Source of the DNA: Caryophanales bacterium
Lineage (GTDB): Bacteria; Bacillota_I; Bacilli_A; Izemoplasmatales; UBA1188
Length of the DNA: 34,900 bases
NCBI GenBank assembly: GCA_016287865.1
Contig: JAEEXP010000012.1
Span: 1 to 34,900, forward strand
Direction: 5' to 3'
The notes below the pieces were generated by a model. The model was not told the origin of the DNA. It saw only the letters and a list, made by a program, of their open reading frames with translations, and ran no database searches. This document shows, piece by piece, positions 1-34,900 of this stretch. Position 1 is the stretch's first letter. Every line of letters starts with the position of its first letter. A program made the translations under genes and the position numbers.

Positions 1-1
1 A

Positions 2-1357
2 GTATACTATAGAGGCGAAGAAGTATATTGTGGTGAAAAACCTGAAGGAGAAGGTTGGGTTCAAGATGAAGATGTACTAGATACTTGGTTTAGCTCAGCT
101 TTATGGCCATTTAGTACACTAGATTGGTACAACAATGCACCTCTTTTCCAAAATAGATTCCCTACTGATACATTAGTAACTGGTTATGACATCATTTTCT
201 TCTGGGTATCTAGAATGATCTTTGATTCAATTAAGTTTACTGGTAAAGACCCATTCAATAACGTAGTTATTCATGGTTTAATTAGAGACTCTCAAGGCCG
301 TAAGATGTCTAAATCTTTAGGTAATGGTATTGATCCTATTAAAGAAATTGAAAAATATGGCGCAGATACACTCCGTTACTTCTTAACTACAACTGGTACA
401 CTTGGCCAAGATTTAAACTATGATGATGAAAAGGTTAAGGCTTCTTGGAACTACCTAAATAAAATTTGGAATGTCGCAAGATATGTATTAGGTATCACAG
501 AAGGCCTAGATTTTAGTGATTTAACTGTTAAAGAAGAAGAACTTAATATTCTTGATAAGTGGTTAGTTACTAAATTAAACACATTAATCGAAAAGACTGA
601 TGAAGCATATGAGAAATTTGACTTCAATTTAGCCGCAAAACTCATTTATGATTTCTTGTATGATGACTTCGCAAGTATTTACCTTGAATTATCAAAGATA
701 AATCAAGAAAGAATTCAAACTAAGAAATTACTCGTAAGAAGTTTAGTAACTATACTTAAGTTACTCGCACCTATTACTCCATTTATCACAGACTATCTAT
801 ATCTTAAGATGTATCCAAATGAGAAATCTATTCACGTGAGTAGCTGGCCAGTAAGTGATAATCTTAAGTTCAATAAAGAACTTGAAGAAATGGAAATCAT
901 TATTGATGCGATTAAAAAGGTTAGAACTGTAAGAAATGATTATGGAGTATCTTTATCTAAACCAATTGAGCTTGAAATTTTGGCTCTAGACGAAGATTCT
1001 TATAAATCCCTCACAGAATCTAAGGAATATCTAATAAAGTTCTTAAATCCAAATCCTTTACGTATAGTGAAGAAAGAATCAGGTCTTTCTAACGCATTAA
1101 CTATCGTTTCACCTAGATATAAGCTAATTATTCCTATGAATGAACTAGTTAATAAGGAAGAATTACTTAAGACACTAGAAGAAGCATATAAAAAGAACGA
1201 AGCTGAAATAGCTCGTTCTAATGGAATACTTTCTAATCCTAATTTCCTCGCTAAAGCTCCTGAGGCTAAGGTTAACGATGAAAAGAAGAAATTAGAAGGA
1301 TATTTAAAAACTAAGAAAGAATTAGAAGAAGAAATCGAAAAGACAAAATGTTTATAA
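2..1357 (+). CDS. valS: Valyl-tRNA synthetase, 3' part (5' end outside window)
   Basis: Charges tRNA-Val in the cytoplasm. The reading frame is open from base 2, so the first in-frame ATG at 215 is internal and the real start lies left of the window. The visible part begins in the class I catalytic core (DVLDTWFSSALWP, then a GYDIIFFW block) and contains the KMSKS ATP-binding signature at bases 302-316, within the context GRKMSKSLGNGIDP. The helical anticodon-binding domain follows. The last 65 or so residues are a Lys/Glu-rich helical arm typical of the ValRS C-terminal coiled coil. The choice of Val over Ile or Leu rests on the DTWFSSALWPFS block and this coiled-coil arm. The gene ends in a 10-bp overlap with folC, so the two are likely cotranscribed, an order common in Firmicutes. 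Confidence 0.97.
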   Translation, partial: VYYRGEEVYCGEKPEGEGWVQDEDVLDTWFSSALWPFSTLDWYNNAPLFQNRFPTDTLVTGYDIIFFWVSRMIFDSIKFTGKDPFNNVVIHGLIRDSQGRKMSKSLGNGIDPIKEIEKYGADTLRYFLTTTGTLGQDLNYDDEKVKASWNYLNKIWNVARYVLGITEGLDFSDLTVKEEELNILDKWLVTKLNTLIEKTDEAYEKFDFNLAAKLIYDFLYDDFASIYLELSKINQERIQTKKLLVRSLVTILKLLAPITPFITDYLYLKMYPNEKSIHVSSWPVSDNLKFNKELEEMEIIIDAIKKVRTVRNDYGVSLSKPIELEILALDEDSYKSLTESKEYLIKFLNPNPLRIVKKESGLSNALTIVSPRYKLIIPMNELVNKEELLKTLEEAYKKNEAEIARSNGILSNPNFLAKAPEAKVNDEKKKLEGYLKTKKELEEEIEKTKCL

Positions 1358-2607
1358 AATTAGATGATGCCTTAAATTGGCTTTACACCCGCAAAAGATT
1401 TGATAGACGAACCGATCTATCAATTATAGAAGATGCCTTAAAACTTCTCGGTAACCCTGAGAAGTCTTTTAAGGCTATTCATATTGCGGGAACCAATGGC
1501 AAAGGAAGTACTTCTAAATATTTATATAATATATTAAAGAATAATAACTATAAGGTCGGACTTTTCACTTCACCTCACGTTCTTAAGTTTAATGAGCGTA
1601 TTATCTTTGATGGTGAAATGATAAATGATGATGATTTACTCGAATTAATTAACTATATTTATGACTTCAATGAAGCATTCATGAAGAGTCATGAAACTCT
1701 TACTTTCTTTGAACTCACAACTATTATGGCATTCCTATACTATTCAAGAAAGAAAGCTGATATAGCCGTTATTGAATGTGGACTTGGAGGAAGACTTGAT
1801 GCGACTAATGTGATCAAACCTTTAGTTTCTATCATCACATCAATCTCTAAAGACCATATGGAAGTCTTAGGCAATAGTTATAAGAAGATTTTAAAGGAGA
1901 AACTAGGTATCGTTAAGATTGGAGTACCTCTAGTTACTCCAGTAGATAGAGAAGAACTTATGGATATAATCAAAGATTATACTTATAACCATAATTCTGA
2001 ACTACATCTAGTTAGAAACGTTAGATCAATTAAACTTAAAGATAATGGAACATCATTCACTTATAAAGGTGAATCATATGATTTATCTTTAATAGGCATG
2101 TATCAACCTTATAATGCCGCATCTGCGATAGAGGCTATCGATATTTTAAATGAGAAATATCACTATAATATTTCTACTGAATCAGTTAAAAAGGCATTAA
2201 AAGAGACAGTAATACCTGGAAGATTTGAAGTATTAGATAATGGAAATATTATCCTTGATGGTGGCCATAATGAAGACGCACTTAATAAATGTCTTCAAAC
2301 TTTAAGTAGGTATTCTCACAAAAACATCATATCTATTTTTGGTTGTATGAAAGATAAAGACTACCATACAATGGTAAAAATTCTCGATAAATTCACAACT
2401 TTACAAATTTTTACTAAAGTAAATTATCCAAGAGCACTTGACCCTAAAGAGTTATTAAGCATTTCTCTTAACAATAATAAATTTACATGTGAAAATATAG
2501 AAGAAGCTATAAAATTCGCAAAGAAAAAGAGAACTAAGAATGATATTATAATCATTCATGGCTCTTTATATCTTGTGAGTGAGGCAAGAGAATTGTTAGT
2601 GAGGTAA
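1348..2607 (+). CDS. folC: Folylpolyglutamate synthase / dihydrofolate synthase
   Basis: Mur-ligase-family ATP-dependent enzyme that adds glutamates to folates, and in many bacteria also makes dihydrofolate from dihydropteroate. At 419 residues the length is normal. The P-loop GTNGKGST sits at residues 48-55 and is followed by the FTSPHV block. The family's central motif ECGLGGRLDATNV and the SISKDHMEVLG block are intact, and the C-terminal ligase domain has the ILDGGHNEDA motif. The start lies inside the end of valS, which implies translational coupling. It links functionally to folA and thyA at 25.5-26.8 kb. Whether it is bifunctional cannot be decided from sequence alone. Confidence 0.95.
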   Translation: MFIKLDDALNWLYTRKRFDRRTDLSIIEDALKLLGNPEKSFKAIHIAGTNGKGSTSKYLYNILKNNNYKVGLFTSPHVLKFNERIIFDGEMINDDDLLELINYIYDFNEAFMKSHETLTFFELTTIMAFLYYSRKKADIAVIECGLGGRLDATNVIKPLVSIITSISKDHMEVLGNSYKKILKEKLGIVKIGVPLVTPVDREELMDIIKDYTYNHNSELHLVRNVRSIKLKDNGTSFTYKGESYDLSLIGMYQPYNAASAIEAIDILNEKYHYNISTESVKKALKETVIPGRFEVLDNGNIILDGGHNEDALNKCLQTLSRYSHKNIISIFGCMKDKDYHTMVKILDKFTTLQIFTKVNYPRALDPKELLSISLNNNKFTCENIEEAIKFAKKKRTKNDIIIIHGSLYLVSEARELLVR

Positions 2608-2611
2608 TGTT

Positions 2612-5377
2612 ATGCTTGAACTTAAGAATATAACAAAAGATTATGTATCAGGCGATTTAGTAGTTCACGCCTTAAAAGGAATATCATTAAACCTAAGAGA
2701 CTCAGAATTCGTCTCTATTTTAGGTCCGTCTGGTTGTGGTAAAACCACTACACTTAATATTATTGGTGGTCTTGATAGATATACAGATGGAGATATGCTT
2801 ATTGAAGGCGTATCAACTAAAGAGTTTAAAGATCACAATTGGGACCAATATAGAAACCATAAAGTAGGTTTCGTTTTCCAATCATATAACCTCATTCCTC
2901 ACCAAACAGTATTATCAAACGTCATGCTTGCCTTAACTATTGGTGGAGTTGATAAAAAGAAAAGAGAAGAACTCGCAAAAGAAGCCTTAATTAAAGTTGG
3001 ACTAGAAGAAGAAATAAATAAGTTTCCTAAACAACTATCTGGTGGACAGATGCAAAGAGTTGCTATCGCAAGAGCTTTAGTTAATAAACCTCAAGTTTTA
3101 CTTGCGGATGAACCTACAGGTGCTCTAGACTCTAAAACATCTATTCAAGTATTAGAGCTATTAAAAGAGCTCTCAAACGATTGTTTAGTCGTAATGGTAA
3201 CACATAACGAAGAACTCGCAAAAACGTATTCTACGAGAATTATTAGCCTAAAAGACGGTGAAATGGTAGGTGATACTAACCCATATAACCCTACCCAAGA
3301 TGAAATTGAGGCATCTAAGGCTAAAGAAGAAGAAAACAATAAACAATTCCTTGATAAGAAAGGTAAACTTAAAAAGGTTAAAATGCCTTTCTTCACTGCA
3401 CTTAAACTTTCACTATCTAACTTAAAAAGTAAGATAGGTCGTACAATTCTCACATGTTTCGCGGGATCTATCGGTATTATTGGTATCGCATTAATCCTAT
3501 CTGTCTCTAATGGTTTTAATAAATTTGTTAAACAAACTGAGACATCAACTTTGTCTCAATATCCAGTAGAATTATCTACTCAATCTCTTGATATGACATC
3601 TCTATTTCTCTCATTTATGAGTCAAAATAGAAGAAAAACATCTCAAGACATTAAAAATAGAAATGATTTTATTACTCCAAACTATGTCATGATTCAACTT
3701 CTTGAATCTGTGGCTAATTCATCTAGAACTAATGATTTAAGACAATTTAAAGAATATCTAGATGCACATTATGATGAAATAAAACCATATGTAAATTATA
3801 TTCAATATAATTACGGAACTAAATTAAGAGCTTATGACTCTAAGAGAATTGATTCAAACGGTAATTTTGTGGTTAGACAACTAGAACCATTTACTCTTCC
3901 AGCATCAGACCCATCAGATCCATACTATGTTTACACTAAATCATTTGGTAAAGATACTATGGAATCATATATGAGAAATCTTGGAGTATGGGATGAAGTA
4001 TATGGTGATGATAATGGCCTTGTCTCAGATACAATCAAAAAACAATATGATTTAGTGGCTGGAAGCTGGCCTAGTGAATATAATGAAGTACTAGTAGTAC
4101 TTGATGAAGTAAATCAATTATCAGACTTCGTATTATACGCAATCGGTCTTGCGGATGATGAAAATGGAGTAGATGTGGGTGATCAATACGTTTTAGATAT
4201 GTTTGATTACGTAAACGGTAAAACATATGTAGATGAAAATGGTGTAACACAAAAGTGTCCTAACCCTAAAGATAACCCTAAATATCAAGAATTATTTAAG
4301 TGGTCATACGAACAAATCTTAGATAAAGTTGGATTCTATATTTTACCTGATTCTCAAGCTTATGCATATGACTCTAAAGCTACAACTGATGATGGTAAAG
4401 AATTCAATACTTATACAAACATCAGATATAATGACAATAAATTAGCTGAATTATTTAATAGTGATGAAGCAATTAAGATTAAAGTATCAGGTGTAATTAG
4501 ACCTAATGAGAAGAGCGATGCTCACTCAATCAATGGTTCTATAGCTTATACAAGTGCTCTATTAAATCAAATCATGGCTATTAATAATAGTAGCCAACTA
4601 ATTAAAGATCAAATCGCAAATCCTGAATATACAGTCACAGATATCTACTATTCAACATTTAAAGTAGGTTCTGCGGGCGAAAAATTCTCAGATATTAAAG
4701 AATATGCGAAGAATATGCTTGGTCTTGATGACCAAATCATAGATGCATATTTCGGTGAAGAATATCTATATAATGAGAACCTTAAATCATTCGGATATGT
4801 TGATGAAACTAATCCTAGATCTATTAGGATTTATCCTAAATCATTCGAAGATAAGGATAAAATAGATGAGTTTATTGAAAACTATAATGCTACAAAAGAA
4901 AGCGATGATGATAAGATTGCATATACTGACTATGTAAAAACATTAATGGGAAGTGTAACAACTATCGTTAACGCAATTACCTATGTCTTAATCGCATTCG
5001 TGTCAATTTCACTTATTGTATCAAGTATTATGATTGCGATAATCACTTATATCTCAGTACTTGAAAGAACAAAAGAAATAGGAATTTTGAGAGCTATGGG
5101 TGCATCAAAAGTCGATGTTTCAAATATCTTCAATGCCGAAACATTCATTACTGGCCTCATAAGTGGTATCTTAGGTGTTGTAATCACATTAATCTTAAAT
5201 ATTCCAATTAGTTTGATTATCAAACACTTATCAGATATCAGTAATATTGCAACATTACCACCTTTGGGTGGAGTAGCACTCGTTGCGGTATCGTTCTTCC
5301 TCTCAGTTATTTCAGGTCTTATCCCATCAACATTCGCATCTAAATGTGATCCAGTTGTGGCATTAAGAAGTGAATAA
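2612..5377 (+). CDS. MacB-like ABC transporter, ATPase fused to FtsX-type permease
   Basis: Single-chain exporter or mechanotransmission ABC protein of 921 residues. Residues 1-230 form the ATPase: Walker A GPSGCGKTT (38-46), Q-loop FVFQSYNL, signature LSGGQMQR, Walker B VLLADEPTGALD and the H-loop VTHN. A charged linker follows, then a first membrane helix at about 275-300. A large extracytoplasmic region of about 480 residues comes next, followed by three C-terminal helices starting near residue 783. The block ERTKEIGILRAMGAS is the hallmark of FtsX/MacB permeases. The substrate is unknown; members act on peptides, lipoproteins or antibiotics. It starts 4 bp after folC behind a GTGAGG ribosome site, and an intrinsic terminator follows it. 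In Gram-positives such proteins often work as dimers without an outer membrane partner. Confidence 0.93.
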   Translation: MLELKNITKDYVSGDLVVHALKGISLNLRDSEFVSILGPSGCGKTTTLNIIGGLDRYTDGDMLIEGVSTKEFKDHNWDQYRNHKVGFVFQSYNLIPHQTVLSNVMLALTIGGVDKKKREELAKEALIKVGLEEEINKFPKQLSGGQMQRVAIARALVNKPQVLLADEPTGALDSKTSIQVLELLKELSNDCLVVMVTHNEELAKTYSTRIISLKDGEMVGDTNPYNPTQDEIEASKAKEEENNKQFLDKKGKLKKVKMPFFTALKLSLSNLKSKIGRTILTCFAGSIGIIGIALILSVSNGFNKFVKQTETSTLSQYPVELSTQSLDMTSLFLSFMSQNRRKTSQDIKNRNDFITPNYVMIQLLESVANSSRTNDLRQFKEYLDAHYDEIKPYVNYIQYNYGTKLRAYDSKRIDSNGNFVVRQLEPFTLPASDPSDPYYVYTKSFGKDTMESYMRNLGVWDEVYGDDNGLVSDTIKKQYDLVAGSWPSEYNEVLVVLDEVNQLSDFVLYAIGLADDENGVDVGDQYVLDMFDYVNGKTYVDENGVTQKCPNPKDNPKYQELFKWSYEQILDKVGFYILPDSQAYAYDSKATTDDGKEFNTYTNIRYNDNKLAELFNSDEAIKIKVSGVIRPNEKSDAHSINGSIAYTSALLNQIMAINNSSQLIKDQIANPEYTVTDIYYSTFKVGSAGEKFSDIKEYAKNMLGLDDQIIDAYFGEEYLYNENLKSFGYVDETNPRSIRIYPKSFEDKDKIDEFIENYNATKESDDDKIAYTDYVKTLMGSVTTIVNAITYVLIAFVSISLIVSSIMIAIITYISVLERTKEIGILRAMGASKVDVSNIFNAETFITGLISGILGVVITLILNIPISLIIKHLSDISNIATLPPLGGVALVAVSFFLSVISGLIPSTFASKCDPVVALRSE

Positions 5378-5396
5378 CAATGATTGACTAAAATAT

Positions 5397-5435
5397 AACC
5401 CTCCGTGAGTATCATTTAAACGGAGGGTTTTTATT
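5397..5435 (+). terminator. Intrinsic terminator hairpin whose 3' arm is the radC ribosome site
   Basis: A perfect 7-bp GC-rich stem, CCCTCCG (5399-5405) with CGGAGGG (5421-5427), is closed by a 15-nt loop and followed by TTTTT. It should end transcription of the valS-folC-ABC unit. The 3' arm contains GGAGGG exactly 8 nt before the radC ATG at 5436, so the same bases are the Shine-Dalgarno of radC. Confidence 0.85.
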
Positions 5436-6098
5436 ATGAAAGATGTTTTACCTAGAGAGAAACTTCTCAAATACGGAAGAAGTAGTTTGACCGATGATGA
5501 AGTGTTATCTTTATTAATTGGTTCAGGAACCAAAGATATAAATGTATTTGATTTGTCAAAAATGATTATGGATGAACTCATGACTTTTTCTAATCTAGAA
5601 GATTTAAATGTTACTGATTTAATGCATTTTAAGGGCGTTGGATTATCTAAAGCCTCCACCATAATATCCGCTTTAGAGCTTTATAAAAGGCTTAGAAAGA
5701 ATAAGATTAATAAAACAAAATTGCTTAATCCTAAAGACATAATTAGATATGTTTACGGAGATTATTTAAATGTTAATTATGAACTTTTGACTTGCATTTA
5801 TCTTGATAAAGAAAGACAAATTTTATCTAAATACTCAGTAAAAAGCTCATCTAACTTAATGGTTGAGATGAATTTAAATGAATTATTAAGAAGAGCATTG
5901 ATTGTGAAAGCTCATATGGTAATACTCATTCATAATCATCCATCAGGAAACGTTACTCCATCTGAGTCTGATCTTTATAATACAAATGAGTTCGGAAGAA
6001 AACTTGCAGAATTTAAAATAGAACTAATTGATCACTATGTGATATATGAAAAAACCTATTATTCTATCAGATTCAAAATGAAAGGAAAGATTAAATAA
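5436..6098 (+). CDS. radC: RadC-family JAMM/MPN+ domain protein
   Basis: RadC (UPF0758) family protein; the molecular role is still debated (DNA repair or replication-associated, with no proven substrate). The 220-residue length is normal. The N-terminal helix-hairpin-helix-like part carries the family opening PREKLLKYG and a FKGVGLSKA motif. The C-terminal JAMM metalloprotease motif is intact: H166, H168, S176 and D179 within HNHPSGNVTPSESD. The start is fixed by GGAGGG 8 nt upstream, which lies inside the terminator hairpin of the preceding unit. A separate radC promoter is not obvious, so expression probably depends on read-through or on RNA structure opening. Confidence 0.93.
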   Translation: MKDVLPREKLLKYGRSSLTDDEVLSLLIGSGTKDINVFDLSKMIMDELMTFSNLEDLNVTDLMHFKGVGLSKASTIISALELYKRLRKNKINKTKLLNPKDIIRYVYGDYLNVNYELLTCIYLDKERQILSKYSVKSSSNLMVEMNLNELLRRALIVKAHMVILIHNHPSGNVTPSESDLYNTNEFGRKLAEFKIELIDHYVIYEKTYYSIRFKMKGKIK

Positions 6099-6142
6099 TG
6101 TCAAATATGACTCTTAAGATTGACTTTATTTTTCTTTTAAAA

Positions 6143-6162
6143 ATAAGGAAGGACGTCCTTAT
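6143..6162 (+). terminator. Weak hairpin after radC
   Basis: Inverted repeat ATAAGGA (6143-6149) and TCCTTAT (6156-6162) with a 6-nt loop, 45 bp after the radC stop. The T-tract does not follow directly, so terminator function is only possible. The core is also a 12-bp palindrome, AAGGACGTCCTT at 6149-6160. Confidence 0.35.
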
Positions 6163-6185
6163 AATTAAAAATTTAAAAATTTTTG

Positions 6186-6214
6186 TTGATTTATCGCTTG
6201 AGTTAAAGTAAAAT
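6186..6214 (+). promoter_or_regulatory. SigA-type promoter of rplU-rpmA
   Basis: TTGATT (6186-6191) and TAAAAT (6209-6214) are separated by an ideal 17 bp. The predicted start near 6221 leaves a leader of about 88 nt before rplU. Confidence 0.75.
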
Positions 6215-6220
6215 ACTAAA

Positions 6221-6308
6221 GGCGCACAAACCACACTAAAGAGGTTAGAAATCCAGAAATGGTACCTTAAGGGTGAGTCGACTTGAAAAGATATAGGAGG
6301 AATTAAAC
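6221..6308 (+). promoter_or_regulatory. Candidate ribosomal protein L21 leader
   Basis: An 88-nt leader between the promoter and rplU. It contains short self-complementary elements (CCTTAAGG at 6265-6272 and AGTCGACT at 6276-6283) and ends in AGGAGG at 6295-6300. Firmicutes rplU genes commonly carry a structured L21 leader thought to mediate feedback by L21. Position and length fit, but I cannot verify the Rfam consensus fold by eye. Confidence 0.5.
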
Positions 6309-6704
6309 ATGTACGCAGTTATCGAAACCGGTGGCAAACAAGTTAAAGTTGAAGCTGGACAAGCAATCTATGTTGAAAAACTAGATGTTGAAGCAGGTAA
6401 GAAGTTTGTATTCGACAAAGTCTTACTAGTAGAAGATGGTGAACTCCATCTTGGTACACCTTACATTGAAGGTGCAACTGTAGAAGCTAAAGTTGAAAAA
6501 CAAGGAAGAGGCAAAAAGATCATTGTTTTCAAGTATAAAGCTAAGAAACAGTACAAGCATAAACAAGGTCATAGACAAGCTTATACAAAGTTAGTTGTAG
6601 AAGCTATCAATCTTGAACCTAAGAAAAAGGCTGCTCCAAAGAAAGCCACTACTAAAAAAGTAGCTGAAGAAAAAGTTGAAGCAGTAGAAGCTAAGGAGGA
6701 ATAG
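6309..6704 (+). CDS. rplU: 50S ribosomal protein L21
   Basis: Component of the large ribosomal subunit that binds 23S rRNA. The first 105 residues match L21 throughout: [15 protein letters not shown] at the start, and the basic signature around [16 protein letters not shown] with TKLVVEAI. The family is normally about 103 residues. Here a low-complexity tail of about 25 residues rich in Lys, Ala and Glu follows, a kind of extension seen in several low-GC lineages. It starts 8 nt after a strong AGGAGG. rpmA follows after only 4 bp, without the small Prp protease gene usually placed between rplU and rpmA in Firmicutes. Confidence 0.98.
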
Positions 6705-6708
6705 TTTT

Positions 6709-6993
6709 ATGTTAAGATTTATCTTTATTTCTCTCGCATCTCACAAGGGTGTTGGTTCAACTAAAAACGGTAGAGACTCTGCTGGTAGAAGACTCGGTGC
6801 TAAACTTGGTGATGGACAATATTGTACAGCTGGTTCTATTATTTATAGACAAAGAGGTACTAAAGTTTATCCTGGTAAGAACGTTGGCAAAGGCAAAGAT
6901 GATACATTATTTGCTGAAGTTGCTGGTGTTGTTAAATTCGAAAGACTCGGAAGAGACAAAAAACAAGTTTCAGTATATCCAGTTCAAGACTAA
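6709..6993 (+). CDS. rpmA: 50S ribosomal protein L27, with N-terminal extension
   Basis: L27 lies near the peptidyl transferase centre. Its body begins at [14 protein letters not shown] and continues with the conserved [10 protein letters not shown] and [11 protein letters not shown] blocks; the 94-residue length is normal. Like Firmicutes L27 it has an N-terminal extension of about 10 residues before the mature Ala-Ser junction, which in Staphylococcus and Bacillus is removed by the Prp protease. The extension reads [10 protein letters not shown] instead of the usual form ending in LQFFA, so the recognition motif is altered while its length and the A/S cut point are kept. Ribosome site AGGAGG lies upstream at the end of rplU. 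Confidence 0.97.
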
Positions 6994-6999
6994 TAAAAG

Positions 7000-7028
7000 T
7001 AAGACGGTTAATTCCGTCTTATTTTTTT
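7000..7028 (+). terminator. Intrinsic terminator of rplU-rpmA
   Basis: An 8-bp perfect stem, TAAGACGG (7000-7007) with CCGTCTTA (7014-7021), a 6-nt loop and seven T residues (7022-7028). Confidence 0.93.
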
Positions 7029-7073
7029 GTTTCAATTTATTTAATTACTTATATTAATTTTAATAAATTAATG

Positions 7074-7079
7074 TATAAT
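7074..7079 (+). promoter_or_regulatory. Probable -10 element for the M50-like/giant protein operon
   Basis: A consensus TATAAT with TG directly upstream lies 21 bp before the GTG start at 7100. No good -35 is visible in the very AT-rich sequence upstream, so only the -10 is called. Confidence 0.5.
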
Positions 7080-7099
7080 TAATTAAAGGGAGCACAGAA

Positions 7100-8236
7100 G
7101 TGGATAAAGATTTATATTCAAAAAAAGATCTAATTATTGTGAGAATTCTCACATTATTAGTATTTCTAGCTACATTTGCAGCTCTAACACTTCACATAAT
7201 ATTTAAGAAAGAATACTGGGATATTCTTCATTTTTCTTATTCAGCAATCATTTCATTTGTGCTTTCAATCTTACTACATGAATTAGGTCATTTAATCTTT
7301 GGTAAGATATCACACTATAAATATATTTCTTTCCAATTCTTATTCTTTAGACATACTAAAGTCGGAAAGAAATCTAGGATAAATGTAGAAAAATCAGTTA
7401 CTTTAGGTCAATGCTTAATGGGAACTGATGCAGAATCAAGAGATAAATTAAACTATAAGCTTTATTTAGCTGGTGGAGTGATTATGAACTCTATCCTCTT
7501 AGTATTAGCTCTTACAGGTTTAATTCTTATTTATGTTTTATTACATACACTAAGTCCATATCTCTTAGCTTTAGCCTTTATTAATGCATATTTAATCCCA
7601 GTAAATATCATTCCACTCAATAATCAAGGAATATATAATGATGGCTTAAATATCAAATTAATGAATAAATATGAAGGTGTTAAACACTTAATCATTAATA
7701 CACTTTGTCTTCAATATTTGATTAGTAACTTAGCTTCAATCAATGAAATCCCAGAAGAAGTATTAAATAATGATGGATTTGAAGTACCTCATTATATAAC
7801 TCATACATATGTGTTTGATTACTATAAAACCGTTAAAAGAATCGTAAATAATGAAGAAGATAAATTTGGTTTAATTAATGAAAGAAATAGAACTAAATAT
7901 GATCTTCCATATATCTATAGACTTCAAAACTATGAATTACTCTTATTTGAAAGATTAATCAATGATGAAGAATATATGTGGATTTATTCACTTAAAGAGA
8001 ATCAAAAATACTTTGAAAATGATAGTAGTTTCACAGTTAAACTATGTAATATCTTAAGAAGATACAAAGAAGATTCAATAGATTATCAAGGATTTACTGT
8101 TCGTCTTAGATTCTTGAAAGATGAATTATATGATGATGAAAATGAAATAATCAGCCAAGAATTAGGATATGCATTAATTAAACTCGCAGAAGACTATTCA
8201 GATAAAAGGGAGGAATTAAAGTTAAATGAAAATTAA
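7100..8236 (+). CDS. M50-like (site-2-protease-type) membrane metalloprotease
   Basis: Polytopic membrane protein with a zinc-protease signature. Helices lie at about residues 10-32 and 45-62; the HELGH motif (H60, E61, H64) is at the end of the second. Further helices at about 122-150 and 153-172 precede a second motif, N169-x-x-P172 ... D181-G, which matches the NxxPxxxxDG third-ligand motif of M50 enzymes. About 190 cytoplasmic-looking, charged residues follow, unlike any domain I recognise. An intact active site suggests intramembrane or juxtamembrane proteolysis; the substrate is unknown. The start is a GTG behind GGGAG. The end overlaps the next gene by 11 bp, so it is the first gene of a three-gene unit ending in the giant protein. 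Confidence 0.8.
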   Translation: MDKDLYSKKDLIIVRILTLLVFLATFAALTLHIIFKKEYWDILHFSYSAIISFVLSILLHELGHLIFGKISHYKYISFQFLFFRHTKVGKKSRINVEKSVTLGQCLMGTDAESRDKLNYKLYLAGGVIMNSILLVLALTGLILIYVLLHTLSPYLLALAFINAYLIPVNIIPLNNQGIYNDGLNIKLMNKYEGVKHLIINTLCLQYLISNLASINEIPEEVLNNDGFEVPHYITHTYVFDYYKTVKRIVNNEEDKFGLINERNRTKYDLPYIYRLQNYELLLFERLINDEEYMWIYSLKENQKYFENDSSFTVKLCNILRRYKEDSIDYQGFTVRLRFLKDELYDDENEIISQELGYALIKLAEDYSDKREELKLNEN

Positions 8237-8699
8237 TTTCACCCTAAATAAAGAAACACTAGAAAAATACTACAATTATGTTTTATTAAAAGAATTCTTA
8301 GTATTTATATTACCTCTTATAGTCTTGTTTACTACAGGAGGAATATTAGCTTATGTGTTCTTAAAGAAACTGTCTTATCTTCTTATACCTATCGTAGCTG
8401 AATTATTATTTATGTTATTAACCTATCTCATTAATAATTCGTCTAAGAGAGTAGCTTTAAAACAGTTAGAAAATTCATATTTTGAGTATTTATATGAATT
8501 AGACAATGAAACATTAAAAGTAATTGTGGGCTTCGAGACAATTGAATCAATAGCCCTAAATGAAATTATAATTAGATCTTTATTTAAGTTTTATTATTTT
8601 AAAACCAAGAATGGTAATTATTTAATGAATAAATCAAGCTTAGATAAAGAATATGTGAAAAACATTAACAGAAGGAGGTTACCATGGAGAGAGTCTTAA
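8226..8699 (+). CDS. Small membrane protein, possibly YcxB-like
   Basis: A 157-residue protein with two hydrophobic helices (about 22-46 and 49-69) after a short polar N-terminus, then a C-terminal domain of about 85 residues alternating charged and aliphatic stretches. The pattern of a helical hairpin plus a small beta-rich domain ending in a 'yl-x-K' strand (GNYLMNKSSLDK) recalls the YcxB-like family, but the match is by impression only. It overlaps the protease gene by 11 bp and the giant gene by 16 bp, so the three are almost certainly translated together. Ribosome site GGAGG lies upstream within the preceding gene. Confidence 0.75.
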   Translation: MKINFTLNKETLEKYYNYVLLKEFLVFILPLIVLFTTGGILAYVFLKKLSYLLIPIVAELLFMLLTYLINNSSKRVALKQLENSYFEYLYELDNETLKVIVGFETIESIALNEIIIRSLFKFYYFKTKNGNYLMNKSSLDKEYVKNINRRRLPWRES

Positions 8700-11600
8700 A
8701 CTTTATAGATCAATACATGTGGGCAGTAAACTTATTTTTCTATTTACTACTCTCATTCCCAATTCTCTACAACTTCTTTAAAGGCCTAGAAAAAGGTTTT
8801 AAAAGAAGTATATGGAATTTAGTATTTAAGCTTATTTTCCTTGGAGTATTTATATTTACCTTAGAATTAATCGCAAATAGCTTATATAATTCTAAGTTCT
8901 TTGGATTGCCTAATCGAATGACTGTATGGATCTTACATGAAGATTCATCTAGTGTGATGACATTTAAAGATTTCGCTCACTTATTCTATGAGAAATATTC
9001 TGAAAATCTATCAAATATGGCTGGAGGAATGGATGTTAATAATCCATATACACTCGCTTTAGTAGATATGTTTGGTGTATTTATCTTTAAGATTCTATGG
9101 GGAATTCTATACTTCACTATCATTAAATTCTTATGGTGGATTGTAAAGAAGATTCTATACGCTATATTCTTAAGAGATAAGAAAGAATTTGAAGGCATTA
9201 GAAAAGGTAGACTTGTAGGTTCAATGGTAGGCCTAGTTTCTGGTGTATTATCAATGTTTGTGATGATGGTCTATATTACAGGAATTATGTCGCTTGTAAG
9301 ATATACAGGCGAAATTAAACGAATTGAAGAAGGTTCACAAACAGAAGAAACTACTCAAAACGAAAACAATACTCAACAAACAGGTGAAATTGAAGTTGAT
9401 AATTATATTATTAAGCTCGCAGATGAAGAAGAACCTAGCGGTTCATCTAATTATGCGATGCAAGCCATTGAATACGTTCAAATGGTTTCAAAGAGACTTG
9501 TGAATTTCACTAAGTGTTGGACTGATAACTTCTACGTTAAAACTATCAATAAAATAAACGTAAAACTTGATACTGGAAACCTAGATGAAGAGGGTAAACC
9601 GGTATATGTAACTGAAAATGTACTCGATGCAACATTTGATACACTTGTTAGAATGACATATGTTTATGAGGAGACTGATGAAGAAGAAAAGACTCATAAA
9701 CTATCGGTAAGAGTTAACTTAGTTACTGAATTAAATAATATAATCAATGGTGTTTTATATTTAGTGGATGACGATAAAGTTATTAATTCAAATGGTACAT
9801 TAGACTTATCTAAAGTTAATCCTGACCGTGTTGAAATTGCGTTTAGTAAGCTTTCTGAGATTAACCTAATAAAAGTACTAGTTACTGTAGGTATTGGTAG
9901 TGCTGGTAAACAATATTTAGGCGAAGAAGCTACTGAAAGCGAAATTAGAGATTTAGCTTTAGCTGATTATACAGGTGATATCGCAAGACTTGGTAAGGCT
10001 TTCTCTGGCTTATTTGAACTTGGAATTGGTTCATTTATCCAAGATATGCTTAATAATCCTGGAGATATGGGTGGTATCGCAGTTAAGTTATTCAATGGAC
10101 TTACTCCAAAGAAGATTGAAGGTGAAACTGATCTAGAGTATGATCAAAGAGTAGCTAAAATAAGAAATAAGATTACTGATGCATTTGGAGATTTAAAACT
10201 ACTCCATAATGCTTCTAAAGTAGCTATTAGATTCCTCGCTAACAGCACTTTAAAACAATATATAGAAGAATTAGGATTAAACGAAAATGACGCTAACGCT
10301 GTCACTAACGGTCAATCACCTAAATCTTATATTCAAAACTTAATAAATACTGTATCGTTATCTGAAGATATCGGAACTATCTTTAAGATGGTATTTGATA
10401 CAGTTGACTTTAATGGCGGAGATGAAGGTAATATTGCATTCTTAATGGCTAATTACCTTGATTTAAATAAAGCATTAGAAGAAGATACTGAAAGAACTCT
10501 TACTCTAGATGACATTTCAGCTTATATGAATGTCTTACTATCTAGATTATCTGATTTAACATTCGTAAACTCACTCCTTGATATCGGAGTTAAAGCATTA
10601 ACTATAAAAATTCAAGGAACTGACTATTCTCAATATCTAACAGATGAAAACATCTATGGCGATACAGGTATCGACTGGAAACAAGAACTTGGAACTAAGA
10701 TTCCAAACCTCGTTACTGCAATAGTTGATGCTGATATCTTAGGACTTGTGATGGGCGAAGGTAATATCGTAGATAAGATTTGGAGTAAAGCTATCACAGA
10801 TGCTGGTCTTCAAGGATATCTAACTGATACAATTAACGCATTATTTGACCTCAAGATATTATCTAACTTCAATGATGCATCTATAAAAGGCTTATTAGAC
10901 CAATATTTAGGTGCTATGGATTTAGGAGGACTTAAGATTATTATCTCTGATAAACTTGGAACTCCAGGTCACAGAATTAAAGATGAATTATTAAACGTAA
11001 TTGGTCTTGCAGATGATATTACTAAGAGTGCTCACCTCAAAGGTGCACAAAGCTTCCAAGAAGTATTCGCTAATATTAAATATTTAATTTATGGTATTTC
11101 TGGCGTAGACGCTAAAAAGATTGAAGACTCAACTATTTTAGGTCCATCAATCGTTCATTTCCTTTCAAATAGCTCAATTGAAATGATTAAATCACCATAT
11201 ATTTATGAAGATAAAGCATGGTATTCTACATATAATGAACAAGGTGAATACGTAACATATGGTGAATTATATAATTTAGTTCAATCAATTAAAACTGTAG
11301 CTGCAAATGAAGATTTAATACAATTATTTGATAATACTAGTAGTTTTGACCCGCTAAATATCATTAAGAATTTAAGTGAAACTGAAATTAATAATCTATT
11401 TGCATCTAGAACAATTCAGTTAACATTATCTGATTTTGCGACAACATTTGATTCAGAACAGATTTCAATCAAGATTCCATCATATTCAGAAGAATATATC
11501 CTAGTATCTAACTATGCTAAGGATGATGAAGGTAATCCAACAACTGAAGGCGTTACACTTACTTCTGAATACTTACTTGATGAAGATGGAAACCAAGTAC

Positions 11601-14600
11601 TAATCGATGAACACCCTGTAAAACTCGCACAAACTAAGGTTATTAAGAAGACTGAAATGGTATCTTTAGTTAATGCGCTTAAGGAAGTTACTGATATTTC
11701 ATCATTAACTGATTCATCTAAGATTCTAGATACTATTAAGACATTTGATGGTCCATCAGTTAAGAATCCAAGTATTTCTAAACTCGATGTAATACTTGAA
11801 TCTAATATTTTAAGATGTTCTATCTCATTCTATTTAACAGGTGAACATTACGATAATTTCTTAATCTATCCTGTTGAAGTATTTGAAGAAGATGGAGAAA
11901 CTAAATATATTACACAAACTGATATGTCTAAGTTATTCACATCAATTATTGTTTTATTAAATGAAACTAACTTAGATAACCTAGATTCTATCGACTTTAA
12001 TAGCTTTAAGAGTTTAAGTGATGCATCTGATGAAAACTTAGATAAGATTGCAAGTTCATCTATTTTAAGAGCTACTTTATCAGATAAGATTTTAACTGCA
12101 TCAGATGCAGTAGTAATCCCATCAAGCGCTAAAGAATTAAGCCCTAAATACGCTTGGGATGATGCTACGCAAGTATTAAATATTGATTCAACATATAAAA
12201 TCATTACAAAACAAGAAGTAAAAGCTTTACTTAAGGCTATTGGATTTATTGACTTTGATTCAATGGAAGATTCAACTTCAATTATCTCTTTAGTAGATAC
12301 ATTTAACACTAATTCAGAGACAATTCTATCATCTGAGATACTTAGATGTTCTATATCTCACTTCTTAACAGGTGACCACTACGATAACTTCTTTACTTAT
12401 CCGTATAAAGTTAATGTAAGTGGAAGTGATTATATTCTTTTTGAATATGATACAGATAACGCTCAATACTATATTAAGAAAGCTGATTTACAAGATTTAT
12501 TCTTATCTATTGATGTATTAATCGATGAAACAGGATTTAGTGATTTAAATAACGTTAACTTCGATATGTTTAAACAACTTAATTCAACAACAGATGAAAA
12601 CATGAATAAGATTGTGAAATCTTCAATTCTAAGAGCTACTTTATCAGATAAAATAAAGAGTGCATCTACATCAGTAATTATTCCAACAAGCGTAAAAGAA
12701 GGCATTGAAATAATTACTTATAACACTGGAACTAATGAAGTGGAATTTGATAATACTTATAAAGCAATTAACCAAGATGAAATTAAGTATTTATTAAAAG
12801 CTATTGGATACTTAGATTTCGATTCAATGGATTCATCAACCGCTATCATGGATACAGTTAAGACATTCAATACTAATTCAGAAACTATTTTAAGATCTGA
12901 TATCTTAAGAGCTTCTGTATCACACTTCTTAACTGGTGATAGCTATGATAATTACTTTGTATATCCGTATAAAGTAGATAATGGAGTAGTTAGTTATGAA
13001 CTCTTTGAATATGACTCTGGAAATACTCAATATTATCTTAAGAAAGCTGATTTACAAGAATTATTTGAATCTATTTCAATCCTTATGGATGATGCAGGAT
13101 TTGGTGATTTAAGTACTGTAAACTTCGATTTATTCAAAGATTTATCATTAATTAGCGAAACTAAGATGAATAAACTTGTAGAAAGTAAAATCTTTGATGC
13201 GACTATCTCAAATAAGCTAAATGATGCCTTTGGTTCATCAACTCAAAAGATTTTAATCCCATATGGCGCAACTATTAAATCATCTAAATTAGTAGAAAAC
13301 GCAAGTGTATGGGAAGAAGGAGATACAGATTTCAGATATATTAAATCTACTGAAATTAAGTATTTAATTAGAGCTTTATACTATATCGACTTCGATATGC
13401 TTGGAAATTCAAGTAATGCATTCGATTCATTAAGTGATTTAAATAAACCATCACTTGAAACTGGTAAGACTAAACTTGATGTAATTTTAAGATCATCTAT
13501 CCTCAATGCAACATTCAGTGATGTAATTATGGGTATGGATCTTGATTCAATGAGCTTAATCGTTCTTGAAGACGCTATTGATAAAACGGATAAGTTTACT
13601 GAGAGTGGTGTTACATACTTATATGATGAGAATGAAGCACACTATAAGAAAGCACTATCTTCAGGCATTATTAGTAGTGAAGAAATAATTAACTTAATTA
13701 AGGCATTAAAGTATATTGATTTATCTAAATTCACTAATGGAGATGATATATTCGGTGTACTAAAAGATTTAACTAAGACTGTATCTTTAACAAGTAATAC
13801 ACTAAAGATTGATGCTATCTTAAATTCTAAGATTTTAAATGCAACAATTGCTAACTACATCATTAAACTTAATGGTATATCAATTGATATTAATGTTCCA
13901 TTCAATGATGATGTACTTGAAAGTGAAGCTGGAACTCCTGTGAAGTTTAATAACTTACTTGCAAATAGCTCAAATAATGTTCAAAAAGAAGTATATCTAA
14001 TTAAAGATTCTGAACTTAGAGCATTCATCTTAGCCGCAGGTTCAATCGACCTTAATAAGATGTCAACTAATCCAGATGAAGCTATTGTAATGTTATCTAA
14101 TAAGATTAGAATCGCATCAGTTCAATATGTTATTTATGATCTTATTACAGCATCTAAGATTTTAAGTACTTCTATATCTAATTATATAGTTTCAAAGAGT
14201 GCAGATTTAGGCTTCTCAAGCATTGTATTCCCTATCGATGAATTAGATGAAACAGAAGTATTAAAGATTAATGTTGCATCAAATGGTGTAGTTACAAATA
14301 GTAATAAACATTCAATCGTTATTGATGCATCTGAATTAACTAGATTTATCATCGCATTATCTCACTTAGATTTAAGTAATATTGCATCTGATACTCTAGG
14401 TGCAATTCAATCATTAAATGAATTAATTCCTGGAACAAGTACTTCAAAGATTGATGTAATATTAGATTCAGAAATTATTAGATATACATTATCTAAGCAA
14501 ATCGAAGAAGCAGCTGGTACAGGTGCAACTCCTAACTTTATCATTCCAAAACAAGCATTTGAACTTAATGGCGCTAATATCAAGGATTATAGCGTTTATA

Positions 14601-16405
14601 GTTCATTTAATGAGAATACAGGCGTGATTACATCTTCAACTAGCAAACTTCTCTTAGAAAGCGAAATTCTAAGCCTAATTAACGCTTTAGATTATCTAGA
14701 TTTAAATAGTATTACAGCTAATGACGTTATTAATTTAAGCTATGATACTCTTGAGAATAAGCTTTTAGCTTCTAAGATTATTCACGCAAATGTATCTGAT
14801 AAGTTTAAGACATCTCTATCAAGTAATAGTCACGTTGGTACAGCTTATAACACATTAATGGAATCAGATGAATTAACATATGACCCAACTAATAGTAGTG
14901 CTGTATGGCTTGAAACAGTTACTAAGACAGAAATATTAAACGTATTCCAAGCTTTAAAAGTTATGGGTACAAATGATATGGATAACTTTGAAATCTCTCC
15001 AGAAGTACTATTTATCCTTACGGATGATGGTAATAATGCAAATGATGATACTCAAGTAAGAAACGTTGAAACAAGAGTAGACTTCTTAATGTCTATATTT
15101 ATTAGAACTTACTTAACTAACTATGCAACATTCTTCTCAAGTTCTACAGATTATGAAGGATTAGCTACTGCTAAAGTAGGCGCTAAGAATTATCTTAAGA
15201 TTTCTGCAATCACAAATACACAAGATTCATACTATAGTCAATCATTTGATTCAACACCATCATATAGTGAATTAACTATAAATGATACTGATCATAGAGT
15301 TGAATGGGAACCATGTACATTAAGTGGTGGTCTTATAACTTATTATATTTATATTGATGGTAGAAAGATTGATACAGGATCTCCAATAACAGTCAATTAT
15401 TCTACAGATCTATATACAGAATATATGAATGCAGGAGTTGGAGACCATAAGATTCAAGTTGTAGCGGTAGGTGCATCTATGGCTGGTATAACAAAACCAT
15501 TTATTTATACTGAAAAACAAAAACCTAGAGAATATGATCCAACACCTATAGCTCAAGTAAGTGGTGTATCATATGATGAAACAACAACTACACTTACATT
15601 CAATGGTGTAGAACGTGCTGATTATTATCTAATTATATTTACTGATGAAAACAGTAATGAAATAAGATATACAATCAAAGAACAATGGTCACCTGGACTT
15701 GTAATATCTCGTAATATCAAAGATATATTAGTAAAAGGTCATAGTTATAGTTATAGCATTGCAGGATATTCTAATAGCCAATATATCCTCAGTCATGCAC
15801 CTTACAACTCATTAAATGATATTAGATATTATGCAGATTCTGAACAACTAGAAGTTGAATATAATAATGATGGATTATTATACTTCACTAATTTAGATTT
15901 CAGTGATTCTACATTCACATATGAATATTTAATTATGATAAATAGTGATGATTATTACTATATACCTGGTGAATCAACTAGTGATTTATATGATTTAATT
16001 GAAAGACATGGATCTTACTTCACATTAGATTTAAGAGATAGTTCATTAAATCTTGATTATGGTTCAATAACAATAGAAATCTATGCATCTAAATCCTTAT
16101 ATTCTGGATCATATAACACTATTACAATCAATAAGATAGATAAACAACCAGTCATTAATTATAATGGCGAAACTGAAGTATTATCTATGACAAGCATCAA
16201 TTATGGAACACAAGTAGAAGTTAAAATCACTAGTGTATCTGATCCTGATACTGTATTAATGTATAAGATATATACTATTCAATCTAATAGCATTAGCGTT
16301 GATGTTAAGAAACTAGCTAAAGACACTGAATATGTAGTAACTTATACAATCATATCAAATTCAAATTATCTAACTGATACATTTGATTATAACCTAGAAA
16401 AATAG
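8684..16405 (+). CDS. Giant 2,573-residue membrane-anchored repeat protein with CvpA-like N-terminus
   Basis: The function is not known to me. Four hydrophobic segments (about residues 11-32, 44-64, 126-158, 178-204) with an amphipathic, GKGxx-like basic stretch resemble the layout of CvpA/colicin V production family proteins, which are normally only 160-200 residues. A polar Thr/Gln/Asn/Glu linker (215-250) leads into an acidic, Asn/Ser/Asp-rich region. From about residue 911 to 2045 a module of 85-130 residues repeats, each with an 'S-x-I-L-R/N-A-T-x-S' core (cores at 911, 1042, 1127, 1219, 1315, 1407, 1503, 1606, 1717, 1826, 1931 and 2032) preceded by a helix of the form E-I-x-x-L-I-x-A-L-x-x-I-D-F/L. 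The last 380 residues look like beta-sandwich (Ig/FN3-type) domains. There is no LPXTG or C-terminal membrane helix. It starts behind a perfect AAGGAGG and is the third gene of an overlapping unit with an M50-like protease. A large envelope or cell-surface protein is the simplest reading; adhesion or scaffolding is speculation. Confidence 0.88.
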   Translation: MERVLNFIDQYMWAVNLFFYLLLSFPILYNFFKGLEKGFKRSIWNLVFKLIFLGVFIFTLELIANSLYNSKFFGLPNRMTVWILHEDSSSVMTFKDFAHLFYEKYSENLSNMAGGMDVNNPYTLALVDMFGVFIFKILWGILYFTIIKFLWWIVKKILYAIFLRDKKEFEGIRKGRLVGSMVGLVSGVLSMFVMMVYITGIMSLVRYTGEIKRIEEGSQTEETTQNENNTQQTGEIEVDNYIIKLADEEEPSGSSNYAMQAIEYVQMVSKRLVNFTKCWTDNFYVKTINKINVKLDTGNLDEEGKPVYVTENVLDATFDTLVRMTYVYEETDEEEKTHKLSVRVNLVTELNNIINGVLYLVDDDKVINSNGTLDLSKVNPDRVEIAFSKLSEINLIKVLVTVGIGSAGKQYLGEEATESEIRDLALADYTGDIARLGKAFSGLFELGIGSFIQDMLNNPGDMGGIAVKLFNGLTPKKIEGETDLEYDQRVAKIRNKITDAFGDLKLLHNASKVAIRFLANSTLKQYIEELGLNENDANAVTNGQSPKSYIQNLINTVSLSEDIGTIFKMVFDTVDFNGGDEGNIAFLMANYLDLNKALEEDTERTLTLDDISAYMNVLLSRLSDLTFVNSLLDIGVKALTIKIQGTDYSQYLTDENIYGDTGIDWKQELGTKIPNLVTAIVDADILGLVMGEGNIVDKIWSKAITDAGLQGYLTDTINALFDLKILSNFNDASIKGLLDQYLGAMDLGGLKIIISDKLGTPGHRIKDELLNVIGLADDITKSAHLKGAQSFQEVFANIKYLIYGISGVDAKKIEDSTILGPSIVHFLSNSSIEMIKSPYIYEDKAWYSTYNEQGEYVTYGELYNLVQSIKTVAANEDLIQLFDNTSSFDPLNIIKNLSETEINNLFASRTIQLTLSDFATTFDSEQISIKIPSYSEEYILVSNYAKDDEGNPTTEGVTLTSEYLLDEDGNQVLIDEHPVKLAQTKVIKKTEMVSLVNALKEVTDISSLTDSSKILDTIKTFDGPSVKNPSISKLDVILESNILRCSISFYLTGEHYDNFLIYPVEVFEEDGETKYITQTDMSKLFTSIIVLLNETNLDNLDSIDFNSFKSLSDASDENLDKIASSSILRATLSDKILTASDAVVIPSSAKELSPKYAWDDATQVLNIDSTYKIITKQEVKALLKAIGFIDFDSMEDSTSIISLVDTFNTNSETILSSEILRCSISHFLTGDHYDNFFTYPYKVNVSGSDYILFEYDTDNAQYYIKKADLQDLFLSIDVLIDETGFSDLNNVNFDMFKQLNSTTDENMNKIVKSSILRATLSDKIKSASTSVIIPTSVKEGIEIITYNTGTNEVEFDNTYKAINQDEIKYLLKAIGYLDFDSMDSSTAIMDTVKTFNTNSETILRSDILRASVSHFLTGDSYDNYFVYPYKVDNGVVSYELFEYDSGNTQYYLKKADLQELFESISILMDDAGFGDLSTVNFDLFKDLSLISETKMNKLVESKIFDATISNKLNDAFGSSTQKILIPYGATIKSSKLVENASVWEEGDTDFRYIKSTEIKYLIRALYYIDFDMLGNSSNAFDSLSDLNKPSLETGKTKLDVILRSSILNATFSDVIMGMDLDSMSLIVLEDAIDKTDKFTESGVTYLYDENEAHYKKALSSGIISSEEIINLIKALKYIDLSKFTNGDDIFGVLKDLTKTVSLTSNTLKIDAILNSKILNATIANYIIKLNGISIDINVPFNDDVLESEAGTPVKFNNLLANSSNNVQKEVYLIKDSELRAFILAAGSIDLNKMSTNPDEAIVMLSNKIRIASVQYVIYDLITASKILSTSISNYIVSKSADLGFSSIVFPIDELDETEVLKINVASNGVVTNSNKHSIVIDASELTRFIIALSHLDLSNIASDTLGAIQSLNELIPGTSTSKIDVILDSEIIRYTLSKQIEEAAGTGATPNFIIPKQAFELNGANIKDYSVYSSFNENTGVITSSTSKLLLESEILSLINALDYLDLNSITANDVINLSYDTLENKLLASKIIHANVSDKFKTSLSSNSHVGTAYNTLMESDELTYDPTNSSAVWLETVTKTEILNVFQALKVMGTNDMDNFEISPEVLFILTDDGNNANDDTQVRNVETRVDFLMSIFIRTYLTNYATFFSSSTDYEGLATAKVGAKNYLKISAITNTQDSYYSQSFDSTPSYSELTINDTDHRVEWEPCTLSGGLITYYIYIDGRKIDTGSPITVNYSTDLYTEYMNAGVGDHKIQVVAVGASMAGITKPFIYTEKQKPREYDPTPIAQVSGVSYDETTTTLTFNGVERADYYLIIFTDENSNEIRYTIKEQWSPGLVISRNIKDILVKGHSYSYSIAGYSNSQYILSHAPYNSLNDIRYYADSEQLEVEYNNDGLLYFTNLDFSDSTFTYEYLIMINSDDYYYIPGESTSDLYDLIERHGSYFTLDLRDSSLNLDYGSITIEIYASKSLYSGSYNTITINKIDKQPVINYNGETEVLSMTSINYGTQVEVKITSVSDPDTVLMYKIYTIQSNSISVDVKKLAKDTEYVVTYTIISNSNYLTDTFDYNLEK
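11807..13498 (+). repeat. Three tandem double-module repeats inside the giant gene
   Basis: Three consecutive units of about 530-600 bp (starting at 11807, 12338 and 12902) are recognisably similar also at the DNA level. Each opens with the ILRxS core followed by LTG and YDN-F/Y-F, then a tyrosine-rich strand region, a D-L-Q/S-x-L-F helix, a second ILRAT core or its diverged form, and an E-I/V-K-x-L-L-K-A-I-G helix ending each unit. They look like the most recent internal duplications in the gene; flanking modules are more diverged. Confidence 0.8.
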
Positions 16406-16407
16406 GT

Positions 16408-16437
16408 GAAAATGAGGCATTAATTTGCCTCATTTTC
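16408..16437 (+). terminator. Intrinsic terminator of the giant-protein operon
   Basis: A perfect 12-bp inverted repeat, GAAAATGAGGCA (16408-16419) with TGCCTCATTTTC (16426-16437), and a 6-nt loop, starting 3 bp after the stop codon. Confidence 0.9.
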
Positions 16438-16597
16438 TTATATATGATACACTGGATATGTGTACATTTTTAAGGTATTATTACCTAAAATATTTGAAAG
16501 AAAAACCATCACAATTAAAACACACAATAAATAAATAAAAATCTATAATAATTCACACACAAAAATGATGAATTTTTAAAGGTCTTTATAAAATAAT

Positions 16598-16625
16598 TTG
16601 ATAAATCTCATTATTATATTATAAT
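16598..16625 (+). promoter_or_regulatory. SigA-type promoter of obgE-ruvA
   Basis: TTGATA (16598-16603), a 16-bp spacer and TATAAT (16620-16625). The start would fall near 16632, leaving a leader of only about 17 nt that consists mainly of the AAGGAG ribosome site. The rest of 16438-16597 is AT-rich and shows only a small AGGTA/TACCT hairpin. Confidence 0.75.
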
Positions 16626-16648
16626 ATTGAGAAGGAGTTTGAAGAATT

Positions 16649-17956
16649 ATGTTCGTAGATGAAACCAAGCTTAAAATTGCATCAGGAAAAGGCGGCGATG
16701 GAGCCGTATGTTTTAGACATGAAAAATACCTAGAAAAAGGTGGACCATCAGGCGGTGATGGAGGCGATGGTGGATCTATCATCTTTGTAGCTGATAAGAA
16801 CATGAACACACTCCTATCACTCCGTTATAAAAGAATAATTGTTGCGCAAAATGGTGAAAATGGAAAGATTAAAAACATGAGCGGTAAGAAGGGTGAAGAT
16901 GTAATAATTCATGTACCTGAAGGAACAATGATTTATAACGAAAATACTAACGAATTATTATGTGATTTAACTCATGATAAGGAAGAAAGAGTCTTGCTTA
17001 AAGGCGGTAAAGGTGGCCTTGGAAATCAACATTTTGCAACATCAAGAAACCAAGCACCAACATTCGCAGAACCAGGTGAACTTGGTAAAGAATTATTCAT
17101 TAGACTTGAACTAAAAGTGCTCGCAGATGTAGGTTTAGTAGGCTATCCTAGCGTAGGAAAATCTACTTTAATCAGTGTAATTAGTGAGGCAAAACCTAAA
17201 ATTGCTGCTTATCATTTCACTACTTTACAACCTAATTTAGGTATGGTTTATGTAAAGGATGGAAGGTCATTTGTATGTGCCGATCTACCTGGATTAATTG
17301 AAGGTGCATCACAAGGTTTAGGACTTGGATTCCAGTTCTTAAAACATATCGAAAGAACTAAAGTAATCATTCATATTCTTGATGGTGAAAAGGTTAATGG
17401 AAGCCTATTTGAAGACTATGAAAAGATAAGATTAGAGCTTGAAAATTATGATCCAGAAATACTAAAAAAGAGTGAAATAATTGTTATAAATAAGAGTGAT
17501 TCTGAGTATGCAGAAGACAACACAGAACTCTTCAAAATGGAATATAAAGAGAAGTATAAAAAAGACCCTGAAATCTATGTAATTAGTGCTCTTGAAAGAA
17601 AGAATTTAGACCCGCTTTTATATAGAGCTGCAGACCTTTTAGACTATGAGAATTCAAAAATTGAAGAAGAAAAAGTAGTTGAAACTGAGCCTGAAAACTA
17701 CAAAGAATACACATTTAAACCTAAGAAAGATAAGGGATTTGAAGTCACAAAAGACTGGGAAAATATGGTCTACAGTGTACAAGGTCCACGTATTGATGAG
17801 ATTATGAGATACTATAAAGAAGACTCAGATCAATCAGTTATGTGGGTTACTAGAAACTTAAGAAAATTAGGCATTGAAGAAGAACTTAAAAAGATTGGTT
17901 GTAAGGACGGAGACCTTGTTAGAATCGGTTCAATTGAGTTCGAATTCAATGAATAA
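16649..17956 (+). CDS. obgE: Obg/CgtA GTPase
   Basis: Essential ribosome-associated GTPase for late 50S assembly and stress signalling. Residues 1-158 form the glycine-rich Obg fold (for example KGGDGAVCFRHEK and GGPSGGDGGDGGSI). The GTPase domain has G1 GYPSVGKST at about 165-173, G3 DLPGLIEGAS, G4 NKSD and a G5-like SALE. The C-terminal OCT domain (about residues 360-430) is present with the typical GDLVRIGSIEFEF end. The 435-residue length is normal. ruvA follows after 11 bp. In many Firmicutes obg sits near rplU-rpmA; here it is separated from them by the three-gene membrane operon. Confidence 0.98.
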   Translation: MFVDETKLKIASGKGGDGAVCFRHEKYLEKGGPSGGDGGDGGSIIFVADKNMNTLLSLRYKRIIVAQNGENGKIKNMSGKKGEDVIIHVPEGTMIYNENTNELLCDLTHDKEERVLLKGGKGGLGNQHFATSRNQAPTFAEPGELGKELFIRLELKVLADVGLVGYPSVGKSTLISVISEAKPKIAAYHFTTLQPNLGMVYVKDGRSFVCADLPGLIEGASQGLGLGFQFLKHIERTKVIIHILDGEKVNGSLFEDYEKIRLELENYDPEILKKSEIIVINKSDSEYAEDNTELFKMEYKEKYKKDPEIYVISALERKNLDPLLYRAADLLDYENSKIEEEKVVETEPENYKEYTFKPKKDKGFEVTKDWENMVYSVQGPRIDEIMRYYKEDSDQSVMWVTRNLRKLGIEEELKKIGCKDGDLVRIGSIEFEFNE

Positions 17957-17967
17957 GGTGATTAATT

Positions 17968-18522
17968 ATGTATGATTATTTAAAAGGCAAAGTTACTCAA
18001 ATAATGAAAGATTCAATCGATTTTGAAGTAAATAATATTGGTTATCAAGTATTTACTCCAAGCCCATATTCATTCAAAATCGATGAAGAACTAACACTAT
18101 ATACTTATATGCATATTAAAGAAGATAATTTGACACTTTTCGGCTTTAAAGAAAAATCAGAAAAAGAGTTATTTTTAAAGCTTATTAGTGTATCAGGCAT
18201 TGGTCCTAAGAGTGCAATAGCAATTTTAGCTACAGGATCTGTATCAATGATTTCACAAGCAATTACTAAAGGTGATGCTAAATACTTAACCAAATTCCCT
18301 GGTATTGGAATGAAGTCTGCTCAACAAATCATCCTTGATCTAAAGGGCAAATTAGTAATAACTGAATACAGTGGAAACTATTTAGTACTAGATGAAGTTC
18401 ATGATGCGCTACAAGCTTTAGGCTATAGTGATAAAGATATTAATAAGGTATTACCTAAATTAGATTCAACAAAATCAACTAACGATTTAATCAGAGATGC
18501 ATTAAAACTTATAACAAATTAA
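17968..18522 (+). CDS. ruvA: Holliday junction branch migration protein RuvA
   Basis: DNA-binding subunit of the RuvAB branch migration complex. At 184 residues it is slightly short (family about 190-205). The N-terminal OB fold begins MYDYLKGKV. Two helix-hairpin-helix motifs follow: SVSGIGPKSAIAIL and FPGIGMKSAQQIILDLK. The last 45 residues form the RuvB-contacting domain III (HDALQALGYSDKDI). A terminator overlaps the stop codon. The expected partner ruvB does not follow and is not elsewhere in the window, so RuvB must be encoded elsewhere or be missing. Confidence 0.97.
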   Translation: MYDYLKGKVTQIMKDSIDFEVNNIGYQVFTPSPYSFKIDEELTLYTYMHIKEDNLTLFGFKEKSEKELFLKLISVSGIGPKSAIAILATGSVSMISQAITKGDAKYLTKFPGIGMKSAQQIILDLKGKLVITEYSGNYLVLDEVHDALQALGYSDKDINKVLPKLDSTKSTNDLIRDALKLITN

Positions 18523-18552
18523 AACTATGGGAAACAAAACCCATAGTTTTTT
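18521..18552 (+). terminator. Intrinsic terminator of obgE-ruvA
   Basis: An 11-bp stem, AAAACTATGGG (18521-18531) with CCCATAGTTTT (18540-18550), an 8-nt loop and T run. It overlaps the last two bases of the ruvA stop codon. Confidence 0.92.
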
Positions 18553-19192
18553 ATATCCCTCTAGAACGACGAAAATTATTGATTGTAAGGTAAATATACA
18601 TATTTGAACGCTACAGAGCACCCTATAAAAGTATGCAAATTATAGGGTGTTTTTCTATATATATTAAATATAAAATTTGGGGTATCAGATAATGGGTATT
18701 TATATTCTAGGGCCAATTTTCTAGGCAAAACAAGAATAATTTATTAATATTGTGAAATCCACATTTTCCACACGCACTCATATTTAACCCAGATTTAGCG
18801 CCGTATTATTAGTTAACATAATATACATTATAGGAAGTTAATTAAATTATTGAAATTACTTCTTTTATAAACAAAAAATATTTAAAATCCAAAAATGAAT
18901 ATGATATTTCGGTAATTTAAAGCTTCTTTTTAGCATTAATAATACTCAAAAATATGCAAATGACTATGATAATTCAGTTTATGAGGTTAGTTTTCAATAA
19001 ATCCTCTTCTAACGCTCAAAATTTACCCTATTTTGCATTATTGGAGTGATATATTAATAAATACTCGTATTTTAACCAATCATTTTTTATACTCAAAATC
19101 CACTGTTCGATTCTTCTTCTACTTTTTAGGTAACATATACCCCATATTTTTAATGAATTATCACTCATTGAAGACCCACCAAAAATCATATG
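18553..19192. other. AT-rich gap without a convincing gene, in the expected ruvB position
   Basis: About 640 bp between the ruvA terminator and the rarA promoter. It holds a second terminator-like hairpin (18619-18654), a DnaA-box-like pair at 18756-18772 and a 53-codon open frame on the - strand (19028-19189) with no good ribosome site. I find no RuvB motifs in any frame. Scattered short repeats of the type CTCAAAA occur at about 18953, 19015 and 19093. It may be decayed coding DNA, but the parent gene cannot be recognised. Confidence 0.6.
18619..18654 (+). terminator. Orphan terminator-like hairpin
   Basis: A 10-bp stem, CACCCTATAA (18619-18628) with TTATAGGGTG (18640-18649), an 11-nt loop and a T-rich tail to 18654. 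It lies only 67 bp beyond the ruvA terminator with no gene between, so it is either a backup terminator or the end of a short RNA. Confidence 0.7.
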
Positions 19193-19201
19193 TGGTATAA
19201 T
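19193..19201 (+). promoter_or_regulatory. Extended -10 promoter of rarA
   Basis: TGG-TATAAT is a full extended -10 at 19193-19201. A TTGAAG at 19168-19173 is 22 bp away, too far to count on. The start would be near 19208, giving a leader of about 15 nt that includes GAGG (19211-19214). Confidence 0.7.
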
Positions 19202-19222
19202 ACTTTTAGTGAGGATTATACT

Positions 19223-20494
19223 ATGGACTATAAACCATTAGCAGAAAAGCTAAGACCATCTACCTTTGATGACATCATTGGTCAGGACTACCTAGTAGGT
19301 AAGGATGGTTTGGTAAGAAAGATGATAGAGAACAACTCTCTAGTTTCATTCATCATGTATGGTAACCCTGGAGTAGGTAAGACTACCATTGCTAAGATCA
19401 TTGAAAACATGTATCCACTTGAATCATTTTTCTTCAGTGCTTCTTCTGACACAAAATTGACACTTAAGCAAATAATTGACAATTCAAGAAGTTACCACTC
19501 AATCATCTTAATAATTGACGAAATTCATAGGATGAATAAAGACATCCAAGACTACCTTTTAAGTTTCATGGAATCAGGAAAAGTTATAGTTATTGGAATG
19601 ACTACTGTAAATCCATACATTTCAGTTAACCCTGCCATTAGATCAAGATGCAACATCTTTAAGTTAAATGATCTTAAGGTTGAAGACATTAAGACTTATT
19701 TAATTAGTATTAAAGATAAACTTAATCATAAACTTGATATAGATGACGATGTATATACTTATATTGCTGAAGAGTGTGGTAAAGAATTAAGAGTAGCTAT
19801 AAATGATATGGAATTAATAGATTCAGTATCTAAAGATGGTGATCATATCACACTTGAACTTGCTGAAAAAACATTAAGAACTCCTAACCTTCACTTAGAT
19901 AAGAATGGAGATAACTATTACAACATGTTATCTGCACTCCAAAAATCTATTAGAGGGTCGGATGTTCATGCTGCAATTTACTACCTTGCAAGGCTCATAA
20001 CTTTGGGTGATTTGAACATCATTTTAAGAAGATTAATGGTTATAGCTTATGAGGATATCGGACTAGCAAATCCTACCATTGGTGAGAAGGTTGTAATGGT
20101 AGCTTCTGCTGTCAGAGAATTAGGTCTTCCAGAAGCCAGAATTCCACTAGCAAATATCGTCATTGAAATGGCACTTTCACCTAAATCTAATTCAGCAATT
20201 GTTGCTGTTGACCAAGCATTAAATGATATAAAAGAAAGGGGTAATGATGATGTTCCAGATCATCTAATTAATATAGAAACTTATACTAAGAGAGACTCGT
20301 ATATTTACCCTCATGATTTTGAAAACTCTTTATGTTATCAACAATATCTTCCAGATAACTTAGTTGATAGAAAGTATTATGTTCCAAATGTGAACTCAAA
20401 GTATGAATCACAGATGGCAAAATACTATGAATATTTAGAAGAGTTCTTTAAAAAAGCTAAAGAAGCTAAGAACAAAAACCTAAAGAGAAAATAA
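19223..20494 (+). CDS. rarA: Replication-associated recombination protein RarA/MgsA (AAA+ ATPase)
   Basis: AAA+ clamp-loader-like ATPase acting at stalled replication forks. The opening PLAEKLRPSTFDDIIGQ, Walker A GNPGVGKTT, Walker B IIDEIHRMN and the sensor block GMTTVNPYISVNPAIRSR identify RarA rather than RuvB. The C-terminal tetramerisation part (YYLARLITLGDLNIILRRL and AYEDIGLANP) is also RarA-specific. An in-frame ATG at 19190 overlaps the promoter -10, so I place the start at 19223, which has GAGG 8 nt upstream, giving 423 residues. It lies where ruvB would be expected but does not replace RuvB function. A terminator follows directly. Confidence 0.95.
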   Translation: MDYKPLAEKLRPSTFDDIIGQDYLVGKDGLVRKMIENNSLVSFIMYGNPGVGKTTIAKIIENMYPLESFFFSASSDTKLTLKQIIDNSRSYHSIILIIDEIHRMNKDIQDYLLSFMESGKVIVIGMTTVNPYISVNPAIRSRCNIFKLNDLKVEDIKTYLISIKDKLNHKLDIDDDVYTYIAEECGKELRVAINDMELIDSVSKDGDHITLELAEKTLRTPNLHLDKNGDNYYNMLSALQKSIRGSDVHAAIYYLARLITLGDLNIILRRLMVIAYEDIGLANPTIGEKVVMVASAVRELGLPEARIPLANIVIEMALSPKSNSAIVAVDQALNDIKERGNDDVPDHLINIETYTKRDSYIYPHDFENSLCYQQYLPDNLVDRKYYVPNVNSKYESQMAKYYEYLEEFFKKAKEAKNKNLKRK

Positions 20495-20524
20495 AAAAAC
20501 TGACAGAAAATTGTCAGTTTTTTT
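20494..20524 (+). terminator. Intrinsic terminator of rarA
   Basis: Stem AAAAAACTGACA (20494-20505) with TGTCAGTTTTTT (20512-20523), a 6-nt loop and T run. The region between it and the opposing gene end at 20637 is AT-rich with no clear - strand terminator. Confidence 0.92.
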
Positions 20525-20636
20525 GTGCGATTTTTAATTGATTTCTAATTGATATTAATGTGAAAGAATTGTGATGGATTTTTTCTCAAAATTTTTATCG
20601 ATAAAACTCTAAATTATGACTACACAACCCCGTGTA

Positions 20637-22382
20637 TTATTTCTCTAAGAATGTATTAGATCCTGAGATATCTACTACTACAGGAATAAGAATTGGTCTC
20701 TTTTTAGTATCCTTTAAAATCTTCTTAGAAAGTTCATTCTTTAGTTCTTGTCTTAATTCTTTGTAATCAACCTTTCTTTGCCTTAGGTGAATCATTACAA
20801 TGTCTTTGAATGCTTTCTTAATAGATTCAAATTCTTCTTCTTGTCCATATCTTGATAAGAAGCCACTAGATTCGATTTCTACATCGCCATGGAAAGTTCT
20901 TTCTTTTAAATTAATCATTCCAGAAATTACTACAAATCCTTCATTAGTTAATGCTTCTCTTTCTCTTGCAACGAAGTCATTAATATCTGAGTCAACTTCC
21001 ATACCAAATAGGATTTCTTTTGTTTCTATCTTTTCATCTTTATTTACAAAGTCTGTATTTCTAAATGTAGCTACATCACCGTTTTCAATAGAAATAATGT
21101 TCTCTCTCTTATAACCATAGTCTAGAGCGATTCTTTCCTGTGCCTTAAGCATTCTAAAGTCACCAGTGATTGGAATTATGTATTTAGGTGAAAATAGGTT
21201 ATACATGATTTTAAGGTCTTCTGCACCTAGCATAGGAACTGGGATTAAATTAACATCAAAATCTACTAACTTAACATTATTGAATAATACTTCATTCCAA
21301 ATTCTAGCTAACTTCTTTTCATACTTTTTAGGAACATCAAGGAGTAATACTACATTATCTCCGTTTTTAATTCTAAAGTGTTTATCTTCAAATCTTGCGA
21401 TTGAACTCATAAAGTTGAATGGATCATCTCTTTCGCCTGCAAGAATGATTACACTATCCTTAGCATTTCTCTTCTCATCATTTAGAACTTCTTTCTTCAT
21501 ATATAAATTTTGGTTAATTCTTGTATATTTAAGTTCCATAGCAAGTTCAACTAAATCTCTAGCTTTATGACCAACGATTGTTACATGTCTTTTTTGTACA
21601 TATGCTGCATCAATTACTTGTAGTATTCCTGATGTGTTTTCTGCATCCATTAAAAGGAACATTCTACCATCTTGAGCCATTAGTTTTCTTAAAGCTAAGT
21701 CTAAGTTACCATCTGTCGTAACGTGACCCATTTTAGGAGCTCCAGTTGAAGCTGAGAATAAACATACAACTCCTTCATCCGCTATCTTAGCTAATGCGTT
21801 AAGTTCTGTTTTAAAGTGTCCCCATACATTTTGGTCAAGATCACAGTCTGGTAGATATACACAGTTCTTATAGTTAGGTTCTTCACCTTCTTCTGATACA
21901 TCGATTTTTATTGCGAAACCGAATGAATCAGGTACTGATGTAGTAATCTTAAATGCTTCGATTTTAGAATCTTCAAATTCGAATATCTCATTTGGTTCCA
22001 TTACTTTGAAATCAATGTCTTTATAATCATCCGCATTAAAATCTTCTCTATCTCTGTTTTCTTTATTGTTGATATATCTTCTATTTATAGCTTCAATGGT
22101 AAATTTAGACGCATAAAAAGGAACCTTAAGGTCTCTTATAATCTTATGAAATGCACCAGTGGTTTTTTCACCAAATCTTGAAATGAATACACCTCTTAGC
22201 TTATCTATATGTTCTGTTATGTATGTAAAATCTGGTACTAAAGCATCAAATCCGTTAACGTCACTTGATGGCTTTTCACTACCAATATCAATCAAATATA
22301 GGTCTTTATCTGTTTCAAATACATACATATTTTTGCCTACTTCACCGAGGCCGCCCAAAGCAAAAAACTTATAATTTACCAT
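20637..22382 (-). CDS. RNase J-family (beta-CASP metallo-beta-lactamase) protein with degraded active site
   Basis: The overall fold is RNase J: N-terminal KFFALGGLGEVGKNMY, the VPDFTYI block, LFSASTGAP, the PKYIIP-x-x-GDFRML block and the C-terminal domain, in 581 residues (RNase J is about 555). However, the metal-binding motif HxHxDH, expected in the context THGHEDHIGG, reads SRFGEKTTGA at residues 68-77, so both His pairs and the Asp are lost. The later His of H-S-I-P-D is Thr (residue 148), the SGH-type block is VPMLGA, and the His before G-E/D-Y/F-R is Thr. D179 is about the only ligand kept. It is probably a non-catalytic, RNase J2-like partner of an active RNase J encoded elsewhere. 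Ribosome site AGGAG; divergent from recU. Confidence 0.88.
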   Translation of the reverse strand: MVNYKFFALGGLGEVGKNMYVFETDKDLYLIDIGSEKPSSDVNGFDALVPDFTYITEHIDKLRGVFISRFGEKTTGAFHKIIRDLKVPFYASKFTIEAINRRYINNKENRDREDFNADDYKDIDFKVMEPNEIFEFEDSKIEAFKITTSVPDSFGFAIKIDVSEEGEEPNYKNCVYLPDCDLDQNVWGHFKTELNALAKIADEGVVCLFSASTGAPKMGHVTTDGNLDLALRKLMAQDGRMFLLMDAENTSGILQVIDAAYVQKRHVTIVGHKARDLVELAMELKYTRINQNLYMKKEVLNDEKRNAKDSVIILAGERDDPFNFMSSIARFEDKHFRIKNGDNVVLLLDVPKKYEKKLARIWNEVLFNNVKLVDFDVNLIPVPMLGAEDLKIMYNLFSPKYIIPITGDFRMLKAQERIALDYGYKRENIISIENGDVATFRNTDFVNKDEKIETKEILFGMEVDSDINDFVAREREALTNEGFVVISGMINLKERTFHGDVEIESSGFLSRYGQEEEFESIKKAFKDIVMIHLRQRKVDYKELRQELKNELSKKILKDTKKRPILIPVVVDISGSNTFLEK

Positions 22383-22416
22383 ATTAAAACTCCTTATAAA
22401 TGTTTTTTACATTTCT

Positions 22417-22444
22417 ATATTAACATTTTTTTAAATATTATCAA
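22417..22444 (-). promoter_or_regulatory. Promoter of the RNase J-family gene
   Basis: On the - strand, TTGATA (bases 22444-22439), a 16-bp spacer and TAATAT (22422-22417). The start would fall near 22410, leaving a leader of about 28 nt with AGGAG. The -35 lies inside a 16-bp palindrome. Confidence 0.6.
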
Positions 22445-22452
22445 TTGATAAT
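22437..22452. promoter_or_regulatory. 16-bp perfect palindrome between divergent genes
   Basis: ATTATCAATTGATAAT is perfectly self-complementary, has no loop, and covers the -35 of the RNase J-family promoter in the intergenic region shared with recU. It could be an operator for a dimeric regulator. Confidence 0.45.
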
Positions 22453-22483
22453 TTTAAGAATGATTAAAAACACCCTAAACTTG

Positions 22484-22491
22484 TGTATAAT
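22484..22491 (+). promoter_or_regulatory. recU -10 element, leaderless arrangement
   Basis: TG-TATAAT at 22484-22491 places the expected transcription start 7 bases downstream, exactly at the recU ATG (22498). No -35 at consensus spacing is clear. Confidence 0.6.
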
Positions 22492-22497
22492 ATATGT

Positions 22498-23091
22498 ATG
22501 CCTAAGTATAATTACCCAATTAAACGTAAGCCATTTGAACAAAGAAAGATATCAACTTCTAATAGAGGCATGCTTTTTGAAGAGTTAATTAATGAGACGA
22601 ATGATCAATATATTAAAAGAGATATTGCCATCATTTATAAAAAGCCAATCCCTATTCAAATTGTTAATGTTGATTACCCATCTAGATCTATGGCAAAGAT
22701 TGAAGAGGCATACTATAAAACACCATCTACCACTGACTATAATGGTGTTTATAAAGGTTACTATATTGATTTCGATGCGAAACAATGTAATTCAACCACA
22801 TCATTCCCTCTAACTAACGTTCATAACCACCAAATTCTTCATTTAAACAGAATTGAACGTCATGGTGGTATTGGATTCCTTCTTCTTTATTTTAATAAGC
22901 TAGGAGAGATTTATTTACTTCCTAATAAGGAATTAAATGAATTTGTAGAAAGAGCTAATGAAGGTGGAAGAAAATCTATCTCAATAGATGAAATTAGAGA
23001 ATCCTGCATTCCTATTAAGGAATCATTCCCTATAAGAATTCCTTATTTAGATGCGGTTGATATATTAATCGAAAGAAAAGCGAGAAATTAA
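22498..23091 (+). CDS. recU: Holliday junction resolvase RecU
   Basis: The Firmicutes counterpart of RuvC, which cuts Holliday junctions and works with RuvAB. It carries the RecU hallmarks: NRGMLFEELIN near the start, then a catalytic nuclease core with D/E residues around YNGVYKGYYIDFDAK, followed by FPLTNVHNHQILHL and GGIGFLLLYF. A GTG at 22483 is in frame but coincides with the -10 element, so the ATG at 22498 (MPKYNYPIKR) is preferred, giving 197 residues. No Shine-Dalgarno precedes it, in keeping with leaderless translation. A bidirectional terminator follows. Confidence 0.95.
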   Translation: MPKYNYPIKRKPFEQRKISTSNRGMLFEELINETNDQYIKRDIAIIYKKPIPIQIVNVDYPSRSMAKIEEAYYKTPSTTDYNGVYKGYYIDFDAKQCNSTTSFPLTNVHNHQILHLNRIERHGGIGFLLLYFNKLGEIYLLPNKELNEFVERANEGGRKSISIDEIRESCIPIKESFPIRIPYLDAVDILIERKARN

Positions 23092-23104
23092 TCTCGCTTT
23101 TTCT
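23076..23104. terminator. Bidirectional terminator between recU and pdp
   Basis: Stem AAAAGCGAGA (23076-23085) with TCTCGCTTTT (23092-23101) and a 6-nt loop. T-rich on both strands, it serves the convergent recU (+) and pdp (-) genes and overlaps the recU stop. Confidence 0.92.
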
Positions 23105-24402
23105 TATACAATTATTTCCTCAAATAGTTTGATAGGAGGTACTTTTTCATCACTATATTCATATGCACCATAAAGGTCATCGATGAGTGAATCTTTCCAT
23201 TCATCATTCTTATAGATATATAGTAATGTTTCACCTTCTTCAACATAGTCGCCAACTTGATGATTAAGTACGATACCTACATTTGGATCTACTTTATCAT
23301 CAATAGTCTTACGGCCAGCACCTAAGTGCATTGATGAAATGCCAATTGTGAGAGCGTCAATATTCTTGATATAGCCGCTTCTTTTACTCTTTAGTGGGAT
23401 AATTTCTTTAACTTGGATAAAACCTTCTCCAAAGTCATTTGTAGTGGCTCCTTGAGCATTTATAAATTCAAGGAACTTCTTGTATGCAGAACCATCATGA
23501 AGTTTAGTGTTAGCTAAAGCTATACCTTCATCTACAGTCTTAGTAATCTTAGAATAATAACACATATAACCAACGATAGTTACACATAATTCTTCTAGGT
23601 CTTTAGGACCCTTTAAGTTTAAGCATTCAACAGCTTCTTTTACTTCTAGTCTATTACCAATAGTTCTTCCAAGAGGAGAGTTCATATCAGATAAGAAACA
23701 AATAGCTGTCTTATGATCAAATTTGGCTAAACTAATCATTTCTTTTGATAATTCTCTAGCTTCATCAATAGTCTTCATGAAAGCTCCAGAACCAAACTTA
23801 ACATCAAGGCAGATTACATCTGCGCCAGATGCGAGCTTCTTAGACATAATTGAAGATGCGATTAGTGGGATAGATCTAACTGTACCAGTTACATCTCTTA
23901 AAGCATAAATCTTTTTATCAGCAGGAACTAAGTTTTGAGTTTGTCCTGCGATAGCTAAATTAATATCGTGAACTTGTTTCATGAATCTTTCTTCAGATAA
24001 TTGGATTGTTACACCTGGAATAGATTCAAGTTTATCTAATGTTCCACCAGTATGTCCTAAGCCTCTACCGCTAAATTTAGCCATGATGCAGCCACAAGCT
24101 GCAGCTAGAGGGCCAATTACTAAAGATGTCTTATCTCCTACACCACCAGTTGAATGTTTATCAACTTTGATTCCTTTGAATCTAGATAGGTCAATTTTAT
24201 CACCAGAATTAAGCATAGCCATAGTTAAAGCAAACGTTTCACGTTTAGTTAAGCCATTAAAGTAAACAGCCATTAACCATGCGGATAGTTGATAATCTGG
24301 AATATTTCCTTTTACATATTCAGTAATGAACTCTTTTATTTCTTCATCTGTGAGTTCTTTTTTATCACGAGTTTTCTCGATGATATCAACAGCATTAATC
24401 AT
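23104..24402 (-). CDS. pdp: Pyrimidine-nucleoside (thymidine) phosphorylase
   Basis: Phosphorolysis of thymidine, deoxyuridine and uridine to free base plus (deoxy)ribose-1-phosphate. At 432 residues it is normal for family 3 nucleoside phosphorylases. The signature SGRGLGHTGGTLDKLES is intact, as are the phosphate/substrate blocks KHSTGGVGDKTS and ALRDVTGTV and the C-terminal barrel-sandwich domain (VGDYVEEGETLLYIY). The Firmicutes context favours Pdp over enterobacterial DeoA. Its ATG directly abuts the stop of the PAP2 gene, making it the last gene of a thyA-folA-PAP2-pdp operon. The released deoxyribose-1-phosphate would feed DeoC (29.5 kb) after phosphopentomutase, which is not in the window. 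Confidence 0.95.
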   Translation of the reverse strand: MINAVDIIEKTRDKKELTDEEIKEFITEYVKGNIPDYQLSAWLMAVYFNGLTKRETFALTMAMLNSGDKIDLSRFKGIKVDKHSTGGVGDKTSLVIGPLAAACGCIMAKFSGRGLGHTGGTLDKLESIPGVTIQLSEERFMKQVHDINLAIAGQTQNLVPADKKIYALRDVTGTVRSIPLIASSIMSKKLASGADVICLDVKFGSGAFMKTIDEARELSKEMISLAKFDHKTAICFLSDMNSPLGRTIGNRLEVKEAVECLNLKGPKDLEELCVTIVGYMCYYSKITKTVDEGIALANTKLHDGSAYKKFLEFINAQGATTNDFGEGFIQVKEIIPLKSKRSGYIKNIDALTIGISSMHLGAGRKTIDDKVDPNVGIVLNHQVGDYVEEGETLLYIYKNDEWKDSLIDDLYGAYEYSDEKVPPIKLFEEIIV

Positions 24403-25449
24403 TTATTTTACCTCTTCTATTTTTTCTTCTTCAGGTTGTTCTTCATCGTCTTTTAAGAATGGAATCTTAGACATTAGAAGTGGCATAGCAAATACACCAC
24501 CAACAATCATTAAGAAGTATCTAATAAAATCTAATACATTACCGAGGTAAGTACCTTCAGTAACAAAGTGTGAGTATGGTAATTTTAGCACTATTTTTAG
24601 GCCAACTACAGCAACAACACCGAATATTAATCTTACCACATTTTTCCACCAAACTTTAGAAATTTTAAAGTTAACATACTTTTCTTCAAGTAAGAATCCT
24701 ACAAAACATCCAGCTACAACACCATATGTAGTAAACATATCTCTTGTTTGTTCACTCCAAAGTGGAGCTAAGAATGTAAATAATCCAAGAGCTGAAAGCA
24801 TAATTATATGGAAAATTGTTTCATTTTTAAACTTTTTTCTTCCAAAAGATACAAGTTCAATCATACAAAGACCTACTGCAAATCCAGTAAATACATCGAT
24901 GAATGAATGTACACCAAGAGCAATTCTTGAAACCATTACAAGTACTGATAAACAAATACTAATTGCCCATACCCATTTAATCTTATGATCATATTTCTCA
25001 TTAAATGATTTAGCTAGTGAATTATACACACCAGATGCACCTTGAGAATGTCCTGATGGGAATGATGTTGAACTTGATTGGAAATATGTTCCTTGAGGAG
25101 CTTCTTTAGGAATAAATTCACCGTTAACATCTTTAGCTAAAATAGATTCATCTAAACATTTTATAGTACTAGGTTTTTGTTGGAAAGGTCTTAAGAAGTT
25201 AAAGATACTTTTAAGTCCATTATTTAGAACCATACCATAGAATGCGCCATAGCCAACATCTTTAGCTATCTTCTTATCAATTAGCCAATATAGAACAGCA
25301 AAGATAGCAATAAATACATATTCTGTTCCAAGATAACTAATTAATTTGAATAAAGTCTGAAGGAATTTACTGTCAGCAGTAATCTTATTTAGGAACTCAA
25401 CAATTGTTACGTCCCAATCCCAATGATTTAAATAATTTACTAAAAACAT
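24403..25449 (-). CDS. PAP2-family membrane phosphatase
   Basis: An integral membrane lipid or undecaprenyl-type phosphatase. The three catalytic motifs are intact: K80-x6-R87-P88, P131-S-G-H134 and S174-R175-x5-H181-x3-D185. Between the first two motifs lies a roughly 40-residue hydrophilic insertion. At least seven hydrophobic helices are visible, including several after the third motif that are absent from minimal PAP2 enzymes, giving 348 residues in all. The charged C-terminal tail is Glu/Lys-rich. It sits 4 bp after folA with AGGAG upstream, and pdp follows without a gap. The substrate cannot be assigned from sequence; undecaprenyl pyrophosphate or phosphatidic acid type lipids are typical. 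Confidence 0.9.
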   Translation of the reverse strand: MFLVNYLNHWDWDVTIVEFLNKITADSKFLQTLFKLISYLGTEYVFIAIFAVLYWLIDKKIAKDVGYGAFYGMVLNNGLKSIFNFLRPFQQKPSTIKCLDESILAKDVNGEFIPKEAPQGTYFQSSSTSFPSGHSQGASGVYNSLAKSFNEKYDHKIKWVWAISICLSVLVMVSRIALGVHSFIDVFTGFAVGLCMIELVSFGRKKFKNETIFHIIMLSALGLFTFLAPLWSEQTRDMFTTYGVVAGCFVGFLLEEKYVNFKISKVWWKNVVRLIFGVVAVVGLKIVLKLPYSHFVTEGTYLGNVLDFIRYFLMIVGGVFAMPLLMSKIPFLKDDEEQPEEEKIEEVK

Positions 25450-25453
25450 ATAA

Positions 25454-25921
25454 TTATTGTCTCCTTAAATATTTTCTAAAATAAAGCACACCTTTTTGTG
25501 TTTCTTCTACTAATTCAAAATTTGTCAAATCGAGATGTAAAAATACGTTTCCTTCATGGTCATTATCTATATAAGTAATATAAAGACAATCGGCTTTTTT
25601 ATATGTCAATTCAATGATAGATTTACCACCAATTACATATATATCTTCATCTCTGTGAGCGTCAAGCCAACCAAAAATATCATGTGTTGTTTCAACACCT
25701 TCAAAGTGGTAGTCATTTAGACTTGCAATTACTGAAGTACGTCTTGGAAGAGGTTTACCATTTCTGCTTAAAATAGACTTAAATGTTTCTTCTCCCATAA
25801 CACAAGTTTTATCTAATGTTTTCTCTTTAAAATACTGTAAATCTTCTTTATAATGCCAAGCTAAATCATTGTTATTTCCAAAACAATCATTTCTATCTAT
25901 AGCAAATATTTCATTGATCAT
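25454..25921 (-). CDS. folA: Dihydrofolate reductase
   Basis: NADPH-dependent reduction of dihydrofolate to tetrahydrofolate, regenerating the cofactor consumed by thymidylate synthase. The family blocks are visible in order: the N-terminal [19 protein letters not shown] (residues 3-21), where the Asn-Asn-Asp-Leu-Ala-Trp loop matches the usual Gly-x-Leu-Pro-Trp in diverged form, then [18 protein letters not shown] and the IYVIGGKSI nucleotide-binding strand. The length of 155 residues is typical. Its ATG overlaps the thyA stop (ATGA), showing tight coupling. The Pro of the Leu-Pro-Trp motif being Ala is the only notable change. Confidence 0.95.
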
Positions 25922-26784
25922 ACTGCTACAGCTCCTTTGATTCTAGGCCAGCATTGATAATCTTGAAGTTCAAAATCATCATATGATAAATCGTCTAAAG
26001 ATGTGATCTTTTTCTTAATGATCATCTTTGGAAGTGGATATGGTTTTCTTTGAAGTTGAATATTAACTTGTTCAATATGATTTAAATAAATATGAGCATC
26101 ACCAATAGTGTGTACAAATGTTCCGCATTCAAGACCACACATATTAGCTACTATCATTAATAATAGTGAATATGATGCAATGTTAAATGGAATACCTAAG
26201 AAAATATCACCACTTCTTTGATAAAGTTGTAATGATAATTTACCGTCATTTACATAGAATTGATATAAAGAATGACAAGGTGGAAGTGCCATATTAGGAA
26301 TATCTACTGGGTTCCAGCTTGATACTATTAATCTTCTAGAATTAGGATTCTTCTTTATTTCATTAATGATATTCATTAATTGGTCTACACCGTTAAAGTT
26401 TCTCCATTGTTTACCATAAACAGGGCCTAAATTTCCCCATTTTTTAGCGAATTCATCATCATTTTTGATTTTCTCAATGAACTCTTCCATAGTCTCGCCT
26501 TGGAATTCTTTAGACTCACTATATGATTTATATGGCCAATCATCCCAGATATGTACACCATTGTCTACTAAATATTTAATATTAGTATCTCCTTTGATGA
26601 ACCATAATAATTCATGAATAATACTCTTTAAATGTACTTTTTTAGTTGTTACTAATGGGAAACCATCTGCGAGGTCAAAACGCATTTGATAACCAAAATA
26701 AGAAATAGTACCAGTACCAGTTCTATCCTCTTTCTTAGTGCCTTTTTCAAGGACTGTTCTTATTAAATTTAAATATTGTTCCAT
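25918..26784 (-). CDS. thyA: Thymidylate synthase
   Basis: Makes dTMP from dUMP with methylene-tetrahydrofolate. At 288 residues it is the short form. The phosphate-binding [11 protein letters not shown] block (residues 21-31), the catalytic Cys170 in [11 protein letters not shown], the R150/R151 pair, and the [17 protein letters not shown] and HIYLNHIEQ blocks are intact. It stops with TGA, part of the evidence for standard stop usage. It is first in the thyA-folA-PAP2-pdp operon. The 26785-26820 region just upstream doubles as -10 promoter, terminator-like hairpin and ribosome site. Confidence 0.97.
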
Positions 26785-26820
26785 AAAAAATACCTCTATG
26801 CTAATTATAGCATAAAGGTA
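26785..26820 (-). terminator. ssb terminator hairpin overlapping the thyA promoter and ribosome site
   Basis: On the - strand, TACCTtTATGCTA, a 4-nt loop TAAT, then TAGCATAgAGGTA (one mismatch in 13 bp), followed by TTTTTT directly before the thyA ATG. It fits an intrinsic terminator of ssb. GAGG in the 3' arm is 8 nt from the thyA start and is its only ribosome site. Confidence 0.75.
26804..26812 (-). promoter_or_regulatory. Extended -10 inside the hairpin, thyA promoter
   Basis: On the - strand TGC-TATAAT (26812-26804) is a complete extended -10. The expected start lies near 26797, about 13 nt before thyA, so transcripts from here would contain only the 3' arm and escape the hairpin. Confidence 0.6.
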
Positions 26821-26840
26821 GTGTATATTGCCTATTTAAT

Positions 26841-27257
26841 TTATTCAGTTGATAATTCTGGATCAATTTCTAGCTCGACTAAGTCTTCACTATCGTCATT
26901 ATCGTCATCAGAATCATTCTTATTATTAGAGAATCCTTTACCCATATAGCAAACTCTTTCACCTACTACACTATAAGAATATACTTTTTTTCCTGTATCC
27001 TTATCAATGTAATTGTTTTGTTCAAGTCTACCTCTAACAATAACTAAAGTGTTTTTCTTGCATGTTGCTGCTATTGTTTCAGATATACCATCCCAAACAT
27101 AAACATAGATAAAATCTCTACCATAAGTTTCAGCTCCTTTTTGCTTAAAAGGCCTATCAACTACAAGGCATATTTTGCATCTTTTGACTCCTTCTTTTGT
27201 TTCAAATAATTCTGGATCTTTGCATACTCTTCCTGCTAATAAAACTTGATTAAACAT
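26841..27257 (-). CDS. ssb: Single-stranded DNA-binding protein
   Basis: OB-fold protein that coats ssDNA in replication and repair. N-terminal MFNQVLLAGRVCKDPEL, the F-IYVYVWDGISETIA strand and LVIVRGRLEQNNYID match the SSB core (residues 1-105). The tail is short and highly acidic (a run of Asp/Asn/Ser around 110-125), but the family's C-terminal DDDIPF/DDDLPF tip is not present; the end is IDPELSTE. The tip normally recruits PriA, RecO and others. This may be a paralogue, or the lineage may have changed the tip. Ribosome site CGGAGG. It reads away from the divergent hydrolase gene and toward thyA. Confidence 0.92.
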   Translation of the reverse strand: MFNQVLLAGRVCKDPELFETKEGVKRCKICLVVDRPFKQKGAETYGRDFIYVYVWDGISETIAATCKKNTLVIVRGRLEQNNYIDKDTGKKVYSYSVVGERVCYMGKGFSNNKNDSDDDNDDSEDLVELEIDPELSTE

Positions 27258-27290
27258 AATGTACCTCCGAAGAAAAAGTTACCAAGTTTA

Positions 27291-27296
27291 ATTATA
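27291..27296 (-). promoter_or_regulatory. Probable ssb -10 element
   Basis: Consensus TATAAT on the - strand, 33 bp before the ssb ATG. The best -35 at 17 bp is TTAGAT (27319-27314), a weak match. Confidence 0.5.
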
Positions 27297-27631
27297 AATT
27301 CCTAATCTGCTATATCTAAAATTATGTACTTAAATTAAAACATTTTTCTAAGAAAACTTAAGATGAAATTGAACATGATTCTATACATCAAAACATTTGT
27401 AGAAAATATAGTCAAATAGTGTCAAATTATTTAAATGAATAAAATAGTCATATTGTATGTACGCAATTAGAATTAACATGATAATTTACTATTAAAATAC
27501 TGATAAAAATATAAAAAATAAGGTAAAAAATGTAAATTCTCTTATTAGGAGAGGAAAATAACAAACTAACCATTTTAATAAAGCGTAAAAAATCAAACGA
27601 AAAATATTTATTAAAAATGTAAAAATATTAT

Positions 27632-27660
27632 TGTATTATTTTTTTTATTATTATATAATT
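27632..27660 (+). promoter_or_regulatory. Promoter of the alpha/beta hydrolase gene
   Basis: TTGTAT (27632-27637), 17 bp spacer, TATAAT (27655-27660). The start near 27667 leaves a leader of about 13 nt that includes GGAG. Confidence 0.65.
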
Positions 27661-27679
27661 AAAATACCTGGAGAAAATT

Positions 27680-28588
27680 ATGAATAAAATCACACTATTT
27701 ACATCTAAGGGAAGTAATGTGGTTGTTTATATATATGACGAAGTAAATAATCCCAAAGCCGTGGTTCATGTAGTACACGGTGCTTCCGAACATTTAACAA
27801 GATATGAAGACTTTATAAATTATCTTAATAAAAATGGATATATCGCACTTGGATGCGACTTTTTAGGTCATGGAGAGAGTTCACATGCTCCTGAAAACTA
27901 TATCTATTTCGAAGAAAAAGAGGCTTTTGAATCTCTTATTTTAACTAAAAACTATGCTGAAGAACACTATTCTGAGCTTCCATTATACTTAATTGGACAC
28001 TCAATGGGCTCATTCTTAGCTAGAAAGTTATTAATTGATTACCCAAAATCATATGCAAAAGCCATTATTTCTGGTACAACAACAATGCCTGGAATCATCA
28101 CAGGCTCAGCTAAGTGCTTAAGTGCAATTACGCGAGTATTTAGAGGAAAAAAAGGTATTTCACCTCTCCTAAATGAACTAGGAATGGGCGGTCTACCTAA
28201 GAAAATGATCAAGAAAGGTATACTTAAACCTGATGAAATGTGGATCACACACGATAAAGAAATTGCTGATTACTATAAAAATTCGCCTATTTGTGGGGAA
28301 GATTTCACAGTTTCTGCTTATCAAGGCATGTTCTCGTGGATAAATTATGTAGGAAAATCAAGCAAAATTAAGAAAGGTGATGAAACTACACCAATTCTAT
28401 TTATAGCTGGTGCTGAAGATCCACTATCTAATTTCGGAAAAGACATTAAAACAACTGTTGATTTATATAAGAAATGTAATTATGAGTTCATCGAATCTAT
28501 TGTTTATGACAATATGAGACATGAAGTACTCAACGAAATCGATAGACAAAGAGTATATAACGATTGTTTAAACTTTTTTGACAAATAA
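27680..28588 (+). CDS. Alpha/beta hydrolase, monoacylglycerol-lipase-like
   Basis: Serine hydrolase of 302 residues resembling the lysophospholipase / monoacylglycerol lipase group (Hydrolase_4). It has the oxyanion-side motif VVHGASEH (residues 31-38), GCDFLGHGES, and the nucleophile elbow GHSMG with S108. The acid is likely Asp in AGAEDPLS (about residue 245) and the base His in MRHEVLNE (about 280). The lid region from about 135 to 215 is basic and hydrophobic. No signal peptide is seen, so it is probably cytoplasmic. It is a monocistronic gene with its own promoter and terminator. The substrate is not defined by sequence; glycerides or lysophospholipids are the usual guess. Confidence 0.9.
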   Translation: MNKITLFTSKGSNVVVYIYDEVNNPKAVVHVVHGASEHLTRYEDFINYLNKNGYIALGCDFLGHGESSHAPENYIYFEEKEAFESLILTKNYAEEHYSELPLYLIGHSMGSFLARKLLIDYPKSYAKAIISGTTTMPGIITGSAKCLSAITRVFRGKKGISPLLNELGMGGLPKKMIKKGILKPDEMWITHDKEIADYYKNSPICGEDFTVSAYQGMFSWINYVGKSSKIKKGDETTPILFIAGAEDPLSNFGKDIKTTVDLYKKCNYEFIESIVYDNMRHEVLNEIDRQRVYNDCLNFFDK

Positions 28589-28618
28589 TAATATATAAAT
28601 TAGAATATTTGACTTATT

Positions 28619-28646
28619 AAGCGCATTTTATTGCGCTTTTATTTTG
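28619..28646 (+). terminator. Intrinsic terminator of the hydrolase gene
   Basis: A 7-bp stem, AAGCGCA (28619-28625) with TGCGCTT (28632-28638), a 6-nt loop and a T-rich tail. Confidence 0.88.
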
Positions 28647-28691
28647 TTTTAATATTTAATTAGTTATGTATAACCAAGTTATCTAAACAAT

Positions 28692-28743
28692 AAAAAAGTC
28701 CGGTTATGTATGCTTTATTTTATTCAGCATATAATAATCGGAC
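28692..28743 (-). terminator. Long terminator hairpin at the end of the deoD operon
   Basis: Arms 28698-28714 and 28726-28743 form a stem of about 17 bp with one bulged base, two G-T pairs and an 11-nt loop. On the - strand it is followed by TTTTTT (28697-28692), as expected for a terminator of the operon ending in deoD. Confidence 0.9.
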
Positions 28744-28778
28744 ATTTTAATAATTAATTAACTTTTGACAAATTTTAA

Positions 28779-29489
28779 CTAAATATTTAATGCAGAATTT
28801 AAAGCCAATTCCATCATTTCATTGAATGAATTTTGTCTTTGTTCAGCTGTTGTTTCAGTATGATTAACTAATGAATCACTGATTGTTAAGATACATGCAG
28901 CTTTCTTACCAAGGAACTTAGCATTAGCGAATAATGCAAATGATTCCATTTCAACACATAAGCATTTATGTTCTTCTACTTTCTTTGTATATTCATTATT
29001 AGTATGATAGAAAACATCTGATGAGTGGATACAACCTAGATGGATCTTTTTACCTAATTTCTCAGCAGTATTGATAATAACATCGTTTAATTCTTTAGAA
29101 GGTTTCATAACATCGCCTTCTTCTCCGCAGAATACTTTTGCGAATGTTGATTCGCTATATGCTGAATCAGCTAATACTACATCAAATAAATCACAATCAG
29201 TTGTATAAGAACCTGCTGAACCAATTCTGATAATAGCTTCTACACCATAAAACTTAAATAATTCATATGAATAAATACCAATACTTGGCATACCCATACC
29301 AGAACCCATTACAGTTACTTCTTTGCCTTGATATTTACCTGTGAAGGCAAACATATTTCTTACAGAATTAACCTTTCTAACATCAGTTAAATACTTGTTA
29401 GCAATATATTCTGCTCTTAGTGGATCACCTGGCATTAATACAACTTTTGCTATATCTCCAGGGTTAGCTAAATTATGAGGTGTTGACAT
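28779..29489 (-). CDS. deoD: Purine-nucleoside phosphorylase, DeoD type
   Basis: Hexameric PNP of 236 residues that cleaves purine (deoxy)nucleosides to base plus (deoxy)ribose-1-phosphate. The family signature GSGMGMPSIGIYSYELF is intact, as are VVLMPGDPLRAEYIA near the N-terminus (phosphate binding), RIGSAGSY, VEMESFAL (ribose-binding Glu) and the base-binding Asp in TISDSLVNH. The last gene of the - strand run, it is 5 bp after deoC behind AAGGAGAA, with a strong terminator downstream. Together with DeoC it covers purine deoxynucleoside catabolism; a phosphopentomutase is needed but not present here. Confidence 0.97.
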   Translation of the reverse strand: MSTPHNLANPGDIAKVVLMPGDPLRAEYIANKYLTDVRKVNSVRNMFAFTGKYQGKEVTVMGSGMGMPSIGIYSYELFKFYGVEAIIRIGSAGSYTTDCDLFDVVLADSAYSESTFAKVFCGEEGDVMKPSKELNDVIINTAEKLGKKIHLGCIHSSDVFYHTNNEYTKKVEEHKCLCVEMESFALFANAKFLGKKAACILTISDSLVNHTETTAEQRQNSFNEMMELALNSALNI

Positions 29490-29494
29490 TTTTA

Positions 29495-30139
29495 TTATTC
29501 TCCTTTCATGATATCAATGCCGTTAGAAGTACCAATTCTATCAGCACCAGCTTCAATCATTTTCATGGCATCTGCATATGTTTTAACACCACCAGAAGCC
29601 TTAACGTGTGCTTTATTTCCTACAACTGACTTCATGATAGCTACATCTTCAACTAATGCTCCACCTGTTCCAAATCCTGTAGAAGTTTTGACAAAATCTG
29701 CACCAGCTTCTAATGCTAATTCAGATACTTTTCTGATTTCATCTTTAGTAAGATAGCAAGTTTCAATAATAACCTTAAGAGTTAATGAACCGCATGCATC
29801 TTTTAATATTTTGATTTCATTTTTAACATAGTCATAATCTTGATCTTTTAGTTTAGCAACATTGATAACCATGTCGATTTCTCTTGCACCATTTTCAATA
29901 GCTTCTTTAGTTTCGAATAATTTAGTTGCAGTTGTGTTTTGTCCTAGAGGGAAACCAATGACTGTACAAACTAAAACATCACTACCTTCAAGTAACTTTT
30001 TAGCTAATGCAACGTTACAAGGGTTTACGCATACGCTCTTAAAATCATATTCTCTAGCTTCTGCGCATAATTTTTCAATTACTTCTTTACCACCCATAGC
30101 TTTTAAATATGTGTGGTCAATATATTTATTTAATTTCAT
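29495..30139 (-). CDS. deoC: Deoxyribose-phosphate aldolase
   Basis: Cleaves 2-deoxyribose-5-phosphate to acetaldehyde and glyceraldehyde-3-phosphate. The TIM-barrel enzyme is 214 residues, normal for the short bacterial type. The Schiff-base Lys lies in ADFVKTSTGFG (about residue 152), the second active-site Lys in VKASGGVKT (about 182) and the catalytic Asp in AREIDMVINV. The C-terminal phosphate-binding GADRIGTSNG is intact. Its AGGAGG ribosome site overlaps the end of the upstream yggT-like gene, so it is cotranscribed with the sepF-yggT pair, and deoD follows immediately. Confidence 0.97.
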   Translation of the reverse strand: MKLNKYIDHTYLKAMGGKEVIEKLCAEAREYDFKSVCVNPCNVALAKKLLEGSDVLVCTVIGFPLGQNTTATKLFETKEAIENGAREIDMVINVAKLKDQDYDYVKNEIKILKDACGSLTLKVIIETCYLTKDEIRKVSELALEAGADFVKTSTGFGTGGALVEDVAIMKSVVGNKAHVKASGGVKTYADAMKMIEAGADRIGTSNGIDIMKGE

Positions 30140-30147
30140 AGAACCTC

Positions 30148-30417
30148 CTATATTCTATATGATAAACTTATAAAAAACTGAGATATAACTGATAACATGA
30201 ATAATCCAATAGTTCCACCAATATCTAATATTCCACCGATTATAAGTCTTCCCATAAATATTTTATTGAATGGATAACAGATTATATTCAATATGTAATA
30301 GAACTTGGTAATTCTGATTTTATAGAATAATCCTAGTATAAATGTAATAAACACTATACCTGTATAAGCATAAATTGTAATACCAAGTACTCTTAATGCT
30401 ATTCTTAAAAACTCCAA
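30148..30417 (-). CDS. yggT: YggT/YlmG-family membrane protein
   Basis: An 89-residue protein with two long hydrophobic regions (about residues 10-32 and 55-85) separated by a loop containing YYILNIICYPFNKIF, which corresponds to the YggT pattern of 'P-f-i...f.r..iP' between two helices. YlmG/YggT sits next to sepF in most Gram-positives and is linked to the division site or envelope, though its role is not firmly known. It lies 2 bp downstream of sepF, supporting the assignment. Confidence 0.88.
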   Translation of the reverse strand: MEFLRIALRVLGITIYAYTGIVFITFILGLFYKIRITKFYYILNIICYPFNKIFMGRLIIGGILDIGGTIGLFMLSVISQFFISLSYRI

Positions 30418-30419
30418 GA

Positions 30420-30716
30420 TTAGTCCTCTGTATAATACTTAACAAAAGCCTTTATATCTGGGTCTTTTAAGTCTCTTTTAGTAGCTAAGAGGAATAAACT
30501 ATCACCTAATACAATTGGATATCCGTCAGTAGCATAATTTACGCCTTCAAGGAAGAATAACATTTGATTAGCTTCTTCTTTAGGACAATCTTTTAAATTT
30601 AATATAACTGGTTGTCCTTCCATTAACTTGTCAGCGATTTTTGTAGTATCTTTTGGATCTTTAACTACTATATAGTTAACTTTTTCTCTTATTTTTCTTT
30701 CATCAAATTTTGCCAT
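30420..30716 (-). CDS. sepF: Cell division protein SepF
   Basis: FtsZ-bundling and membrane-tethering division protein. At 98 residues it is short compared with the usual 140-150. The globular SepF (DUF552) domain is clear, with ADKLMEGQPVILNLKDC, EEANQMLFFLEGVNYATDG and the terminal LGDSLFLLA strand. The N-terminal amphipathic membrane helix and the long linker of Bacillus SepF are largely missing; only about 20 basic residues precede the domain. The pairing with yggT is the standard Firmicutes order. An extended -10 (TGT-TATAAT) just upstream may give it a promoter of its own. Confidence 0.92.
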   Translation of the reverse strand: MAKFDERKIREKVNYIVVKDPKDTTKIADKLMEGQPVILNLKDCPKEEANQMLFFLEGVNYATDGYPIVLGDSLFLLATKRDLKDPDIKAFVKYYTED

Positions 30717-30735
30717 AATTATACCTCAACACTTT

Positions 30736-30744
30736 ATTATAACA
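30736..30744 (-). promoter_or_regulatory. Possible internal promoter for sepF-yggT-deoC-deoD
   Basis: On the - strand TGT-TATAAT (30744-30736), an extended -10, lies in the 29-bp gap after queH. The sequence at the -35 position is poor. The predicted leader is about 13 nt and carries the GAGG of sepF. Confidence 0.4.
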
Positions 30745-30745
30745 T

Positions 30746-31342
30746 CTATTTATTATTCTTTTCTTGTAAACTAAACCTACAACCGCAATATTCTTGTCTA
30801 TAAAGACCGAATTCTTTAGATAATCTAATAGACTCTTTATAGCCCTCATGTTTCTTAAAATCAGAGTATAAATATCTAATATTTAATTTAGATTCAAGTT
30901 CGTTTCCAATCTCATTTAATAATTGTGCATTTTTATATGGAGAGACAGACAGAGTTGTTGTGAATATATCATAACCATTTTCTTTTGCGTACTTTGCAGC
31001 TTTCTCCATTCTATTTCTAAAGCACATTTCACATCTCTTAGAGAATTCACCTAAATGTTCATAACCTTTAACTTGGCATAAATATACTGATTCATCATAT
31101 TCACATTCTACAAGTTTAAAAGGCCAATGTTTATTTAGAATCTTTAGATTCTCTAATCTTTTAAAGTATTCTTCTTCAGGAAAAATGTTTGGATTATAGT
31201 ACATAATAGTCACATCAAAGTATGGTGATACTTGAGGATATACACCACATGTACAAGGTCCACAACATGCATGAAGTAAGAGTTTTGGTTTATTATCTTT
31301 ATCTATATTATTTAAATATAGTAATGTATCTTCTTTATTCAA
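30746..31342 (-). CDS. queH: Epoxyqueuosine reductase QueH
   Basis: Iron-sulfur enzyme for the last step of queuosine synthesis in tRNA wobble position 34 (a non-cobalamin alternative to QueG). The 198-residue length is normal. Conserved cysteines are all present: C26, C27, C30 and C32 (HACCGPCTC), the C104/C107 pair (RCEMC) and a CGC near the C-terminus, along with the YYNPNI and TTTLSVSPYKN blocks. The start is TTG (base 31342), inside the end of the preceding flavoprotein gene; no ATG nearby is suitable. No other queuosine pathway gene is in the window. Confidence 0.95.
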   Translation of the reverse strand: MNKEDTLLYLNNIDKDNKPKLLLHACCGPCTCGVYPQVSPYFDVTIMYYNPNIFPEEEYFKRLENLKILNKHWPFKLVECEYDESVYLCQVKGYEHLGEFSKRCEMCFRNRMEKAAKYAKENGYDIFTTTLSVSPYKNAQLLNEIGNELESKLNIRYLYSDFKKHEGYKESIRLSKEFGLYRQEYCGCRFSLQEKNNK

Positions 31343-32507
31343 GGGACATACCTGCCTTTATACCTGATAAGAATGCGAAAGATAGATTAAATCCTCCAGA
31401 TGGCGCATCTGTATCAACTAAATCACCTAAAATATATAGATTATCTACTAATCTAGATTCAAGTGTATCTTTAAGTTCAGTAGTCTTAATACCACCAGAT
31501 GTAGCTTGAGCATTTTCAATATCTCCAAGACCTGATACGGTAAATGTCATACTAAATAGATTTTTAACAATCTCTTTATTATCTTTAGATATATCATATA
31601 TGAGTTTAGCTAGTTCAGGATGAACTATATTATATAAACTCTCATATATATTTTTAGAATTAAAGATATAGTTTACAATTTCTTCTGTATCTTGATCTTT
31701 TAAGAAATCTATAACAATCATAGGATTAGAATCTAATCCTTTCTTATAGAGTCTTGAAAGTCTATTAGATACATTAAATGTAACTATTCCACTTAAAGCA
31801 TTATCTTTAAATAGTAATTCACCATCTTCGTGGTAATATTCTTCACCATCATTGATTAGATATACTCTAGCATTAAATCTTAAGCCTGATAAACGCTTTG
31901 TAATAGCTTTTTCTTTAACTTTAATATAAATATTAGATTGAACTAGTTTAGTGACTGTATGGCCAAAATCTTTTAGTGATACAAACATATTACCATCACC
32001 ACCAAGGGACTGATAATTAATAGAGCCTGTAGCTAAAGCTACACTTCTTGACAAAAAGGTATCATTTATTGTTTCAATAACGAAACATCCATCTTCATTC
32101 TTGAAAACTTTTTCTACAAATGTATCATAGAATATTTCAACACCTAACTCTGATAATTCTCTAAGTAATGCATGGGATATAGTTTTCGCAGACAAAGATA
32201 AAGGATAATATCTTCCTTCTTCATCCTTAAAATACTTAAGACCTAAAGAATCAATGAAAGAAAATAATAATTCTTTAGGGTTATCTCCAAATACTTCTGA
32301 AACAAATTCACTATTATCATAGATTAAAGGCGATAAATTATCATTAGTAAAATTGCCTTTACCATTTCCGGTAGAGGATAGTTTTCTAAGTGCGATAGGG
32401 TATTTTTCAAAAATACAGACGCTTTTATTAGGATTTAGTCTTTTATATGTGATGGCCATTGCCGCACTAGATGGGCCTAAACCAACTATCGCTAAATCAT
32501 AAAGCAT
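31335..32507 (-). CDS. BaiN/HI0933 (YhiN)-family flavoprotein
   Basis: Predicted FAD-dependent oxidoreductase of the HI0933-like family; the physiological reaction is unknown. The N-terminal dinucleotide fold IVGLGPSSAAMA replaces the usual GGGxAG with GLGPSSA. The family block 'RKL-xSGxGRCNxTN' appears as RKLSSTGNGKGNFTND. The C-terminal block reads LYILGDLVDTDAPSGGFNLSFAFLSG (key residues GD, D, GG, N). I prefer the ATG at 32507 (MLYDLAIVG), which has AGAGG 8 nt upstream, over an in-frame GTG at 32516; this gives 390 residues. It overlaps the rluD end by 11 bp and the queH start by 8 bp. Confidence 0.9.
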   Translation of the reverse strand: MLYDLAIVGLGPSSAAMAITYKRLNPNKSVCIFEKYPIALRKLSSTGNGKGNFTNDNLSPLIYDNSEFVSEVFGDNPKELLFSFIDSLGLKYFKDEEGRYYPLSLSAKTISHALLRELSELGVEIFYDTFVEKVFKNEDGCFVIETINDTFLSRSVALATGSINYQSLGGDGNMFVSLKDFGHTVTKLVQSNIYIKVKEKAITKRLSGLRFNARVYLINDGEEYYHEDGELLFKDNALSGIVTFNVSNRLSRLYKKGLDSNPMIVIDFLKDQDTEEIVNYIFNSKNIYESLYNIVHPELAKLIYDISKDNKEIVKNLFSMTFTVSGLGDIENAQATSGGIKTTELKDTLESRLVDNLYILGDLVDTDAPSGGFNLSFAFLSGIKAGMSLE

Positions 32508-33396
32508 TCTTTTCACCTCTTAATCTTTCAAGTTCTTCCTTAAAATAATCAGGTAGTGGATAACTGAATTCTTTAAATTCATTAGTTTCTGGATCATTAT
32601 ATCCAATAATACCTGCGTGTAAATATTGACCATATTCGTTGCCTTTTCTTGAATATAGTTTATCTCCATATACTGGATGTGAAATATAGGCCATATGAAC
32701 TCTTATTTGATGAGTTCTTCCAGTTTTTAATACACATTCAATATAAGTTCTATTCTTAAATCTTTCAATCACATGGAAAGTTGTGATAGCCTCTTTTCCG
32801 CCTTCCACAACTGCCATCTTTTTTCTGTTTCTAGGATCACGTCCAATTGGTGCGTTAATAATTCCATCATTTTCATTAATAACGCCATCAACTAATGCGT
32901 AATAAACTCTTTTAACTGTTTTGTTTTTGAGTTGTTCTGCTAAAGATTGATGAGCTTTATCATTTTTCGCAATTAATAAAAGTCCAGTCGTATCTTTATC
33001 AATTCTATGAACTATTCCAGGTCTTAACTCGCCATTTATACCTGATAGATCTTTAATTTGATATAAAAGTCCATTAACTAAAGTATTATCGATATTGCCA
33101 TGTGCAGGGTGCACAACCATTCCTTTAGGTTTATAGATAACTGCAACATTCTTATCTTCATATACTATTTCGATATTAAGATTTTGACTTTCAACTTTAG
33201 ACTCTTTTAAAACTGGTAATTCATAATCAATTAAATCACCATATTTAAGCTTATAATTTCTTTTCACAGTCTTTTTATTCACAGTGACGAGATTTTCTTC
33301 AATCATCTTCTCTGCCTTAGTTCTAGAGATTTCTAAGGCTTTTGAGAGATAAGAATCTAGCCTATCTGAGAGTTCATTTTCAAATCTTAATTCCAT
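32497..33396 (-). CDS. rluD: RluD/RluA-family 23S rRNA pseudouridine synthase
   Basis: Modifies uridines in large subunit rRNA; the exact sites cannot be told from sequence. Residues 1-60 are an S4 RNA-binding domain. The catalytic Asp is D133 in GIVHRIDKDTTGLLL. The YKPKGMVVHPAHG, LKTGRTHQIRVHM and HPVYGDKLY blocks are all intact, and 299 residues is normal. It sits directly after lspA (1-bp gap) as in Bacillus. The ribosome site is weak (AAAG only), suggesting translational coupling. Confidence 0.96.
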   Translation of the reverse strand: MELRFENELSDRLDSYLSKALEISRTKAEKMIEENLVTVNKKTVKRNYKLKYGDLIDYELPVLKESKVESQNLNIEIVYEDKNVAVIYKPKGMVVHPAHGNIDNTLVNGLLYQIKDLSGINGELRPGIVHRIDKDTTGLLLIAKNDKAHQSLAEQLKNKTVKRVYYALVDGVINENDGIINAPIGRDPRNRKKMAVVEGGKEAITTFHVIERFKNRTYIECVLKTGRTHQIRVHMAYISHPVYGDKLYSRKGNEYGQYLHAGIIGYNDPETNEFKEFSYPLPDYFKEELERLRGEKNAL

Positions 33397-33397
33397 A

Positions 33398-33976
33398 TTA
33401 CTTTATATTAATAACCTCATCTTCTTTAGTTTGAGTTTCTTCTTTAGCTTTTATCTTTTCTCTTTTTGGTTCAATAAAGATTAAATATATAATCATCATA
33501 ATAACGCCTACAGTAAGCCAAGTGTCTGCGATATTAAATACTGCGAATGGGAAACTACACATAGTGAGTTTTCCATTAACGAACCAAGGATAATAAATAA
33601 TAAATGATAGGAAATCAGTAACTGAATGAGATGGATAGAATATTCTATCAATCACATTTCCAAGTAATCCACCAATTAAAAGCGCCATTGAGATCATAAA
33701 CCATTTATTATTCTTAAATGATTTAACTTTAATAATGATAATGATGAACGCAGTGAGAACTATTGCCGCGATAGCTAATTGAATAATTAAGTTTGCGGTT
33801 GGATTACTTGTGAATTCAAATCCAAAGGCTACACCATCATTTTTAACGTAATTAATGTAGAAGAAATCTTTAATTACTGTGATAGATTCACCTTCTGTCA
33901 TTGTAGCCATAATAATAAGTTTAGCTGCTTGGTCTAATATAAGAAGGCCAAGTGCAATTAATAATGTAATAATCAT
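33398..33976 (-). CDS. lspA: Lipoprotein signal peptidase II
   Basis: Membrane aspartyl protease that removes signal peptides from prolipoproteins. Four helices (about residues 3-24, 62-83, 93-108 and 153-169) are visible. The catalytic Asp pair is D121 (HSVTDFLS) and D151 (FNIADTWL), with the conserved N-DGVAFG and GNVIDRI motifs. At 192 residues it is longer than usual (150-170) because of a charged Lys/Glu tail after residue 169. Active LspA implies lipoprotein processing in this organism. It is followed by rluD. Confidence 0.96.
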   Translation of the reverse strand: MIITLLIALGLLILDQAAKLIIMATMTEGESITVIKDFFYINYVKNDGVAFGFEFTSNPTANLIIQLAIAAIVLTAFIIIIIKVKSFKNNKWFMISMALLIGGLLGNVIDRIFYPSHSVTDFLSFIIYYPWFVNGKLTMCSFPFAVFNIADTWLTVGVIMMIIYLIFIEPKREKIKAKEETQTKEDEVINIK

Positions 33977-33983
33977 AATGCAC

Positions 33984-34361
33984 CTATAAGAAGAATAGAG
34001 GTATAGATATTATTTCAAGTAAAGCAACAATAACTATAACTACTAATACTATAATTAAATATTCAAAAAGAAACGCTTTAAATAAGCTAAAACCTTCAGG
34101 TTTTCTTAGTTTCTTAAAATTATTAATTTGAAACATATAGAAAATTGTAATAACCCAAAGGAGTGCGATACCAGATAAAGTATACGCAAGATAAGGCATG
34201 TGTACTAATACAAGGAAGACTTGGACAGTAATTAGTCCAATCAATATACCAATAATAAATGTGAAGAGTAGGCTTGCGACATTCACATTATCTCTTTCTT
34301 GGTCATTATAAAAATCTTTAAACTTCTTTTTTTCTTCGATTAATGATTTAAAGAATTTCAT
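33984..34361 (-). CDS. Unrecognised membrane protein, 125 residues
   Basis: I do not recognise a family. A basic, amphipathic N-terminus of about 25 residues is followed by three long hydrophobic stretches (about 28-52, 56-76 and 95-124), the last running to the C-terminus. Its ATG overlaps the TGA of the ylbL-like gene, and lspA follows 7 bp later, so it belongs to the same operon. The neighbours suggest an envelope role, but nothing in the sequence says which. Confidence 0.75.
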   Translation of the reverse strand: MKFFKSLIEEKKKFKDFYNDQERDNVNVASLLFTFIIGILIGLITVQVFLVLVHMPYLAYTLSGIALLWVITIFYMFQINNFKKLRKPEGFSLFKAFLFEYLIIVLVVIVIVALLEIISIPLFFL

Positions 34362-34900
34362 TTTGTACTCCTTAAGTCTTCGATGATATCGCTTAGAGTT
34401 GATACTTTCACAACTCTAATCATATTTTCATCAAAACCAAATAATTTATAGTAGCGCATACACTCTTGATAGTTAGATTCAGGACAATAGAATACTGTCG
34501 CATGATCCATATATGCACTATAAAGTTTTTGACCTACACAACCTATTGAGCCTACTTTGCCAAGTACTAGATTATTAGAATCATCATATGTAAATGTGAT
34601 AGTTCCTGTACCTGCGATGTTTCTTCCTTTAAGTAAGTCTTCATCTTTATTTAATAATAGATAAATATATAAAGATTGCATTGCGCCACCTGAAGGGCCT
34701 TGAGTAAATACGTTATTAACTTTAACTTCAGGTGATTTTGTAACCTTAAATGATTTTCTAATAGTTAAACCAAATAATCCAGTTTCACTATTTTTCTTTA
34801 TAGTTAATTCAGATGTTTTACCCTTTGAATCTTCGAGTAAGATATTGATGCTTTCTCCAGGAATAGTTTCTTGAAGTTTAGTATTAATCTCATCATATGT
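34358..34900 (-). CDS. YlbL-like Lon-type serine protease, C-terminal part (5' end outside window)
   Basis: The frame is open to the right edge, so the ATG at 34681 is internal and the start lies outside the window. The visible 180 residues are an S16 (Lon) proteolytic domain. The catalytic Ser is in QGPSGGAM, and the catalytic Lys in the VGSIGCVGQKLYSAY block. KGRNIAGTGTIT between them is the conserved strand before the Lys loop. This arrangement, without a AAA+ domain in view, matches YlbL-type PDZ-Lon membrane proteases of Firmicutes; the PDZ domain and N-terminal helix would be upstream. Bases upstream of 34681 encode the strand-rich part before the Ser. It ends with TGA overlapping the next gene's start. 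Confidence 0.85.
   Translation of the reverse strand, partial: TYDEINTKLQETIPGESINILLEDSKGKTSELTIKKNSETGLFGLTIRKSFKVTKSPEVKVNNVFTQGPSGGAMQSLYIYLLLNKDEDLLKGRNIAGTGTITFTYDDSNNLVLGKVGSIGCVGQKLYSAYMDHATVFYCPESNYQECMRYYKLFGFDENMIRVVKVSTLSDIIEDLRSTK

Follow-up and report, generated by a model that had tools for sequence, protein, structure and literature searches.

The locus and its genes

The window analysed here, a stretch of 34,900 nucleotides from a 1.33 Mb MAG of the Izemoplasmatales with 6.7% estimated contamination, carries a gene for a protein of 2,573 residues. The initial annotation had described an intact frame with a very strong ribosome site in a housekeeping region, and all three points hold: the translated frame contains no internal stop, the ribosome site is perfect, and valS, folC, radC, rplU, rpmA, obgE and ruvA, together with an ABC transporter, make up the surroundings. 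No colicin or purF gene was found among the window's assigned genes. The features of the immediate locus are as follows.

6995..7026, + strand: terminator-like hairpin closing rplU-rpmA, 13 pairs plus a T-run
7100..8236, + strand: gene for an M50-peptidase-like membrane protein of 378 aa, first of its unit, its place conserved in congeners
8226..8699, + strand: gene for a 157-aa protein in which two hydrophobic stretches are visible by eye
8673..8678, + strand: AGGAGG ribosome site, perfect match, 5 bases upstream of the giant's ATG
8684..16405, + strand: giant protein gene, 2,573 aa plus stop, with orthologues in congeners
16408..16437, either strand: bidirectional terminator-like hairpin after the giant gene, a sequence consensus match only
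16598..16625, + strand: promoter-like site before obgE, 11/12, a consensus match only

The start codon of the giant lies inside the end of the 157-aa gene, with an overlap of 16 bases, and a gene of 156-157 aa occupies the equivalent position in two of three congeners. The M50-like gene, the 157-aa gene and the giant, which comes last, appear to form a three-gene unit between terminator-like hairpins, and the promoter-like site before obgE means that transcription of the latter need not come from this unit. The match of the 378-aa protein to the M50 family (PF02163, E 8e-4) is below the Pfam cut-off. In B. subtilis, the M50 protease gene spoIVFB also adjoins rplU-rpmA, as the M50-like gene does here beside rpmA.

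Predicted membrane anchor, linker and repeat array

Searched as a whole against Pfam and NCBIfam, the 2,573-aa protein returns nothing significant, and neither collection finds a protease domain in it. Five regions can be distinguished along its length.

8684..9310, + strand: residues 1-209, four-TM CvpA-related (PF02674-like) anchor, predicted N-out/C-out
9311..9451, + strand: residues 210-256, polar disordered linker, AF2 pLDDT about 30
9452..11125, + strand: residues 257-814, conserved post-membrane region with invariant F318 and D319 and near-invariant W665
11126..14992, + strand: residues 815-2103, 13 tandem modules from an iterated HMM, starting at residues 815, 905, 1037, 1124, 1214, 1311, 1402, 1498, 1601, 1712, 1821, 1926 and 2027
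15251..16402, + strand: residues about 2190-2573, FN3/Ig-like beta tail by sequence appearance, boundary set by eye

The four-helix N-terminus noted initially is seen both as four hydrophobic regions in the hydropathy profile and as four AF2 helices (12-37, 39-69, 121-163 and 176-209; pLDDT about 87-89), whose number and spacing fit the CvpA family. The giant's own N-terminus gives no match to PF02674 in Pfam; the same model matches the N-termini of 18 of 32 relatives (best E 7.6e-8), and its curated cut-off is exceeded by giants of the window's own order (30.1-31.8 bits) and by those of families f10 and f7 (31.4 and 32.5 bits). Aligned by hhalign with standalone CvpA, the family profile reaches 84% probability, over helices 3-4, and a genus-only profile a weak 16%, yet co-linear over 182 columns. 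These profile comparisons support a relationship of the anchor to CvpA, and the CvpA-like anchor of the initial annotation stands at the level of the family, if not of the window sequence or its genus taken alone. Its premise that CvpA proteins normally stay under 200 residues does not apply in this order, where standalone members measure about 245-270 aa and longer fusions exist.

The loops of the membrane domain are consistently charged. Across 25 sequences, basic and acidic residues average 3.0 and 0.1 in loop 1, 10.1 and 1.7 in loop 3, 0.7 and 5.3 in loop 2, and 8.3 and 29.8 in the region after TM4, a distribution which, by the positive-inside rule, places the C-terminal side outside. The repeat array is accordingly predicted to be extracellular, a prediction supported by these loop charges and by the lipoprotein-type neighbours of the sister family f3 described below. 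A cleavable signal peptide was not found, the N-terminus being the first TM of the four-TM domain, and the lack of a sorting signal reported earlier is borne out by a polar C-terminus ending in FDYNLEK. The entire protein holds four cysteines only, and its net charge beyond residue 215 is -162.

The polar linker, also noticed initially, corresponds to the stretch after the four helices that AF2 leaves disordered. When residues 1-900 were modelled with AF2, confidence was sufficient only in the membrane domain and in parts as far as about residue 560, and a PDB search with this model gave no match. Further along, the initial count of about 12 modules of roughly 100 residues was right as to a tandem array and needs correction as to number and size, the iterated profile (73 core positions) placing 13 modules at a spacing of 87-132 residues. 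Applied to relatives, the same profile counts 1-28 modules, so that the length of the array does vary among related genomes. Modules 3, 5 and 7 share 38-61% mutual identity and modules 4 and 6 share 57%, identities between a module and the next but one reaching 57-61% in mid-array; module 1 and modules 9-13 find their best matches at the corresponding positions in congeners. These identities show growth of the array middle by two-module duplications, and the same alternating pattern recurs in family f3.

An AF2 model of four modules (residues 1308-1711; 77 rows; pLDDT 77, pTM 0.79) predicts a repeating alpha-beta-beta-alpha-alpha fold, composed of a helix, two or three strands and two helices. 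The initial annotation had named a match of the modules to a characterised domain as the result that would overturn it, and the searches brought none: Foldseek against the PDB gave a best E of 0.49 and nothing at or below 0.001 for the module model, the module sequence profile found nothing significant among PDB sequences, and Pfam returned scattered matches and no family for 77 module segments. An EF-hand reading was rejected, EF-hand_6 appearing in 11 of the 77 segments (best E 1.9e-5) with the rest scattered, which was judged to be chance, as was a hemocyanin match in the PDB sequence search (E 0.037). The predicted fold thus appears to have no solved relative, a comparison made with the solved structures of the PDB, so that 'new fold' should be read in that sense only. 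The tail looks FN3-like in spacing and motifs by eye, as had been proposed; the tails of five congeners give no significant match in Pfam, to FN3, Ig or any other family, and this beta-rich part is confined to the window's genus and does not belong to the family core.

A family of giants and its spread among Bacilli

A scan of genome contigs with the single protein gave no matches; an alignment of seven relatives did find relatives and was used for searching, one of 25 rows being too diverse for this purpose. Matches to the giant occur in 48 of 61 relatives. Within the genus, the gene lies between rplU-rpmA-M50 and obgE-ruvA (G000, G001, G005 and G006). Three congeners share this gene order, with orthologues that measure 2,319-2,905 aa, and a fourth (G004) has an incomplete orthologue beside obgE on a partial contig. 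This recurring gene order indicates that the window contig is not a contaminant. True absence of the gene from two further congeners (G002, G003) was considered and rejected, obgE being missing there too, as expected from assembly loss. The giant is absent from G007, a single contig of 99% completeness from the same genus as two carriers, and from G011, another member of the order, so it is not indispensable.

A family profile built on the first 450 residues was searched in 395 genomes of the class and detected the family in 137, in Izemoplasmatales and many other families of Bacilli, mostly as frames of 1,000-6,000 aa; the weak matches near E 1e-3 in f13, f17 and f24 may not be giants. A phylum-level search returned matches from the same class only, in a set whose share of other classes is not stated. 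Families f10, f12, f16 and f18 directly show the arrangement of membrane domain, conserved region and modules, and f22 shares it with a middle part that is not recognised. In f7, f9 and f20, the first parts were found and the modules are no longer recognised by the profile. Acholeplasma brassicae O502 (PMC4221730) has a 1,215-aa member with no recognised module. A tree of the membrane domain follows the families closely, with 12 label changes against a least possible 10, and suggests mostly vertical descent. The sister family f3 has a long and a short paralogue in tandem, and its short copies form one clade.

The protein had been called one of unknown family, which is right in that no database match exists and needs amending in that it is no singleton: within the genomes compared, the giant is shown to be a member of a large, conserved and unannotated family, not an orphan. 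A literature search, largely of open papers and without preprints, found no description of it. The family is probably a widespread, putative surface component of small-genome Bacilli.

As a separate observation, family f7, whose genomes have PBPs, holds CvpA-type giants that range from 4,165 to more than 5,300 aa (L127:1-16148 in G169; L132:4618-17115 in G263), with repeats that the module profile no longer detects.

Proposed role and competing explanations

We consider it reasonably probable that the giant is a CvpA-tethered extracellular rod or scaffold, with a predicted role in adhesion or as a surface coat, much as the initial annotation had conjectured in speaking of a scaffold or adhesin. 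The first ~210 residues would fix the protein in the membrane through four CvpA-type helices, both ends of this anchor lying outside, and would double as the export signal, in which case neither a cleavable signal peptide nor a sorting motif would be needed. The anchor would be followed by a flexible linker, a conserved membrane-proximal region and 13 alpha/beta modules of unsolved fold, with FN3-like end domains in this genus, and the array would project outwards, forming a rod or coat that lengthens or shortens as two-module units are gained or lost. An outward, acidic, cysteine-poor and length-variable array behind a four-helix anchor is what would be expected of a surface rod or coat; orientation, surface position and rod shape are inferred. 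The protein shows no recognisable domain for ligand binding or self-assembly. The most likely task would be structural or adhesive, namely cell spacing, coating or attachment.

The giant can be compared with several known systems. It shares with CvpA (Colicin_V, PF02674) four membrane helices in co-linear spacing, with Pfam matches in most relatives, some above the cut-off, but adds ~2,360 residues predicted to be extracytoplasmic, and the window sequence is itself below PF02674 detection. The mycobacterial MarP (Rv3671c) combines a CvpA-like TM region with a serine protease in about 400 aa; it resembles the giant in having a CvpA-type polytopic anchor with a C-terminal extracytoplasmic domain (predicted in the giant), whose cargo is instead a long module array with no protease domain found. 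The Giant1-5 proteins of Apilactobacillus kunkeei, another small-genome member of the Bacilli, are likewise very long with imperfect internal repeats, but they start with a Sec signal peptide, are not predicted to contain a TM domain and end in an SH3b-like region presumed to bind the wall (PMC12863079). The giant described here has instead a polytopic anchor at its N-terminus, in a host for which a wall is not expected. Bap and other Ig-like repeat adhesins, such as that of A. baumannii (PMC4647330), also consist of arrays of 80-110-aa modules, and the giant's genus-specific tail resembles FN3/Ig; its core modules, however, are mixed alpha/beta and not Ig-like, and it lacks a visible cleavable signal peptide and a C-terminal sorting or secretion signal. 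A classical LPXTG repeat adhesin would likewise carry the N-terminal signal peptide and C-terminal sorting signal that the giant lacks.

A more specific proposal, which we regard as unlikely, is that the giants form an S-layer-like or load-bearing coat partly replacing peptidoglycan in wall-less Bacilli. A PBP transpeptidase is absent from the window's genome and from all but one of its 60 relatives, and MurG is above the cut-off in none of the 61 order genomes, which makes the host wall-less by genotype; the sole exception (G050:C40:12172-13092, E 7e-69) may be contamination or real. Hujiaoplasma nucleasis zrk29 and Xianfuyuplasma coldseepsis zrk13, which show no wall in TEM (PMC10470597, PMC8397711), both carry giants, of 2,941 and 955 aa in the former and of 2,342 aa in the latter, and the A. 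brassicae member may be added on the same side. A strict tie of the family to wall loss is nevertheless not supported, PBPs accompanying the family in 43 of its 137 class genomes. Sorted by PBP status, 43 of the 174 genomes with PBPs have the family, as do 94 of the 221 without, counts uncorrected for kinship. The family is also absent from the small complete genomes of f6 and f17, which are not PBP-positive, and from the PBP-less G007, and no array-forming domain is known in the giant; this distribution means that wall replacement is not required. It seems equally doubtful that CvpA-anchored giants, undescribed across the class, make up a proteinaceous exoskeleton of small-genome Bacilli which predates peptidoglycan loss and lets free-living Izemoplasmatales and Acholeplasma live wall-less.

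The genes beside the giants raise another possibility, to which we give little credence, namely that the array is a nutrient-capture platform, binding polymers of nucleic acid or protein on which nucleases, nucleotidases and proteases at the surface would act. Genes for a trypsin-like protease (11 loci) and a 5'-nucleotidase (10 loci) adjoin the long and short paralogues in f3, their copies in L036 beginning with a lipoprotein-type signal as read by eye, and Izemoplasmatales are DNA degraders (PMC10470597, PMC8397711). Such neighbours support a surface role without telling which, but neither the window's locus nor the other families have them, and the strongly acidic region beyond residue 215 is ill-suited to nucleic acid binding. 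Neighbours vary by family, from the M50 and 157-aa genes in f1 to protease and nucleotidase in f3 and the vicinity of dnaE in f12, and thus reveal no shared pathway from which a role could be read. The f12 giants adjoin or lie near a ~990-aa gene that is dnaE-like by eye in four genomes (L123, L124, L125 and L133).

Less likely still is the opposite topology, a cytoplasmic scaffold hung from the membrane, which few cysteines, acidic composition and partly helical modules would fit as well, but against which stand the basic charge of loops 1 and 3 and the acidic charge of loop 2, seen consistently in the 25 sequences, the surface-type neighbours in f3 and the FN3-like tail, of a type usually extracytoplasmic. 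That the frame is open by chance, an artefact of assembly or part of a contaminant contig, conceivable in a MAG with some estimated contamination, is refuted by the congeneric orthologues in the same gene order, the incomplete fourth beside obgE and the 137 family-positive class genomes.

A CvpA-tethered surface rod or scaffold would bear on the open question of how bacteria that live freely without a wall maintain a coherent, attached surface. With members in two cultured species that lack a wall, this large, conserved and unannotated family of candidate surface proteins makes that question testable. It further offers a repeat fold unmatched among solved structures and a new use of CvpA, which is familiar chiefly from small proteins.

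Two shorter CvpA fusions were also encountered. One, of about 775-778 aa in f2 (L108:1664-4000 in G009, L112:1483-3831 in G007 and L114:1841-4162 in G025), has an N-terminal PF02674 (35.5 bits in L108) followed by sequence without assignment, and is present also in giant-less genomes. The other, of about 396 aa with an unassigned C-terminal half, occurs in the window's genus (L109:1479-2669 and L110:2058-3245; 30-34 bits) and adjoins a hydrolase-like gene.
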